Shown: positions 1 through 64,000 of the stretch, piece by piece
How the letters are laid out: the number at the start of each line of letters is the position of its first letter
How positions within the stretch are numbered: the first letter of the stretch is position 1
NCBI RefSeq assembly: GCF_022200785.1
Contig: NZ_CP087585.1
Location: forward strand, 3,100,001 to 3,164,000
Source: Pedobacter mucosus
GTDB taxonomy: Bacteria > Bacteroidota > Bacteroidia > Sphingobacteriales > Sphingobacteriaceae
Direction of reading: 5' to 3'
DNA length: 64,000 bases
The notes under the pieces: model-generated
What the model saw: only the letters and a program-made list of their open reading frames with translations
The model's database searches: none
What the model was told of the DNA's origin: nothing
Made by a program: the position numbers and the translations under genes

Positions 1-23
1 AAATAAGAATGATTTTGTTTGCA

Positions 24-932
24 TTACCAATCTAATAATTCTAAAATTCTGTTCAGATCATCATCACTCATAAATGGAATTTCTATTGCTCCTTTACCAT
101 CCTGACTAACTTTCAACTTTACACGGGTGGCAAATTTGGAAGCTAAATCATCTTGTAGTTTTTGATATTGAAAAGAAACCCCTTTTGTTTTAGGTTTATC
201 TTCACTTTTTAGAGGAGCATGTTGTAAGTTGCGAACCAATTCTTCTACCTTACGCACAGATAAACCTTTATCTAATATTTCTTGGTGTATAAACAATTGT
301 TTATCAACTCCATCAACATTAATTAACGCCCGGGCATGACCCATAGAAATTCTTTGATCGCGAATAGACGCCTGAATTGCTGGTGGAAGTTTTAGTAAGC
401 GTAGATAATTGGTAACTGTTGTACGGTTTTTACCTACACGTTCACCTAGTTGTTCTTGTTTTAAACCTACTTCTTCAATCATCCTTTGGAAACTTAAGGC
501 AACTTCAATGGCGTTTAAGTTTTCTCGCTGAATGTTTTCTATCAATGCCATTTCCAACATCTGCTGGTCGTTTGCACTGCGGATATATGCCGGAATTTGA
601 GTTAAACCAGCTAGTTTTGATGCTCTAAATCTACGCTCACCAGAAATAAGTTGATACTTATTAGCCCCAATTTTTCGTACAGTAATGGGTTGAATCAATC
701 CTTGTAATTTTATAGAATCAGCCAATTCATTTAGGGTAACCTGATCAAATTCTGTTCGTGGCTGAAATGGATTCGTTTCAACTTCGGATAAGCTTACATG
801 ACTAATATTACCAATTTGTTCGGTTTCACTTAAATGATTTACACTTTGCCTCGGTGGATGAGTAGAATCGCTATCATCTAAAAGCGCACTTAATCCTCTT
901 CCTAAACCTGTTTTTCGCTGAAAAGATGTCAT
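24..932 (-). CDS. parB: Chromosome partitioning protein ParB (Spo0J family)
   Basis: This 302-aa protein is the centromere-binding half of the ParABS chromosome segregation system. The N-terminus has the GLGRGLSALL motif (9-18) typical of chromosomal ParB, then NPFQPR (54-59) and the GERRFRA motif (98-104) of the CTP-binding ParB/Srx fold. A helix-turn-helix follows at about 155-180 (EQLGERVGKNRTTVTNYL) and a C-terminal dimerisation segment comes last. It lies 8 bp downstream of parA on the same strand, so the two are surely co-transcribed. Length and motif order are normal. I found no convincing 16-bp parS palindrome nearby. Confidence 0.97.
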   Translation of the reverse strand: MTSFQRKTGLGRGLSALLDDSDSTHPPRQSVNHLSETEQIGNISHVSLSEVETNPFQPRTEFDQVTLNELADSIKLQGLIQPITVRKIGANKYQLISGERRFRASKLAGLTQIPAYIRSANDQQMLEMALIENIQRENLNAIEVALSFQRMIEEVGLKQEQLGERVGKNRTTVTNYLRLLKLPPAIQASIRDQRISMGHARALINVDGVDKQLFIHQEILDKGLSVRKVEELVRNLQHAPLKSEDKPKTKGVSFQYQKLQDDLASKFATRVKLKVSQDGKGAIEIPFMSDDDLNRILELLDW

Positions 933-940
933 CTATCGAT

Positions 941-1744
941 TTATAAAGTTGCTGTACCTATATTTTCTTCTTCCTTTAACAAGCCGTTTTTCTTAATAAT
1001 TTCGCGGGCAAGGTTAAGGTAATTAATTGCGCCTTTACAATTTGCATCATGCATAATTACGGAGATACCATAACTTGGCGCCTCACTTAAACGTGTGTTA
1101 CGCTGAATAATGGTATCAAAAACCAATTCATGAAAGTGTGTTCTCACCTCTTCGACAACCTGATTTGATAAACGTAAACGCACATCGTACATGGTTAGTA
1201 AGATGCCTTCAATCTCTAATTCAGGATTTAAACGATTTTGTACAATTTTAATTGTATTCAATAGCTTACCTAAACCTTCCAAAGCAAAATACTCACACTG
1301 TACAGGAATAATAACTGAATCTGCAGCTGTTAAAGCATTTATAGTAATCAAGCCCAATGATGGAGAACAATCAATAATGATAAAATCATACTGATCTTTA
1401 ATTTTCTCCAAAACCGCTTTCATTTTATATTCACGATTATTTAAGTTAATCATCTCAATTTCAGCTCCTACCAAATCAATATGTGCAGGTAATAAATCAA
1501 GATTTGGCGTATCCGTCTTTTGAATGGCTTGTAAAGGATCAATATCGTTTATGATACATTCGTATATACTATCTTTAATATTACGGGGATCAAAACCAAT
1601 GCCTGAAGTTGAATTGGCCTGAGGATCAGCATCTACTAATAAAGTTTTAAATTCTAATACGGCTAAACTCGCAGCCAGGTTTATAGATGAGGTTGTTTTA
1701 CCAACACCACCTTTTTGATTTGCTAATGCAATTATTTTGCTCAT
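941..1744 (-). CDS. parA: Chromosome partitioning ATPase ParA (Soj family)
   Basis: This 267-aa deviant Walker-type ATPase positions ParB-bound origins. KGGVGKTT (11-18) is the deviant Walker A motif with its signature lysine, followed by VDADPQAN at about 38-45. IIDCSPSLG at about 122-130 matches the Walker B region. The last 15 residues are a family-variable tail. It is the first gene of a parA-parB pair read leftward. The 180-bp space to the divergent FMN reductase should hold its promoter. Confidence 0.97.
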   Translation of the reverse strand: MSKIIALANQKGGVGKTTSSINLAASLAVLEFKTLLVDADPQANSTSGIGFDPRNIKDSIYECIINDIDPLQAIQKTDTPNLDLLPAHIDLVGAEIEMINLNNREYKMKAVLEKIKDQYDFIIIDCSPSLGLITINALTAADSVIIPVQCEYFALEGLGKLLNTIKIVQNRLNPELEIEGILLTMYDVRLRLSNQVVEEVRTHFHELVFDTIIQRNTRLSEAPSYGISVIMHDANCKGAINYLNLAREIIKKNGLLKEEENIGTATL

Positions 1745-1924
1745 CTATCTATCCGTAATTTACTTAACGTTTATTTGGGCACTATTTATGATGCGTTTTT
1801 ATCAGCAAAAAGTTCTATTTTTGCGTTGTTTACGCCCTTTTTCCTAATCAGCTAAGATACAAACTATATGGTAATTTTAGCAATAAGGGCATTCGGGTTT
1901 TGAACATGTTATTAACAATTATAC

Positions 1925-2446
1925 ATGATTACAATAATAGCTGCCACCAATAGACCCAATAGCAACACGCTTAAAGTTGCCAAATATTATCAACACCAAC
2001 TCTTAGCTAAAAATATAGAAGCCACTATTTTTAGTTTAGAACACTTGCCCATTGATGTTTTAAATAGCGATATGTTTGGCAAAAGATCTGAAGCTTTTCA
2101 AAAAATTCAGGATTTAATATATGCTACAGATAAGTTTCTTTTTGTAATGCCAGAATATAATGGAAGTTACCCAGGCGTATTAAAAGTATTAGTTGATGCC
2201 TGTGATTTCCCTAATAGTTTCTATGAAAAAAAAGCTGCTTTAGTCGGTATTTCATCTGGTAAATATGGAAATATCCGCGGTGTAGATCATTTCACTGGTG
2301 TTTGTCATTATGTTCATCTCAACGTTATGCCGCTGCGTTTGCACATTCCGAATATTAAATTTGAATTGGATATTGAAGGTAATTTTATTCAGCCTGATAC
2401 GATTAAATTTATTGCAGAACAGGTAGATAAGTTTATTAATTTTTAA
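1925..2446 (+). CDS. NAD(P)H-dependent FMN reductase family protein
   Basis: This 173-aa flavodoxin-like protein probably transfers hydride from NAD(P)H to FMN or a quinone-type acceptor. The phosphate-binding loop ATNRPNSNT (7-15) and the FMN isoalloxazine loop PEYNGSYPG (76-84) are both present, as in the NADPH-dependent FMN reductase family (ChrR/AzoR-like). Its length is normal for a single-domain member. It is divergent from parA and stands alone, so the physiological substrate cannot be told from context. Confidence 0.88.
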   Translation: MITIIAATNRPNSNTLKVAKYYQHQLLAKNIEATIFSLEHLPIDVLNSDMFGKRSEAFQKIQDLIYATDKFLFVMPEYNGSYPGVLKVLVDACDFPNSFYEKKAALVGISSGKYGNIRGVDHFTGVCHYVHLNVMPLRLHIPNIKFELDIEGNFIQPDTIKFIAEQVDKFINF

Positions 2447-2488
2447 AGTTTTTTACCACGAAGACATAAGATGATAAAGACATATTTT

Positions 2489-2952
2489 ATGCTTGCGCTC
2501 GTTTTTAACGAGTGCACAATTAGCCTTACGATTTAATCGTAATTACTAAAGTCATTAAAATCTTTGTATTCTTTTTTTGGAAAGCAAAACCTGTAATTCA
2601 TTTTAATGTTCGCCCCACTTTCCGCTTTATCCCGATGAAAACTCGGGATGCTCGCTGCAATTGGGTTTAGATACGCAGGCTGGTACATGAAACAACGTTT
2701 TTAAACCCCAAATTTAATTTATGCTTGCGCTCGTTTTTAACGAGTGCACAACTAGCCTTACGATTTAATCGTAATTACTAAAGCCATTAAAATCTTTGTA
2801 TTCTTTTTTTGGAAAGCAAGACCCGTAATTCATTTTAATATTCGCCCCGCTTTCCGCTTTATTCCGATGAAGGATCGGAATGCTCGCTGCAATCGGGTTT
2901 AAATTACGCAGGCTACTACATGAAACAACGTTGTTAAACCCCAAATTTAATC
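2489..2952. repeat. Tandem duplication, two copies of about 232 bp
   Basis: Copy 1 (2489-2720) and copy 2 (2721-2952) align end to end with scattered substitutions. Each carries a perfect palindrome (TTACGATT-t-AATCGTAA) and a second hairpin that differs between copies by paired changes (atcccga/tcgggat in copy 1, attccga/tcggaat in copy 2). The right copy includes the last codons and stop of the gene ending at 2934, and the left copy keeps a decayed version of that tail. The central part matches, inverted, a single copy at 15691-15793. Confidence 0.85.
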
Positions 2953-3422
2953 CATTTATCGCCCTCATGACCAAAGATGAAAGAGCCAGGATGTAGCATC
3001 TCCGCAATATCTTCTATTAACGAAACTGCGGTTTCTGCGTTACGGTTTCTGTTAACATCATCATTTAATAAAATAATTCGGTTGTTTTTTACTGCCTGCC
3101 AATCCGAATCCATTGCCTGAGGAACTTCCCTCATTAAATCAGTCAATGTTTTTCCTGATTCGTAATAAATGATATAAACTGCACCAAAAATATCCGTTTC
3201 AATCATTCCTCCGGCCATTGCAATTTCTTCAGCTAAAAAGTAACTGGGAATATTATTAGTATCCAAACAAGCCACCGGAATTTTGTCCATAAATTTAATT
3301 TTATGTTCTACTAAATCCAAACGTTCTTGTAATAGTTCTTGTTCAGCCGCATCCAGACCAATAAATAAATCGTTTAAAAAAGACATCTGCATTAAATTTA
3401 TTAATTTGGGCAAAAATAACAT
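2934..3422 (-). CDS. BtuF-like binding protein, C-terminal lobe only
   Basis: This short protein resembles the interlobe helix plus the second lobe of class III (BtuF/FhuD-like) ABC substrate-binding proteins. A long helix ending in KIPVACLDTNN is followed by AEEIAMAGGM and, near the end, DWQAVKNNRIILLND, which mirrors the W-x-x-l-x-Av-x-n-g-r-V pattern of that fold. The first lobe and any signal peptide are missing, so it is a cytosolic half-protein or a 5'-truncated remnant. I chose the ATG at 3422 because the longer reading (to 3446) overlaps the divergent neighbour's start. ATGs at 3392 and 3386 are alternatives. No permease or ATPase gene is adjacent. Confidence 0.55.
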   Translation of the reverse strand: MLFLPKLINLMQMSFLNDLFIGLDAAEQELLQERLDLVEHKIKFMDKIPVACLDTNNIPSYFLAEEIAMAGGMIETDIFGAVYIIYYESGKTLTDLMREVPQAMDSDWQAVKNNRIILLNDDVNRNRNAETAVSLIEDIAEMLHPGSFIFGHEGDKWIKFGV

Positions 3423-3433
3423 TTCCTTATCGC

Positions 3434-5095
3434 ATGCGAGGCTCATTTAAATATATATTTTGGATTTTTTGCTGTATAACTTTCATTTCATGCAAGGATG
3501 AAACCGACGATGAAGGCAAAACAATTTTCAACATTAATCTCGACCAAGGTTTAACTTCTTTAGACCCAGCTTTTGCCCGTAACCAAAACGCAATTTGGAT
3601 GACCAACCAGATATTTAACGGTCTTGTTCAAATTGATGCTACTTTACAAACAGTTCCATGTATTGCTAAAACTTGGCAAGTTTCTGCTGATGCTTTAACT
3701 TATACTTTTAATTTACGCAACGATGTCTTTTTTCAGGATGATCCGATTTTTAAAAACGGAAAAGGAAGAAAAGTTCTAGCTAGCGATTTTGTTTATAGTT
3801 TCTACCGTTTAATTGACCCAAAAGTTGCTTCGTCCGGTGGCTGGATTTTTAGCGACAAAGTGAAAGATATTAACAATTTTATTGCTGTAAATGATTCAAC
3901 TTTTCAAATTAAACTGATTCGTCCGTTCCCACCTTTTATGAGCTTATTAACGGCTCAATATTGTTCAGTTGTACCCAAAGAAGTGGTTGAACATTATGGT
4001 AAAGATTTTAGAAGTCATCCGGTTGGTACTGGCCCATTTAAATTTAAATATTGGAAAGAAGGTGAGATTTTAGTGCTGCTAAAAAATGATCATTATTTTG
4101 AGAAAGACTCCGCTGGCGTTAAATTGCCCTATTTAGATGCTGTAAAAGCATCTTTTATTACGGATAAACAAAGTGGTTTTATGAGTTTTCTTAAAAAGGA
4201 TTTAGACTTTTATTATAATGTAGATGGCAGTTACCGTGATGATATTTTGACTAAAAGTGGCAAGATGACTTCAAAATATAAAGGCAAGTTTAAGCTAACC
4301 AAAAGCCCTTATTTGTGTACAGAGTATGTTGGTATTTTAATAGATTCTACATTAGATATTGTAAAAAATTCACCGTTGAGATTCAAGAAAGTTCGTCAGG
4401 CTATTAATTATTCTATTGATAGAGATAAGTTAATAAAATACCTTCGGAATGGAATTGGCATCCCCGCAACATCTGGTTTTATCCCGAAAGGTATGCCTGG
4501 ATTTGATAGTTTAGCAGTTCATGGTTATCCATATAACCCTAAACTATCGGCTAAACTTTTGGTTGAAGCTGGATTTCCGGATGGTAAGGGTTTGGGTGAA
4601 ATTACTTTAAATACCACCACAACTTATAAAGATTTAATCGAATTTATTCAAGGTGAATTAGGTGCAGTTGGGATAAAAACTAAAATTGACGTAAGTCCGG
4701 GGGCAAGTTTAAGGGAGTTGATGGCCAAAAATAATGTGAATTTCTTTAGAGGTTCCTGGTTATCAGATTATGCAGATGGAGAAAACTTTTTATCCATGTT
4801 TTATTCTAAAAATAAAGTACCCTACGGACCTAATTATACGGCCTTCTACAATAAAGAATTTGATAAGTTATTTGAACAAAGTTATTACGAACCTAATAAT
4901 GAAAAGAGGTTTAAATTATACAGGCAAATGGATCAATTGGTGATGGATTATTCGCCAGTTGTTCCATTGTTTTATGATCAATCTGTGGTAATGCTACAAA
5001 ATTCGATTAGTGGATATACCTTTAATCCCTTGAGTTTAATGATTTTGAAGAATGTTAAGAAGAGTGGAGCCTCACCCCAGCCCTCTCCAAGGTAG
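3434..5095 (+). CDS. Peptide/nickel-type ABC substrate-binding lipoprotein (SBP_bac_5)
   Basis: This 553-aa protein belongs to the OppA/DppA solute-binding family (SBP family 5). The signal peptide ends in lipobox FISC with Cys20 as the lipidated residue. Family hallmarks follow: LTSLDPAFARNQ, a TWQVSADALTYTF stretch, VGTGPFKFKYWKEGE, and VRQAINYSIDRDKLI in the middle of the protein. It presumably captures oligopeptides at the membrane surface, but no Opp permease or ATPase is near, as is common for orphan members in Bacteroidota. The last ten residues (SGASPQPSPR) are encoded by a repeat, and the stop lies inside a hairpin, so the native C-terminus was probably about at KNVKKS. Confidence 0.85.
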   Translation: MRGSFKYIFWIFCCITFISCKDETDDEGKTIFNINLDQGLTSLDPAFARNQNAIWMTNQIFNGLVQIDATLQTVPCIAKTWQVSADALTYTFNLRNDVFFQDDPIFKNGKGRKVLASDFVYSFYRLIDPKVASSGGWIFSDKVKDINNFIAVNDSTFQIKLIRPFPPFMSLLTAQYCSVVPKEVVEHYGKDFRSHPVGTGPFKFKYWKEGEILVLLKNDHYFEKDSAGVKLPYLDAVKASFITDKQSGFMSFLKKDLDFYYNVDGSYRDDILTKSGKMTSKYKGKFKLTKSPYLCTEYVGILIDSTLDIVKNSPLRFKKVRQAINYSIDRDKLIKYLRNGIGIPATSGFIPKGMPGFDSLAVHGYPYNPKLSAKLLVEAGFPDGKGLGEITLNTTTTYKDLIEFIQGELGAVGIKTKIDVSPGASLRELMAKNNVNFFRGSWLSDYADGENFLSMFYSKNKVPYGPNYTAFYNKEFDKLFEQSYYEPNNEKRFKLYRQMDQLVMDYSPVVPLFYDQSVVMLQNSISGYTFNPLSLMILKNVKKSGASPQPSPR

Positions 5096-5104
5096 AGGGA
5101 GCGA
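5066..5104. repeat. Interspersed hairpin repeat at the 3' end of the binding-protein gene
   Basis: The sequence ctcaccccagccctctcc leads into a stem CCCTCT (5081-5086) pairing with AGAGGG (5094-5099). The TAG stop of the upstream gene (5093-5095) lies within it. Motifs of this kind recur between genes in many genomes and can act as transcription ends, although no T-tract follows here. Confidence 0.5.
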
Positions 5105-5154
5105 TAGAGTAATAATATGGAGCGGATACCTATAACATAAGCACTGCTCATAGT

Positions 5155-5406
5155 AAAACAATGAGTGCGAATGATAAAACAACGAGTGGGGGTGACAGAA
5201 CAATGGTTGGACTCTAAAGAACAACGGGTGCGAATGATAAAACAATGAGTGCGAATGATAAAACAACAAACAGAGGCGATAAAACAATGGATGAAGGTGA
5301 CAGAACAATGGTTGGACTCTAAAGAACAACGGGTGCGAATGACAAAACAACGAGTGGAGGTGAGAAAACAACGATTGCACGTTGTAAAACAATAGTTGGA
5401 GTCGAC
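5155..5406. repeat. Minisatellite, 12 tandem 21-bp units
   Basis: Twelve exact 21-bp units start with aaaacaa or agaacaa and continue with variants of tgagtgcgaatgat. Units 3-4 and 8-9 are almost identical, giving a higher-order period of five units (105 bp). Because 21 is a multiple of three, long spurious reading frames with a 7-residue repeat exist on the minus strand (5072-5413 and 4978-5424). I do not call these genes. The array fills the space between the convergent binding-protein and S9 peptidase genes. Confidence 0.9.
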
Positions 5407-5533
5407 GAACCAAAGCTTTGACACCGCATTCTAATCGGCCATTATTCTCCCGATTTCTTATAATTTGCTGTATAGCTCTACAATAACCAATTTGTTATGC
5501 TGAATTTATTTCGCATCATTCTAGCAAAAAAGA

Positions 5534-5792
5534 CCCTGAAATAAATTCAGGGTGACGACCGTGTTAACTTAAATACCTTAGGAAATGCATTCAATAATCG
5601 AAATCAGTTGATTAGCATCTGCTTTAGGATTCCCTACGAAATAGGGAATGACGGCCGTTCTTTGTTGCTGCATTAGGAGTGATGATCGTTTTTAGTTGGT
5701 GCTTTATGACTAACAGCATTTTTGGTTCCGCGTTAGTGGATTTGTTCGACTCCATATAAAACCGGTCGTCATTCTCGCGAAGGCGGGAATCT
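5534..5792. repeat. Three hairpins of a TGACG-tailed intergenic repeat family
   Basis: Three separate hairpins share one layout, a stem followed by TGACG. They are 5534-5557 (stem CCCTGAA/TTCAGGG), 5629-5654 (stem ATTCCCTA/TAGGGAAT) and, in the opposite orientation, 5767-5792 (GCGGGAAT-type stem). They lie in the non-coding gap 5407-5852, which otherwise shows no gene. They look like the short palindromic repeats common in Bacteroidota genomes. Confidence 0.6.
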
Positions 5793-5852
5793 TAATGCTA
5801 AAGAGTATCGGCATCCGCTACGCCTAAATTTCATATATGATACTAGAAAATC

Positions 5853-7934
5853 CTACTTACCCTTCAACTTCCTATTTAAAAATTCTGCCGTTGCCTCACT
5901 CACTTTCAAACCGTTAGAAAATTTCATCCAATGATGGGTATCATCCGGGATTACCAGCGACTCAAATTCGAATTTTTTATCTTCAAAACGCTTAGCCAAA
6001 TCAACACTCTGACTAAAAGCCACATTTCGATCATCATCGGCATGAATAATTAGCGTTGGCGATTTCCAAGTATTCAAATAGTTCATTGGTGAAGATTCTG
6101 CTGCAACTTTACTAGCCAGTTCTGCATCAGGAGCGGGTTCATTGCCTTCGATGGCGTTACTAGAAAACCGATTATTTACGCCATGAATATCTACGCCAGC
6201 CGCGAATAATTTTGAGTCTTTTCCTAAGGCAAGGGCAACCAGATAGCCGCCATAGGAGCCTCCATAAACACCAATTTTATCTTTATTTATATTTGGTTGT
6301 GTGGCCAGCCATTCGCCCGCAGCCTTAATATCCTGATACTCGAAAGCTCCTTGTGCACCTGCATTATTTGGTTTATGAAATTCATATCCATAGCCCAAAC
6401 CCAAACGATAATTTACGGATAGAACGCTGAAGCCAAGGCTAACCAAATATTGATTTAGGGCATAATCAATAGAATAATAGTCCATTGGATTCCAACCTAA
6501 AAACATTTGACGTTGCGGACCGCCATGAACATATACGATTGCCGGATGATTCTTTCTTGGATTTTTAGGCGTAAATAACTGACCGTAAACCGTGTTTCCA
6601 TCGGCAGCTTTAAAAGTTACATGTGTAGGAATAACCAACTGATCAGTCGGGAAATCTTTTGGAATCAACGCTTCGCCAATAAGTTTTAATGACTTTTTAG
6701 CCGTTAAAATTGCCGGCAAAAGTGGCCGTTGAGCAGTCGAACTTAAACAAATAACCTGAGCCATATTTCCTGTTATAATCGGATAAGCCTCTATTCCTTT
6801 GCCTTCGCTTAACACCTGCATATTTGCTTGATCTACCGAAACTTTATAAATATGTCTTCGATCAATATCGTCTGGTTCTTTACCAGTATTTGCGCAGAAA
6901 ACCAGCCACTTTTTATCACTACTTAACTTTACATTTTCGACGGCGAAATCTCCGGGGCTAAGTAGAAGTTGATTTGATCCATCACTTTTTATGCTGTATA
7001 AATGTGGCCATCCATCTTGATAGGAGGTATAAACGATGCGATTATTTGCCCAATTTAAATTTACATTTCCATCTATTGAAGGATAAGAACCTCTTAAAGT
7101 TTCGGGCGCTTTCCAAATTTGTTTTCCTATTCCTGTCGAAATTTTGGCTGTCCAAATCGCCCATGGCTGATGCTTTTTTGCTAAAATAGAATCGGTAGCA
7201 CCGCCTGTTCCTGGGGTTCTTACAAATGCAATTTCAGTTCCGTCAGGCGACCAAATCGGAGAATTATCTTTAGAAAACGATGCACCTATCCACTGAACTG
7301 GTATATTCTTATCTGTATAAATCCCAATAAATGAATGATCCTGACGATTGGAAACAAAAGCTATTTTTTTTCCATCAGGCGACCATTTATATTGTCCGTT
7401 GATACCTTTGGCATAAAATAAATTTTTTGCGAGGGAAGAACCATCAACATAAGCAATCAGTATTTGTCCGGCCTTTGCAAAAATTATTTGATCGCTATTC
7501 GGTGAAATGATTGGATTATCACCTTCAGCAATCGCATTAATTTTTCCACCATCGAAAGGAATCGTTAACACCTGAACTTTTGGAGCAATGGGTGAAGACG
7601 CTGCATTTACCGGTCCGCCGTCTCTGCCACCATGATCTCCTCCCCTCACAAATACAATCCATTTTCCGTCAGTTGAAATCGATAAACTGGTTAATTCCTG
7701 ACCGTCATCTTCGTTATAATCGGTAATTTTTATGGCTTTATAATCAGGAGCATTAGCAACATAAATGTTTCTTTTCCCTTGTTCATTGCTTGTCCAGGCA
7801 ATTTTGGAGCCTGAGGGAGCCGCTACCAGTTGAGATGGAAAGGGATAACTTAAAACAGATTTAAGTGTAAATGACTGTGAAAATATTTTATTAGAAACTA
7901 GAAGAACGATAACAAGAAATATGAGTTTTTTCAT
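5853..7934 (-). CDS. S9 family serine peptidase (prolyl oligopeptidase/DPP IV type)
   Basis: This 693-aa exported peptidase has a signal peptide (1-20, ending FSQ), then a beta-propeller of WD40-like PD40 repeats (IYVANAP, WSPDGKKIAFVSN, WSPDGTEIAFVRT). The C-terminal third is an alpha/beta hydrolase. The nucleophile is Ser560 in GGSYGGY, the acid lies in HADDDRN (about 633-635) and the base is His667 or His668 in DDTHHWM. It should release di- or tripeptides, often after proline, in the periplasm. It lies downstream of a SusC/SusD pair on the same strand but behind a terminator, so it may have its own promoter. The pairing suggests peptide use. Confidence 0.92.
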   Translation of the reverse strand: MKKLIFLVIVLLVSNKIFSQSFTLKSVLSYPFPSQLVAAPSGSKIAWTSNEQGKRNIYVANAPDYKAIKITDYNEDDGQELTSLSISTDGKWIVFVRGGDHGGRDGGPVNAASSPIAPKVQVLTIPFDGGKINAIAEGDNPIISPNSDQIIFAKAGQILIAYVDGSSLAKNLFYAKGINGQYKWSPDGKKIAFVSNRQDHSFIGIYTDKNIPVQWIGASFSKDNSPIWSPDGTEIAFVRTPGTGGATDSILAKKHQPWAIWTAKISTGIGKQIWKAPETLRGSYPSIDGNVNLNWANNRIVYTSYQDGWPHLYSIKSDGSNQLLLSPGDFAVENVKLSSDKKWLVFCANTGKEPDDIDRRHIYKVSVDQANMQVLSEGKGIEAYPIITGNMAQVICLSSTAQRPLLPAILTAKKSLKLIGEALIPKDFPTDQLVIPTHVTFKAADGNTVYGQLFTPKNPRKNHPAIVYVHGGPQRQMFLGWNPMDYYSIDYALNQYLVSLGFSVLSVNYRLGLGYGYEFHKPNNAGAQGAFEYQDIKAAGEWLATQPNINKDKIGVYGGSYGGYLVALALGKDSKLFAAGVDIHGVNNRFSSNAIEGNEPAPDAELASKVAAESSPMNYLNTWKSPTLIIHADDDRNVAFSQSVDLAKRFEDKKFEFESLVIPDDTHHWMKFSNGLKVSEATAEFLNRKLKGK

Positions 7935-7960
7935 CTGATTAGATTTCGATTTAAATTATA

Positions 7961-7994
7961 AAAAAAAGCCCTAACCTATATAAGGCTAGGGCTT
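7961..7994 (-). terminator. Rho-independent terminator after the SusD-like gene
   Basis: Read on the minus strand, AGCCCTA pairs with TAGGGCT and is followed by a run of about eight T. It sits 25 bp after the stop of the SusD-like gene and before the S9 peptidase start, separating the two transcripts at least partly. Confidence 0.8.
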
Positions 7995-8018
7995 GGAAAA
8001 CCATCTTTTATAAAAATG

Positions 8019-9452
8019 TTACTGATCCCACCATAATTTAGTAGTTCTCAATACTTCTACAGGAACATTTGTTCCATTTTTACTTCTTTCTCCTTGAGGA
8101 TAATCAAGGCGGCGAATAAAAGTTGGAAGCGCATTATTTGCTGGCAACGTAAAATCTTTATACTTATAATCATACCTTCTTGCATCATTCCAAGCTTCTG
8201 GATTTAAGTAAGTGGCAATGTATTTCTCTTTAAAAATTAAATCTTTAGTAAATGCAACAATACCAACAGCAACCCTTGGATCGGCTAAATACATCGCTTT
8301 ATCGGCAGGATCAACTAAAAACTTATCCATATTAGCACCAATCGCTGCTAAGTAAGCATTATATGATCTTGTTTTATCAGTATCAAATGCCGCCTCAGCC
8401 TCAATAAATTTTGTTTCGGCATAAGTAACTAAAAAGATAGGAGAAGTTATGCCACTCCACGGTGAATTTTGAGATATGTAATTTTCATCTTTAGTTGTAT
8501 TTGCTCCAGGCAATCTATTTCCTGCGCCATTTATAGTTCCTATATAAGTGTTATTAACGGTTCTATCTGTAATTTTTGCAATACGGGGATCAAAAACGAG
8601 ATAGGTTTTACCATTTAGCGCATCTATTAATTGTTCGGAAAGCCAACCGCCTAAAGATTGTTGTGAATTTTGCAAGGCCACATTCGCCCATGGATTTCGC
8701 TCCCTAAAAGTTGCCATCCTTGCATCTTCAGCATTGGCGACAAACGAATTGCTTAAAGCCGATAATACAGCTGTTGGGTTGTAAGATGTGGTTTTGCTTA
8801 CCTTATTTAATAATCTTGCTTTTAAAGCATAAGCCATTTTTAGCCAATTTGCTCTTTCTGTAGCCGCTACTGTTCCATAAATTAAATCGCTGGTAGGTGC
8901 AAGTTTTATAACCGAATTTGTTTTCGCTAGTTCTACAATCGCTTCATCAATAAGTGCCATAGATGAATTATAAACCTCTTGCTGTTTATCATATTTAGGC
9001 ACTAAATTGTTAATATCAAATGCCTGAGTAAAAGGTGCATCACCCCAAAGATCATTTATCATGATCAAATTATAGGCAATTAATACATCTGCAACGCCTT
9101 TATATTCACTTGAATTGAGCGTGATGGCTAGTTTCTTCATCTCATTGGCATCGGCCATGGCGAAATAAAGCGCATCCCAGGTGCTGCTAAAATCGATTGA
9201 TTGATAGGTATCACCAGCTCCATTTGCCGCCGGATTTGCCGTGTATTGCACATAGGGAACAATAATACTTGCTACTAAAAAGTTATTATTTCCTGCCTTG
9301 TAAGTTGATGTAGCCAACAAGGTATTTAATGTTGGCACGGGAACTTGGTTTGGGTTATCAGATAGCTTATCAAAGTAGCTATCCTTACAGCTTTGCAAAC
9401 CTAGTATTGCAATAAACGCTGAAAACACAGTATATTTTATAATTTTTTGCAT
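8019..9452 (-). CDS. SusD/RagB-like outer-membrane lipoprotein (SusD-like_2 type)
   Basis: This 477-aa surface lipoprotein caps the SusC-type transporter encoded 11 bp upstream. The signal peptide ends at lipobox LQSC, with the lipidated cysteine at about residue 22. The next residues (KDSYFDKLSDNPNQV) match the start of the SusD-like_2 family rather than classic SusD. Helical repeat segments (DVLIAYNLIMINDLWGDAPF, RANWLKMAYALKARLLN) are the TPR-type scaffold. It binds the ligand and delivers it to the TonB-dependent pore. The neighbouring S9 peptidase suggests a peptide ligand. This is an inference. Confidence 0.88.
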   Translation of the reverse strand: MQKIIKYTVFSAFIAILGLQSCKDSYFDKLSDNPNQVPVPTLNTLLATSTYKAGNNNFLVASIIVPYVQYTANPAANGAGDTYQSIDFSSTWDALYFAMADANEMKKLAITLNSSEYKGVADVLIAYNLIMINDLWGDAPFTQAFDINNLVPKYDKQQEVYNSSMALIDEAIVELAKTNSVIKLAPTSDLIYGTVAATERANWLKMAYALKARLLNKVSKTTSYNPTAVLSALSNSFVANAEDARMATFRERNPWANVALQNSQQSLGGWLSEQLIDALNGKTYLVFDPRIAKITDRTVNNTYIGTINGAGNRLPGANTTKDENYISQNSPWSGITSPIFLVTYAETKFIEAEAAFDTDKTRSYNAYLAAIGANMDKFLVDPADKAMYLADPRVAVGIVAFTKDLIFKEKYIATYLNPEAWNDARRYDYKYKDFTLPANNALPTFIRRLDYPQGERSKNGTNVPVEVLRTTKLWWDQ

Positions 9453-9463
9453 CGTAATTTTAT

Positions 9464-12400
9464 TTAAAAACCAACATTAAGTGTGAACATAATGGTTCGG
9501 GCAGAAGGATAAGTAAAACCTGCAGAACCGTCATTATTGCTTCCAGAATCGTATGAACTTGATTCAGGATCAACACCGTAGTATTTTGTCCATAACCATA
9601 AATTATTTCCTGTAACGGCTAGAGAAAGGCTGTTAATTGCTTTTTTAGGCAACCACTTTTGCGGAAATTTATAGGCTAAACTTGCAGAACGTAAACGCAC
9701 CCACGAAGCATCAGTAACAAATGGTTCAGATACATTTCGGTAAAGTATGCGGTAGTAACCTTCGCCGTAATCTACACCATCCGGACCAAGTCTTTGTCCC
9801 ATATATACCGGTTTTGTATTTGGAGTTCCGTTTGCTAAAACGCCCTCGAAAACCCTTACGGTTCTTCTATCTGCTGTATAATCTGGCAAACCAAATGCTG
9901 AATAAAAATCTTCTAACCAATTGTATTTTTCAAAACCTAAACGGGCATCAAATAAAACATTTAAGCTGAAGTTTTTGTAATTGAAATTATTTCCTAAACC
10001 AATAATGTAGTTAGGCTGAGAATTACCTAATAGTTTTTGTCTTCCACCAGAAATACTTGGAAAACCGTTTGCGCCGATTAGCAGCGGAAGGTCTTTATCA
10101 AGTAGAATTGGATCTTCAGCTTGGGAACCATAATACCTGTTAAAATAACTTCCGTAAATATTACCATAAGGTTGGCCTTCTATAAGTTTCATGGTAACCC
10201 CTGCATTTCCATAACCTCTGGCGGCTCCGTAAACAATTTCGCTAATCCCGTTTGGCATTGAAAGTACTTTATTCCGGTTTGCTGATAGGTTTAAATTAAC
10301 GCTCCAATTAAAATCTTTACCAACAATTGGTTTACCGTTTATCACCAATTCAACACCGCGATTTCGGATATCACCAGCATTGATAGATTTGGTTACGTAA
10401 CCCACTGCTGATGAAATTTGAGTTTGAATAATCTGATCCTTACTAAGTGAATAATAATAGGTGAAGTCGAAACCTAAGCGGTTTTTAAAGAACGACATTT
10501 CCATACCTGCTTCGTAAGTATTGGTAAATTCAGGACGCAGATCAATGTTTCCTAAATTAGAAGCAATGGTTAAGCCGCCAGTACCGGTAGGCAAGGAAAT
10601 ATAAGGCGTATAACCGGTGAAAGTAGAATATTCAGAAGCGTCTTTTCCTATTCTAGCATATGATAATCTCAGCTTTGCCTGGCTGATGACCGTTGGCAGT
10701 TTAAACTGATCAGAGAAAACATAACTTAAACTTGCCGAAGGGTAAAAGAAAGATCTGCTTTCTTTTGGCAACGTAGAAGTAATATCATTTCTTCCGGTTA
10801 CGGTTAAAAATAAATAATTTTTATAGTCGAATGTGGCTTCGCCGAAATAACCGACCAACCGTTTAGCCCTTAAATTCTGACTTGGCGTAAGCACACCAGC
10901 ATTGGCAAGATTAAAAAAATCAGGAATACCTAAAATACTTCCTAAAGTACCGATATCTTTATTTCTACGGTCGTAAAGCTCTTGGCCTAATCTTAAAGTA
11001 CCCGTAATATCATCAGTTAATTTAGAGGTAAAAGTGGCTACAAAGGTACTATTGAGGGTTCTGAATTTTGTATTGTACTCCCCATAAAAACCTTGCTCAT
11101 TATCATACATGGGTTCAGTAGCATACCTTGGTCCGCGGGCGGTTCTTACCCGGTTATCGCTATAAGTATCAATACCGAAACGATAAGAAAGATTTAACCA
11201 TTTTGCAGGATCATAACTTAAACTTGCCCCTGCTATTAAACGGTTTACATCGCCTTTTAACCTGTTATTTTCAGTTCCCCAGATTGGATTATTAGTACCT
11301 ATATATTTTTGAGATCCATCTGCATTTTGATAATCAGCAACGTCATATCGCGGCGACCAATAGGCTAAAGTTTCTCCAAAACGATCGGCACTATAAGTAT
11401 AACCGCCAGAGTTAGTGAAATTCATATTAACAGAAGCCTTCAATTTCGGACTAATAATAAAATCTGTATTTAACCTGCCGGAGAAGTTTTTGTTATCCGT
11501 ATTTGGCATCATTCCCTTTTGATATAATTGGGAAATAGAAGAGAAAAACTTGATGGCATCACTGCCTCCAGCTACAGAAACAGAGTTTTTTATCTGTTGA
11601 CCAGTTCCAAAAGCCCTGTCGTAATTATTAAAAAGCTGATCAGGGTGAGTTGGATCTATAAGTTTAGCTTCGGCAATAGTTGGTCCCCAGGCTGGCCCGA
11701 TACCGCCGGGTGGATTGGTATAAACGCCTAAAACGCCTTGCGTATATTCTGTTTGCACATCTGGGCTTTTTAGCACTTCATCAAAACCATAACTACTGTT
11801 TAAATTGATGCTAAAACCATTTTGCTTTCCTCTTTTAGTCGTGATAACAACAACACCGTTCGCTCCTCGAAGTCCATAAAGTGCGGTTGCAGCACCTCCT
11901 TTTAAGATATTGATTGTTTCGATATCTTCAGGATTTATATCGGATGCACGGTTTGTAACACCTCTGGCTCCATATGCATTTCCACTAGGATTTGCACCTG
12001 TGGTGGATGTAGAGTTGTCGATTTGCACCCCATCAATCACATATAATGGATCACCAGAAATGTTTGGATCAATAGAATTAACACCCCTAATTCTGATGCT
12101 AGCGCCTTGGCCTGGACCTCCGCCTGTACTGGATATGGTTGCGCCCGCCACTTTGCCTTGTAACGCATTAATCAAATTGGGTTGATGATTAAAATTCAAA
12201 TCTTCTGATTTAACTGTTTGAGCAGCATATCCTAAAGATTTTACTTGTCGGGTAATACCTAAAGCGGTAGAAATGGTTACTTCTTCAAGCTGTTTTGAAT
12301 CAGAAACTAAAGCAACCGTGATGGTTGTTCGGCTGCCTAAATTAATTTCTTGGGGTACGTAACCAATTAAACTGATTACTAAAATTGAATTTGCCTGTGA

Positions 12401-12598
12401 AACTTGCAAGCTAAAATTTCCACTACCATCTGTTGAAGTTCCTGTGGTTGAACCTTTAATTTTTATACTTGCTCCCGGCAAAGGTCCGCCATCATCTTGA
12501 GCAGTAATTTTTCCTGTTATTGTTTTTACCTGGGCCAAAGTGGTTTGGCCGATAAGCAAAATAACAAGAAAAAAAAGTGATGTAAAGAATTTTTTCAT
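9464..12598 (-). CDS. SusC/RagA-type TonB-dependent outer-membrane transporter
   Basis: This 1044-aa receptor starts at the ATG at 12598 (signal peptide MKKFFTSLFF to TTLAQ); the frame also reads from a TTG two codons upstream. A CarboxypepD_reg-like domain (about 25-105, GKITAQDDGGPLPGASIKIK) is followed by a plug domain (LINALQGKVAGATIS, IRIRGVNSI, LYVIDGVQI, AATALYGLRGANGVVVITTK) and a large beta-barrel ending in the aromatic MFTLNVGF, the usual assembly signal. It imports the ligand caught by the SusD-like partner, powered by TonB. It is the first gene of the susC-susD operon. Confidence 0.95.
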   Translation of the reverse strand: MKKFFTSLFFLVILLIGQTTLAQVKTITGKITAQDDGGPLPGASIKIKGSTTGTSTDGSGNFSLQVSQANSILVISLIGYVPQEINLGSRTTITVALVSDSKQLEEVTISTALGITRQVKSLGYAAQTVKSEDLNFNHQPNLINALQGKVAGATISSTGGGPGQGASIRIRGVNSIDPNISGDPLYVIDGVQIDNSTSTTGANPSGNAYGARGVTNRASDINPEDIETINILKGGAATALYGLRGANGVVVITTKRGKQNGFSINLNSSYGFDEVLKSPDVQTEYTQGVLGVYTNPPGGIGPAWGPTIAEAKLIDPTHPDQLFNNYDRAFGTGQQIKNSVSVAGGSDAIKFFSSISQLYQKGMMPNTDNKNFSGRLNTDFIISPKLKASVNMNFTNSGGYTYSADRFGETLAYWSPRYDVADYQNADGSQKYIGTNNPIWGTENNRLKGDVNRLIAGASLSYDPAKWLNLSYRFGIDTYSDNRVRTARGPRYATEPMYDNEQGFYGEYNTKFRTLNSTFVATFTSKLTDDITGTLRLGQELYDRRNKDIGTLGSILGIPDFFNLANAGVLTPSQNLRAKRLVGYFGEATFDYKNYLFLTVTGRNDITSTLPKESRSFFYPSASLSYVFSDQFKLPTVISQAKLRLSYARIGKDASEYSTFTGYTPYISLPTGTGGLTIASNLGNIDLRPEFTNTYEAGMEMSFFKNRLGFDFTYYYSLSKDQIIQTQISSAVGYVTKSINAGDIRNRGVELVINGKPIVGKDFNWSVNLNLSANRNKVLSMPNGISEIVYGAARGYGNAGVTMKLIEGQPYGNIYGSYFNRYYGSQAEDPILLDKDLPLLIGANGFPSISGGRQKLLGNSQPNYIIGLGNNFNYKNFSLNVLFDARLGFEKYNWLEDFYSAFGLPDYTADRRTVRVFEGVLANGTPNTKPVYMGQRLGPDGVDYGEGYYRILYRNVSEPFVTDASWVRLRSASLAYKFPQKWLPKKAINSLSLAVTGNNLWLWTKYYGVDPESSSYDSGSNNDGSAGFTYPSARTIMFTLNVGF

Positions 12599-12648
12599 AA
12601 TCAAAATGGTTTAGTTAAGATTTAGTTAAATACAATATATGATTTTTA

Positions 12649-12663
12649 GGTTAAAAATTAACC
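12649..12663. promoter_or_regulatory. Inverted repeat upstream of the susC-like gene, possible operator
   Basis: GGTTAA and TTAACC are separated by three A, 51 bp upstream of the susC-like start. A symmetric site here could bind a regulator, or be part of an AT-rich leader by chance. No dedicated regulator gene lies next to the locus. Confidence 0.3.
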
Positions 12664-12814
12664 CAAAATTCTACGATCACCAAAAAATGTGAGTATTAAA
12701 TATGCTATTTGATTGTGATAGCCGTTATCGCATAAAAAATACTTTTAAAAAGAGATTATCAGCAAGAAATAAATATTTTTAATTCCCTTTGGGAAGGGAT
12801 TTAAAGAAAATGCA

Positions 12815-12848
12815 TAAAAAAGCCTTCCTGAAAAAATCAGAAAGGCTT
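12815..12848 (-). terminator. Rho-independent terminator after the outer-membrane receptor gene
   Basis: On the minus strand AGCCTTTCTGA pairs with TCAGGAAGGCT (one mismatch), followed by TTTTTT. It lies 25 bp after the stop of the gene at 12873-15335. A second small hairpin (aattccc/gggaa) sits just beyond at 12779-12800. Confidence 0.8.
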
Positions 12849-12872
12849 ACACTATATATTATAAATTGGGTT

Positions 12873-15335
12873 TTAATTTTGAACGCCGCCGCCCATTCCC
12901 CCGCCTTGCTGTTGCTGCTGATCTTGTTTAATATCGTCGTTTTTAATTTTGTTTTTTTCAGTGAATTTTAATTTTCCGAAACTATAGCTAAAATTAATAC
13001 CGAATGAGCGTAGTGGATAAAATACGTTTGTGCTTTGATAAAGTGTGCTAATTTTATTACCCACGGTTGTAATTGAATTATTAACTGTTTTGATATGTAA
13101 GTCTCTATTAAATGGGTTTAAGGTATTAATACCAATTGAGCCTTTTTTGTTGAGAATATCCTTCTTAAATGATGCACCGTAAAAAACCATAGCATCAGTT
13201 TTACCTTGATAGGTTCTTCTAGGCGAATTTAACACACCAAATAACTCAAAATTATAACCTTTACCGAAACCATAAGCAGAACGACCAAAGATGTTATAAT
13301 TTAAGAATGTACCCGTACTAATATTTGTTTCAGCATTACTTACTTCGTAAGTATTTACACCAATATTGGACATTAAAGTCCATTTTGGCTTTGGATTATA
13401 TGAAGCAAAAATATTTGCACCATAAGTTTGAGCAGTACCTACATTAATATATGATGTCAACGTTTTATCTATTCCGTTTTCTGTAAGTGGTTTAAGCGAA
13501 CTTTCTATAACTCCACCAGTGCGACGATAAAATACAGATGCATTAATGACCGAACCTTTAATAAAAGTAGAGTAACCAAGTTCAAAATTATCACTTAATT
13601 CTGGCCTCAATGTTGGCTCTCCCTGCCGGATGTTAAACTGATCGCTTTCGTTCCTAAAAGGATTTAAATAAGCTAAACTTGGTCTTTGCACTCTGCGGTT
13701 ATAGCTTAATTTTATAGATGCGTTTCCTTTTAAAGTTCTTGAAATGATGGCACTTGGAAATAAGTTGAAATAATTGTTCTTCTGTATTCCTTCTTTAAGC
13801 GTATTGAAATCGATGCTGGTATATTCCGATCGCAAACCACCTTTAAAATTATACTTTTTTGTTAATTTAAAACTAATAACACCATAGGCTGATGCTACAT
13901 TTTGATTGTATTCAAAATCTTGCGCAGCATCATTAGAAAATTCACTATTAATATTTCTGAAGATTCCTTTAGCGCCAACCTCTAAAATTGTTGCTTTACT
14001 AAATGGATAAGTGTAATCTGTTTGTGCTGTATATTCTTTATTTTTTCCAGTATTGTTATTATTAACCGCTGGAAAGGGGCTTCCAATTATATCATTAGCG
14101 AATTCGGTTGTATTTCTTCCAGATGATAATTGGCCAGATATAGAAAATTCTTCACCCTCTTTTTTCGTGGTGTGTTTATAATCTACATTCCAATCTAAAT
14201 TATTAAAACCCATATCCATACTGCTTATATTTTTGAAAGGCACACCGTTTCTTATATAATCTGCAGTGCCTGGCCCACCGTTAGAAAAATTATTGTACTT
14301 AACGGTTGTGCTTAAATTATTATAAGCGTTAAAGTCATAATCTGCTCCAAAACTACCATTGTAGCCGTTACGACTCCATTTAGAAACCCCATCTTGCAAG
14401 AGAGTATTGTTAGTTATTCTACCCAAAGAATCAGTTCTCGTATTATTTTCAAACATTACTCTCGAATCCTGAGCATAAGCAAGGTTGCTCCCTAAGCTCG
14501 TATTTACACTTAAACGCCCAGTTTTTGCAGTTAAATTAAAGGCACCATTATTTTGTCGAGTTCCAGCTGAAGCGTTTACACTACCTGAAACGCCTTGGGC
14601 ATTTGATTTTTTAGTGATGATATTTATGATACCACCCGAACCTTCTGCATCATATTTAGCTGATGGACTTGTAATAACTTCAACACTTTTTATTTGCTCT
14701 GCTGGTATCATTTTTAATGCATCAGAAACGCTGCTTGCCATTGTACCTGAAGGCTTTCCATTTATTAAAACCCGAACTGCACCACCACGTAATTGAATAT
14801 TTCCATCCACATCAACCGATAACATAGGCACTTTACGCATTACATCAGTTGCATCGCCCCCGGCATTTGTTCCATCTGCTTCAGCGTTATAAACCATCCG
14901 ATCAATTTTATTTTCGATGATTGCTTTAGTACCCTGAACTTGTACATCAGCCAAAGTATTAGCCGTTGAAGAAATTAAAACGTTACCCAAACTTACATCA
15001 GGTTTTGATGGAGTTGTGGTTACCAACACAGATTTTGTTTTGTAGCCCATAAAACCAATCATCAGTTTATAAGCATCTGGAGATATATTTTGCAATGATA
15101 ACCTACCTTTTTCGTCAGTAACGCCACCACTTATAGATTTGTTATCTTTAATGCTAACTAAAGATACCGTAGCATAATCAATAGGTTTTTTGGTAACTGA
15201 ATCTAATATAACAGCTGTTATCCGACCTGTTACTGTAGACTTTTTTGCTGCTCCACCAAAACCACCAACGGGAAATTGCGCATGAGCATTAAAAAATATA
15301 CTGAGAATTATAGTTAAAGTAAATATTGTTTTCAT
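12873..15335 (-). CDS. TonB-dependent receptor, outer membrane beta-barrel family
   Basis: This 820-aa outer-membrane protein has a signal peptide (1-19, ending AHA), a carboxypeptidase-regulatory-like domain (about 35-120, TAVILDSVTKKPIDYATVSL), a plug-like segment (DVMRKVPMLSVDVDGNIQLR, VRVLINGKPSG, IKSVEVITSPSAKYDAEGSG) and a C-terminal barrel of the outer-membrane-protein-beta-barrel family. That plug pattern marks the non-SusC receptors of Bacteroidota, which occur without a SusD partner. The C-terminus is odd: a Q/G-rich tail (DQQQQQGGGMGGG) follows the last strand. The substrate is unknown. Confidence 0.88.
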   Translation of the reverse strand: MKTIFTLTIILSIFFNAHAQFPVGGFGGAAKKSTVTGRITAVILDSVTKKPIDYATVSLVSIKDNKSISGGVTDEKGRLSLQNISPDAYKLMIGFMGYKTKSVLVTTTPSKPDVSLGNVLISSTANTLADVQVQGTKAIIENKIDRMVYNAEADGTNAGGDATDVMRKVPMLSVDVDGNIQLRGGAVRVLINGKPSGTMASSVSDALKMIPAEQIKSVEVITSPSAKYDAEGSGGIINIITKKSNAQGVSGSVNASAGTRQNNGAFNLTAKTGRLSVNTSLGSNLAYAQDSRVMFENNTRTDSLGRITNNTLLQDGVSKWSRNGYNGSFGADYDFNAYNNLSTTVKYNNFSNGGPGTADYIRNGVPFKNISSMDMGFNNLDWNVDYKHTTKKEGEEFSISGQLSSGRNTTEFANDIIGSPFPAVNNNNTGKNKEYTAQTDYTYPFSKATILEVGAKGIFRNINSEFSNDAAQDFEYNQNVASAYGVISFKLTKKYNFKGGLRSEYTSIDFNTLKEGIQKNNYFNLFPSAIISRTLKGNASIKLSYNRRVQRPSLAYLNPFRNESDQFNIRQGEPTLRPELSDNFELGYSTFIKGSVINASVFYRRTGGVIESSLKPLTENGIDKTLTSYINVGTAQTYGANIFASYNPKPKWTLMSNIGVNTYEVSNAETNISTGTFLNYNIFGRSAYGFGKGYNFELFGVLNSPRRTYQGKTDAMVFYGASFKKDILNKKGSIGINTLNPFNRDLHIKTVNNSITTVGNKISTLYQSTNVFYPLRSFGINFSYSFGKLKFTEKNKIKNDDIKQDQQQQQGGGMGGGVQN

Positions 15336-15690
15336 TTTAAGGAGATGTTTTTATTTAGTCTGCACAATTATCATTTTGTTACAATACAGCTAAATAATTT
15401 TACTGAAATAAGTTAGTTAGACCGGCGAAGGTCGAACTTTTAACAATAAAAAGAAAATATTAGAATTGGTAAATGAGATAAATAAAATTTAAAGGTATTC
15501 TTACATCTATTTCACGTATTAATCCAATCTGTAAAAGAGATTTCTGAGTAAAATGAAGAAATTATAGATCAGTATTTTAGATGATTTGCAGCAAAATTTA
15601 AAAATGCTTGTACCAAAACAAAAATTAAATAGAAGTTCACCTTATTGATACCGGAAAAGAATTAATGATGTGAGCTTGATATTTGCGAAC
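15336..15690. other. AT-rich intergenic region, no gene seen
   Basis: I see no coding pattern or RNA gene between the receptor start and the repeat at 15691. The part next to 15335 must hold the receptor promoter. Confidence 0.5.
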
Positions 15691-15793
15691 GCAGTTAATT
15701 AAACCCGATTGTATGGATGCTCCCGATTTTTCATCGGAGCAGAAAGGAAAGCGGGGCAGAATTTACCGATGGTAACCGAACCCTGCTTTCAAA
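15691..15793. repeat. Dispersed hairpin repeat, third copy of the 2.5-2.9 kb repeat core
   Basis: This stretch matches the reverse complement of the core of the two copies at 2489-2952. Shared blocks in the same order are TTAAACCCGATTG, a hairpin (here GCTCC-CGAT with ATCGGAGC), AAAGCGGGGC, and a CTTTC end. The hairpin stem bases differ from both other copies while pairing is kept. It lies downstream of the desaturase gene, i.e. again at a gene's 3' end. Confidence 0.75.
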
Positions 15794-15816
15794 ATAAATA
15801 TTATAATTAAGAATCT

Positions 15817-16545
15817 TTAAACTTTTCTGATTTTAATAATACGCAGCCAATGCATCACTTTCATCATTGGATAAGTAGGATCAAATTCCCACCATTTACT
15901 CGCGAAATTTGGACTATTTGGTTTTTTATGATGATTATTTTGGAACAATTCCCCCATTAACAAGAAATCCCAAGGTAGCGAGTTTTTGCTATGGTCATCA
16001 TTGTCATGATTAGAATAACCATATTTATGGCCGCACCAATTTACAATTGCACCATGCAATGGACCCATTAAAAAGTGGATTGGTAAAAGAATAAACAACC
16101 ACCAATGATTGGCAAACATTACATAAAAACCTATGTAAAATAAGCCACATCCAATTCTCCAAATCCATGAATTTCCAATCTTATCAACTAAAGGCCATTC
16201 AGGATAATTACCTTGAAAAGCAGGTTCAGGCTGAATTTTGAACTGTAAATAATCCATATACATATTCTTTGTTGCAATCATCATCCCAAAAACATCCTTA
16301 AAAAAATGTGGAGAATGTGGATCTTTCGCGGTATCGCTATAAGCATGATGCATACGGTGCAAAATGGCGTAAGCACGAGGATTTAAAAAAGATGAACCTT
16401 GAGAAATTAGCAAAACCAAGTAAAAGAATTTTTCCCAAAACGGCTCCATTTTAAACATTTTATGAGAAGAGTATCGGTGGAGAAAAAATGTTTGGCTAAA
16501 TAAGGAGAGAAACCAATGGCAAAGAAAGAAAATGAAAATAATCAT
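15817..16545 (-). CDS. Acyl-CoA/fatty acid desaturase family protein
   Basis: This 242-aa membrane di-iron enzyme would introduce a double bond into a fatty acyl chain. The histidine boxes are visible: HRYSSH (23-28), HRMHH (63-67) and NNHHKKPN near residue 205, plus [10 protein letters not shown] with further ligands. Hydrophobic segments lie at 1-20, 38-52 and about 130-165. It is shorter than the usual 300-aa stearoyl-CoA desaturase, but all metal ligands are kept. It probably adjusts membrane fluidity. Confidence 0.88.
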
Positions 16546-16694
16546 GTATAGTGTGTATGCTTTATAAACGAATTTTGAGCAGTTTTAGTTTTGATGCTCT
16601 TCTATTTAATATTGTTTTATTTGAAAAAATAAGAAAATTACAAAGAGGCACAACGAATTATTCCAATTATGCCCCTTTAAATATAAGGAAATAA

Positions 16695-17192
16695 CTATCT
16701 CCCGAAATCGTCCTGAACCCTAACAATATCGCTCTCATCTGATGGATTTGAAGCGTCGGTATGTTGCCAAATTTCTGCCACAACACCCCAATCTGTTAAA
16801 CCAATTAAACGATGACGTTCGCCTTGTTGCAATTTAATTTGATCTTTTGGTGCGTAACTTTTCACTTCGCCTTCTTCATCAGTTGCACTGGTTTTAATAC
16901 CAACTGTACCGGTTACCACTTGCCAAATTTCAGCTCTGCGGTGATGATATTGCCAAGATAGGCGAGTATTTGGTGCAACAACTAAAATTTTCGGACTTAA
17001 TTTTCCTCCAATTTTTAAGCTATTTACATCTAAACCATCAAAATAAGTATCAGCAAATTGCTGTGCTTGTTCTTCATCAATTACAAAAAAACCACCCCAT
17101 GGACGGGTTTCATCACGACTAATTACATTAAAACCTTCAATTTTTAAACGTTGTGCAACGCTATCGAATATTTCTACTTTATCATTTTCCAT
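16695..17192 (-). CDS. Cupin-fold phosphomannose isomerase-like protein (type II)
   Basis: This 165-aa single-domain cupin starts the fold with RPWGGFFVIDE and has the metal-site block SWQYHHRRAEIWQVVTG, then GERHRLIGLTDWGVVAEIWQH. This resembles the C-terminal cupin of type II mannose-6-phosphate isomerases. Such stand-alone proteins are often annotated as isomerases, but activity is not shown by sequence alone. It has no operon partner: 149 bp separate it from the desaturase and 168 bp from the SGNH gene. Confidence 0.75.
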   Translation of the reverse strand: MENDKVEIFDSVAQRLKIEGFNVISRDETRPWGGFFVIDEEQAQQFADTYFDGLDVNSLKIGGKLSPKILVVAPNTRLSWQYHHRRAEIWQVVTGTVGIKTSATDEEGEVKSYAPKDQIKLQQGERHRLIGLTDWGVVAEIWQHTDASNPSDESDIVRVQDDFGR

Positions 17193-17360
17193 ATTGCCGT
17201 AAAAATAATGCTTATAAATTAAAAAAGCCTTGTCTGGGTTTTATTTTTTACTTAATTGTAAATTCATAAACAAATTTGCTTAACAGGTTTACGATTAATT
17301 CTTTCTCTCTTAAATTATATTCTCTTTTTTTAACGTGAAAAAAATATCCGTAAAAGGCTC

Positions 17361-18209
17361 TTATAAATTTTCCAAATTCATTTTTTTAATCCGTTTCGCA
17401 ATAATATTTGCAATAATTTTATTGCCCTTATCCGAAGGATGTAAACCATCATAGGTTAAGTTTATAGCATTTAATGGGTAAGGATATTCATCAGAAAGCG
17501 GATTGAAAGGGATTTCCGTTGATTCTGGAAATTTGTAATTTACATACAAGCCAGTTTCAGGATTTTTCAATTTTTTAAAATAAACCATGTTTCTAATTTG
17601 CAATAACTTATGGTGATAAAGATCGATTACTTCAATTTTCTCATATTTACCTATTGCAACAATAGCTTCTGCAAACGTTTCTAAATACTGGCCGCTTTTA
17701 GGTTGATAAGAGCCAAATGCATTATTTTTAGCATCATTAACATAAACAAAATCTGCCCTTTGCATCGGCGTAATTAGCAAAATTTTTGCTTCTGGATTTA
17801 AGCTGTGTATTTTATCTATTATAATTCGAAAGGAACCATATAGTGTTCTGCTGCCTTGATTGCTTTTATAGTCTTCCAATGATCCTACAGGCCGGCCTTG
17901 CCACCAATCATTTGTACCTAAAAATATAGAATATACATCAGCTTTAGTTAATCCTAAACTTTCAATCTTGTTGGCTACATTTCCTGAAGTCCATCCGTTA
18001 TAACCTTTATTTAGGTAACGAAGACCTGAAATCCGTTCCGCTACTCCAGTCAAATATCCTTTTGTAACCCTATTTCCGGTTTCATTAACATGATCATTTA
18101 AGTAGGTAATGGAATCACCAATGGCGAGCCAGGTAAGTTCTTTCTTTTTAAAAGAAGTAAGCAGGCAAATCGCCATAAGAAATAATAATGATCGTTTAAA
18201 AAAATTCAT
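17361..18209 (-). CDS. Exported SGNH/GDSL-family hydrolase
   Basis: This 282-aa esterase-like protein is counted from the ATG at 18209, which begins a clean signal peptide (MNFFKRSLLFLMAICLLTS); the frame opens 12 codons earlier. Block I is AIGDSIT with Ser33 as nucleophile, block III FLGTNDWW, and block V DGLHPSDKG with Asp254 and His257. Likely roles are removing acetyl or acyl groups from a glycan or lipid in the periplasm. It ends the gene run that starts with the SusC/SusD pair at 27 kb and lies 57 bp after the PHP-like gene. Confidence 0.85.
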   Translation of the reverse strand: MNFFKRSLLFLMAICLLTSFKKKELTWLAIGDSITYLNDHVNETGNRVTKGYLTGVAERISGLRYLNKGYNGWTSGNVANKIESLGLTKADVYSIFLGTNDWWQGRPVGSLEDYKSNQGSRTLYGSFRIIIDKIHSLNPEAKILLITPMQRADFVYVNDAKNNAFGSYQPKSGQYLETFAEAIVAIGKYEKIEVIDLYHHKLLQIRNMVYFKKLKNPETGLYVNYKFPESTEIPFNPLSDEYPYPLNAINLTYDGLHPSDKGNKIIANIIAKRIKKMNLENL

Positions 18210-18266
18210 CTTTAATTTATTAGTTATCGAAATTAAGTTAAGCATTTTTAAAACCTATATCCATTA

Positions 18267-20426
18267 CTATTTATCAGCTAACCAAATCATTTGTGTAAAT
18301 GCGCCGTTTGCTGCCACATCCCAAACCTCTACCCGTACCCATTTTCTTTTAGATAAATTTACATCCCACATAAAATCCTGTTTACCAAATGGAAGTGTTG
18401 CATTTAAATTTATCCGTTTCCTGTAAACTTTATTGCCGTCTCCCGAAATGATTTCTGCATAATTAAGTGGGTAAGTCCACTGCACTTTAATATTGACTTT
18501 TGCATCACCAGTTTTGGTTAAGTTTAGCGTTTCACCAGCTGTTTTGCCATCAATACTGAAGGAAGGGAACAGCACTTCTCCTGTCGAAACAAAAAACTTT
18601 CCATTTCTCATCACGTCCAAAACTGACTTCCATCCATTCTGATATTTTGGCAAACTATCCATTTGCAGGTAATTTACATTCATGTGCGCATACATTTCAT
18701 TTTTTTTGGTGATGGTAAAAATATCTGCTTCAGAAATTACATGTTTCTTGAAACCCCAATTGGCCATATCATCCATCAAGTTGAGTACGCGTTTACTTTG
18801 TGTTGGTAAAGAAAGATCAGCGGGAATTGATTTCCAGGCCGCTCCAAAATAAGTGTCAGACTTAAAAAAAGGTTCATTTTTATATTGATCTGGAAAACCT
18901 GTAGATGCTTTGGTTCTAGCATGTGCAACCCAAGCCAAGCCATTTTCTATTTCTAAAAGTTTCTGCATTTCGGTTTTATCACCTACGTGATAGATTTTTC
19001 CGAGTTTCGAATCCTGCGTAATAAAAGGCTCATTTGGCTTCCTCGACATTACCCAGTAAACGGGTTTCGGGAAAAACGCCAACCAGTGACCGCCATAAAA
19101 ATTATTAGCCTCTTCACCAGGAAGCAACATGAAATTACCTTTAGAAAGCCTTTTTGTTTGTTCAAACAAGCTTGCTAATTCTTTTAAGCGTAAAGAATCC
19201 GGACCTTTTGGATGACCAGGCCCGTGAAATTCTGCCAATTTAACAATGTTTAAACCTAAGCTTTTCAGTACTTCTACAAATTCTGGCTTTTCTGGCACTG
19301 GTTTCCCTGATAGAGCCACGTCAGAAATAAATTCATTATGGAAATGCGTTGCCATTGTTTTATATCCAGGTAATGGCACAAAGGTGTCGTTATGCGTATA
19401 TTTTTTTACTTCCGCTAAAACTTCATCTGCCTTTCCTAAATTAATTAAACAGAAAAAATTTAGACGCTGTTTAGTTTCTGGTGGAGCATTAAACCAGGGC
19501 ACATAACGTCTATCACCAAGAGGATCTTGACGAATACCCATTGCAAAATCAGGAACAAGTTTAAGATAATCTTTTCCGTACCAATTAAATTTTAAGTTAA
19601 AAGCTTCATCCAAAGGATAAAAATATTGATGAGGAGCGGGGAAAAGTGCCAGACTACCATTGGCATTTTCGCCAATTACGGTGCGGTATTTTACTTCCAA
19701 ATTGCGGCTGGTATCTTTTACATTTGGTTTCACTTTTTGAAGATTATCATCTGTATCAGACCAAGCCATATTAGCCCAAATATTTTTTTTAGAAGCTAAA
19801 CCAGCATCATATAATATGGCAGTTGAATCTTTTGTAGTAGAAATGGTTGCCGATACATTAAACAAAGGGCTTCCGTTATAAAGTATAATTTCCAAGTTTC
19901 CTTTAAAATTTGGTCCGGAAACATCAGTAATAGAAACCATTGTTCTGGTACCATTGGTAATTATTTTGGCTTTTCGTTTACTAAGTTTCAGTGCATATGT
20001 TTGGTAAGGTTTTGTAGGAACACGATCGAAAAATACATCCCAACCGCCACTTGAAGGACTAAGGCTCCGTTTTCCAACCCTCAAAATAAATACTGGATTA
20101 AGGCCAGCGGCAATTTCGACAAAGCTCTTCTGTTTTTTAAGCTGAATACTTTTAAAAAGTGGTTTCGAAGCATCCAAGTCTAAAATCATTTTCGCGAAAG
20201 TTCCTTTTCCTGCAGGCCAGCTTAAGGTTATTTCTTTTTGATATGAAGAAACCTTTGCTCCATTTTTTTTATAGGCAGTTAAATCGATAGAAGTTTGCGC
20301 TTTTGAAGAGAAAGTAAGTAGCAAAATTATGAAGCTCCAAATTGACTTCTGTAAGAAAGTCAAAAACGCTTTGAATAATAAATTGCGACAATTAATTGGT
20401 GCTTTTCCAGTTGAAAATCTGCTCAT
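18267..20426 (-). CDS. Secreted protein with PHP (CehA/McbA-like) metallohydrolase domain
   Basis: This 719-aa protein has a hydrophobic signal near residues 28-45 (FIILLLTFSSKAQ). The first 320 residues look beta-rich. The middle (about 355-515) has PHP-type metal motifs in order: MATHFHNEF, LAEFHGPGH, LLPGEEANNFYGGHW and GLAWVAHARTK. This order matches PHP-family phosphoesterases/hydrolases such as CehA. A final beta domain (about 600-719) resembles a carbohydrate-binding or Ig-like module. I infer periplasmic cleavage of a phosphoester or ester substrate. An operator-like palindrome lies 75 bp upstream. Confidence 0.55.
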   Translation of the reverse strand: MSRFSTGKAPINCRNLLFKAFLTFLQKSIWSFIILLLTFSSKAQTSIDLTAYKKNGAKVSSYQKEITLSWPAGKGTFAKMILDLDASKPLFKSIQLKKQKSFVEIAAGLNPVFILRVGKRSLSPSSGGWDVFFDRVPTKPYQTYALKLSKRKAKIITNGTRTMVSITDVSGPNFKGNLEIILYNGSPLFNVSATISTTKDSTAILYDAGLASKKNIWANMAWSDTDDNLQKVKPNVKDTSRNLEVKYRTVIGENANGSLALFPAPHQYFYPLDEAFNLKFNWYGKDYLKLVPDFAMGIRQDPLGDRRYVPWFNAPPETKQRLNFFCLINLGKADEVLAEVKKYTHNDTFVPLPGYKTMATHFHNEFISDVALSGKPVPEKPEFVEVLKSLGLNIVKLAEFHGPGHPKGPDSLRLKELASLFEQTKRLSKGNFMLLPGEEANNFYGGHWLAFFPKPVYWVMSRKPNEPFITQDSKLGKIYHVGDKTEMQKLLEIENGLAWVAHARTKASTGFPDQYKNEPFFKSDTYFGAAWKSIPADLSLPTQSKRVLNLMDDMANWGFKKHVISEADIFTITKKNEMYAHMNVNYLQMDSLPKYQNGWKSVLDVMRNGKFFVSTGEVLFPSFSIDGKTAGETLNLTKTGDAKVNIKVQWTYPLNYAEIISGDGNKVYRKRINLNATLPFGKQDFMWDVNLSKRKWVRVEVWDVAANGAFTQMIWLADK

Positions 20427-20500
20427 AAAGTGGTTAGTTTGGTTAGCATTAATCTTTTATAGGGATAAAGGATTAAATCAAATATGAACAAAAATTTTAG

Positions 20501-20514
20501 GTAAAACGTTTTAC
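20501..20514. promoter_or_regulatory. Perfect 14-bp palindrome, LacI-type operator candidate
   Basis: GTAAAACGTTTTAC is a perfect palindrome with the central CG of LacI/GalR-family operators. It is placed 75 bp upstream of the PHP-like gene. A near copy (11 of 14 bases) lies upstream of the susC-like gene of the same locus at 27089. No LacI gene is in the window. Confidence 0.55.
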
Positions 20515-20566
20515 TTATGTATCAAATTTGATGTATTAAGAGGAATCTTATTCTAAAAATTCATAC

Positions 20567-20944
20567 TTATTTTCTTATAAATCGTAAACCACAGCCTTCG
20601 ATACAAGGTGGATTAAGCGTTAAAGTTTTAGCAGTTGCTTTATAATAATAGGTAAAAGGACGAGTTTGATTTTTGGAAGTTACTTCCATTTTTACGCTAT
20701 CTATGATCTTGAATGTCAGTAAATCCGGTATTGCATCACCTTCTATACTTCCTGATTTATTAAGGACAAGGTATTTTGAATCGCCCTTTACCTTCATATA
20801 TTTACCGCTACCATCACCAGGGTCGGCCAAAGTTTCGGTTAGTTTCCAGGTTCCATAAACTTCACCTATACCATCACCGGTTTTTTTACATGACAAGTAA
20901 ACTATACTTAAGGTAATTATTAGGGCTAATGTGATTCTTTTCAT
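20567..20944 (-). CDS. Small lipoprotein, lipocalin-like
   Basis: This 125-aa lipoprotein is read from the ATG at 20944; the frame opens 38 codons earlier, but only this start gives a signal peptide with lipobox YLSC (Cys19). After the lipid anchor the pattern YGTWKLTETLADPGDG resembles the opening of lipocalin-like or META-type small domains of Bacteroidota. A short C-terminal segment contains CIEGCG. It lies between the PHP-like gene and the phosphatase-like gene on the same strand. Function unknown. Confidence 0.7.
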   Translation of the reverse strand: MKRITLALIITLSIVYLSCKKTGDGIGEVYGTWKLTETLADPGDGSGKYMKVKGDSKYLVLNKSGSIEGDAIPDLLTFKIIDSVKMEVTSKNQTRPFTYYYKATAKTLTLNPPCIEGCGLRFIRK

Positions 20945-21081
20945 AGCTGGTTGATTTCTTAAATATACGTTAGTCAAAGAAAAAACGCTACATAAGTAAT
21001 TATTAAAAACAGAAAAATCTCTTAGAAATACTATCCAAGAGATCTTTCTGTTTTGCAAATCTAAGCAAGTAATATTTTCGA

Positions 21082-21921
21082 TTATAGCAATTCCACTTCA
21101 GCTAAAATAGGGAAATGATCTGAAGGAAACTTTCCATAATAGGTATCTGTTAAAATTCCCCATCTGCTTGCAGTAAACTGTTTGCTCATAAAAATATGAT
21201 CGATAACTGCTTGTCCGCGAGGCGTTTTGAAACTACTGAAAGACGCATTGTTGGCATAAGGAAACTTTACTTTGCTATGCACATCAGTTAAAACTGTTGA
21301 TGTAGCAAGTAATTTATACCATTCACTATCTCTGCCACCATTAAGATCACCAGTTAATAAGACAGGTTTATTACCAGCAATTTCATTAATTTTTTTCAAT
21401 ATCAGTTTGCTACTTTCTTGGCGGGCCACAACTCCTTGATGATCGTAATGAACATTAAATGCATAAAATTGCTTTTTCGATTTCAAATCTTCGAGATAAA
21501 CCCAAGAGCAAATTCTATTACAGCAAGTAGCATCCCATCCTTTACCTGGCACATCTGGCGTTTCAGACAACCAGAAATCACCACTTTTAATTAATTTGAA
21601 ACGGTCTTTTTTATAATAAATCACCGAGTGTTCACCAGCATCTTTTCCATCATCACGACCTTTACCATACCTTGCATATTCTGGCAGGCTTTTGCTAATA
21701 TCATCCAATTGATTTTTTAGACCTTCTTGCACGCCTAACACATCGAATTTATGGAAACGGATAAGATTTGCGACAACGGGTGCCCTATCTACCCAACGAT
21801 TTCCACTATCGCCCGGGTTATCGTATCGAATGTTAAAAGTACTGATTGTAATTTGTTGTGCTTTCAGCGCTAATGAACTGAAAGAGATTATTGCTGCAAT
21901 GAGCCAGATTCTAGTTTTCAT
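21082..21921 (-). CDS. Secreted endonuclease/exonuclease/phosphatase family protein
   Basis: This 279-aa protein has a signal peptide (1-21, ending LKAQ) and the full EEP catalytic set: NIRYDNPGDSGNRW near the start, VQEGL with the metal-binding Glu, LLTGDLNGGRDS with Asp/Asn, and the final SDHFPILAEV with the general-base His. Such exported members cleave phosphodiesters (nucleic acid, sphingomyelin, inositol phosphates). It follows the SusD gene by 24 bp, so it is part of the same operon, and the ligand of the SusCD pair may carry phosphate. Its length is normal. Confidence 0.9.
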   Translation of the reverse strand: MKTRIWLIAAIISFSSLALKAQQITISTFNIRYDNPGDSGNRWVDRAPVVANLIRFHKFDVLGVQEGLKNQLDDISKSLPEYARYGKGRDDGKDAGEHSVIYYKKDRFKLIKSGDFWLSETPDVPGKGWDATCCNRICSWVYLEDLKSKKQFYAFNVHYDHQGVVARQESSKLILKKINEIAGNKPVLLTGDLNGGRDSEWYKLLATSTVLTDVHSKVKFPYANNASFSSFKTPRGQAVIDHIFMSKQFTASRWGILTDTYYGKFPSDHFPILAEVELL

Positions 21922-21945
21922 ATCTTTTATTATTTTTATTATTGA

Positions 21946-23724
21946 TTAATCCCAACCTTTATTTTGTTTCAAATTTGGATTCCGCTGAAGATCAGCCAAT
22001 GGAATTGGATAATAATAATTCCGTTCATTCCATTTTCTCGGTATTTCTTTCATCCATGTCAATTCGCCTGAAGAACCGTTTCTTAACAATTGAGAGTTAA
22101 CAGCTGCACCAATATTCGCGGAAACTTCTACATAAGTTACACCTGCAACTGCCGGAGTTGGACGTGTTCCTTGATAAAAAGCTACATCTAAAATACCATC
22201 TTCATTCAAGTCTAATGGCGTATTTAAAGCAGGCACATAAAACCCATTCCATTCCTGCTCCATCAACGGGCCGCGTTTCCATCTCAATAAATCAGAAAAA
22301 CGCAAGCCTTCTAAACTTAATTCGATGCCTCGTTCTCTTCTAATTTCCAACAAAGAAGCATCGGTAATGCCAGGAAAATAATTAATTGTTAAATAAGGAT
22401 CTGCTATTGTAGGCTTTACATTTAATCCGCCTGTAATTCCTGCTCTCGACCTAAGTGCACCTATCGTTAATACCCAATCTGCATCAGTAAAAGTTCCTAA
22501 TTCTGCTTTTGCTTCAGCATAATTCAACAATACTTCTGCATACCTAAATAGGGAAACGGCATTTGTATTTAAGGCTCCTGCATCAAAATAGGTATCATCT
22601 AAAGTCCATTTTATAGGTTGATATCCTGTGAAGGTATAAGAAAAAACAGGAGGTGCTGGAATTTGCTGACCGCTGGTTATGCGTTTATAATCGCCCAAAC
22701 GTATGGTTTGTTTCAACCTTAAATCGCGGTTTTTTACTTCATCTTTAAACAACATAGTTCTATAAGCGGGATCATTTGTATATGGCGTTCCATCTAATTT
22801 TAAATAAGTATTGATGAAAGTACGGGTAAAACTTGCCTTTGCACCATAAGTACCGCTGGTCCACCACCAGTTTGCTTCGTTTAAAACACCTAAATTTAAA
22901 TCAGCAACAGCAGATTGTAATACCTCATTAGCAACTGGCGCATTACTGTTAAAAACCTGACGGTAAGAAACACCAGCTCCGCCAGCTGTATTTAATGAAT
23001 AACCACCTTTTTTTATAATTTCATCGGCTGCTGATGCAGCTTCTTCAAGCCATTTGGATGATGAAGTTGCAAGATTTAAATCTGTATGGTATTTCCTAAA
23101 AGTTCCCTCGAATAAACATAATCTAGATTTAAATGCATAAGCGACATATTTAGTTATGGTTGTGCGACTAGGATCATTTGTAGTGCTGATGTTTGCACAA
23201 GCAAAGTTAATATCAGCCAAAACCGAATCCATTACCAATTCCCTTTTATCTCTACCACCCATTAAAGCTGGGTCATCTATATCCAAAGGTTTTCCAATCC
23301 AAGGCACATCGCCAAATCGCTTAACCTTTTCCATATAAAAATATGCCCTAAAATAACGAGCAATTCCAAGGTAATTGTTGCGAACAGTTGCCGGCACAGC
23401 TGGATCTTTACAATTTTGAATAAAATAGTTGATGTTTCTTAAGTCTCTCCAAACCCAACCGGAACTATTATTAGCAGAAAAACCACCGTCGCGAACAAAA
23501 TCCGGAACAGCTTTAACAGCTAAATAATCAGACATTGCATCTTGACTAGTAGAATTTTTTGGAAGAAAATCCATGTTGTAAAATGAATTTGTATACAATT
23601 TAAGTCCGTTTTCAGTACCAAAAACGGCTTCTTTTGTTGCGGAAGACTCTGGCTTTTGATCTAGCTTTTTACATGCAGCTAAACCTAAACAAACCAATAA
23701 TATGCCTATATATTGTTTTTTCAT
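21946..23724 (-). CDS. SusD/RagB family nutrient-binding outer-membrane lipoprotein
   Basis: This 592-aa lipoprotein has lipobox LAAC (Cys18) after a short signal peptide, then KKLDQKPESS, typical of RagB/SusD. The body shows the classic SusD pattern, including ARYFRAYFYMEKVKRFGDVP in the N-terminal TPR half and, near the C-terminus, IRRERGIELSLEGLRFSDLL and the usual K-W-N-x-R-x-Y-Y-P-I-P ending. It partners the SusC-like gene 28 bp upstream. Together they bind and import an oligomer. Confidence 0.95.
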   Translation of the reverse strand: MKKQYIGILLVCLGLAACKKLDQKPESSATKEAVFGTENGLKLYTNSFYNMDFLPKNSTSQDAMSDYLAVKAVPDFVRDGGFSANNSSGWVWRDLRNINYFIQNCKDPAVPATVRNNYLGIARYFRAYFYMEKVKRFGDVPWIGKPLDIDDPALMGGRDKRELVMDSVLADINFACANISTTNDPSRTTITKYVAYAFKSRLCLFEGTFRKYHTDLNLATSSSKWLEEAASAADEIIKKGGYSLNTAGGAGVSYRQVFNSNAPVANEVLQSAVADLNLGVLNEANWWWTSGTYGAKASFTRTFINTYLKLDGTPYTNDPAYRTMLFKDEVKNRDLRLKQTIRLGDYKRITSGQQIPAPPVFSYTFTGYQPIKWTLDDTYFDAGALNTNAVSLFRYAEVLLNYAEAKAELGTFTDADWVLTIGALRSRAGITGGLNVKPTIADPYLTINYFPGITDASLLEIRRERGIELSLEGLRFSDLLRWKRGPLMEQEWNGFYVPALNTPLDLNEDGILDVAFYQGTRPTPAVAGVTYVEVSANIGAAVNSQLLRNGSSGELTWMKEIPRKWNERNYYYPIPLADLQRNPNLKQNKGWD

Positions 23725-23752
23725 GACGTTCTATTTAATATGATCAATAAAA

Positions 23753-26700
23753 TTAAAAACTGATATTTAATCCAAGAGAGTAGCTTTTCATCAAAGGATA
23801 ATTATATCCATCGCCGTTGGTACTGTCTGGATTTAAATCTCGATCTGATGGCACAGCATTTTCTACATCTATCGTATTTTTAACAATTTTGTACATTGGA
23901 GAATAGGTGAACAGGTTTTCTCCCGAGAAAAACACTTTTGCGCTTCTTGCTCCAATATGGTTTAACCATTTACTTTGAAGCGTATATCCTACCTGAAGGT
24001 TTTTCATCCTGATGTAAGCAACATTTTGCAAATAACGGGTTTGTGCCACACCTAAAGTCCGGTTGGTATTGCTTGATGCTGCTCTCGACATTGTTCTTGG
24101 AAAATAAGCATCTGTATTTTGTGGCGTCCACATGTTACCCAATTGAAATGTTGGTATGTTATTATATGGCCTGTTGTATTGGCCCCAAAACATTTCTGTT
24201 TCGGTGCTTGGATACCATTGCTGTTTACCTACACCTTGAAAGAAAACAGAAAATGAAACATTATGCCAATCGGCGCCCAAGTTAACGCCGTATAAATAAC
24301 GAGGAGCCGAATTACCGATTATGCGCCTATCGCCAGATTTTCCAACTTTATTTTCGCCCACATTAATAAAACCATCACCATTAAGGTCTTTTAATTTGAT
24401 ATCACCAGGGAACCATTTGCCAGTTGGAGAAGCCCGCATTTGTGGATCCTGTTTAGCATGCGAAGCAATATCAGCATCATCTATAAAAAAACCTTCCGTT
24501 TCGTAACCCCAAATTTCTCCTAAAGTCTGCCCTTCATAATAATCACTTAGCAATTTATCTGGGTTGTTGTATTTATCAATCTTGGTTTTATTATCCGATA
24601 GGGTTAAACGCACATTATACCTGAAAGGGTTTTCAGACTGACCAATTCTGTCATTCCAGGTAACCGAAACTTCCCAACCGCGAGTTGTTAAATCTGCATA
24701 ATTACCTTTAGGAACATCAGCTCCAAATATTGCAGGCGGGGTTAATCCGAAAGTAAACATATCGGTAGTTTTACGGATATAAGCATCTCCGGTAAAGCTT
24801 AAACGACCCGAAAGCATGGTTAAATCTAGACCAAAATTGCTTGTTGTTGAAGTTTCCCAAGTTAAACCGTTAGGTAACACAACCGGATTACGGGTGGTTT
24901 GCGGCCTTACGCCATTCAGGATTACGCCCGACTGGGTAACATTAAAAATTTCTTGAAAAGCATACGAATTGATGTTACCATTTCCAAGCGATCCATATGA
25001 AGCCCGTAATTTCAAATCAGAAATTAATTTATCTGATACTTTCCAAAATGGCTCTTTATTGATTCTCCAACCACCAGAAACCGAAGGAAAAAATCCATAA
25101 CGTTGATCTGCTGGAAATTTTGAAGAACCATCATATCTGGCGTTAACTTCTAACAAATAGCGATCTTTAAAAGAGTAATTTAATCTGGAAAAACCACCCA
25201 ATATTGCCCATTGCTCATAACCGCCGCCAGTCGTTATCGCCTGACCTAAAGCAAGATTAAGATCCGTAGCATCTTCAAAAATGATTCCATTTCTTTGTAC
25301 GGCAACGCGGTTGTAAGTAGATTGTTCATAGTTATAACCAACCATGGCTTTTAAATAATGATCAGTTCCGAAGCGATTTTCGTATTCAGCAAAAATATTG
25401 GTCGCTAAATACTGTGTTTCACGTTGATCAAACAACAAATCGTTAGTTGTTGTACCAACAAATGCAGTTACGCCACGCGTATTGCTATAAGGCACCTGAA
25501 CCCTTTTTTGTTCAATATCATTATTGGTATTGCGAAATGTAAAATCAGCATTTACGCGGAATTTATTGTTGAAAAAATTACTTCTTAATCCGGTAATATT
25601 TCTAAAAACCTGCTTGCGAGTGTCAATTCCGTTCTTTCCATAAATAAAATCACCAACGGTATAAGCTGATGCAAAGGTTAGCGTACCATCTGGATTATAA
25701 AGTGGCATAGTCGGCTTGCCTTCATCAGCAATATTTCTCCAGATACCACCGCCTTCGCCAACATTGATAGGATTATGATAATTCATGACTGAATAATCAG
25801 CATTATTTTCGATACTTAACCATGGATAAACCTGTACAGATCCTCTGGCACGAATATTTTTCATATCATAATCATCGCTATTGTGTTTAAATAATCCATC
25901 CTGATTTAAAAAGCGACCAGATACCAGGAACGAAGCTTTATCGCCTCCACCACTTACTGAAAGATTATTTTCGAAAGCGGCAGTATTTTTCTTGTACAAT
26001 TCGGCGTAATAATCTGTACTTCCATAATAGGTATACTCGCCAGTTGTAGGATTTACTTCAACTTGATTATATGGCTGACCAGATTCTACCCTTCTTTTAA
26101 ATTCATCGAGGTAAGCCTGAGAAAATTTTTGCGTTTTATTTGCATTTTGAGGAAAGGCACCATCGCCATTTACAAATGCCTCTGCAAACATTTTTGCCCA
26201 AGTGTATCCATCAGTTACAAAATCTGGCACTTGCAATGGACTTTTTATTGCATAGTTAGTAGAATATGAAATATTAGTACGGCCCTTTTCAGCTTTTTTA
26301 GTGGTGATTAAAACGACACCGAAAACACCTCTTGCCCCATAAATAGCAGCCGAAGCAGCATCTTTAAGGATAGAAACGCTTTCAACATCGTTGGGATTTA
26401 ATAAACTAGGATCACCCTCGAAACCATCAATAAGGATTAAAGCGCTACCGCCTTGCCCAATAGAAGTTGTACCCCTGATATTATAACTTGGCGATTGCGT
26501 CGGTTTACCATCTAACATTTTCAAGTTTAAGTTGGGAAGTAAGCCTTGTAAACCTTGGGTAAGATTAGTAATTGGCCTGTTTTCTAAACTTTTTGCGGAA
26601 ATCTGATCCACTGCTCCTGTAGTATTTTCTCTTTTTTGCGTACCATAACCCACAACAATTACTTCATTAAGGCTACCAGTTTCGCCTTTAAGTGTAATAT

Positions 26701-27061
26701 TTAAGGGCGTGTTTTCGGCTGCTTTAACGATAATTTTACTTAACGTAACGGAGGTATAAGAAATAAAACTAACTTGAACATTGTAGGTGCCAGCGGGAAC
26801 GCTAATTTTAAAAGTACCATCAGGAGCACTTTGCGCAACTTTGTTTAACTCTTTGACCAGGATGCTAGCCCCAGGCAACGATTCGCCTTTTTCATCAACA
26901 ATTTTCCCACTAATTGTTCCAGGATTTTGTTTCTCAAATTCGGAGCGTAAGTTCGGCAGGTTGGTAGCAGCCAGAGAAGGCGTTGCATTCGCACTTGCCA
27001 AAATACAGGCTGCAGAAGTCCATAGCAGAAACTTCCGCATGTGCAGTGAAGATTTTTTCAT
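23753..27061 (-). CDS. SusC/RagA-type TonB-dependent outer-membrane transporter
   Basis: This 1102-aa transporter has an unusually long signal region (1-31, MKKSSLHMRKFLLW to TPSLA), a CarboxypepD_reg-like domain (about 48-130, GTISGKIVDEKGESLPGASI), the plug opening VVGYGTQKRENTTGAV, then LIDGFEGDPSLLNPNDVESV and a barrel ending in SLGLNISF. It is the first gene of a run with SusD, EEP hydrolase, lipoprotein, PHP-like and SGNH genes. A LacI-type operator-like site lies 28 bp upstream of its start. Confidence 0.95.
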   Translation of the reverse strand: MKKSSLHMRKFLLWTSAACILASANATPSLAATNLPNLRSEFEKQNPGTISGKIVDEKGESLPGASILVKELNKVAQSAPDGTFKISVPAGTYNVQVSFISYTSVTLSKIIVKAAENTPLNITLKGETGSLNEVIVVGYGTQKRENTTGAVDQISAKSLENRPITNLTQGLQGLLPNLNLKMLDGKPTQSPSYNIRGTTSIGQGGSALILIDGFEGDPSLLNPNDVESVSILKDAASAAIYGARGVFGVVLITTKKAEKGRTNISYSTNYAIKSPLQVPDFVTDGYTWAKMFAEAFVNGDGAFPQNANKTQKFSQAYLDEFKRRVESGQPYNQVEVNPTTGEYTYYGSTDYYAELYKKNTAAFENNLSVSGGGDKASFLVSGRFLNQDGLFKHNSDDYDMKNIRARGSVQVYPWLSIENNADYSVMNYHNPINVGEGGGIWRNIADEGKPTMPLYNPDGTLTFASAYTVGDFIYGKNGIDTRKQVFRNITGLRSNFFNNKFRVNADFTFRNTNNDIEQKRVQVPYSNTRGVTAFVGTTTNDLLFDQRETQYLATNIFAEYENRFGTDHYLKAMVGYNYEQSTYNRVAVQRNGIIFEDATDLNLALGQAITTGGGYEQWAILGGFSRLNYSFKDRYLLEVNARYDGSSKFPADQRYGFFPSVSGGWRINKEPFWKVSDKLISDLKLRASYGSLGNGNINSYAFQEIFNVTQSGVILNGVRPQTTRNPVVLPNGLTWETSTTSNFGLDLTMLSGRLSFTGDAYIRKTTDMFTFGLTPPAIFGADVPKGNYADLTTRGWEVSVTWNDRIGQSENPFRYNVRLTLSDNKTKIDKYNNPDKLLSDYYEGQTLGEIWGYETEGFFIDDADIASHAKQDPQMRASPTGKWFPGDIKLKDLNGDGFINVGENKVGKSGDRRIIGNSAPRYLYGVNLGADWHNVSFSVFFQGVGKQQWYPSTETEMFWGQYNRPYNNIPTFQLGNMWTPQNTDAYFPRTMSRAASSNTNRTLGVAQTRYLQNVAYIRMKNLQVGYTLQSKWLNHIGARSAKVFFSGENLFTYSPMYKIVKNTIDVENAVPSDRDLNPDSTNGDGYNYPLMKSYSLGLNISF

Positions 27062-27088
27062 CAGTTAATTTATTTAGTTATTTGGTTA

Positions 27089-27102
27089 GTAAAACGTTTC
27101 AG
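27089..27102. promoter_or_regulatory. LacI-type operator-like site upstream of susC-like gene
   Basis: GTAAAACGTTTCAG matches the perfect palindrome at 20501 in 11 of 14 positions and keeps the AAACGTTT core. It lies 28 bp upstream of the start codon, where it could block transcription or translation initiation. This is an inference from two sites only. Confidence 0.45.
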
Positions 27103-27472
27103 ATTATTACTAAGCCCTTATTGGGGGGCAAAGTTATAGCCCCTATATGAACAGATTATTAACTTATCTTAATTTATAAACTTCGAAACTTCTAAAGGGC
27201 ATCCATTTGGTTAGTTGTTCATATAGACATTCTAGTGTTAAGTTAAGGTTAATTAATTACAATTTGCAATTAGTTTATTCATGCTGAAACGAAAATCTTT
27301 TACAAGAATAAAGTAAGGGTAGGAGCTTTTTACAAATTGGCTTTGAGTAGATACATATTAAATAAAGTGCATTTGATACGCAACATATTATTGTGACTGA
27401 CCCAAAGAAAAAACAAAGTAAAATTGCCAAGTCTATTCCCTTTAGTTGATATTTGTTTTTCAAAAAGTAGAT

Positions 27473-28261
27473 ATGACTGATTCGGAAAAAACATATATGT
27501 TGTTAACAGGTGCAAGCAAAGGAATAGGTAAAGCTATAGCCATTTCACTTGCTAAAAGAGGTTTTAACTTGTTACTTGTAGCCAGATCAGAAAATGAATT
27601 AGAGATTTTATCCAAAAACCTAAAAGCAGATTTTAGTGTAAATGTGGCTTTGCTTGCTATTGATTTGAGCGTTCCGAGCGCATCAGAGCAAGTTTTTAAT
27701 TGGATAAACGAAAATGGGTATAGGCTAAATGGCTTAATCAATAATGCTGGTTATGGTTTGTGGGGGAAGTTTTCTTCTCTTAATTTAATGGATCAAATGG
27801 ACATGTGCAGGTTAAATATGGATACCGTTACCGAACTTTGCTATCTGTTAATTCCGCTACTGATAAAGGAAAAAAAAGCTTATATCTTGAATGTATCTAG
27901 CACCGCAGCTTACCAGGCAGTACCTACACTGGCAATTTATTCGGCAACTAAAGCCTATATACTTTCTTTTACCAGAGCACTAAGATTCGAACTTAAAGAT
28001 TCAAATATTTCTGTTTCTTGTTTAAGTCCGGGGCCAGTAGATACGGGTTTTGCACAACGTGCCGGCTTGGACGCCTTTAGTAAAATGGCTGAAAAATTTA
28101 ATATGAAAGCAGAAGAAGTAGCTGAAATAGCGGTAAAAGGGCTTTTAAATGGTAAATCAGAAATTATACCAGGCTTCACAAACATCATAAGCGTATACGC
28201 AAATAGAATTTTACCAAAATCATTTATTGAAAAAATGGCTGCTGGGATCTACAAAACTTAA
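27473..28261 (+). CDS. Short-chain dehydrogenase/reductase
   Basis: This 262-aa classical SDR oxidoreductase starts at the ATG at 27473; the frame also opens nine codons upstream at a non-ATG codon. The cofactor motif TGASKGIG is near residues 11-18, the NAG-type motif is LINNAGYG, the catalytic Ser lies in LNVSSTAAY and the Tyr/Lys pair in YSATKAY. An Arg soon after the Gly-rich turn (ARSENE) suggests NADP(H) preference. The substrate is unknown. It converges with the histidine kinase gene, 39 bp away. Confidence 0.92.
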   Translation: MTDSEKTYMLLTGASKGIGKAIAISLAKRGFNLLLVARSENELEILSKNLKADFSVNVALLAIDLSVPSASEQVFNWINENGYRLNGLINNAGYGLWGKFSSLNLMDQMDMCRLNMDTVTELCYLLIPLLIKEKKAYILNVSSTAAYQAVPTLAIYSATKAYILSFTRALRFELKDSNISVSCLSPGPVDTGFAQRAGLDAFSKMAEKFNMKAEEVAEIAVKGLLNGKSEIIPGFTNIISVYANRILPKSFIEKMAAGIYKT

Positions 28262-28300
28262 TTAAAATTTATTCGATGATAAAATCTGAAGTCAGATATT

Positions 28301-30049
28301 TTACGCTTCTGGAAGGATGAAACTAAACTTACTTCCTTCGCCAATTGCACTTTCTACCCATATTTTACCTTTCTCTGCTTCTATAAAATCTTTTGAGATG
28401 GCGAGTCCTAAGCCAGAGCCCGATTTGTTTTGCCCATCAGTAGGAACTTGAAAATACCGATCGAAAAGCTTTTTTTGATATTTTTCATCAATCCCTTTTC
28501 CAAAATCGCGAACCGAAAACTGGACTGATCCTAATAGCAAAATAACATCCAATACAACCTTAGATTTTTCGGAACTATACCTTAGTGCATTAGAAAGGAA
28601 GTTAACAAGCACCCAAGCAGTTTTTTGAACATCAGCATTTACGTTCGGCAAATTTTCATTACAGTTAATTTCTAGCTTAATATTTTTCTGCTCAGCCTGA
28701 AAGCTTACGGCATCTATAGCATAAGTTACAATATCAATTGGTCTGGTTAGCGCAAAGCTCAATTTTAAATTACCAGTTTCTGCTTGAGAAAGATCTAAAA
28801 GCTCACTTGTAATTTTTAAAAGTCTGCTAGAATCCTCTTGGATATGCTGCAAAAGTTCTTTCTGCTCAGGATTCATTTCCCCAACTCTTGCATCACTTAA
28901 AAGTTTTAGGCTCATTTTTATAGAACTTAATGGCGTTTTAAGTTCATGAGAAACCGTAGCTATAAAATTTGTTTTTGCTTCATCAAGCTCTTTAAATTGG
29001 GTAATATTTTTTAAAACATACACACTACCTGCCGATCGGGAAGATTCGATAAGCGTATCCTCACGGTTAACCTCAAAATTTGGTACTATAATTTCTCTAT
29101 TTTCCAGTTGAAAGTAAGACTCTTTTTCATCAGCATAAATTTTTAAAGCCTTATTTTCATCCCCAGGATTAATAATGCGCTTTAAAAGTTCATTTTTCTT
29201 AACCAGTTCAGCAACATTCTGACCGACGGTTTTTTCCTCATCCAGGTTAATTAGTTTTGAAGCGAGCGTGTTTAAAAATAGCACTTCTCCCTTTTCATTC
29301 AGACCAATAATGGCATCTTGCATTTGTGCAATGATCGCCTCAATACGAAGCTTTTCTGATTTCAACTTTGATAAATTGCTATTTTCCCATTCATTAAGTT
29401 TTACCACCATGCTGTTAAACGATGCTGCTAATTCAGTAAACTCATCATTATTATTAAAATGTAGGCGCTGCTTATAGTTTTTATTTCCAATCTGGCGGAT
29501 AGCAGCACTAAACTCCGCAAGTGGATTGGCTACAAAGCCAGGAAAATTAACTATAAAGGTAAACAGGATCAGAAAACAGACGGTAGCAGCAACAGCAATG
29601 TAAATATTCGCCCTTCCGGAAGCTGCATTTGCCATTTCATTTTTATGATAAATGGCTTTCATATTCACTTCTTCAACCTTCTGCAGAGCTGAGCGAAGCT
29701 GTCTAACGGCCAAAATTCTTTTTTCATCAGCTATAGAGTTTATCAGAGCTTTATAAGATGCTTCCAATTCCGTAACTGCTTTTGCCTCTCCAGGTTCGGT
29801 AATATTTGTTCTTTCCTGCATTAAGTTAAACTCAAATTTATCTTTAGCTGCTCGAGATAAATCAGGCGAATTGTTATCAAGCACGCTACGCATGGCAGAA
29901 ATATATTTTAAGCTTTTATAATTGTCTTTTAAGATAACTTTTGATTTATCTGAAAGTTCATTTAGAAAAAAGAGTGCAATTAAACCAAAGGAAAGCACAA
30001 TTAGGAACAGGAACCCGAAGCCAAGGCGGAGTTTTGTTTTTATTTTCAT
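28301..30049 (-). CDS. Membrane sensor histidine kinase, last gene of the kdp operon
   Basis: This 582-aa kinase starts at the ATG at 30049, which opens with a membrane helix (FGFLFLIVLSFGLIALFF). An extracytoplasmic helical region (about 33-148), a second helix (149-170), a HAMP domain (about 172-225), a PAS-like domain (about 235-350), a HisKA domain with SHELKTP (phosphorylated His368) and an ATPase domain with NFLSNALRYSS, DFGKGID and GSGLGLAISK follow. It comes 34 bp after the KdpD sensor half, so it most likely supplies the kinase activity that this half lacks. The response regulator is not in the window. Confidence 0.9.
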   Translation of the reverse strand: MKIKTKLRLGFGFLFLIVLSFGLIALFFLNELSDKSKVILKDNYKSLKYISAMRSVLDNNSPDLSRAAKDKFEFNLMQERTNITEPGEAKAVTELEASYKALINSIADEKRILAVRQLRSALQKVEEVNMKAIYHKNEMANAASGRANIYIAVAATVCFLILFTFIVNFPGFVANPLAEFSAAIRQIGNKNYKQRLHFNNNDEFTELAASFNSMVVKLNEWENSNLSKLKSEKLRIEAIIAQMQDAIIGLNEKGEVLFLNTLASKLINLDEEKTVGQNVAELVKKNELLKRIINPGDENKALKIYADEKESYFQLENREIIVPNFEVNREDTLIESSRSAGSVYVLKNITQFKELDEAKTNFIATVSHELKTPLSSIKMSLKLLSDARVGEMNPEQKELLQHIQEDSSRLLKITSELLDLSQAETGNLKLSFALTRPIDIVTYAIDAVSFQAEQKNIKLEINCNENLPNVNADVQKTAWVLVNFLSNALRYSSEKSKVVLDVILLLGSVQFSVRDFGKGIDEKYQKKLFDRYFQVPTDGQNKSGSGLGLAISKDFIEAEKGKIWVESAIGEGSKFSFILPEA

Positions 30050-30083
30050 GGTGAATATTGTATCTACAATTTGTAAAACTGAT

Positions 30084-31214
30084 TTAAGAAAGAATGACCA
30101 GGTCAATATCTTTCATCGCAAGGTTTTTTAAAAGTCCATTAAAAACTGCCGTTCGAAGGATAACCTGAAAAATATTTAAGTGAGGTTTTCCAACACAAAT
30201 GGTCGTAACCTCTTTTTCGGTTGCCAAATCCATTATTGCCTGTGTAATTTGGTTGCTTTTTACTTTAATTACTTCTGCACCAAGCTCGGTTGCCAACTTA
30301 AAATGATTAATCAAATGGCGCTGTTTATCGAGCTTAATCCGCTCCAAACTTTCGGGTTCGCTTTGTACGTAAAGCACTATCCAAGGCGAACGGTAATAGG
30401 AAGCGAGTCGGGCGGTTTTCCTAATTACCACGCCCGCTGTTTCCGCATTCGAAGAGATGCAGGCTAGAAACTTTTCAGGTCTTAACTTTATCGATTTTGG
30501 AATCTCGGTCTGTATTTTTCGCTCCACCTGGTGAACAACCTCCTTAAGCGCTAACTCGCGAAGCTGAAGAATTTTATCCGACTGAAAAAAATTTGCTAAC
30601 GCCCTTTCAATTTTACTTTTTTCATAAATCTTTCCTTCTTTGAGCCTGCTTACCAATTCATCGGCAGTAAGGTCAATATTTACAATTTCATCAGCAATCT
30701 CAAGAATCTTATCCGGAATACGTTCGGTTACAGCTACACCCGTAATCTGTTCAATTTCTTCATTTATGCTTTCCAGGTGCTGAATGTTAACGGCAGAAAC
30801 AACGCTTATACCAGCCTCAAGCAAATCAGAAACATCCTGCCAGCGCTTCGAATTTTTGCTTCCTTCAGCATTGGTATGCGCAAGTTCATCTACAATTACG
30901 ATTTCCGGGTGGCGATTAATGATTCCCTGAAGATCCATTTCCTCCATTTCCTTGCCCCTATAAAATATCTTGCGTCTTTCAACCATCGGCAAACCTGCTA
31001 ACAAGGCATGCGTTTCTACCCTGTTATGCGTTTCCACATAACCAATGCAAATATCGACGCCATTCCGAAGAAGTGCATGAGCCTCCTGAAGCATCCGGTA
31101 AGTTTTGCCCACACCGGCGCTCATGCCGATATAAATCTTCAGCTTTCCTCTCCTGGATTTTTTTACCAGATCCAGAAAATGCCTTACCGATTCTTCTTTG
31201 TGTTCTTCTTCCAT
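30084..31214 (-). CDS. kdpD: KdpD N-terminal sensor half (KdpD domain plus universal-stress-like domain)
   Basis: This 376-aa protein carries only the cytosolic front of KdpD. GKLKIYIGMSAGVGKTYRML holds the Walker A motif (GVGKT 34-38), VDELAHTN (108-115) is the Walker B-like motif, and the second half (about 240-376) is a USP-like fold ending in VGKPHL and DIDLVIL. The four membrane helices and the kinase of E. coli KdpD are absent. A separate kinase follows, so the K+ sensor is split over two genes, as seen in other Bacteroidota. Its start lies 7 bp after the upstream micro-ORF. Confidence 0.92.
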   Translation of the reverse strand: MEEEHKEESVRHFLDLVKKSRRGKLKIYIGMSAGVGKTYRMLQEAHALLRNGVDICIGYVETHNRVETHALLAGLPMVERRKIFYRGKEMEEMDLQGIINRHPEIVIVDELAHTNAEGSKNSKRWQDVSDLLEAGISVVSAVNIQHLESINEEIEQITGVAVTERIPDKILEIADEIVNIDLTADELVSRLKEGKIYEKSKIERALANFFQSDKILQLRELALKEVVHQVERKIQTEIPKSIKLRPEKFLACISSNAETAGVVIRKTARLASYYRSPWIVLYVQSEPESLERIKLDKQRHLINHFKLATELGAEVIKVKSNQITQAIMDLATEKEVTTICVGKPHLNIFQVILRTAVFNGLLKNLAMKDIDLVILS

Positions 31215-31221
31215 GATTTTT

Positions 31222-31353
31222 TTACCAGGTGATGCTCATCACGCCTTTTTCTATTAATATGGATATAGTGATGATCATTACCAGCGTAAACAATAATACT
31301 ATAAATCTAAATGAATTTTTTCTGGAAAGCATTCTGCTATAATTCCTGTACAT
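31222..31353 (-). CDS. 43-aa single-helix membrane protein in the kdp operon
   Basis: The reading frame starts at the ATG at 31353, inside the end of the preceding micro-ORF, and stops 7 bp before kdpD. A basic N-terminus (MYRNYSRMLSRKNSFRF) is followed by one hydrophobic helix (IVLLFTLVMIITISILI) and a short tail ending VMSITW, i.e. N-in, C-out. The tight overlap on both sides argues for translational coupling. A later ATG would give 36 residues. Function unknown; a small Kdp-associated subunit is conceivable. Confidence 0.5.
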   Translation of the reverse strand: MYRNYSRMLSRKNSFRFIVLLFTLVMIITISILIEKGVMSITW

Positions 31354-31468
31354 AATTGGTTTTTCTTGCATTTCTTTTTAATGATTTAAGGGCAGCAAGT
31401 CTTCGGATCATCAATGTTCCTAAAATGGCTAGAAACAGGGTAAAAACAACTTCAATGTATGGATGCAT
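31337..31468 (-). CDS. 43-aa single-helix membrane protein in the kdp operon
   Basis: The ATG at 31468 opens a frame with a short polar start (MHPYIEV), one helix (VFTLFLAILGTLMI) and a strongly basic tail (RRLAALKSLKRNARK). It overlaps the next micro-ORF by 17 bp. It lies between the porin and kdpD genes, on the same strand. Charge pattern predicts the tail in the cytosol. I recognise no family. Confidence 0.5.
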   Translation of the reverse strand: MHPYIEVVFTLFLAILGTLMIRRLAALKSLKRNARKTNYVQEL

Positions 31469-31524
31469 AGTATTAAATTTTGGTTATCCCACATCGGGGA
31501 TGACCGGTTTTTTATTTTGCTTCA

Positions 31525-32595
31525 CTAAAAGGATATTGCAATACTGGCGGTGATTGTGGCATTGGCATTTACAGAGGAAACATCCCTTAGAAAAATTTTG
31601 TCTTTACTGTCATAAGCCTTTCCTTCTAATCGGATAACCGCATTGGAAATTGGAGTATAATCCAGGTTTAGCGAATAACCTTTTGTTTTGAAACCATTGG
31701 GCGTTCCTGTTGTGATAAAGATTCCGTTTTTATCTTCATAATATTCAAATCTTCCGGCAACTGCCCATTTAGGCGCAAATTTATATTGCAAAATCGCGAC
31801 TGGAGAAATTACCTCGTTATTATCATCGCTACCTTTTTCTTTTTGTTGTGTACCATAATCAAAACCAACCGTTACTCCGAATTTATCGGTAAGCTGAAAT
31901 ATGCCATAAATGTTGTGGTAAAAACGGTTAACACGAACCGTATCGGCTCCTTCAGTTCCCAAATAGTTGCTATAGTTTACGGTAATTTTAGGCGTTGGCT
32001 TCCAGGTTAATTGTAAACCTCCGGCAGGTTTATTATTACCATTCTGACGAGTAATCCGTTGCCAACCGTTCAGGTAAAACGCTGCTACTGTAAGTTTTCC
32101 GTCTGTGGTTCCATAAGTTATTTTAGCGCCCGATTCATAATATGGTGTATTCTCAGAAGATATATTTCTGGTCAATACCCAACAATCTTTAGAAACTGCA
32201 CTTTCAAAACCAATATGGGAAGAAAATATTCCGGCATCAATCCATAAGTTTTCAGATTTAGAAAGCTTGACACCTGCATTGGCCTCAAAAATATTTTTTA
32301 ATACTCCTGGCTCTGCAACTAAATTCGCATTGGCATAAGTACCAGCCATAACGGCCAAATTTGCCCGTATATTTCCACTGTCGTAAGCAGCCTTGATAAA
32401 GCCTAGGTTCAGGTTAACTTCGTTTGCACGGTTGTGAGAATATATAAATCCCGGACGATTGTGTTCTGAAGGTTTATTAAAGTCATATCCATAATAAGCT
32501 TCTACATATCCTGTTACTTTGATCTTTGGTTCTTCCTGCGCAATGGCAAAAAATCCTGTGGTAAGGGCAGCGGCTAGTGATAATAATTTTTTCAT
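31525..32595 (-). CDS. Outer-membrane beta-barrel porin (OmpL/BBP2-like) of the kdp operon
   Basis: This 356-aa protein starts at the ATG at 32595, which begins a signal peptide (MKKLLSLAAALTTGFFAIAQ). The body alternates polar and hydrophobic residues (KVTGYVEAYYGYDF, NEVNLNLGFIKAAYD) as in putative beta-barrel porin family 2, and the end TITASIAISF is a final strand. Genes of this type recur in kdp operons of Bacteroidota. I infer that it lets K+ or a counter-ion cross the outer membrane under K+ limitation. It lies 173 bp after kdpC. Confidence 0.8.
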   Translation of the reverse strand: MKKLLSLAAALTTGFFAIAQEEPKIKVTGYVEAYYGYDFNKPSEHNRPGFIYSHNRANEVNLNLGFIKAAYDSGNIRANLAVMAGTYANANLVAEPGVLKNIFEANAGVKLSKSENLWIDAGIFSSHIGFESAVSKDCWVLTRNISSENTPYYESGAKITYGTTDGKLTVAAFYLNGWQRITRQNGNNKPAGGLQLTWKPTPKITVNYSNYLGTEGADTVRVNRFYHNIYGIFQLTDKFGVTVGFDYGTQQKEKGSDDNNEVISPVAILQYKFAPKWAVAGRFEYYEDKNGIFITTGTPNGFKTKGYSLNLDYTPISNAVIRLEGKAYDSKDKIFLRDVSSVNANATITASIAISF

Positions 32596-32768
32596 GTTAA
32601 ATGGGATTGTGTTGTGTAAGGCAAAGCCAATGAGGACCATGCTCGTTTTTACGAACCCCCATTTGCTTTGTTGTTGTTAATTTTTGGGTATTGTCTTATC
32701 TGACCGCTAATGTTGCCTGCGGCTTGTTTTGGCAAACGCTTTTAACGCAGGCAACTTACGGTCGAGTT

Positions 32769-33329
32769 TTAGAGTTCGTCGAGTGCAAGATTCAGTTTTA
32801 AAACATTAACCGATGATGGTCCAAATAGACCTAAAAACGGTTTTAGGGTATTCATAGCAACAAGTTCCTTTACTTTTTTCTCGTCTAATTTTCTAGCTTT
32901 AGCCACTCTCGTAATTTGAATTGCTGCCCCTTGCTCAGAAATATTTGGATCGAGTCCGCTACCAGATGCGGTAATCATATCAGCTGGAATATCAGATTTT
33001 TTTATTCCGGGATTATACTTTAATAAGGTATCAATACGGGATTGAACATCTTTTAAGTAATCAGGATTTGATGGGCCTTTATTGGAACCAGCTGATCCTG
33101 CTGCATTGTAATTTACAGCTGATGGTCTTCCCCAGAAATATTCTGGTTTCGTAAAAGACTGGCCAAGCAAAGCGTAACCAATTGTTTTCCCATTTTTAGT
33201 GATTTTTTCGCCATCGCCATTACCTTTAGATAATTTTCCTACAAAGGCTACGGTGATTGGATAAATAACGCATAACAGAACCATAAGTACAGCTGTTAAG
33301 CGGATCGATTGAATGATGTATTTTTTCAT
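32769..33329 (-). CDS. kdpC: Potassium-transporting ATPase subunit KdpC
   Basis: This 186-aa subunit has one N-terminal membrane helix (about 9-30) and a periplasmic domain with FTKPEYFWGRPSA, PNPDYLKDVQ and the signature SGSGLDPNISEQGAAIQITRVA. It stabilises the KdpFABC complex and raises ATP affinity. Its length is normal. The gap upstream of it, to kdpB, is 276 bp and filled by repeats, which is unusually wide for genes whose products bind in fixed ratio. Confidence 0.95.
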   Translation of the reverse strand: MKKYIIQSIRLTAVLMVLLCVIYPITVAFVGKLSKGNGDGEKITKNGKTIGYALLGQSFTKPEYFWGRPSAVNYNAAGSAGSNKGPSNPDYLKDVQSRIDTLLKYNPGIKKSDIPADMITASGSGLDPNISEQGAAIQITRVAKARKLDEKKVKELVAMNTLKPFLGLFGPSSVNVLKLNLALDEL

Positions 33330-33334
33330 TTTAT

Positions 33335-33600
33335 TTTTTTTTTTTAGGGAATAGAGAATAGGAAATGGGTAATTGATTGGTGGCCCTGTTCACTATGTAC
33401 TATTCCGTGTGTTTAATTTTGTTTTTTAGAAAATAGGTAACGGGCAATTGACTAATTCTTTTGAGGAAATAGGGAATGGAAAATTGACTATTTCTCTATT
33501 GCACCAGCCCTGGCATTTCCCTTTCCCAATTTCCTATTTCCTTCTTCCCTATTTCCTTATAATCTATTTCCTATTCCCCTCTTCTTCCCCATTCCTTTTC
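33335..33600. repeat. Purine/pyrimidine snap-back repeat cluster between kdpB and kdpC
   Basis: The left part is rich in words such as ggaaatagggaatgg and agagaataggaaatggg. The right part is rich in their complements (cctatttccttcttccc, ctatttcctattcccc). The two halves could fold into a long imperfect hairpin in RNA or single-stranded DNA. No gene is seen. The same word set recurs in two other kdp gaps. Confidence 0.7.
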
Positions 33601-33605
33601 CCATC

Positions 33606-35633
33606 CTAAACAAACAATCCAACTAATAAATCAATAATTTTGATTCCTATAAAAGGTGCTATTACGCCACCAATTCCATAGATAAACAGGTTTCTGCGTA
33701 AGAGTGCGGTAGCGCCGATTGGTTTATAAGCTACTCCTTTAAGTGCAAGCGGAATTAAAATCGGGATAATGATTGCATTGAAAATAACCGCAGACATAAT
33801 CGCCGATTCTGGTGAATGCAAACCCATAATATTAAGGCTTTGCAAAGCAGGAATCGAGGCAATAAATAATGCCGGTACAATGGCGAAATACTTTGCAACA
33901 TCATTGGCAATAGAGAAAGTTGTTAATGTTCCTCTGGTAATCAGCAATTGCTTTCCGATTTCTACAATTTCAATAAGTTTGGTTGGATCATTGTCTAAAT
34001 CCACCATATTCCCGGCTTCTTTCGCAGCCTGTGTTCCGCTATTCATGGCCACACCAACATCGGCCTGCGCTAAAGCAGGGGCATCATTTGTACCGTCACC
34101 CATCATCGCAACCAGTTTGCCCATTGCCTGCTCATCTCTGATATATTTCATTTTATCCTCAGGTTTAGCCTCGGCAATAAAATCATCAACACCAGCCTTT
34201 TCAGCAATGTATTTAGCGGTTAGCGGATTATCACCTGTAACCATAACCGTTTTGATACCCATTTTTCTAAGGCGCTCAAAACGTTCGCTGATCCCTGGTT
34301 TAATAATATCCTGCAATTCAATTACGCCTATTGCTTTTTCATTTTCAGAAACCACCAATGGAGTTCCTCCGTTTGAGGCAATTTTCACTACCTGTTCCTG
34401 AATATCTGCGGGGAAAATGTTGCCTGCTTTTTCAACCATATTCCTGATCGAATCAAAAGCACCTTTTCTAATGCGTCTTCCTTCAACAGTATCGAGTCCG
34501 CTTGATCGGGTTTCAGCTGTAAATTTGATAAAAGTAAATCCTTGCGGAGTTCCATTGGATTTAAACCCCTTTTCGGCCGCAAGTTCAATAATCGATTTCC
34601 CTTCTGGTGTTTCATCAGCCAAAGAACTTAACACGCAAGCATCTGTAAAAGCTTTAATATCTACACCTTTAGTTGGATAGAAGTTAGTTGCTTTACGGTT
34701 ACCAATGGTAATGGTTCCTGTTTTATCTAAAAGCAAAACATCAATATCTCCAGCAGTTTCAACTGCCTTACCAGACTTTGTAATCACGTTTGCCCTTAGC
34801 GCCCTGTCCATACCAGCAATACCGATTGCAGATAGCAAACCGCCGATTGTTGTAGGAATTAAACATACAAACAGTGAAATCAGTGCAGCAATCGTAATTG
34901 GCGTATTGGCATAATCAGCAAAGGGTTTCAGCGTTACACAAACAATGATAAATACCAAGGTAAAACTGGCCAGTAAAATCGTTAATGCAATTTCATTAGG
35001 TGTTTTCTGACGGGAAGCACCTTCAACCAAAGCAATCATTTTATCTAGAAAGCTTTCGCCTGGAGCAGTACTTACCTGTACTTTAATTTCATCAGAGAGC
35101 ACTTTCGTGCCACCGGTCACCGAAGATTTATCACCGCCAGATTCCCGGATTACCGGAGCAGATTCTCCCGTAATTGCCGATTCATCGATGGTTGCAATCC
35201 CTTCGATAATTTCTCCATCCGTTGGAATGGTATCGCCGGTTTCGCAGACAAACACATCACCTTTTTTTAACATGTTGGAAGAACGAATTTCAATGGTTCC
35301 ATTTTCTAGTAATACTTTCGCAGGCGTTTCTTCTCTTGTTTTTCTCAAACTATCAGCTTGTGCTTTACCCCTGGCCTCTGCAATTGCCTCAGCAAAATTT
35401 GCAAAAAGCACGGTAAGCAATAAAATCAGAAAGATGAAAAAATTATATATAGGAGATCCCTGTCCAGTATGATTGATAGAATATACCGTAACATAAGCCA
35501 TCACTAAGGTTCCGATTTCTACGGTAAACATGACCGGGTTACGGGCCATTACCCTTGGATCAAGCTTGATAAAAGATTGTTTAAGTGCGGTCTGCACTAA
35601 GGCAGGATCGAACAGTTTATTATTGGGTTTCAT
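33606..35633 (-). CDS. kdpB: Potassium-transporting P-type ATPase catalytic subunit KdpB
   Basis: This 675-aa subunit hydrolyses ATP to drive K+ uptake. The actuator motif TGES is at 155-158, the phosphorylation site DKTGT at 303-307, and the hinge [17 protein letters not shown] is present in the C-terminal half. Helices lie at about 35-52, 62-80, 215-235 and 245-265, with three more at the end. Sequence and length are normal for the family. Gene order is kdpF, A, B, C as usual, but with long repeat-filled gaps on both sides. Confidence 0.98.
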
Positions 35634-35742
35634 TTGTATTATTTTTAATTAAGAGTACTTTTTGGAATAGGTAATGGGAAATAGAGTTCAGGAAATTGAT
35701 ATGTGTAATAAGCATGTATATTTAGGTATTAATGCCTCAACT

Positions 35743-36105
35743 ATGAAACCACACCAAAATTTAGAAGTATGGAAAAAGAGTTTTAGTCTTGTAAAGAAAT
35801 TATACATTCTAACTTCAAAATATCCTTCAGAAGAAAAATTCGGCCTTACTTCACAAATTCGAAGAGCCTGTACTTCAATTCCAGTAAATATTGCCGAAGG
35901 ATCTGCAAGGCGATCTGATAAAGAGTTACAACATTTCTTATACATTGCCCTTGGCTCTGCAAGTGAATTAGACACGTTACTATTGCTTTCTAGAGAATTA
36001 GATTTCATTACTTCTGATGATTTTGATTCGGTATCCATCGACTTAGAATTAATTTTTAAACTTTTATTGGGTTTTATTAATATGGTTAAAAAGAGGATTG
36101 GCTAA
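35743..36105 (+). CDS. Four-helix-bundle protein (S23/IVP, Avd-like family)
   Basis: This 120-aa protein is read from the ATG at 35743 (MKPHQNLEVWKKSFSL); the frame opens 23 codons earlier. LEVWKKSFSLVKKLY, FGLTSQIRRACTSIPVNIAE and ELQHFLYIALGSASELDTLL are the conserved helices of the family named after proteins in 23S rRNA intervening sequences, which also includes the accessory protein of diversity-generating retroelements. It is encoded on the opposite strand between kdpB and kdpA and is flanked on both sides by purine-rich repeats. No reverse transcriptase is nearby. Its role is unknown. Confidence 0.85.
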   Translation: MKPHQNLEVWKKSFSLVKKLYILTSKYPSEEKFGLTSQIRRACTSIPVNIAEGSARRSDKELQHFLYIALGSASELDTLLLLSRELDFITSDDFDSVSIDLELIFKLLLGFINMVKKRIG

Positions 36106-36109
36106 GGAA

Positions 36110-36474
36110 CTTGAAAATTGACTAGATAGATAGGGAATAGAAAATGGAGAATAGGAAATAGCTTGGGTTTATACGGATTGGGAACAGGAAATAGACTGGG
36201 TTTATACAAAGAGAAGGTGGAGAATAGAATAGATTCGTTTCTTTAATTTTTTACCACTTTCCTATTTCCTATTATATTTTGTTTTATACTTTCAAATACC
36301 TGTCTTCCCCTTATCTATTTCCCATTTCCTGATCTCTATTTTCCCTACCTATATATTTCCTGATCCCTATTTCCTATCTATCCATTTCCTATTATTTTGT
36401 TTGCTACTTGTCTTTCCCCTTATCTATTTCCCATTTCCTGATCCCTATTTCCAACCATTTATTTCCAACCTCAC
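36110..36474. repeat. Purine/pyrimidine snap-back repeat cluster between kdpA and the bundle gene
   Basis: A purine-rich half (about 36125-36235, ggaatagaaaatggagaat-type words) is followed by a pyrimidine-rich half (36258-36474). Inside the latter, a roughly 36-bp unit containing ccttatctatttcccattt occurs twice, at about 36306 and 36415. A shorter purine-rich stretch lies on the other side of the bundle gene (35663-35700). Confidence 0.7.
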
Positions 36475-38196
36475 CTACTTCCCAAACATCGTAAAATATT
36501 CTGCCAATGGACCTAAAGCCAGCGCAGGAAAGTAAGAAAGTGCATTGAGTACCAATATCACAGCGAAGGTTACCAATGCAAAGGTTTTTGTATCTGTTTT
36601 AAGCGTACCAGCTGATTCAGGAATGAACTTTTTAGCAGCTAATAAACCAGCAATTGCAACAGGACCTATAATCGGCAAAAACCGACCTAGAAAAATAATG
36701 ATCCCTGTAAGTACGTTCCAGAAAATATTATTGTCTCCTAAGCCTTCAAAACCAGAACCGTTGTTTGCATTGGATGAAGTTACTTCATAAAGCATCTCTG
36801 AAAATCCGTGAAATCCAGGATTATTGAGCCAAGCTTTCGGCTGTACTGCCCAATCTGCTGCTCCATGGTTGGTAAATACGAAACTTGAAATCGCTGTTCC
36901 TGCCAGGATTAAAAATGGACTCAAAAGCGTAATAATAGCTGCAATCTTAATTTCCCGTGCTTCAACTTTGTGTCCGAGGAATTCCGGTGTTCTTCCCACC
37001 ATCAATCCTGAAATAAATACGGCAACAATTAAGTAGATAAAATAATTTAACAGACCAACTCCACATCCTCCATAAAAAGAATTAATCATCATCGCCAGCA
37101 ATTGCCATAAGCCTGTTAGCGGCATGGTACTGTCATGCATTCCGTTAACCGAACCTGTAGAAATTACGGTAGTTAAAGTGCTCCAATAAGCGGTTGCTGC
37201 CGGACCAAACCTTACTTCTTTTCCTTCCATCGCACCGCTGGCCTGAGAAATACCCAGTTTAGCCAATGCCGGATTACCACCAAGTTCGGAACTCAGGGTT
37301 GGTATTAACAGCATAAACAAGCCGATCGTCATTACGCCAAAGATTGTCCAGGCTAGCTTTCTTCTTCGGATAAAATATCCAAAAGCGATAAGCATTGCAA
37401 GCGGGATAATCGTTTGCGCAATTACTTCTACCATATTGGTTAAGTAATTAGGATTCTCAAATGGGTGAGCCGAATTGGCACCGAAGTAACCTCCACCATT
37501 TGTACCCAAATGTTTTATGGCAATCATTTGCGCTGCAGGTCCACGCGAAACATTTACGGTATCGCCCTGCATCGATATAAATTGATCTTTGCCTTCGTAA
37601 CTAGCAGGCGTACCGTTAAAAGTTAATATCAAAGCAACCACAATTGATAAGGGTAACAGTAGACGGGTAATTGCTTTTACAAAAAACTCCCAAAAACTAC
37701 CAAGTTCAGTAGCTGTTTTATCTCTAAAAGCTTTAAACAACACTACAGCTGCTGCAATACCAGTTGCGGCACTCACAAACTGTAAAAACATCAGCACATA
37801 TTGCTGGGTTAAATAACTCACGCCGCTCTCTCCAGAATAATGTTGAAGGTTACAGTTGGCAACGAAACTTATAATGGTATTAAATGCCAAATCAGCAGTC
37901 ATGCCTGGGTTTCCATCGGGATTTAATGGAAGCTTGTCCTGGAAAATCAAAACAAAGAAACCATAAACCAACCATAAAAGATTGATGGTCATCAGCGCTT
38001 TCATATGCTGTTTCCAGTTCATCTGTTCTTTAACATTAATACCGGAAAGCTTGTATATTCCAGTTTCGAGCGGTTTTAAAAAATCCGTCCAGACTTTTTC
38101 TCCTGCAAATACCTTGGCCAAATACTTCCCAAGCGGTATAGCAATAATTAAGGTGACCAGAAATGTGGCAATTATGCCAGTTAATTCAGTGTTCAT
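36475..38196 (-). CDS. kdpA: Potassium-transporting ATPase potassium-binding subunit KdpA
   Basis: This 573-aa integral membrane subunit forms the K+ channel-like pore. I take the ATG at 38196 (MNTELTG); the 23 codons upstream in frame are translated repeat sequence. Selectivity-loop elements are visible: NTIISFVANCNLQHYSGESG, GTNGGGYFGANSAHPFENP and SVNGMHDSTMPLTG, and the final DNIFWNVLTGIIIFLGRFLP with about ten helices. It couples to KdpB. Its C-terminus lies immediately next to the repeat cluster. Confidence 0.97.
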   Translation of the reverse strand: MNTELTGIIATFLVTLIIAIPLGKYLAKVFAGEKVWTDFLKPLETGIYKLSGINVKEQMNWKQHMKALMTINLLWLVYGFFVLIFQDKLPLNPDGNPGMTADLAFNTIISFVANCNLQHYSGESGVSYLTQQYVLMFLQFVSAATGIAAAVVLFKAFRDKTATELGSFWEFFVKAITRLLLPLSIVVALILTFNGTPASYEGKDQFISMQGDTVNVSRGPAAQMIAIKHLGTNGGGYFGANSAHPFENPNYLTNMVEVIAQTIIPLAMLIAFGYFIRRRKLAWTIFGVMTIGLFMLLIPTLSSELGGNPALAKLGISQASGAMEGKEVRFGPAATAYWSTLTTVISTGSVNGMHDSTMPLTGLWQLLAMMINSFYGGCGVGLLNYFIYLIVAVFISGLMVGRTPEFLGHKVEAREIKIAAIITLLSPFLILAGTAISSFVFTNHGAADWAVQPKAWLNNPGFHGFSEMLYEVTSSNANNGSGFEGLGDNNIFWNVLTGIIIFLGRFLPIIGPVAIAGLLAAKKFIPESAGTLKTDTKTFALVTFAVILVLNALSYFPALALGPLAEYFTMFGK

Positions 38197-38204
38197 TTTT
38201 TTGT

Positions 38205-38428
38205 TTTTTAGCGAATGGGTGATAGGAAATGGAGAATAGAGAATGGGAAATGGGTTGAGAGGCAAATCACTATACTTCTAGTCTATTCCCTATTTCCTCC
38301 CCTTTCTATTTTGAGAAATTGATAACAGTAAATAGGAAATGGGTTGGGCGGCAAATCACTATACCTTTAGTCTGTTTCCTATTTCCCCTCTTTCTATTTC
38401 CTGCTTTTCTATTCCCTCCTCTTTCTAT
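38205..38428. repeat. Purine/pyrimidine snap-back repeat cluster between kdpF and kdpA
   Basis: A unit beginning ggaaatgggttg and running through ggcaaatcactatac to cctatttcc occurs twice with a period of 89 bp (from 38246 and from 38335). Each copy is itself purine-rich on the left and pyrimidine-rich on the right. No gene is present. Confidence 0.75.
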
Positions 38429-38429
38429 T

Positions 38430-38507
38430 TTAAAATTTTTCTGGTTTGATCAGCACGTAAATCATATAGATAAATACGGCGATGGCGATAATGAATAATG
38501 CGATCAT
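38430..38507 (-). CDS. kdpF: Potassium-transporting ATPase small subunit KdpF
   Basis: This 25-aa peptide (MIALFIIAIAVFIYMIYVLI then KPEKF) is a single membrane helix with the K/R-P-E-K-F ending characteristic of KdpF. It stabilises the KdpABC complex. It is encoded upstream of kdpA on the same strand, 5 bp after another 26-aa ORF. The gap to kdpA is 233 bp because of the repeat cluster. Confidence 0.88.
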   Translation of the reverse strand: MIALFIIAIAVFIYMIYVLIKPEKF

Positions 38508-38512
38508 AATTT

Positions 38513-38593
38513 TTAGATTTTTTCGAACCAGTCGATTGATTTGTAAGCTGTCCAGCAGAGCAGCATAAGGATGAAGAATAGTAGTAATGTCAT
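38513..38593 (-). CDS. 26-aa membrane micro-ORF upstream of kdpF
   Basis: The ATG at 38593 opens a frame of one hydrophobic helix (MTLLLFFILMLLCW) and an amphipathic tail (TAYKSIDWFEKI). It stops 5 bp before the kdpF start. Position and composition suggest a second small Kdp-associated membrane peptide, or a leader peptide. I recognise no named family. Confidence 0.5.
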   Translation of the reverse strand: MTLLLFFILMLLCWTAYKSIDWFEKI

Positions 38594-38617
38594 GATTGTT
38601 TTAATTTACATCCCTGT

Positions 38618-38634
38618 AACCAAGTGTTATGCCA
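38618..38634 (-). promoter_or_regulatory. Possible sigma-54 promoter of the kdp operon
   Basis: On the minus strand TGGCATAACACTTGGTT resembles the -24/-12 pattern TGGCAC-N5-TTGCA, with a G for C mismatch at the -12 element. It ends 25 bp before the first micro-ORF of the operon, a suitable distance. No sigma-54 activator is in the window. Confidence 0.35.
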
Positions 38635-38712
38635 TAAAAACTAACAACGAATTAAGTAATTGATTTTTAGATATTTAACAACATTTTAATAAGCCGTCTC
38701 AAATATTAACCA

Positions 38713-38746
38713 AAAATACCCTTCCAAAATGGAAGGGTATTTTTTC
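38713..38746. terminator. Bidirectional Rho-independent terminator
   Basis: ATACCCTTCC pairs perfectly with GGAAGGGTAT around a four-base loop, with five A before and six T after, so it can stop transcripts from both sides. It separates the kdp promoter region from genes to the right. Confidence 0.8.
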
Positions 38747-38804
38747 ATATTGAAAATTGTTTAAAGGAGTTAAGTTACTGATTGGCTAAAAAAAGAATTA
38801 CCGT

Positions 38805-38999
38805 ATGAATAAATTGCCAATCATTGATCAGGTGGAAATCTTGATCATAGAGGATATTACGAATTATTACTTAAGATTTAAGGATTTGCTTTACAAAGTT
38901 AGATTGCACACTACCACCTTACATAAACTAAAATATCCAGTTTATTGTAAATGGAGAAATTATAAACAGGCGATAGTTTCTTCAGGCAGAAATGAATAA
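38805..38999 (+). CDS. Hypothetical 64-aa protein
   Basis: The frame (MNKLPIIDQVEILIIEDITN...) is basic in its second half (LHKLKYPVYCKWRNYK) and has no recognised domain. No clear ribosome binding site is seen. It overlaps no other gene. Its opposite strand would be the 3' untranslated tail of the DUF808 gene. It may be a real small protein or chance. Confidence 0.3.
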   Translation: MNKLPIIDQVEILIIEDITNYYLRFKDLLYKVRLHTTTLHKLKYPVYCKWRNYKQAIVSSGRNE

Positions 39000-39029
39000 A
39001 GAATTTTATTATCATAGAAGATTTAGAAA

Positions 39030-39914
39030 CTAACCCACCACAGCTTTATCGCCTTTAAACAGCAACCTAATCTTTTTCCAGGCAACTACAGCGGTTACTA
39101 CCAATAAACCGGCAATAATGCCAATGCTAAATTCTTTTATAATGGATGGAACTTTTGGTAACAGATCATGAAAAAAACCGATGTTATGCACAAATATGCC
39201 ACCTGCAACGAGGATTAAGGCTATTGTACCAGCAAAACTTAACATCCGCACAAGAATTGGCAATGATTTTACAAGTAAAGTGCCTAAGCCAAAAAGGAAA
39301 CCTTTGTTACCGCTTTTTTTAATTAGTTTGTAACCTGCGTCATCCATCCTCACAATAAGCGCCACAATTCCGTAAACACCTATTGTAGCTAATAATGCAA
39401 CTATCGAAACCGTCAATATTTGAATAGTTATACTCTTTTCCATCACCGTTCCAAGCGCAATGATTACAATTTCTACAGAAAGAATAAAATCCGTAGTGAT
39501 GGCAGATCTAACCTTGGCTTTTTCAACAGTGCTATCATCTTCGTCAATATTCTTTATGGTTTTTGGGTCCACTTCGGCATGAGGAAAGAAATAATGTACA
39601 ATCTTTTCTACCCCTTCATAAGCCAAAAAAAATCCACCTAGAATAAGTATTATTTTTATAGCCAATGGCAAAAAAGCACTAAGCAGCAAGGCAATTGGAA
39701 CGATGATAAGTTTATTAAGGAAAGAACCTTTTGTTATAGACCAAAGTACGGGAAGTTCCCTAGACTCAAGAAAGCCAGTAGCTTTTTCTGCATTTACTGC
39801 AAGATCATCTCCTAATATGCCAGCGGTTTTTTTTGTGGCGATTTTCGCCGTAATTGCTACATCATCCATTAATGCTGCGATATCATCTAAAATCGCGAAG
39901 AAACCTGATGCCAT
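39030..39914 (-). CDS. DUF808 family inner-membrane protein (YedI-like)
   Basis: This 294-aa membrane protein starts at the ATG at 39914 (MASGFFAILDDIAALMDDVA, the conserved family opening). The frame is open 15 codons further. KTAGILGDDLAVNAEKATGF and REL-PVLWSITKGSFLNK follow, then about seven hydrophobic segments. YFFPHAEVD is a conserved cytosolic stretch. Molecular function is unknown. It is a single-gene unit facing the terminator at 38713. Confidence 0.92.
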   Translation of the reverse strand: MASGFFAILDDIAALMDDVAITAKIATKKTAGILGDDLAVNAEKATGFLESRELPVLWSITKGSFLNKLIIVPIALLLSAFLPLAIKIILILGGFFLAYEGVEKIVHYFFPHAEVDPKTIKNIDEDDSTVEKAKVRSAITTDFILSVEIVIIALGTVMEKSITIQILTVSIVALLATIGVYGIVALIVRMDDAGYKLIKKSGNKGFLFGLGTLLVKSLPILVRMLSFAGTIALILVAGGIFVHNIGFFHDLLPKVPSIIKEFSIGIIAGLLVVTAVVAWKKIRLLFKGDKAVVG

Positions 39915-40113
39915 ATTTAAAATTTTGTAAAATTCCGTACCCTTATACCTGATCAACAAACTTAAATCTTGGTAAATAGTTTTAATTTGTTGTAATGGTA
40001 ATTGCGGTGAAATTAAATCATTTATTTTAAATATCGATAAATTAAAGACTGTAAAATGCCTTGATATTTATGCCGGCAACCCAACTAACGCCAATAATCA
40101 ACATATTAATAAA

Positions 40114-40581
40114 CTAAAAATTTGGCTCTTTTATTACAATGTTATGCGTTACCACTTCGTTATCTTTAACTTCGAATGGACTGATTTGATCAGTTCCTTT
40201 CAGGAAATCTCCATAAAATGTTTTGTTCTTTGCCATAACAAATATTGAATACTTTCCTGGCGATAATTTACATTGAAAAAACCCATCTTCATTTGTTTGG
40301 GCAGTTGATACGAAGTCTGAGTTAACTGCAGTAAATGAGGGTGAAATAACTACAATTTGCTTACGCGTGGTAAGTTTATAGATAATCAATGCTCTTTCGC
40401 TAGAATGTTTTGATGTATCAGAAGTTAGCACATTAGCATGCACTACCGAAACTTTACCTTCAACGCCTTGCTTAATATTTTGGTTTCTGGCGATAGTTAA
40501 AGTACAAGACTGAGAAAATAAACCTATCGTAAAAAATAAGATTATCCAAAGTTTTATTGTGGAGAGCGTTGATAAGTTCAT
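40114..40581 (-). CDS. Hypothetical lipoprotein with carboxypeptidase-regulatory-like fold
   Basis: This 155-aa protein has a signal peptide with lipobox FSQSC (Cys26). A single beta-sandwich pattern follows: GVEGKVSVVHANV at the start and QTNEDGFFQCKLSPGKYSIF, the turn typical of CarboxypepD_reg-like domains. It is probably an outer- or inner-membrane-anchored structural protein. It is divergent from the AraC-type gene with 189 bp between. Confidence 0.7.
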   Translation of the reverse strand: MNLSTLSTIKLWIILFFTIGLFSQSCTLTIARNQNIKQGVEGKVSVVHANVLTSDTSKHSSERALIIYKLTTRKQIVVISPSFTAVNSDFVSTAQTNEDGFFQCKLSPGKYSIFVMAKNKTFYGDFLKGTDQISPFEVKDNEVVTHNIVIKEPNF

Positions 40582-40770
40582 ATTTGGTTTTCGTAAATAT
40601 ATGTTTTTCGATAGTCTTTAATCGAATAAACTGTAACTATCATTAATCATTTTATTAAATGTCTAAATAATCATAGATTTCATATCTATAGGAAGTAAAC
40701 GCTGTTGTGTATATTTGAGAGTCATGCAGTTATATGACGCCTTATATTGTATAAACAAATGGAGAATACA

Positions 40771-41505
40771 ATGCATTTTCAACTCATTGAACCCGATAAA
40801 TCACTCCATGATTTTGTTTATTGTTTTTCTTCTTTACAAAATTTTTCAAACCAGCACAATGCCGTAATCATCCCGAATGGTAAAGTTGATTTGATATTCC
40901 AAGCTCACGAAAATCAACTTCGAGTGGCATTATTGGGTTTAGAAACAAAACCGAAATATACTAATCAAGAGGTCACCAATTTTTATTCAGTTAGCTTCAA
41001 TCCGCTTGCAATAGAATATATTTTTGATCAATCAATCGCTGAGATCATAAATACTGGTAAAATATTAGCAAGCAATTTTTGGAATTTTAGCCTTGAAGAC
41101 TTAAATAACTTTGAAGAATTTTGCAGCAAAATAACAAAGAAAATCTATTCCCTTTTACCAAGCAAAATAGATGAACGCAAACGAAAATTATTCCAATCGA
41201 TTTTTAAATCAAATGGCGAAATATCAATCAGTGACCTCTCCGAAAAAGTGTTTTGGAGCCAGCGACAAATAAACCGTTATTTTAACCAACAATTCGGACT
41301 TTCTTTAAAGGCATACTGCAAAATACTTCGTTTCCAAGCTTCCCTGCCACATATTAAAAATGGCGAGCTATATCCACAGCTTAACTTTACTGACCAATCG
41401 CACTTTATTAAAGAAATTAAACAGTTCTCAGGTGTTTCACCGAAAGAATTATACAAGAATAAAAATGACCGATTTTTACAATTTTTATCCTATGAGGAAC
41501 AATAA
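40771..41505 (+). CDS. AraC family transcriptional regulator
   Basis: This regulator is read from the ATG at 40771, preceded by GGAG at a good distance (244 aa); ATGs upstream would add eight residues. The N-terminal half (about 1-130) resembles the DUF6597-type sensor domain of Bacteroidota regulators (LHDFVYCFSSL, VIIPNGKVDLIFQ). The C-terminal half has two helix-turn-helix motifs, ISDLSEKVFWSQRQINRYFN and LNFTDQSHFIKEIKQFSGVS. It lies 23 bp before the monooxygenase gene, which it probably controls. Confidence 0.88.
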   Translation: MHFQLIEPDKSLHDFVYCFSSLQNFSNQHNAVIIPNGKVDLIFQAHENQLRVALLGLETKPKYTNQEVTNFYSVSFNPLAIEYIFDQSIAEIINTGKILASNFWNFSLEDLNNFEEFCSKITKKIYSLLPSKIDERKRKLFQSIFKSNGEISISDLSEKVFWSQRQINRYFNQQFGLSLKAYCKILRFQASLPHIKNGELYPQLNFTDQSHFIKEIKQFSGVSPKELYKNKNDRFLQFLSYEEQ

Positions 41506-41528
41506 TTTTGTAGTCTAAACATTAAAAC

Positions 41529-42698
41529 ATGTTATTACAAAATAAAGAGATAGCGATTGTAGGCGGTGGTCCGGGTGGACTGATTTTGGCAAGACTTTTA
41601 CAACTGAAAAATTTTAAAGTTAAAGTTTATGAAAGAGACATCGATAAAAATGCAAGAGTGCAAGGGTCTCCTCTTGATTTACACGAAAATTCAGGTTTGG
41701 TAGCTTTAAGAAAAGCTGACTTATTAAATGAGTTTAAAAAAAATTACCTACCTGGTGCCGATAAAACTACCATTACCAATGAGAAAGCGGAAATAGTTTT
41801 TAGCGACCATGAAACCAAACAAAAAGAAGATTTCGGACATGAGCATTTTCGTCCAGAGATAGACCGAGGCGCATTACGCACAATTTTAATAGAATCATTG
41901 CAGGCTGAAAATATTGTTTGGAACAGCCACTTTTTAGCAATGGAAAAAAAAGGAAATGGTTGGCTGTTGCATTTCAAAAACGGCAAAAGTTTTTATGCAG
42001 ATCTAGTGATCGGTGCTGATGGAGCAAATTCAAAAATCAGACCCTACCTAACAGATATAAAGTCGATTTATTCAGGAATTACTATGCTTGAAGGCAATGT
42101 ATATGAAGCTCAAAAATATTTGCCGAACATCTCTGCCATACTTCGTGGTGGAAAAATTATGGCTTTTGGAAACAAAAGAAATATTTTAATGGGACAAAAA
42201 GCAAATAAAGAAATTGGTTTTTATGCAAGTTTCAAAGCAGAAGAAAATTGGGCTAGTAAAAGTGGCTTAAACTTTTCTGATAAAACACAAATGCTGGAAT
42301 GGTTTAAGAAGGAATATGCTGAATGGAGTAATGTGTGGCACGAATTATTCGAAAATTCAATACTACCATTTATCCCGCGACCAATAAATTTTATGCCATT
42401 AAACCAAACTTGGGAAGCCTTACCTAACTTAACGATTATTGGTGATGCAGCCCATGTTATGCCGCCCTTTGCCGGAGAAGGTGTAAATATGGCGATGCTT
42501 GATGCGTTAGAATTGAGCGAGTGCTTATCATCTAATGAACACAAAACGTTAAAAGAAGCAATTTCATTTTTTGAAATAAACATGCTTAAAAGAGCTTCTG
42601 TAATAACAAAAGAATCTATTGAAAACGGCGAAAAAATGCATAGCGAAAATGCGCTTACTACTATGACTAATTTTTTTAGCGGACACGATGATGAATAA
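41529..42698 (+). CDS. FAD-dependent monooxygenase, Tet(X)-like
   Basis: This 389-aa class A flavin hydroxylase has GGGPGGL (12-18) for the ADP part of FAD, VYERDIDKNARVQGSPLDLH with the basic/DLH pattern seen in Tet(X), GADGANSKIR in the middle and GDAAHVMPPFAGEGVNM in the C-terminal third. The layout SPLDLHENSGL and EALPNLTIIGDAAH closely follow tetracycline-inactivating monooxygenases. Substrate is unproven: chromosomal relatives with many substrates exist. It is co-oriented with the AraC gene. Confidence 0.85.
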   Translation: MLLQNKEIAIVGGGPGGLILARLLQLKNFKVKVYERDIDKNARVQGSPLDLHENSGLVALRKADLLNEFKKNYLPGADKTTITNEKAEIVFSDHETKQKEDFGHEHFRPEIDRGALRTILIESLQAENIVWNSHFLAMEKKGNGWLLHFKNGKSFYADLVIGADGANSKIRPYLTDIKSIYSGITMLEGNVYEAQKYLPNISAILRGGKIMAFGNKRNILMGQKANKEIGFYASFKAEENWASKSGLNFSDKTQMLEWFKKEYAEWSNVWHELFENSILPFIPRPINFMPLNQTWEALPNLTIIGDAAHVMPPFAGEGVNMAMLDALELSECLSSNEHKTLKEAISFFEINMLKRASVITKESIENGEKMHSENALTTMTNFFSGHDDE

Positions 42699-42884
42699 AT
42701 TAGGTTATATGGGTTAGATCAAAGGATAAATTGTTTGCCAAAGCGATGATTAGCTAAAAGTTGAGATTGATATCGATTCGAGATAGTCTGTATTTGTATT
42801 AGCGGCCCTGCTTTTATAGTTTTAAAGATATATTCATACCTCTAATTTGTTTTTTTAATAAAAAGCCCTTTAAACAACAAAAAA

Positions 42885-42906
42885 GCCACCTTAGCGGTGG
42901 CTTCTA
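42885..42906 (-). terminator. Terminator of the displaced tRNA gene
   Basis: On the minus strand AAGCCACC-gctaa-GGTGGCTT is followed by six T, starting four bases after the CCA end of the tRNA fragment. It would terminate the original tRNA transcript. Confidence 0.75.
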
Positions 42907-42909
42907 ATG

Positions 42910-42928
42910 TGGTGGAGAATATCGGATT
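42910..42928 (-). tRNA. tRNA 3'-end fragment (partial), integration-site scar
   Basis: On the minus strand AATCCGATATTCTCCACCA is the end of a T-arm, the acceptor strand ATTCTCC, discriminator A and CCA, as in Bacteroidota tRNA-Ala. Nothing upstream on that strand continues the tRNA, so only the 3' end is present. This is the typical trace of a tyrosine-recombinase element inserted in a tRNA gene. Confidence 0.6.
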
Positions 42929-42997
42929 GAAAAATTCGCCTAATATTTCTCCATAGATGCCTTTTTGATACTCTGAGAGGTGTTTCACTTTTCTCAT

Positions 42998-43375
42998 TTC
43001 GCTGTTTTTAGAGGGCTAGTGGCAGACTTATGTCAGACTTTTAACCCTTAATTTCTATCATAAAATTACAAAAAAACAAGCTTATATCCAAGAAAAAGGC
43101 AACTTGTTCCTTCGCAACTTTTTTAAGTTGAAAAAATCTAGTGTCAGACTTTTTTCGAAAGTCCCCATACCGAAACATATCAAACTATAAGTCATGTAAA
43201 TAAAAAGGTTGCTTTTTAGCAAATATCAAAACGCGATTATAAAAGTGTTGTCTGATAAATTGATGTCAATTGACCTCATCTACAATAATTTAACATAACA
43301 CCTTTTCCTTCGACATAAAAAAAATTAAAATGGTGCAACGGAGGTCAATTAAATTGGTTTGGCCTCCACGTCGGG
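42998..43375. other. Intergenic region inside the island, no gene seen
   Basis: This stretch holds two copies of a GTCAGACTTtt word (near 43037 and 43142) and nothing coding. It may be part of the element's end or a relic. Confidence 0.4.
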
Positions 43376-44812
43376 TTATAAATCAAAAAGTGAATTCATA
43401 AGGGCTTCAGACTGTACCAGCCCTGGATGGCTTTCCTTATTTTTAACACCATAGGTAGTGACCATCGTTAAAAATACCGTTTTCTTTGTTCCAGTTTGTT
43501 GTTGGAAACAATCGATTTTACTATTTAGTTCAGTGGCATAAGCTTTAGTTATCTCAAAAGGTTTGGCAGAAAATTTTATTTCGCAAACGCTAATGCACCT
43601 ATCATTACGATCTATGAGCAGGTCAATTTGTGCGCCTTTTTCTGTTTTAGCTTTTGGTTGGTATCTCCATACCGATTCTTCAGTGTATATCGCTTCTATC
43701 CCCATCGCCTTTTTAATTTGGGGTATATGCTTTAAACAAATACTTTCAAATGCATTTCCGCTCCAGCTTGTCCAAGATTGTGCGGTCATTGCCTTTAGCC
43801 ATGTCCCGCTACCGGTTGCCTTGCTTCCATCTATATATTTTAAATAAAATAACGAGTATTCATCGACCAATTTATAAAGTTTGTCCCTGCTTGTTTTTCC
43901 AAATGGGGTATAATCTGTTATAAAACCAGATTCAATCAATTCATCCAATAATTTGGTAGTATGTCCACCGGTTGTGAGCTTGCAGGTATTAATGATTTCT
44001 TGTCGTGACAAGCCCTTCCCTTTCTTTGCGAGCGCCCTTACGATATCGATATGACTTTGCGCATTGTCAAAAAGAGAAAAATAGAGGTTTTTGAATTCGT
44101 CCACAAGAAGCCCGTCTTTTGTAAAACACAGCTTATCGATCACCTGGGCTCCACTCTCTCCAGGTACAATTTCCTTTAGATAATGCGGGATGCCTCCCAT
44201 AGCCATGTATAGTTGCAGGAGTTGGTATTTATCAAGTTTTATCTTCCTGTTTTTCAGATAAGCAGCCGTTTCTCCTACTGTAAAAGGCAGTAACCTGATC
44301 CGTTTTGTTACCCGGTTATGTAATCCCCCCTTGTTGTTTATAATTTTTGTGATCATCCAAGAGGCTGATGATCCACACATAACCACTACAAGTTTGGGCA
44401 GCCGTGATGCCCAGGTATTCCAGAACTGTTCAAATGCCGGCAAAAATCCAGATTTTGGGGTATCTATCCAGGGAAATTCGTCCATGAAGATGATTGTTCT
44501 TTGGTTTTTAACCAGAGGAGTTAGATATTGTTTGAGCATTTCAAATGCCTTAAGCCAGCTGTCTGGCTTGGCCAGAGGTAGGGATCCGGAAGCGTGAGTT
44601 AATGCCAAGCTAAATCCTTCCAACTGTTGATCTAAAGTAGCGTGGTGAATACCTGAATATTCAAAGGCAGGTTCCCTGCTGAATCCATTTCTGACAAGGA
44701 AGGTTTTACCTACACGTCTCCTTCCGTAGATTGCTACCAGTTCTGCATCCCCGGATTTTTCTATGTCCAGTAATAACTTTTTTTCTGCTGCCCGCCCGAT
44801 TATTGTTTCCAT
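43376..44812 (-). CDS. AAA family ATP-binding protein with DUF234-type nuclease-like tail
   Basis: This 478-aa protein starts at the ATG at 44812 (METIIGRAAEKK); the frame is open 25 codons earlier. Walker A is GRRRVGKT (30-37), Walker B is IIFMDEFPW, and VVMCGSSASWM is a sensor-type block. A winged-helix region follows, then a C-terminal PD-(D/E)xK-like stretch (QIDLLIDRNDRCISVCEIKF). This is the archaeal-ATPase/DUF234 family common in Bacteroidota. Function is unknown; the nuclease-like tail suits a defence or DNA-processing role. Repeats upstream suggest specific control. Confidence 0.82.
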   Translation of the reverse strand: METIIGRAAEKKLLLDIEKSGDAELVAIYGRRRVGKTFLVRNGFSREPAFEYSGIHHATLDQQLEGFSLALTHASGSLPLAKPDSWLKAFEMLKQYLTPLVKNQRTIIFMDEFPWIDTPKSGFLPAFEQFWNTWASRLPKLVVVMCGSSASWMITKIINNKGGLHNRVTKRIRLLPFTVGETAAYLKNRKIKLDKYQLLQLYMAMGGIPHYLKEIVPGESGAQVIDKLCFTKDGLLVDEFKNLYFSLFDNAQSHIDIVRALAKKGKGLSRQEIINTCKLTTGGHTTKLLDELIESGFITDYTPFGKTSRDKLYKLVDEYSLFYLKYIDGSKATGSGTWLKAMTAQSWTSWSGNAFESICLKHIPQIKKAMGIEAIYTEESVWRYQPKAKTEKGAQIDLLIDRNDRCISVCEIKFSAKPFEITKAYATELNSKIDCFQQQTGTKKTVFLTMVTTYGVKNKESHPGLVQSEALMNSLFDL

Positions 44813-44852
44813 CTGATCTCTATTGTGTAGCAAAGATAAGAAGTACAACCGA

Positions 44853-44944
44853 GTTATGGCGTAATAGAAGGATTTATATTGCGCCATAACTATATTTTAC
44901 TGACCAGTTATGGCGTGGTATGTGTTTTTATAATGCGCCATAAG
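44853..44944. promoter_or_regulatory. Four alternating TTATGGCG/CGCCATAA boxes upstream of the ATPase gene
   Basis: TTATGGCG occurs at 44854 and 44908, and its complement CGCCATAA at 44882 and 44936. Starts are spaced 28, 26 and 28 bp, so the boxes form two similar inverted repeats. They lie 42-132 bp upstream of the ATPase start. They look like a double operator. Confidence 0.55.
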
Positions 44945-44993
44945 TATGCTTTTTTGAATTAATATTGACTTGTAAGCCTTCATGTGTTCATAA

Positions 44994-45323
44994 TTACGCG
45001 ATGTTAGTGATAATTTGAAAGTTATAAAAACTGACCCGAATTTCCTCTTCCAATACCTGCAGGGATCTTGCTTTTATAAGCTGGTCTGCAATGCGCTCTT
45101 CCATAAAAGTATTGATGGCATTAAGACTTCTTGGAAACCCACAGTACGAGTATAGTTGTACCATGGTCTCTTTGATTTCATTGATAGTTAGCCCTGCATC
45201 AAGTGCTGTATTCAGTTCCTGCTTTAGTTGTTTTAAATTTCCAACCGTCGTTAAAGATGATACACCAACAATTGCCTGTTGGCGAGCGCTTAGTTTATTA
45301 CCTGGAGATTTTGCAAGGGGTGA
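44994..45323 (-). pseudogene. Carboxymuconolactone decarboxylase family remnant, 5' end missing
   Basis: On the minus strand the frame reads AKSPGNKLSARQQAIVGVSS, then LKQLKQELNTALDAGLT and YSYCGFPRSLNAINTFMEER, the active-site region of the AhpD/CMD family, and stops at 44994. Upstream it hits a TGA at 45324 before any start codon, and homology ends there. The missing front and lack of a start make this a truncated gene. Confidence 0.7.
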
Positions 45324-45724
45324 TCAGGTCATTACGGAATTTTGACTCAATGGATTTAGGTCAAAATTGACCACTAAAAGGAATTGATAACTAGATCCCT
45401 GAGATGCGAGATCCATTTTCCGAAACTGGTCAATTTGCTACTGAATCGCTTGCTCAGTGCCATCGAAATCTCCACCTATTCATCAAAACAAACATAAGGC
45501 CTAATGGGCTTAAATTGTGCAGAAGCGATGGCAGGAAATAGCGACCTTTATGAAAAAGAACAGCTTGTGGATAAACCAGAATAGAATGACCCCGTTGCAC
45601 AAATTTTTGATTACTTCTAAATCCATTGATTTATAGTGTGTTATGAGAAAAAAAATGTTGGCGAGAGGGGGGTTCAACTGACACGGTTTATCCAATATAC
45701 CTATATATTTTTCTTAAGGGATCT
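45324..45724. other. Degraded sequence with IS21-like end motifs
   Basis: Motifs such as tcaaaattgaccac (45360-45373) and gaaactggtcaattt (45421-45435) resemble the repeated ends of the intact IS21 element at 53.7 kb. Short fragments of coding sequence follow, but no gene. I read it as the scar of an older insertion that cut the decarboxylase gene. Confidence 0.35.
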
Positions 45725-48079
45725 TTAATTTACTCTCTGCGTTTCTTTAAAGGTGACTTGTTTTCTATTTCCTTTTACTTTAGCTTTCCCAAAACTGTAA
45801 CTCGCTGTTAGACTAAATCTTCTGCCATCGTAATAGTTGTTATAATACTGTGTGAAAGTATTGTAATACACTTTGCCCCTACTAACTGTCCCTTTCAAAA
45901 TATCTTCTGCTGATGCGTTAAGTTGCAATTTGCCATCTAATAGTGAAGCTCTGAGTCCAATAGAAAGAAAACTTCTTCCTTCGCTGTAAACATTTCCCTG
46001 GGTGGCAGGCAAGGAGTGCCAGAAATTAAAGGTTCCACTAAAGGTTTTATTAATCTTAAAACTGTTAAAAATATTATAGTATACAGCAGCACCATCTTCT
46101 AGCAGTACATCCTGAATGGTAGATTTTGCTTTAACAAAATTTAAACTGACAAATTCGCGGTTCTCCCACCAAGGGAAAAACTTAATGGCAAATGTTGCTT
46201 CCAATCCACTGCTATATTGAGTTAGATAATTCCGGTAATCAACAATTTTTAACGCCTCATTGACTGTTACGATACGACCATAACCGTCAACTAGTTTCTG
46301 CAAATAAAGGGTTAGAGAAAACATGTCCTTATATAAATAGGCAACTTCCGAATTATGGTTATATGAGGGTTGTAACGTGGGATTTCCCGTGGAATAAGTA
46401 TATGGATTTGTATACCACCGGAATGGGTTAAGTGCACGAAAGTTTGGTCTATTTATCCTTCTAGAATAGGTTGCAGATAATGTATTATTTTGATTTAGTT
46501 TATAGCTTAGATAGACAGAAGGGAATAATCTTCCATATTTCCGAGTAGTTTTTTCTCCTGTTGTTGGTGAATAGCCATCGATAAGAGAATATTCATATCT
46601 CAACCCTGCTTTGGCTGACCATTTCTTACCAAAGTCGCTTTGGATACTATAATAAGCTGCAAGGTTCTGTTCTGAATATTGAAATACGTTAGCTTTTGTA
46701 GGATCCAATACAAAGTTCCCGTTAAGTAAATTAAAATATCCTACATCGGAGTCGTTTTTAAAATTCGTGAACTTAAGGCCAGCTTCCATAGAAGCCCATT
46801 TATAAGGTAAGGTGAGATCGCTCTGCGCAGACCATATACTATATTTCAGGCCACTTGTATTCCTGACTTGCTCTGCCATTCCATTACGGTTTGAAAATGT
46901 AGAGAAATCCACTTTCGTCTCTGGATCAGTTGAAAAATAATTAAAACCTGAGCTTAGCTTTTTACCTTTTTTATCCAGTTCCTGGTCATAATATACATTT
47001 AGAGTTTGAGACAAAGATGGATTGAAATGATTAGAATAGGTATTTAAAACTGAATCAATGGTTTGAGCTGTTTTGTAAACCGAGGAATTTTCAATTTGCA
47101 TCTTATAACTTGTTTTCCCAATGTCGTAAATTAGGCCAAAATTTGCTTTATCAGTAGCCTTATAATCCATGGAAAGGTTCAAGCCGACCCCTCGCTGTAT
47201 ATCCTGGCGTTTGTCGCTGCTTAAGATAGAGTTTTCACTTAATACATCGAACTCTTCTGTTGGTCTGGTTTTTCTATAGTTCTGCCTAAATTTCCCTGAA
47301 ATGGCAAATTTTTTGGATTGAAAATTTAGATTTATGCTATTTGCATTTGCAGGAAAAGTCGTTTGAGCGTAGGTAGAGCTTATGTCGCCACTCCATCCCA
47401 AATTTGGATTGCTTTTAAGAACAATATTGATCATGCCGCTATTGCCTTGTGCCTCGTATTTCGCCGGTGGAGTTGTCAATACTTCGATCTTTTCAACGTC
47501 ATCGGACCTGAGTGATTTTAGATAGTTGACAAGGTCTGCACCACCTATATTTACAATTCTTTCATTGATCATTACTGAAACTCCACTTTTTCCCGAAATA
47601 GACACTCCATTGCCATCTATTCGAAGCATAGGTGTTAAAGCAAGTGCTTGCGTCAAGTCTGTTCCTTTGGCAGCTATAGAATTACTGACATTAAATACAA
47701 TTCTGTCAATCTTTCTTTCTAATAATGGTTTACTAGCGGTTATTGTTACACCTTTAAGAATTACATCCGTACTTTTTTGTAGGTATAATAATATGGTAGT
47801 ATCTCTATATACTTTTAGGCTGGTACGTATCTCTTCCCTTCCAAGAAAACTTGCACTAATAATATATTGCCCAGGATTAACAGCATTGAAAATAAATTTA
47901 CCATTTATATCAGAAAAAGTTGTTGTAAGGACATTGGTATCTCTCATAAGATTTAGTGAAACATTGGCAAGGGGTCGTTTTGTTGTATCATTGATTTGAC
48001 CTTGGATTTTTAACTGTCCAAAACAATAAATGTTAAAAAAACTAAAAATTGTAAAAAGTAAAGTAGTGTAAGTTTTCAT
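45725..48079 (-). CDS. TonB-dependent receptor, outer membrane beta-barrel family
   Basis: This 784-aa outer-membrane protein has a signal peptide (1-21, ending CFGQ), a carboxypeptidase-regulatory-like domain (about 22-110, QINDTTKRPLANVSLNLMRD), a plug (LTQALALTPMLRIDGNGVSI, VSVMINERIVNIGG, VEKIEVLTTPPAKYEAQGNS) and a barrel whose last strand is RFSLTASYSFG, followed by a basic tail. It is a relative of the receptor at 12873 (same family), but lies within the island. Substrate unknown. Confidence 0.87.
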   Translation of the reverse strand: MKTYTTLLFTIFSFFNIYCFGQLKIQGQINDTTKRPLANVSLNLMRDTNVLTTTFSDINGKFIFNAVNPGQYIISASFLGREEIRTSLKVYRDTTILLYLQKSTDVILKGVTITASKPLLERKIDRIVFNVSNSIAAKGTDLTQALALTPMLRIDGNGVSISGKSGVSVMINERIVNIGGADLVNYLKSLRSDDVEKIEVLTTPPAKYEAQGNSGMINIVLKSNPNLGWSGDISSTYAQTTFPANANSINLNFQSKKFAISGKFRQNYRKTRPTEEFDVLSENSILSSDKRQDIQRGVGLNLSMDYKATDKANFGLIYDIGKTSYKMQIENSSVYKTAQTIDSVLNTYSNHFNPSLSQTLNVYYDQELDKKGKKLSSGFNYFSTDPETKVDFSTFSNRNGMAEQVRNTSGLKYSIWSAQSDLTLPYKWASMEAGLKFTNFKNDSDVGYFNLLNGNFVLDPTKANVFQYSEQNLAAYYSIQSDFGKKWSAKAGLRYEYSLIDGYSPTTGEKTTRKYGRLFPSVYLSYKLNQNNTLSATYSRRINRPNFRALNPFRWYTNPYTYSTGNPTLQPSYNHNSEVAYLYKDMFSLTLYLQKLVDGYGRIVTVNEALKIVDYRNYLTQYSSGLEATFAIKFFPWWENREFVSLNFVKAKSTIQDVLLEDGAAVYYNIFNSFKINKTFSGTFNFWHSLPATQGNVYSEGRSFLSIGLRASLLDGKLQLNASAEDILKGTVSRGKVYYNTFTQYYNNYYDGRRFSLTASYSFGKAKVKGNRKQVTFKETQRVN

Positions 48080-48412
48080 AATCGATAAGTTATCCTGATA
48101 AAGGACATTGATTTTATTTTTATGTTGCTTACTTCATTTTTAAAACCATACAGGACTTTTGTTTTTTGCTATGTTTAATTATTTGGTTATCAATTTCATA
48201 CATTAATTCAATCAATCAAAATGTTTTTGACACATAACGGCAGAAACGGTATAAAAAAGGTGTTTTCTGGGATAAGCGCTATAAGTAAAATAGAGCGGAC
48301 TAAAAAAAACTAAAAAATAAATAAATAAATAGATAAAACAGATCGTAAATTCAGCTAATTAATAGAAGGTCTTTGCCATGGAATTTAATAAAAAAAAACA
48401 GCAATTTTGGGA
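48080..48412. other. AT-rich intergenic region with a short open frame
   Basis: The plus-strand frame from 48378 (MEFNKKKQQFWDHQYSSG, 44 codons in all) recalls the opening of small methyltransferases but soon enters the conserved end sequence and stops. It may be a truncated gene front. The rest shows nothing. Confidence 0.3.
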
Positions 48413-48541
48413 TCACCAATACTCGAGCGGAAAGTCGGAAGTATTGAAGTCACCCTTAGAAAATGAGAGATTAAAAAATTCACCCAATATTTCACTGTAT
48501 ATGCCTTTTTGATACTCTGAGAGGGGTCTTACTTTTCTCAT
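48413..48541 (-). other. Conserved element-end sequence (copy B), 42-codon frame
   Basis: The minus-strand frame from the ATG at 48541 encodes MRKVRPLSEYQKGIYSEILG and EFFN, matching copy A at 42997. Nucleotide matches are about 80 percent with mostly silent changes, and both copies include the core atgcctttttgatactctga on the plus strand. After EFFN the two differ. It sits 40 bp after hsdR. Confidence 0.5.
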
Positions 48542-48581
48542 TATTAATTTTGTTCAAATGGATCTGATTGTCATTTAAAAA

Positions 48582-51467
48582 TTATCCAACCATACCATTT
48601 ATGAAAGTATCAACAAAGTCTTTTATGCGCAGCAAAATACTATTACCCTTTTTCTTACGCTGCAATACGCTTGGTTTTTCTCCCTCTATTAATTCCAGCA
48701 ATTCATTTGTTAGTGGTTCTCGCTCTGCAAAAAGATAATCTTCAATTAATTTTTCAGTTCTTTCTTTAGAAAGTTTTTCTTCATCAATTATTTTTTCGAA
48801 AGCCAATCTTTGTTCTTTATCCCAGTATTTATCAAACTCAGGTGTAATTTCATCAGTATCTTTAATTTGCGGCAAATTTTCTTCTATAAAGCGTTCTATC
48901 AATTCACGTTTGCTACGCAAGGTTGTATCAGTAGAAAGCAAATTTGCAATTTCCTTCTTTGTCTTTTCGGTATCGCCTTTATTAGCAGCTTTAAGTTTAA
49001 TCAATAATTGAATAATGTAAGCAACATTAATTTTATCACGGTGGATGAGTTCCAATTCAAAATCTACATCTTCCAAAATAGAGACCTTCTCTTTTGCATG
49101 TTCAAGCTTTACTTTATCATATAAATCGAGATATTTACTTTTAAAATCTTCAAACTCTTGTTCGCCCATTTGCAAATCTTCCCAGGTGAAATCTGCAAAA
49201 GAAGACAGTATGTTTTTAATGCGCATTAAATTTCTAAAAGCCCTTACAAATTCTAGCTCATCATCTTCCGTTAGCAAATCACTCACATCATCTGGAAATC
49301 TTGCAACGGTTATCAGCTTTTCATAAGCGCTTCCAAATTCCTTGGTATAATCTTCATAAGGTTGCATGATAATAACCTCAATGGCATCCTTATTACTAAA
49401 TAGCGTTATGGCTTCATCTGTTCTATTTTTTAAATTCCTAAAAGAAACAATATTTCCTTGCGATTTTTGCTCGTTTAATATTCTATTGGTACGTGAGAAA
49501 GCTTGAATTAAACCATGATATTTTAGGTTTTTATCAACATACAAGGTGTTTAAGGTTTTACTGTCAAAACCTGTCAAAAACATATTTACAACCAGTAATA
49601 AGTCTATTTTACCCTCTTTTACTTGTTTAGAAATATCATTGTAATAATTATAAAAACTTTCACTGTCTTTAGTACTATACGCACAGCCAAACATTCCGTT
49701 GTAATCCGCTATAAATCCATCAAGTTTTTCTCTAGTATGTGCTTGTAAATCATACAAAGCTTTAGGTTCTTCCACTACGGAAAGTTCTTCAGGAATGAAA
49801 CCATTTGCTTCTGCATCATCCTCATTATTGGCATAACTGAAAATAGTGGCAATTTTCAACTGATGTACGCCTTCATCTTTCCTGCGTTTGAAAATTTCAT
49901 AATATTTAATTAAAGTTTTAACACTGTCTACACAGAACATTGCCGTAAAACGTTTATTTTGGGTTTTACGATCGTGATGAGCAATAATATAATCGGCAAT
50001 TTTTGTTAACCGATTTGGGTCTTCCATCAATTCCGAAGTATCAATATCTTCAACCTCAATATCTATAGCAGTTTCCCTACCATCTTTATGCTTATAACGC
50101 CCAACATACTCTACAGAGAACTTTAATACATTTTCATCCCGAATAGCATCCGTAATCACATATTTATGCAAGCAATCGTCAAATAAGTCTTTTGTAGTGC
50201 GCTTACCTAAATCATTTTTACTGGCGTTATCTGCAAAAATCGGTGTGCCGGTAAATCCGAACAATTGGCTATTATTAAAGAAAGATTTTATACGTTGGTG
50301 TGTTTCGCCAAACTGACTGCGGTGGCATTCATCAAAAATAAACACGATGCGTTTATCTTTTAATTCACCCATTTTACCTTCGTATTTTAGTTTACTAATG
50401 GCAGTATTCAACTTTTGGATGGTAGTAACAATTAGCTTCGAGTTTTTTAGCGCTCCTTTTTTATCTACATAATTATCAGTAAATTGCTTTACCAAATTAC
50501 TTGTATTATCCGCACCATCTATACTTCCCTCTTGGAAGCTATTAAACTCTTTAGTTGTTTGATAATCTAGATCTTTCCGATCCACTACAAATACAACCTT
50601 ATGTACTTGTGGTAGTTTCATTAATATCTGACTGGCTTTAAACGAGGTTAAAGTTTTACCAGAACCAGTGGTATGCCATATATAACCATTTTTGGTTGTA
50701 TTTATAACCCTTGCTATTAATGTCTCAACTGCATAATATTGGTAAGGGCGCAATATCATGGGTATTTTATTGGCTTCATTAAGTACAATGTACTTGCATA
50801 TCATTTTACTGATATGGCAAGGCTCTAAAAAGGCATCTGTAAAACCTTCAAGCATATTGGTGATACGCTTATTTTGTGTATCCGTCCAGTAGAAGGTCTG
50901 TTTAAAATCTTGATAACGATTATTGGCAAAATACTTTGTGTTTACGCCATTGCTAATTACAAATACCTGAACATACTGGTATAAAGCATAGTTGGCATTA
51001 AAAGAATGTCTTTGATAACGATTAAGCTGATTAAAAGCTTCTTTCATCTCCAAACCTCTACGTTTTAATTCTATTTGCACCGATGGCAAACCATTAATAA
51101 GTAAGGTTACATCATAACGATTTACATATTTACCTTCTTGCGTGACTTGATTGGTTACCTGATACTCATTTTGGCACCAATTTTCTATATTTAAAAATTC
51201 AAAGTATAAATTATCTCCATTATCCCGAATCAAATGTTGTTTCTGCCGTAATATTTTAGCTTTTTCAAAAACAGAACCTTTATTTAGTATATTTAATACT
51301 TTATCAAATTCTGTAACTGAAAAAGCTATGTTATTATGTTTTTCTAACTGAGCTTGAAGATTTCGTACTAATGCTTCTTCATTGGTTAATATCACATAGT
51401 CATAACCCAGTTTCTGCAAATTGGCAATTAATTGTTCTTCTAAAATTTGTTCGCTTTGCTTAGCCAT
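48582..51467 (-). CDS. hsdR: Type I restriction endonuclease subunit R (HsdR)
   Basis: This 961-aa motor and nuclease subunit starts at the ATG at 51467 (MAKQSEQILEEQL); the frame opens nine codons before. The N-terminal nuclease has D119 and Q-x-E-L-K (131-135) of the PD-(D/E)xK type. Helicase Walker A is TTGSGKT (266-272), the DEAD-like box is DECHRSQFG, and GFTGTPIF and FSRTNRILNE are further helicase motifs. It translocates DNA and cuts unmodified sites at a distance when joined to HsdM and HsdS. It is the last gene of the locus and appears intact. Confidence 0.95.
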   Translation of the reverse strand: MAKQSEQILEEQLIANLQKLGYDYVILTNEEALVRNLQAQLEKHNNIAFSVTEFDKVLNILNKGSVFEKAKILRQKQHLIRDNGDNLYFEFLNIENWCQNEYQVTNQVTQEGKYVNRYDVTLLINGLPSVQIELKRRGLEMKEAFNQLNRYQRHSFNANYALYQYVQVFVISNGVNTKYFANNRYQDFKQTFYWTDTQNKRITNMLEGFTDAFLEPCHISKMICKYIVLNEANKIPMILRPYQYYAVETLIARVINTTKNGYIWHTTGSGKTLTSFKASQILMKLPQVHKVVFVVDRKDLDYQTTKEFNSFQEGSIDGADNTSNLVKQFTDNYVDKKGALKNSKLIVTTIQKLNTAISKLKYEGKMGELKDKRIVFIFDECHRSQFGETHQRIKSFFNNSQLFGFTGTPIFADNASKNDLGKRTTKDLFDDCLHKYVITDAIRDENVLKFSVEYVGRYKHKDGRETAIDIEVEDIDTSELMEDPNRLTKIADYIIAHHDRKTQNKRFTAMFCVDSVKTLIKYYEIFKRRKDEGVHQLKIATIFSYANNEDDAEANGFIPEELSVVEEPKALYDLQAHTREKLDGFIADYNGMFGCAYSTKDSESFYNYYNDISKQVKEGKIDLLLVVNMFLTGFDSKTLNTLYVDKNLKYHGLIQAFSRTNRILNEQKSQGNIVSFRNLKNRTDEAITLFSNKDAIEVIIMQPYEDYTKEFGSAYEKLITVARFPDDVSDLLTEDDELEFVRAFRNLMRIKNILSSFADFTWEDLQMGEQEFEDFKSKYLDLYDKVKLEHAKEKVSILEDVDFELELIHRDKINVAYIIQLLIKLKAANKGDTEKTKKEIANLLSTDTTLRSKRELIERFIEENLPQIKDTDEITPEFDKYWDKEQRLAFEKIIDEEKLSKERTEKLIEDYLFAEREPLTNELLELIEGEKPSVLQRKKKGNSILLRIKDFVDTFINGMVG

Positions 51468-51528
51468 TATTGACAGATATTTTCTAATTTCCAATTCAAT
51501 AAGTTTCCATTCCCATTTGATGGAATTC

Positions 51529-51867
51529 CTAAAAATTTAATTGGTATCCTTTTTTTAATAAATTTAATTGTTGCTCTAAACTAAGCGGACCTCTATTATA
51601 AACGCTACTCATAAGCTTATAAAACGAGAAACCCCCCAAGTGTGCATCGAAGAGAGGCATGGGGGGTGTATTATCTTGAGTTGAAAAATTTCGCTTAAAG
51701 AAAGACTTGCAAGCTATTCCAATGGGAAACAATACAGTTATTACTCCTGCAAATGCAATACCTTTATTTTGAACAAATATTGTTAATATAGCTGCAGTAA
51801 TTTCTAACCCCGCCTTTTGCAAGGTAGCATCTTGGTCATTACTTAATTGAGCTGTTAAATTTGGCAT
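51529..51867 (-). CDS. Hypothetical 112-aa membrane protein inside the restriction locus
   Basis: This small protein has a hydrophobic middle (about 22-52, ITAAILTIFVQNK and GIAFAGVITVLFPIGIA), then a soluble tail with FDAHLGGFSFYKLMSSVYNR and a final SLEQQLNLLKKGYQLNF. I recognise no family. It lies 61 bp from the hsdR start and 61 bp from the integrase stop, on the same strand. The tail could be a contact domain. It may be a cargo gene of the locus. Confidence 0.55.
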   Translation of the reverse strand: MPNLTAQLSNDQDATLQKAGLEITAAILTIFVQNKGIAFAGVITVLFPIGIACKSFFKRNFSTQDNTPPMPLFDAHLGGFSFYKLMSSVYNRGPLSLEQQLNLLKKGYQLNF

Positions 51868-51928
51868 TTGTTAAATCGCTTAAAGATAGCAAATAACACC
51901 CATTAACAATTTCAATAAATTAGGCCTC

Positions 51929-52855
51929 TTATCTTAACGATTTAAACATCTGATCTATTGCTTTTTTCTTCTGCTCTAAGTTTGGATGCACATACAAATT
52001 TAAAGTGGTGCTAATGTTAGCATGGCCTAGCAACACACTAACTGTTTTATAATCACACTTACTTTCTATACACCTGGTAGCAAAGCTATGGCGCAAACTG
52101 TGAAACTTTAATTCAGGCATCCCTAAATGATGCATCAAACTTTTATAATAGGTTCTGTAAGTTCTTGGCTCCGTTGGTTTAGCATCATTGGTTAACACAA
52201 AGAATTTGGGATTCATTATTTTTTTAATCGGTTTTAATAGTCTTATTAAATCCCGGTTCATAGGTATTTCACGAATTGAATTTTTTGTTTTAGGGGTATC
52301 CAAAATCAATTCAGTTTTACGCTCATTATCTTCTATAGTATAAATCCGTTGTAGGGTTTTACGAATATGAATAACACCCTGATCAATATCTATGTCTTCC
52401 CAACTTAATGCACATATTTCGCCAATGCGCATGCCTCCGCTTAAGCAAATAAAAATACCCAGGTTCCTGAAGGTAAAATGTTCTTGTACATAAGTCATAA
52501 CCTTTTTTTGGTTGGTTCTACTGAGTACTTCAACAAAATGTTTTTCTCTTTCCGTTGGGTATTGAATATCGAAAGTTTTACTAGCCAACCATTTGTTTTT
52601 AGCGGCAAACTTCAATGCCATTTTAAGTACAATCAATACATCTTTAATTGTTTTTTGGCTTAGACCAATGGAAAGTTTCTGCAATACAAATGCTTGTATT
52701 GCATCTTCTTCAACATCTAATAAGTGACCAAACGCTGGCCTTAAGTGGTTTTCGATCAATAATGCATAGGCAGAAAAGCTGGAGCGTTTTACGTAGTGTT
52801 TTTTGTAGGCTTTCCACAAGTCGATCATCTCTGAAATTGTTTTTTGGTTTTCCAT
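51929..52855 (-). CDS. Tyrosine recombinase, probable hsdS invertase
   Basis: This 308-aa recombinase has a core-binding N-terminal domain (1-100) and the catalytic set Arg143 (GGMRIGEICAL), His252-Arg255 (FHSLRHSF), His278 (LLGHAN) and Tyr288 (LNLYVHP). It is full length. Its start lies 70 bp from the left inverted repeat of the hsdS pair. In type I loci of Bacteroidota and other phyla such recombinases invert hsdS segments. This is inferred here from position and from the repeat pair. Confidence 0.85.
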   Translation of the reverse strand: MENQKTISEMIDLWKAYKKHYVKRSSFSAYALLIENHLRPAFGHLLDVEEDAIQAFVLQKLSIGLSQKTIKDVLIVLKMALKFAAKNKWLASKTFDIQYPTEREKHFVEVLSRTNQKKVMTYVQEHFTFRNLGIFICLSGGMRIGEICALSWEDIDIDQGVIHIRKTLQRIYTIEDNERKTELILDTPKTKNSIREIPMNRDLIRLLKPIKKIMNPKFFVLTNDAKPTEPRTYRTYYKSLMHHLGMPELKFHSLRHSFATRCIESKCDYKTVSVLLGHANISTTLNLYVHPNLEQKKKAIDQMFKSLR

Positions 52856-52924
52856 AATAATTAAGGATTTTTATTAATCAAACTATATGGAAAGGAGATT
52901 TGATTTTGCTAAGGATCAAAATAA

Positions 52925-52953
52925 GTTCCTAATTTGAGATTTAAAGAGTTTGA
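52925..52953 (+). repeat. Left inverted repeat of the hsdS inversion unit
   Basis: This 29-bp arm begins GTTCCTAATTTGAGATT and continues aaagagtttga after one variable base. It matches the reverse complement of 57878-57906 with one mismatch. It encodes V-P-N-L-R-F-K-E-F, the conserved start of HsdS. Confidence 0.88.
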
Positions 52954-53823
52954 AGGGGAGTGGGAAGATATAACATTGGGCAAATGTGCCAACTCTTTAG
53001 ATTACGGAATGAATTCATCTGCCATAAAATTCGATGGGAAAAATAGATATATAAGAATAACTGATATTGATGAGAATACGTCAAAATATAAGTCAGAAAA
53101 TCCTGTTTCCCCAGAAGGAGAGCTTACAGACAAATATTTAGTAAGAGAAAATGATATTTTATTTACTCGAACTGGTGCAAGTACAGGAAAAACTTACTGT
53201 TATGATATTCGAGATGGAAAACTCTATTTTGCAGGATTTCTTATCAGAGCTAAAATAAAAGAAATTTATAATGTTCATTTTATATTTGCTCAAACTCAAA
53301 CAACTAAATATGACAAATGGGTTAAGTTAATGTCAATGAGGTCAGGACAACCTGGTATCAATTCGCAAGAATATTCTAGTTATCCCTTAAGTATTCCATC
53401 AAAATTCGAGCAGGATAAAGTATCCACAGTATTAGGCAAGATAAATGAACGCATTTTAGCCCAAAACAAAATAATTGAGCATCTTGAATCCCTAAGTAGA
53501 GAGCTAGTCACAAAAATATTAGCACAAGAAATTAAATTCCAAAATAATAAAAGTGTGGATTTTCCGATATGGGAAAGCATGTTAGGTAATGAAATATTCG
53601 CTAATATTTCTAATAAAAAACATAATTCGGATTTGCCAATTTTGGCTATTACTCAAGAGTATGGTGGAGATTTCGCTGAAATTGACCACCCCGTTTCGGT
53701 TTAAACTGACCACCTGTTCCGCGGGAAACTGACCACCGGATTTCGGACCAAATTGACCAGTCCGAACGATCGGCAAATGCTATAGATACAAGTCTATTTT
53801 TGGGATATATATAATTCCCGAAG

Positions 53824-55389
53824 ATGGCAAATACGACTATTAGCATGAGCAAGATAAGACAGATTCTCAGAATGTACAGCCAGGGGCGAAGCAAGCTTTC
53901 CATAGCGACCCAGGTCGGTGTTTCCCGCAATACAGCAAAAAGATACTTCAGTGCGTTTGATTCCGGTGGGTGTACATTTGAACAGATAAATGCACTTAAT
54001 GACAAGGAGCTTGAGGATTTTTTTGGAAAGAGCCGGGAACGGGCACCCGATAGCCGTCTTTTAACTTTACAACGTTGTTTTCCTGGTATTGACAAAGAAC
54101 TTAAACGCACTGGGGTAACCCGTGTGATGCTCTGGGAAGCTTATCTAAAGGAATTTCCCAATGGCTTTCATTACACGCAGTTCTGCTTCTATTATAACCA
54201 GTGGAAGTCCCGTGTGAACCCGGTGATGCACCTTGACCACAAGGCGGGCGATAAACTCTTTGTTGATTTTGCCGGACAGAAACTCTCCATTGTTGACCAG
54301 GAAACCGGTGAGGTGATTGATGTCGAGGTATTCGTTGCCATCCTTGGTGCCAGCCAGCTTACCTATGTGGAGGCCGTACTCACACAACAGAAAGAAGACT
54401 TTATATCTGCGTGCGAGAATACATTCCATTATATTGGTGGGGTCTCAGCGGCCATTGTTCCCGATAACCTCAAGGCAGCGGTAACCAAGAGCAACAAATA
54501 CGAGCCTACCCTGAACGAGACCTTTGCGGATTTTGCCGACCATTACGGAACAACTATTCTGCCGGCACGGGCATACCGCCCAAGGGACAAGGCGCTTGTA
54601 GAAGGGGCTGTCAAGATCGCCTATAGCCGGATCTATGCGCCGTTGAGAAAACATGTCTTCCACTCCCTTACAGAATTGAACGCCGCGATACTTGTGGCGC
54701 TTGAGGTGCACAATAGCCAGCCACTTAAGGGAAGAAACTATAGCAGGCGCCTCCAGTTCGAGGAAATTGAGCGGGAGGCACTCAATCCCTTGCCAGTACT
54801 GAAATACGAGTTCAAGAAACAGCACCATGCAACGGTGATGAAGAACGGACACGTCAATCTTGGTCCCGACAAGCATTATTATAGCGTCCCTTTTCGTTTT
54901 ATAGGTAAAAAGGTCAAGATACTCTACTCCCGGTCAAATGTGGAGATCTTCTATCACTATGAGCGCATAGCGATGCATAAGCGGATTAAAAGCCCCTATA
55001 GTTACACCACCGATAAGGACCATATGGCCACTACCCATAAGTTCGTGACGGACTGGACACCGGACCGTTTTCTGGAGTGGGCATCCAGCATAGATGAGGA
55101 CGTCAGGCTTTATATCCTCAAGATACTCGACAGAAAACAACATCCTGAGCAGGCTTATAAATCATGCGTGGGCATATTAAGCTTTGCGAAGAAGGCTGGG
55201 AACCAGCGGCTGATCAATGCCTGCAGACGGGCCCTTGGCTTTGGGATATACAGTTATAAAACCATACAGACCATACTTGAGCGCAACCTTGACCAGTATG
55301 AGGAAAGCCTGTTCGCCGATGAACTGCCAATGCCATCCCATGACAACATCCGTGGGGCGATTACTACAAATAACCTTAAAACCATATAA
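53824..55389 (+). CDS. istA: IS21-family transposase IstA
   Basis: This 521-aa transposase has an N-terminal helix-turn-helix (KIRQILRMYSQGRSKLSIAT, then QVGVSRNTAKRYF), and an integrase core with the DDE residues, starting with LFVDFAGQKL and continuing with PDNLKAAV and a Glu in ALVEGAVKIAY. A Mu-transposase-type C-terminal domain follows. It acts with IstB, encoded two bases downstream. The length is normal and no frameshift is seen, so it should be active. Confidence 0.95.
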   Translation: MANTTISMSKIRQILRMYSQGRSKLSIATQVGVSRNTAKRYFSAFDSGGCTFEQINALNDKELEDFFGKSRERAPDSRLLTLQRCFPGIDKELKRTGVTRVMLWEAYLKEFPNGFHYTQFCFYYNQWKSRVNPVMHLDHKAGDKLFVDFAGQKLSIVDQETGEVIDVEVFVAILGASQLTYVEAVLTQQKEDFISACENTFHYIGGVSAAIVPDNLKAAVTKSNKYEPTLNETFADFADHYGTTILPARAYRPRDKALVEGAVKIAYSRIYAPLRKHVFHSLTELNAAILVALEVHNSQPLKGRNYSRRLQFEEIEREALNPLPVLKYEFKKQHHATVMKNGHVNLGPDKHYYSVPFRFIGKKVKILYSRSNVEIFYHYERIAMHKRIKSPYSYTTDKDHMATTHKFVTDWTPDRFLEWASSIDEDVRLYILKILDRKQHPEQAYKSCVGILSFAKKAGNQRLINACRRALGFGIYSYKTIQTILERNLDQYEESLFADELPMPSHDNIRGAITTNNLKTI

Positions 55390-55391
55390 AG

Positions 55392-56141
55392 ATGAATACG
55401 AATACACTTGACAAAATGCGAAGGCTGAAGTTCTACGGAATGTTCCATGCCTTCAAGAGCAGTATTGAAACCGGGCAGACCACAGAGTATACCGCTGATG
55501 AGCTGTTGGCCCATCTAATAGAGGCTGAATGGGATGACAGGCAAAACCGAAAGATTGAACGCCAGATCCTTTATGCCAGGTTCCGTTACAAGGCATCTAT
55601 CGAGGATCTGCATTATCATGTAGAAAGAAGTATTGACAGGAACCAGATTATGAGATTGGCGGACTGTACCTTCATCGACAGGTTTGAAAACCTACTCATA
55701 ACAGGAAGTACTGGGATAGGAAAAAGTTATCTTGCCTCAGCAATCGGTTATCAGGCATGTATGCTCGGTTACAGGGTTCTGTATGGAAGTACACCAAAGC
55801 TGTTCGCAAAGTTAAAGATGGCAAAGGCTGACGGATCTTATATCAAAGAGGTCTCACGTATTGAAAAACAACAGCTTCTGATACTGGACGATTTCGGGAT
55901 ACAGCCATTTGACTCACAAAGTAGGGCTGCCCTTATGGAGATCATTGAGGATAGGCATGGTAAGACATCTCTTATTATAACATCACAGCTGCCGGTAAGT
56001 AAATGGCATGAGGTAATTGGAGAAAAAACGATTGCAGATGCAATCTTGGACAGGATTGTTCACGATGCCCACAGGATAGAACTCAAGGGCGAATCGATGC
56101 GCAAGAAAAGAACCGTTGCTCCCGAAAATACCTATCTGTAA
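55392..56141 (+). CDS. istB: IS21-family helper ATPase IstB
   Basis: This 249-aa AAA+ protein is the DnaA/DnaC-like helper of IstA. Walker A is GSTGIGKSYLA, Walker B LLILDDFGIQPF, and the C-terminal region has SLIITSQLPVSKWHEVIGE, highly conserved in IstB. It follows istA by two bases. The right IS end is 121 bp beyond its stop. Confidence 0.95.
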   Translation: MNTNTLDKMRRLKFYGMFHAFKSSIETGQTTEYTADELLAHLIEAEWDDRQNRKIERQILYARFRYKASIEDLHYHVERSIDRNQIMRLADCTFIDRFENLLITGSTGIGKSYLASAIGYQACMLGYRVLYGSTPKLFAKLKMAKADGSYIKEVSRIEKQQLLILDDFGIQPFDSQSRAALMEIIEDRHGKTSLIITSQLPVSKWHEVIGEKTIADAILDRIVHDAHRIELKGESMRKKRTVAPENTYL

Positions 56142-56709
56142 AAATTACTTTTAAATCATTACTTTTGACATCATACCTATAGCATCTGCTGCACTCGTTC
56201 GCCAGCAATTCAGGTGGTCAGTTTGCCACGGAATCACATGGTCAGTTTCTCCGAAATATACAAGTATGGCGCTATTCCTAGGCATTTAATTGAATATCAA
56301 ATTTCAGTTACCGATAAAAGTGTTGCAAGCTATAAGGTTGTGGAGGTAGGGGATTTCATTATAAGTCTTAGAAGTTTTCAAGGTGGCATTGAATATTCTA
56401 ACTTCAAAGGTATTTGCAGCCCTGCATATATTATTTTAAGAGCAAGAGTTGATGTTGACAATCGATTTTATAAATACTATTTAAAAACAGAAAACTATAT
56501 CAAATCATTAAATGAAAAACTGGAGGGGATAAGGGACGGCAAAATGATAAGTTATAGATATTTTTCCGATATCAACTTACCTTACCCATCCTTAGATGAA
56601 CAAACTAAAATCTCGAACTTTCTTTCAACTTTTCGTCAGAAAATAGAATCAGAAAAGCAATTACTCCTAAAGTATGAGAATCAAAAAAAATATCTTTTGC
56701 AAAATTTAT

Positions 56710-57966
56710 TTATATAAAAAGGTTTGATAATAAATATTGCTTTTGATTTTTAAACCGTTTTAGAAGTATTATTTCCAGCTTCAATTTATCATTGAGTGAT
56801 TTTAGCAATGTCGCAATCTTTAACTGTTCAGGTTGCGAAGGAACCATTACATTGCACTCACCAATTTCGCCAAGATTAATCTTCTGTGGAAATGCAACAT
56901 GTATTGTTCTCTTCCATAATTCAGATTGGAAGAAACTAGAATTCATGAAATAACAGAGGTATTCATTGTTAATGTTATCAGACTTCTTAATTAATGCTAA
57001 ACTTACGTAAAAGGAAGCTTTTACATTCCAATCAATATATTTTGCTAAACCAATATTTCCAATTTTAGTCATTAAGATATCACCTCTTTCCAGCTTTACC
57101 CTTATATTTTCCTTTTCAAATACCTGATTTGAAATATATTTTGTATTAGTAAATTTATCGGCGGTTAAGTGCTCTACGCTATAAAATGGGATACCATTGT
57201 TAACGTAATTCGGTGTCTGATGGGTACCATCATAAATTTTACTTATTTCGCGAAGTTTTAGAACTTTCCATTCCTTGTAATGACCTTCATCTTCGACTTT
57301 AAATGATAGATTTTGTTTAAAAATATTCTCATTTACTGCCATTTTCAGTGATTTTAATTCCTCAATTATTTTGCTTTGGGTTGTTATTCTTTTGTCGATC
57401 AGCGATAAAAAAAATGCTATTTTTTGTTGTTCTTCATCATTTGGAATAAATAGTTTTTTAGATTTTATTTCTGAAGATGAGATGCCCTTAATAGATGTTC
57501 CCTGTATACTGGATGCAGAGTTTTTCATCTCCACTGAAAGAAAATATGAAAGAAATAAACCATTACACTTAAAGTTTACGATGTTAGTGAAATCTTGGCT
57601 TGTGCAAATACTTTCATTAGAATAAGCAACTTTACCGACTCCAACCCTTGAAACAATCAATACTAATGGACCTTCACAAAACTTTGTAGAAGATTTGTTA
57701 ATTGCTTCTTCTGTTATAAACCTGGAAATTTTAATAGACTGTATATTGTTTTCTTCTAAATCTGAAGATGAAACCCAGGGAATGCTTCCTTTCCAAAAGT
57801 TTGAATTAGATGATGAGGGAGTACCTCCCCCTATAAAATCTCCCAAATCACTTAAAAATGTGTACTTCCATTCTCCATCAAACTCTTTGAATCTCAAATT
57901 AGGAACGTTAGCTTCATTTTTTCTCTCTTTTTTCATTTCGTAAAATTCAATCTTAGCTGTTAGCAT
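56710..57966 (-). CDS. hsdS: Type I restriction-modification specificity subunit HsdS, expressed copy
   Basis: This 418-aa protein gives target specificity to the complex. Two target-recognition domains (about 30-180 and 230-390) are each followed by a helical spacer (EEQQKIAFFLSLIDKRITTQ and PEQLKIATLLKSLNDKLKLE). The conserved start NLRFKEFDGEWKY lies at the right inverted repeat. ATG at 57966 is used; a second ATG, 10 codons on (MKKERK), is an alternative. It follows hsdM by 16 bp, and is the only hsdS copy with both start codon and promoter. Confidence 0.93.
   Translation of the reverse strand: MLTAKIEFYEMKKERKNEANVPNLRFKEFDGEWKYTFLSDLGDFIGGGTPSSSNSNFWKGSIPWVSSSDLEENNIQSIKISRFITEEAINKSSTKFCEGPLVLIVSRVGVGKVAYSNESICTSQDFTNIVNFKCNGLFLSYFLSVEMKNSASSIQGTSIKGISSSEIKSKKLFIPNDEEQQKIAFFLSLIDKRITTQSKIIEELKSLKMAVNENIFKQNLSFKVEDEGHYKEWKVLKLREISKIYDGTHQTPNYVNNGIPFYSVEHLTADKFTNTKYISNQVFEKENIRVKLERGDILMTKIGNIGLAKYIDWNVKASFYVSLALIKKSDNINNEYLCYFMNSSFFQSELWKRTIHVAFPQKINLGEIGECNVMVPSQPEQLKIATLLKSLNDKLKLEIILLKRFKNQKQYLLSNLFI
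57878..57906 (-). repeat. Right inverted repeat of the hsdS inversion unit
   Basis: This is the partner arm of 52925-52953 in opposite orientation, 28 of 29 bases equal. It is inside the active hsdS near its 5' end (codons about 21-30). Recombination between arms would invert about 5 kb. Confidence 0.88.
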
Positions 57967-57982
57967 TAAGGATTTATAATAA

Positions 57983-59554
57983 TTAAAAAACTAGTCCCAG
58001 TTCCTTAAAATAAACATCAATTTCCTTATCCAACTCTGCTCGTTTAGCTTCCAATTCTTTAATTTCTTTCATTACTGCATGGATATCAATTTCTTCCACT
58101 TCCTCAAAATTATCAACGTAACGAGGAATGTTTAAATTGTAATCGTTTTCAGCAATTTGCTGTAGCAAAGCCCTATGACTATATTTTTCTATAACAGTTC
58201 TGTTTCGATAGGTATCTATTATCTTATCAATATGTTCTTCACGTATAACATTTTGATTTTTTACTTTTTCAAATCCTTTACTGGCATCTATAAATAAAAC
58301 ATCTTCTGGGTTTTCCTTACACTTTTTAAATACTAATATGCAGGTAGGGATGCTTGTGCCATAGAAAATGTTTGCAGGCAAACCAATAACAGCATCTAAA
58401 TAGTTTTTTTGCTCTATTAAATACTTCCTAATATGCATCTCTGCACCTCCTCTAAACAAAACACCATGTGGCAAAACAATAGCCATGATACCATTTTCTG
58501 CCAAATGATAAATCATGTGTTGTACAAAAGCAAAATCGGCTTTACTACCAGGCGCCAACTTACCGTATTGACTAAAACGATCATCACTGGTAAATAATTG
58601 GTTTGCACTCCATTGCGCAGAGAAAGGAGGGTTAGCAACAATGGCTTCAAAAGTTTGCCCCATGTGCTGAGGATGCTCTAAGGTATCTTCTTGTTTGATA
58701 TCGAATTTACGGTAATGAATACCATGCAAAATCATATTCATTCGAGCCAAATTGTAAGTGGTACGGTTCATTTCCTGTCCGTAAAAATCGCCTACATCTT
58801 TAACTTCCTTGGCTACACGCAACAATAGAGATCCCGAACCACAGGTAGGATCATAAACAGATTTAAGTTTATGCTTCCCTGTAGTAACTAACTTAGCTAA
58901 TATTTTTGAAACTTCTTGAGGCGTGTAAAACTCACCAGCTTTTTTACCAGCACCACTAGCAAACTGACCAATAAGGTATTCGTAAGCATCGCCTAAAACA
59001 TCAATTTCTGTATTCTTTAATTTAAAGTCAATTTTATCTAAATGGGCTAAAACTTTGGCTATTATTTCATTTCTAGTTTCTGGTGTTTTACCTAGCTTTG
59101 TACTGTTTAAGTCCATATCTTCAAAAAGATTATCAAAATCTTCCTCACTTTCTGTACCCATAGTACTCAACTGTATATTAGTCAAAATCTTTTGCAAGTC
59201 GCCCAATATGAAATTTGTAGCGTTTACCGCTTCACTGGTACTATTCCCTCTTCTAGCAACTGCCGAAAATAACTCCTCAGGCTTAAGGAAATAGCCTAAT
59301 TTTTGTAAAGCTTCTTCTTTTATTGCCTCTAGATAATCGTTTGCATTTGCGATTTTAGCATTGATATTTGCAAACAAAAGATGATCTTGTTCCAACATCT
59401 CGTTGGCAAACAGTTCCATTTTTTCGCTGAGATATTTATAGAATATAAAACCCAATATGTAATCTCTAAATTCATCAGCATCCATCTTACCGCGTAAGGT
59501 ATTTGCTATATTCCAGAGTTGTTGTTCTAATTGTTTTTTTTGATCTTCAGACAT
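57983..59554 (-). CDS. hsdM: Type I restriction-modification DNA methyltransferase HsdM
   Basis: This 523-aa N6-adenine methyltransferase has an N-terminal helical domain (QLWNIANTLRGKMDADEFRD) and the SAM-binding motif DPTCGSGSLL (235-244). The catalytic motif NPPF is at 308-311, and a C-terminal coil (MKEIKELEAKRAELDKEIDV) interacts with HsdS. It is the first gene of the operon hsdM-hsdS. The sequence is intact and of usual length. Confidence 0.96.
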   Translation of the reverse strand: MSEDQKKQLEQQLWNIANTLRGKMDADEFRDYILGFIFYKYLSEKMELFANEMLEQDHLLFANINAKIANANDYLEAIKEEALQKLGYFLKPEELFSAVARRGNSTSEAVNATNFILGDLQKILTNIQLSTMGTESEEDFDNLFEDMDLNSTKLGKTPETRNEIIAKVLAHLDKIDFKLKNTEIDVLGDAYEYLIGQFASGAGKKAGEFYTPQEVSKILAKLVTTGKHKLKSVYDPTCGSGSLLLRVAKEVKDVGDFYGQEMNRTTYNLARMNMILHGIHYRKFDIKQEDTLEHPQHMGQTFEAIVANPPFSAQWSANQLFTSDDRFSQYGKLAPGSKADFAFVQHMIYHLAENGIMAIVLPHGVLFRGGAEMHIRKYLIEQKNYLDAVIGLPANIFYGTSIPTCILVFKKCKENPEDVLFIDASKGFEKVKNQNVIREEHIDKIIDTYRNRTVIEKYSHRALLQQIAENDYNLNIPRYVDNFEEVEEIDIHAVMKEIKELEAKRAELDKEIDVYFKELGLVF

Positions 59555-59750
59555 ATATAAAACTGACAGGACATTATTTTACTGGTTGCTAAGATGCTAT
59601 TTTTTAAGCAGATTATAAGTTGTGTTTGCGAATATCAGAGATTGAAGCTTTTTAGGTCTTCGTTTCATAGATTTTCCGCGTCTCCTCTCTTCTACATTGG
59701 TCTGTTCCGTGAAAAATATTTTATACACTTACTTTGAAATATTGGATAAA

Positions 59751-59772
59751 CCCTGCCCAACCTTGAGCAGGG
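59751..59772 (-). terminator. Possible terminator after the 59779 gene
   Basis: CCCTGC pairs with GCAGGG around a ten-base loop; on the minus strand it is followed by TTTAT, a weak T-tract. Confidence 0.45.
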
Positions 59773-59778
59773 TAAGAA

Positions 59779-60489
59779 TTAAGCAGGTAGCGTAATCTCC
59801 GCTTCGATTTCACCAAGACGGTTGGTACACAGCTCACGTACAAAAAGGGCTACGGCCTTTATGATCACAGGATTCTTTGTAGAAAACTTGTTTCGTTTAT
59901 CGTCTGTAATCTGCAGCTCACAACCTTGGTAATAATTCGAAGCCGTGTCCTCAGCTTCCTCCTTTTGCTCAATCTCGAACTTATCGAGATTGTTGATGAT
60001 ATAGACCAATCGTCCTCTTTGCACCATTCTACGGTGCAGTTCTTCAACAAGTTTTAGGGTACTTTCAAGGTTTAAAGCAGCTCTTTCTGTTTTCGGCTCA
60101 ACCTGCAGAAGTCTTATATTTTCCTTTTCGGATGATTCGATCTGAGCAGTTGCGACAATTGGTTCTGGTGCTTGTGTGGTATTTACCGTTTCATTTTTTG
60201 CAACTGACATTTTTTCCCTGTTTGAATTGTCTTTTATCAATGCCCTGATTTCCGTACTTAAACTTAGTTTTTCAGCTAGTGGCTGATAGATGGGGTTTCT
60301 TGCGGTCGTGATGTCCAGGAATTCTGCTTTTGCGTTTACTGTATTGATGCTTTGATCTTTCATGATTTGTTTTTTTAAATGTTTTATAAAATAATTATCA
60401 ATGATCTTCCCAACTAACGCAATGTTGTCGATGCGTTTGGTAGGGTGGAGGGTCTTGATTGGTGGGCTTCTTCCTTTAAATGGGTTCAT
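59779..60489 (-). CDS. Hypothetical protein of conjugative-element type
   Basis: This 236-aa protein is soluble, with an acidic/serine-rich middle (about 90-130) and a charged C-terminal half containing LKLVEELHRRMVQRGRLVYI and NPVIIKAVALFVRELCTNRL. A start at 60363 (MKDQSINTVNAKAEF) would shorten it by 42 residues and has the A-rich leader typical here, so the N-terminus is uncertain. I recognise no domain. It precedes a RadC-type gene, as in conjugative elements of Bacteroidota. Confidence 0.6.
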   Translation of the reverse strand: MNPFKGRSPPIKTLHPTKRIDNIALVGKIIDNYFIKHLKKQIMKDQSINTVNAKAEFLDITTARNPIYQPLAEKLSLSTEIRALIKDNSNREKMSVAKNETVNTTQAPEPIVATAQIESSEKENIRLLQVEPKTERAALNLESTLKLVEELHRRMVQRGRLVYIINNLDKFEIEQKEEAEDTASNYYQGCELQITDDKRNKFSTKNPVIIKAVALFVRELCTNRLGEIEAEITLPA

Positions 60490-60769
60490 GGCTTAAATAT
60501 TAATGTTCAAGGTCAGTCGGCAGCAGCCTTCTGGCTTTTTGTTAAGCCACCTCACCTTGATACAATCCGGGTTGCAAGGCAAGACTTTGCGAAAAAAAAT
60601 ACGCTCCGCAGGAGGAAGATTTTATTTCAGCAAACCCCATTGGGGCATGGTCTTTCCGGCAAGCGGATTGTTCAGACATTCGCTACCCAAAAAGCCTACA
60701 GGTAATTGATTGTGGTAAAATCAGAGGAACGAAAAATGGGGTAAATAAAAAGAGAAAAAGAATGAACAA
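60490..60769. other. Intergenic region, overlapping frames but no supported gene
   Basis: Two overlapping plus-strand frames are open here (60445-60705 and 60503-60709). Neither shows a domain. GC and codon use differ from genes nearby. It may be a transfer or control region of the element. Confidence 0.35.
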
Positions 60770-60804
60770 AAAATAAGCCCCTATGAAAAAATCACAGGAG
60801 CTTA
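60770..60804 (-). terminator. Terminator after the RadC-type gene
   Basis: On the minus strand AGCTCCTGTGA pairs imperfectly with TCATAGGGGCT around a T-loop, followed by a T-rich stretch (tattttttg). It lies just after the stop of the gene at 60810. Confidence 0.6.
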
Positions 60805-60809
60805 CAAGC

Positions 60810-61265
60810 TTATAAGAGGCCTTCATCTTTGAAACTATAATAATGATCTGGACAAATGACCAGGTGATCCAGCACGCTAATCCCGAGTATCTTACCACAT
60901 TCGAAAAGGTTTTTGGTCAGCTTTATATCTGCTTCACTTGGATTACATTCTCCAGAAGGATGGTTGTGGGTAAGAATGATTCCACTTGCACAAGCTTTCA
61001 GGGCAATGGCAAAGACAATCTTGGCATCTACAACTGTTCCCGCTATACCACCTGCTGATATCTTAACAATTCCCAGCACTCTATTCTTACGGTTTAGCAG
61101 CACGATCTTGAATTCTTCAAGAAGCTCTATTTGATTATCGTTCCAGCTATTAAGAATGATGTCATAGGCTTCGGATGAGCTTCCAATCTGTGGCCTGTCA
61201 ACTGCCCTGAACTTTGGCTTGTAGCTAATTTCAATTTCTGCAACCTGATAATGTACGTTTTCCAT
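60810..61265 (-). CDS. RadC family protein with JAB/MPN domain
   Basis: This 151-aa protein has the metal-binding JAMM motif HNHPSGECNPSEAD (His100, His102, Ser104, Asp113) of the MPN/JAB fold, but lacks the helix-hairpin-helix front of long RadC proteins. Short RadC forms are common on plasmids and conjugative elements. The role in DNA repair is doubtful; a peptidase activity has not been proved. It has its own terminator. Confidence 0.9.
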   Translation of the reverse strand: MENVHYQVAEIEISYKPKFRAVDRPQIGSSSEAYDIILNSWNDNQIELLEEFKIVLLNRKNRVLGIVKISAGGIAGTVVDAKIVFAIALKACASGIILTHNHPSGECNPSEADIKLTKNLFECGKILGISVLDHLVICPDHYYSFKDEGLL

Positions 61266-61544
61266 AATATTTTTGATTTAATTATGGTGCAGCACTGGTT
61301 TTGATGGCTGCCAAAGCAATAGAAGCAACGGAATAAATGGGAAAGAGCGCAAAGGCCACAGGCGGGTTTATGCCGGAATTTCTTCTTGCGTGCCAGCCTC
61401 AAGAACCTAAATTCGCATCAGATTAAATGAACCCCTTTCACTTTGCCAGAGATGAAAATATCAACTTGTTAATAAAAAAAGTTCTTTAGGGTGTCTATGG
61501 ATAAAATTCCACTAACATTGTCAGGAATCTTAAAATTCTAGGAT
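61266..61544. other. Intergenic region, nothing recognised
   Basis: No gene, RNA or repeat is seen in these 279 bp. The part next to 61265 should contain the RadC-type promoter. Confidence 0.4.
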
Positions 61545-61781
61545 TTATTCCAGATTGGAGAAATCAAAAAATTCGCAAACATCAACATTAAGTTTTTTAG
61601 AATAGACGGAAACGTGGCTGATACTGGTGTTTATCTGACCTAATTCAGTCCTTGCTATTTGGCTTTGTGAAATATCCGTGAGGAGTGCTAGTTTTTCCTG
61701 GGAGATATTTTTTGACTCTCTAATCTGCTTGAGCCGCTTGCCAAAGTTATCTATAAAAGCCTTGTCCTTTAAATATTTCAC
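61545..61781 (-). CDS. XRE-family helix-turn-helix regulator
   Basis: This 78-aa DNA-binding protein reads LKQIRESKNISQEKLALLTD, then ISQSQIARTELGQ, a typical five-helix Cro/C1 domain. The start codon is GTG (61781). There is no effector domain. Such genes control conjugative or restriction loci; a target in this window is unknown. The divergent side leads to the sigma-factor leader. Confidence 0.88.
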   Translation of the reverse strand: MKYLKDKAFIDNFGKRLKQIRESKNISQEKLALLTDISQSQIARTELGQINTSISHVSVYSKKLNVDVCEFFDFSNLE

Positions 61782-61960
61782 AAAGACAAATAGACACCTC
61801 TAAACATTAAAAATTAATAGCAAATTTGCTATTGACGTATAGCTTTATTATATTGGCGTATTGTATCATTATAAGCCAAAAAGAATTTATAATTTTGCGG
61901 GACTTCATATTTTAAAATAAGGACTGCTTACGAGCCTCGTTCAGAGATCTGACAATTTTG

Positions 61961-62120
61961 CCCAACGAGTGTAAGTGAAGCAACCATTCCCTATAAACAT
62001 ATTATAGGGCTGGTGCTCGCTTATGTTTATTTGTTGGGAACCTCATCTCCGGGTGAGGTGGCTTTGTCAGAGCCACTGGACATCTAAACTTTTCGAGTTA
62101 CCGGCCCTATTATATTATGG
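61961..62120 (+). ncRNA. Possible structured RNA/leader upstream of the ECF sigma gene
   Basis: CCCAAC (61961-61966) pairs with GTTGGG (62033-62038) and encloses a long imperfect hairpin whose top is CCCTATA/TATAGGG. Two more hairpins follow at once: ACCTCA/TGAGGT (62040-62059) and GTGGCT/AGCCAC (62058-62076). GGCC/GGCC is at 62103-62122. The clustering suggests a folded RNA, 55-215 bp before the sigma gene start. It matches no riboswitch I know. Confidence 0.4.
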
Positions 62121-62175
62121 CCGCATCGTTGGTTAAGAGGGCTCATATTATTCGTTCAACGAAAAATATGACAAC

Positions 62176-62730
62176 ATGAAAAACTATAAATCTTTTTCTG
62201 ACCCAGAATTGATCACACGTATGAAAAACGGAGACCATCTTGCTTACTCCGAAGTTTACGACCGCTACTTCTATCTGTTATTTCTCTTTGCATACAAGAA
62301 GCTTAGAGATGAAGACATGTCGAAGGATTTTGTACAGGATCTTTTTATGAAGGTTTGGGAAAAGAAAGCCAGTATATCTGAAAGTGGAAAACTGTCATCT
62401 TTCTTATATATCAGCATCAGAAGTAAAATATTTGATCATTTCGCCCGCCATAAGGTTGAGAACAAATACCTTTCGTTTTTAAAGAACTTTGTCGCTAATA
62501 GCCATGAGGGTACTGACTACCAAACTAGGACTGAACAACTTAGCATATACATCGAAAAGGAGATAGACGCCCTACCTCATAAGATGGGACTAGTTTTTAA
62601 GCTTAGTAGAAAGGAATATCTTTCCAACAAGGAAATAGCACAAAAACTAGATGTTACAGAAAGTAATATTTCTTGCCATATTTCCAATGCAGTGAAGATA
62701 CTTAGGATTAAACTTAGCGTTCTTAAATAA
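62176..62730 (+). CDS. ECF RNA polymerase sigma factor (FecI-like, Bacteroidota type)
   Basis: This 184-aa sigma factor has region 2 (about 24-92; YSEVYDRYFYLLFLFAYKKL, DFVQDLFMKVWEKK) and region 4 (about 135-182) with the helix-turn-helix LSNKEIAQKLDVTESNISCH. It redirects RNA polymerase to a small regulon. FecI-type genes in Bacteroidota are normally followed by a FecR anti-sigma gene and a SusC gene; neither follows here, so it is an orphan. Confidence 0.9.
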   Translation: MKNYKSFSDPELITRMKNGDHLAYSEVYDRYFYLLFLFAYKKLRDEDMSKDFVQDLFMKVWEKKASISESGKLSSFLYISIRSKIFDHFARHKVENKYLSFLKNFVANSHEGTDYQTRTEQLSIYIEKEIDALPHKMGLVFKLSRKEYLSNKEIAQKLDVTESNISCHISNAVKILRIKLSVLK

Positions 62731-62927
62731 GTTTTTCTTGCTTAAGTTTAGCAAGATCGTAAAAAATTAACATAACTTCCTAAATTAGATCAGACAGATA
62801 AGCCTTAAGCAACTTGTTTTATAATTTTAGGCAATTAGAGCTTATGCGAACAGCGCGTTGCATGAAGCTAATGATAGAAATCTCAACTTTTAACTAAGGT
62901 AATTCTTGATGTTATTTTTTGGCCTAA

Positions 62928-63001
62928 GCATTTTCGAGTTCCGAGAAAATGCCCGACCTTAAGGGCGCAAGATTTTTTGTGTATACAAAAATACATCTTG
63001 C
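62928..63001. repeat. Two adjacent strong hairpins in the gap before the serine recombinase
   Basis: GCATTTTC pairs with GAAAATGC (62928-62952). Next, GCAAGAT with ATCTTGC (62967-63001) encloses TTTTTGT-gtat-ACAAAAA. The gap 62731-63406 has no other clear feature except a 47-codon frame. Confidence 0.6.
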
Positions 63002-63053
63002 AAAACACCCGAGTGGTTAAAGGATTCCTGAAGTTGACTCACATTGTAGAAAA

Positions 63054-63197
63054 TTAACCTTGTTCCGGTTTGGTATTTTGCAACCTCTGCAATTGCTTCT
63101 CGGGTAACGAAATAGAAGTAATAATTTTTCGGAGATTAGAACGGAGTTGACGGTAGTATATGGTTGATCCTGGTTTGATTTTTTTTTGAATATTCAT
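63054..63197 (-). CDS. Possible 47-aa basic protein
   Basis: The ATG at 63197 opens MNIQKKIKPGSTIYYRQLRS and a basic continuation ending NTKPEQG. The codon use is reasonable, but there is no known domain and another frame is open over the same bases. It could be the remnant of a larger gene. Confidence 0.25.
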   Translation of the reverse strand: MNIQKKIKPGSTIYYRQLRSNLRKIITSISLPEKQLQRLQNTKPEQG

Positions 63198-63406
63198 ATC
63201 GAAGGGTTTGAATACAAATTCCTATTCTAACATACAAAGTGGTGGTACTTCCGAGCGTAATACTGTATGTATTAGATACGGTGGTATTATGAGATTTTGT
63301 TTTAACTTTAAAACTGTTTAAGATTCAAAAAGAGAATCGTCTCACAAACTTGTATCATTAAACAAAATTTATTATAAGTTTTAATAAAGGTTTTATTGAT
63401 ACAATT

Positions 63407-64000
63407 ATGAAAATCGGATATGCCAGAGTTTCCACGAAAGAGCAGAATCTAAATTTGCAAATTGAAGCACTCGAAAAAGCAGGGTGCGAAATTATTTTTA
63501 AAGAAACGATTTCTGGAGCAACAAAGTTTCGTCCTGAACTTGATAAAATGATTGCTCAGTTCCGAAAAGGTGATGAACTAATTGTTTGGAAACTTGACCG
63601 GTTAGGAAGAAGCTTAAGACATATTATTGATTTAGTTTTGGGTTTAAGTGAAAAAGGAATACTCATAAAAGGCTTGACAGATGGAGTTGACACTTCAACG
63701 ATCAATGGCAGGCTCTTCTTAAATATAATGGCTTCATTAGCGGAGTATGAAAGAGAATTGATCAGAGAAAGAACAAATGCTGGTTTGCAATCCGCAAGAG
63801 CTAGAGGTCGTATCGGAGGTAGGCCGAAAGGCTTCGCGAAAGATACGATTGCCAAATTGTTGGTTATGCGATCTGTTTATAAGGACCTGGATAAAACTCC
63901 AGAGGAAATTTATAAAGGACTTCAATTGACAAGACCAACCTTCTATAGATATGCAAAGATTCTTGATACCCATACCAATGAAGAAATAAAAAAAATGGTG
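63407..64000 (+). CDS. Serine recombinase (resolvase/invertase), cut by the window end
   Basis: The frame runs from the ATG at 63407 to the last base (198 codons) without a stop, so the gene is partial only because the window ends. YARVSTKEQ holds the nucleophile Ser9; KLDRLGRSLRH, LFLNIMASLAEYERELIRER and the start of the helix-turn-helix (TPEEIYKGLQLTRPTFYRYA) follow. This is the small Hin/Tn3-resolvase type. It could invert or resolve DNA of the element. Confidence 0.93.
   Translation, partial: MKIGYARVSTKEQNLNLQIEALEKAGCEIIFKETISGATKFRPELDKMIAQFRKGDELIVWKLDRLGRSLRHIIDLVLGLSEKGILIKGLTDGVDTSTINGRLFLNIMASLAEYERELIRERTNAGLQSARARGRIGGRPKGFAKDTIAKLLVMRSVYKDLDKTPEEIYKGLQLTRPTFYRYAKILDTHTNEEIKKMV

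Follow-up and report, generated by a model that had tools for sequence, protein, structure and literature searches.

The four-helix-bundle (4HB) proteins of the S23/IVP family (PF05635) are common in the genus Pedobacter and in its class and have solved relatives, and we know of no function that has been agreed for them. Mobile introns and inteins, the homing elements, form site-specific lineages, and the tree of the elements at a site can conflict with that of the host. Intervening sequences (IVSs) of 23S rRNA, found in Coxiella, Leptospira and others, contain an S23 open reading frame (ORF) and are described, in the portion of the source used here, as selfish elements of unclear origin (PMC4990558). 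In diversity-generating retroelements (DGRs) with Avd, a hairpin or cruciform near the target acts through its structure and not its sequence, according to the sections of the paper drawn on here (PMC3240598). Intergenic heptamer repeats, some of them within operons, occur in cyanobacteria, Beggiatoaceae and some Bacteroidetes (PMC4679880, PMC2408588; excerpts of both).

The unit described here lies in the kdp operon of Pedobacter mucosus, within a window of 64,000 nucleotides (the whole stretch of DNA that was analysed). It resembles the IVS, as presented in the same portion of PMC4990558, in having an S23-family ORF looped between complementary ends, which are imperfect at kdp. Unlike the IVS, it sits between operon genes and its ends consist of imperfect heptad arrays whose word is type-specific; no rRNA match was found in the 20 loci scanned of the 80 named loci introduced below. 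Its 4HB protein is related to the Avd of DGRs, but scores below the Avd cut-offs, and the nearest PF00078 match is about 39 kb away. Arrays of 7-nt units between genes are shared with the intergenic heptamers, both in 4HB flanks and in gene-less kdp gaps, and weakly in the kdp gap that holds the gene. However, the published heptamers are, in the excerpts used, mainly direct repeats of one word, whereas here matched inverted pairs surround a gene and each locus or type has its own word. The searched text of PMC4679880 makes no mention of four-helix or S23 genes, and no link between 4HB genes and heptad arms appeared in the titles or abstract openings of the open-licence PMC papers listed by literature searches. 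Like homing elements, the 4HB genes form mostly site-specific lineages, and at one of two sites examined, argC-argD, their tree conflicts with host and neighbour trees; unlike them, the unit has no nuclease, splicing or recombinase function, lies between genes, and looks vertically inherited at another site, thyA-folA.

A four-helix-bundle gene between inverted heptad arrays in kdp

The kdp operon lies on the − strand, and the junction of kdpA (36475 onward) and kdpB (33606-35633) is broken by 841 bp containing a single + strand gene. An earlier note on this DNA had placed a 4HB gene among snap-back repeats on the strand opposite to kdp, and this was borne out: a PF05635 gene of 120 codons (35743..36105, +), matching also TIGR02436 and the structure 2gsc, is surrounded by inverted arrays of about 7 nt. 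The whole unit, 4HB gene plus arms, is the kdpA-kdpB gap (35634..36474). The gene likely starts at ATG 35743; in our reading, the longer ORF from 35674 begins within the repeat. The left arm (35661..35704, +) consists of G-rich heptad words and forms the inverted pairs I1, I2, I4 and I5 with 36324-36468. Immediately after the gene comes a second G-rich array (~36105..36227, +), which contains the direct-repeat families D3 and D4 and has inverted matches with 36258-36280 and 36354-36382. The right arm found by the repeat search (~36246..36472, −) is made of several sub-arrays, C-rich on the + strand and G-rich on the −. The inverted pairs are 31-36 nt long with 75-81% complementarity.

The arm word at kdp is RRAATRG, which reads G-rich before and directly after the gene and as C-rich complements on the right side. 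The genome contains 22 matches to the pattern (RRAATRG)n, spread over 11 places of which three are in kdp, compared with one match for the reversed control pattern; the word is therefore not due to chance. The eight places outside kdp hold gene-less arrays of this word. The same word recurs in the gene-less snap-back of the kdpB-kdpC gap (33330..33605; 7-nt self-similarity 0.18), and the kdpB-kdpC gaps of four other loci (L125, L131, L134, L145) also carry this word. Further gene-less arrays of it, with repeat D7, lie upstream of kdpA (38197..38440), where a 79-nt snap-back piece is doubled (38226-38304 and 38315-38393, 81% alike). The ORF listed for kdpA (36475-38265) begins at a TTG within this array, and ATG 38196 was read by eye as the start.

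These two gene-less gaps were the only parts of the window in which 7-nt self-similarity exceeded 0.1 (170-nt pieces starting at 33241-33461 and 38141-38301); the gap with the gene fell below that mark, with 0.06 across its whole length. Its folding was modest (z −2.3, equalled by 1 of 20 shuffles). The kdpB-kdpC gap gave z −2.62 (1 of 200 shuffles equally good) and the arrays upstream of kdpA z −0.96 (32 of 200). The only other ORF of at least 80 amino acids in the gene gap runs antisense to the 4HB gene, and among ORFs of that size the unit encodes no nuclease, recombinase or transposase of its own. No Rfam match was found within 31000-40000.

Matched arms across the family

Arm pairing was measured by aligning the left flank of each gene with the reverse complement of its right flank, using flanks mispaired between loci as the control. 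The first set comprised 102 distinct genes, 89 from the genus and 13 from other families of the class, left from 108 matches after repeats and two short flanks were dropped. The median arm score was 29 for own flanks and 20 for mispaired ones, and 68 of the 102 genes exceeded the 95% line of the mispaired flanks (61/89 in the genus, 7/13 in the rest of the class). For 23 genes, the own right flank was the best of all 102 partners. The second, named set was not random: it was the best 80 of at least 591 confirmed matches, based on one conserved motif, and 77 of the 80 could be tested. In these 77 loci from ten phyla the median score was 33 against 19 for mispaired flanks, with 54 above the line and 37 having their own flank as best partner. 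The loci above the line were 40/58 in Bacteroidota, 3/3 in Acidobacteriota, 2/2 in Planctomycetota, 1/3 in Bacillota, 1/2 in Chloroflexota, 2/4 of the unplaced, and 1/1 each in Pseudomonadota, Cyanobacteriota, Ignavibacteriota, Omnitrophota and Cloacimonadota. Clear arms by this line were absent from 34/102 and 23/77 loci respectively. Other genes exceeded it in 6/221 cases from genomes lacking a 4HB gene, 9/167 from genomes with one, and 9/75 at the named loci. Flank matches in direct orientation were also above chance in the named set, 17/77 passing the same line.

The period of the 4HB flanks is 7 in both sets, with a weaker 8 in the first. Where arms passed the line, the 5′ arm in the sense of the gene has more G than C in 63/68 genes of the first set and 47/54 of the second; in all sets, G-rich heptads were seen to point inward from both ends of the flanks. 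The word varies between loci, yet agrees between the two arms of one locus. The genome that carries the kdp unit has three other PF05635 genes (L002-L004), which lack RRAATRG and, by eye, each have inverted arrays of other words. Some of the flank words look like telomere repeats (TTAGGT-like).

Concerted evolution of the arms was considered using 75 genes of ten sites, some of which are pieces of one broken gene. Own arm pairs scored 28 and cross-species pairs 18, but own arms did not do better than orthologous left arms (28 vs 25, p 0.28), nor clearly better than orthologous right arms (23, p 0.05), so concerted evolution was not separated from lineage and was not retained. Covariation indicative of an RNA stem did not exceed the shuffle maximum in any of five alignments, the argG-argC set equalling the maximum at 0.877.

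Sites and orientation of the four-helix-bundle genes

The kdp protein scores 122.4 bits against PF05635 (cut-off 33.8) and 116.7 against TIGR02436 (cut-off 24), and falls short of the cut-offs for bAvd (20 vs 40 bits) and DGR Avd (20.7 vs 80); it is related to Avd but well below these thresholds. The closest solved structure by sequence is 2gsc (E 1e-28), followed by 2rld.

The sites of 4HB genes recur across species and lie in operon gaps, which we take to be argG-argC-argD-argF, thiolase/acyl-CoA dehydrogenase, metH-metF, thyA-folA, tig-clpP, folP-disA and others; except for the kdp genes, these names are our reading of the neighbouring sequences. The 4HB gene has the same strand as both neighbours in 92/101 cases from the genus and class and in 63/72 named loci. 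The antisense orientation at kdp is thus an exception in the family, one of four of this kind, the kdp orthologue in genome G003 being another.

A tree of 80 of the 102 proteins, short matches being dropped, grouped them by site, with 20 label changes for 12 groups compared to 57.6 in shuffles. The arg, thyA-folA, tig-clpP, agmatine-deiminase, folP-disA and kdp groups each occupy one side of a branch; the acyl, metH-metF, wzm-wzt and tag groups need 2-3 changes each. Since most clades of 4HB proteins are specific to one site, free transposition inside a genome is rare or old, and frequent transposition there is unsupported.

Apparent exchange of cassettes at argC-argD

Exchange was examined at two sites, argC-argD and thyA-folA; kdp offers two copies. 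At argC-argD, 26 of 27 ArgC loci were read, G056 being left out as a partial match, and 21 of the 26 genomes carry a cassette. By arm word and gene clade, these were split by eye into five types. For the five types, 4 changes suffice on the 4HB tree, compared with 13 on each of the kdpB, adjacent argC and folA trees; on a combined kdpB and folA tree of 20 genomes they require 11, with a shuffle mean of 11.5. Clustering on the arms alone gave four groups, which need 3 changes on the 4HB tree, the minimum possible, compared to 10 on kdpB and 10 on argC, no fewer than in shuffles (means 8.6-8.8). Since the types fit the 4HB tree and not those of kdpB or argC, gene and arms seem to have been exchanged as a unit, and whole cassettes appear to have been swapped between related species.

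Among seven species pairs that are more than 0.92 identical in kdpB, six have 4HB genes at argC-argD that are just 0.60-0.65 alike. G073 and G019 carry different cassettes, but are 0.95-1.00 alike over 600 nt on the argD side and 0.94-0.97 over the nearest 400 nt on the argC side, followed by 0.90 and 0.84. Similarity stops a few bases from the argC stop codon and resumes about 14 nt before the argD start. No target-site duplication was evident in this alignment; elsewhere the intergenic sequence is too diverged. Within a type, the 4HB gene is more alike than the argC end in 41/47 pairs and than the argD start in 25/47, most clearly in type B, where the 4HB genes of G042 and G067 are 0.986 alike compared to 0.873 (argC end) and 0.896 (argD start). 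In G001 and G008, with kdpB 0.95 alike, the argC side has diverged too (0.81-0.88 over 600 nt), which may reflect ordinary recombination. Over-dispersion of the types among sister species was not significant (P 0.23-0.26). The 4HB genes at argC-argD still correlate weakly with the species (r 0.35, p 0.006; argC itself 0.75). In contrast, thyA-folA has one word family throughout and its distances follow the species (r 0.71, 14 genomes), so that inheritance there looks vertical.

Median dN/dS at argC-argD was 0.04 for type A, 0.10 for type B and 0.05 for type C, taken over pairs with dS between 0 and 3 and leaving out G003 (type B) and G019 (type C). This purifying selection implies that the 4HB protein does something, at least at argC-argD. 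In G003, an in-frame stop interrupts the kdp orthologue.

Empty sites and gene-less arrays

Empty sites had been predicted, and at kdpA-kdpB they are frequent: of 50 genomes whose kdp locus could be read, 25 have a gap of at most 15 bp, and a 4HB gene is present in two, that of the window and G003, which are not sisters in the kdpB tree. The presence of the gene at kdp is thus patchy. The remaining kdpA-kdpB gaps hold REP-like palindromes or gene-less heptad arrays of another word, the latter clearly in L129 and L133. Both argG-argC and thyA-folA are 0 bp in the four genomes without a 4HB gene that were read. The argG-argC gap has a gene-less heptad array of 79-97 bp in seven genomes that have 4HB genes, and a 4HB gene itself in two.

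Several other contents of these junctions were noted. The 256-bp thyA-folA gap of G008 (L389) holds an apparent decayed 4HB remnant between the usual arms. REP-like GTCA palindromes of several families occupy the same kdp, arg and thyA-folA junctions in other species (L116-L145, L355-L407). The argG-argC gap is 419-914 bp with another coding stretch in nine genomes (L361, L362, L364, L366, L367, L369, L374-L376); by eye, some ends are acetyltransferase-like, and in some cases a heptad array opens the gap. Two gene-less arrays, L252 (G057) and L235 (G063), run through successive heptad words, such as CATAGTC followed by AACTG-type.

Heptad arrays were then counted by a set rule in 80 pieces of 20 kb, at round coordinates that we placed ourselves and not at random, none of which contains a 4HB gene. 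There were 13 arrays in the 40 pieces from genomes with a 4HB gene elsewhere and 0 in the 40 from genomes without one (132 and 122 kb of intergenic DNA respectively; binomial p 0.00027). Two of the 13 (L204, L206) are doubtful, and a looser mark gives 21 vs 3. As the genomes with 4HB genes form one clade plus one outlier in the 50-genome kdpB tree, the association amounts to about two independent contrasts. RRAATRG is abundant (11-42 matches) in seven genomes of a sample of 60 from the genus, all seven having 4HB genes. Of 38 genomes with 4HB genes, 16 lack a reverse transcriptase within the scope of PF00078, one of these having 18 copies, and so do 8 of the 22 genomes that have no 4HB gene. 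A dependence on such an enzyme is not supported, there being no association across these genomes; the sole PF00078 match in the genome of the window is at G000:C1:3175118, about 39 kb from the kdp 4HB gene.

Discussion

We consider it somewhat probable, at slightly better than even, that the kdp unit is a 4HB cassette with heptad arms, in which inverted, type-specific 7-nt arrays in an operon junction enclose an S23/IVP gene, with an IVS-like stem and moved by host recombination. As in the intervening sequences of rRNA, the arms would pair in the transcript, and the resulting stem would keep the passenger isolated, so that its residence in an operon would cost little. The 4HB protein, by analogy with Avd, may bind the structured nucleic acid of its own element, either hairpin RNA or cruciform DNA, and transfer might rely on recombination by the host at the junction, with the hairpin perhaps as a guide, and not on reverse transcription. 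We infer the stem and the protein that would recognise it from the plan of the IVS, an S23 gene in a potential stem, and from the Avd hairpin systems; IVS-like stem and passenger are thus roles suggested by analogy. A strict RNA stem is weakened by the lack of covariation beyond shuffles within a type and by the modest fold scores.

An alternative account, to which we give clearly less than even weight, is that the 4HB gene is an ordinary member of its operon, co-transcribed and with a housekeeping or stress role, that the arrays are slippage-prone filler, and that the swaps are homologous recombination through the conserved flanking genes. It would explain why most 4HB genes share the strand of both neighbours, why they are under strong purifying selection and fall into site-specific clades, and why the argC side of G001 and G008 has diverged as recombination tracts would cause; among long simple repeats, moreover, heptamers are the most frequent in many genomes (PMC4679880, in the excerpt used). 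Against it, the arms are inverted, have a locus-specific word in common, change with the gene and are missing from other genes, and the swap between G073 and G019 left closely alike flanks on both sides. Another possibility is that the arrays are general REP-like intergenic hairpins serving operon mRNA ends or stability, with the 4HB gene incidental; the gene-less arrays speak for it, as do the GTCA palindromes in the same kdp and arg gaps of other species. We regard this as improbable, because arm pairing at 4HB genes is far above that at other genes, arm groups agree with gene clades at argC-argD, and the count of 13 arrays against 0 follows the presence of 4HB genes, albeit over about two phylogenetic contrasts.

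The earlier note had proposed a passive element spread by host reverse transcriptases, the other kdp gaps being its gene-less derivatives. The kinship of the 4HB protein with DGR Avd and the nearby gene-less arrays of the same word speak for this, but genomes lacking PF00078 are found both with and without 4HB genes, the words differ between loci and the clades are site-specific, so that it seems very improbable as a whole. Mobilisation by reverse transcriptases in particular found no backing in the PF00078 survey. Parts of the proposal hold: gene and repeats were apparently exchanged together at argC-argD, although the site-specific clades, and at kdp just a patchy presence, do not speak for general mobility. 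Arrays of the kdp word do lie in two neighbouring gaps and eight other places, and derivation of gene-less arrays from gene-bearing ones is plausible. The expectation that the same repeat words flank other members fails; as far as the sequences indicate, there are instead cassette types, each with its own matched pair of arms, that travel whole at argC-argD.

Beyond the heptad-armed cassette as such, a more speculative extension, which we rate as possible though doubtful, is a new homing-like class present in many phyla. The 4HB protein and its own heptad arms would recognise each other, the cassette would reach fixed operon junctions by hairpin- or cruciform-guided recombination, needing neither nuclease nor reverse transcriptase, and it might seed or maintain gene-less snap-backs in trans.

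If matched heptad arms regularly accompany PF05635 genes, the family and the long-noted 7-nt arrays would each have a partner open to testing. Close relatives carry five interchangeable types at argC-argD, which makes this junction a convenient system for studying by what means a passenger lacking its own enzymes moves, and why it is tolerated in operons.
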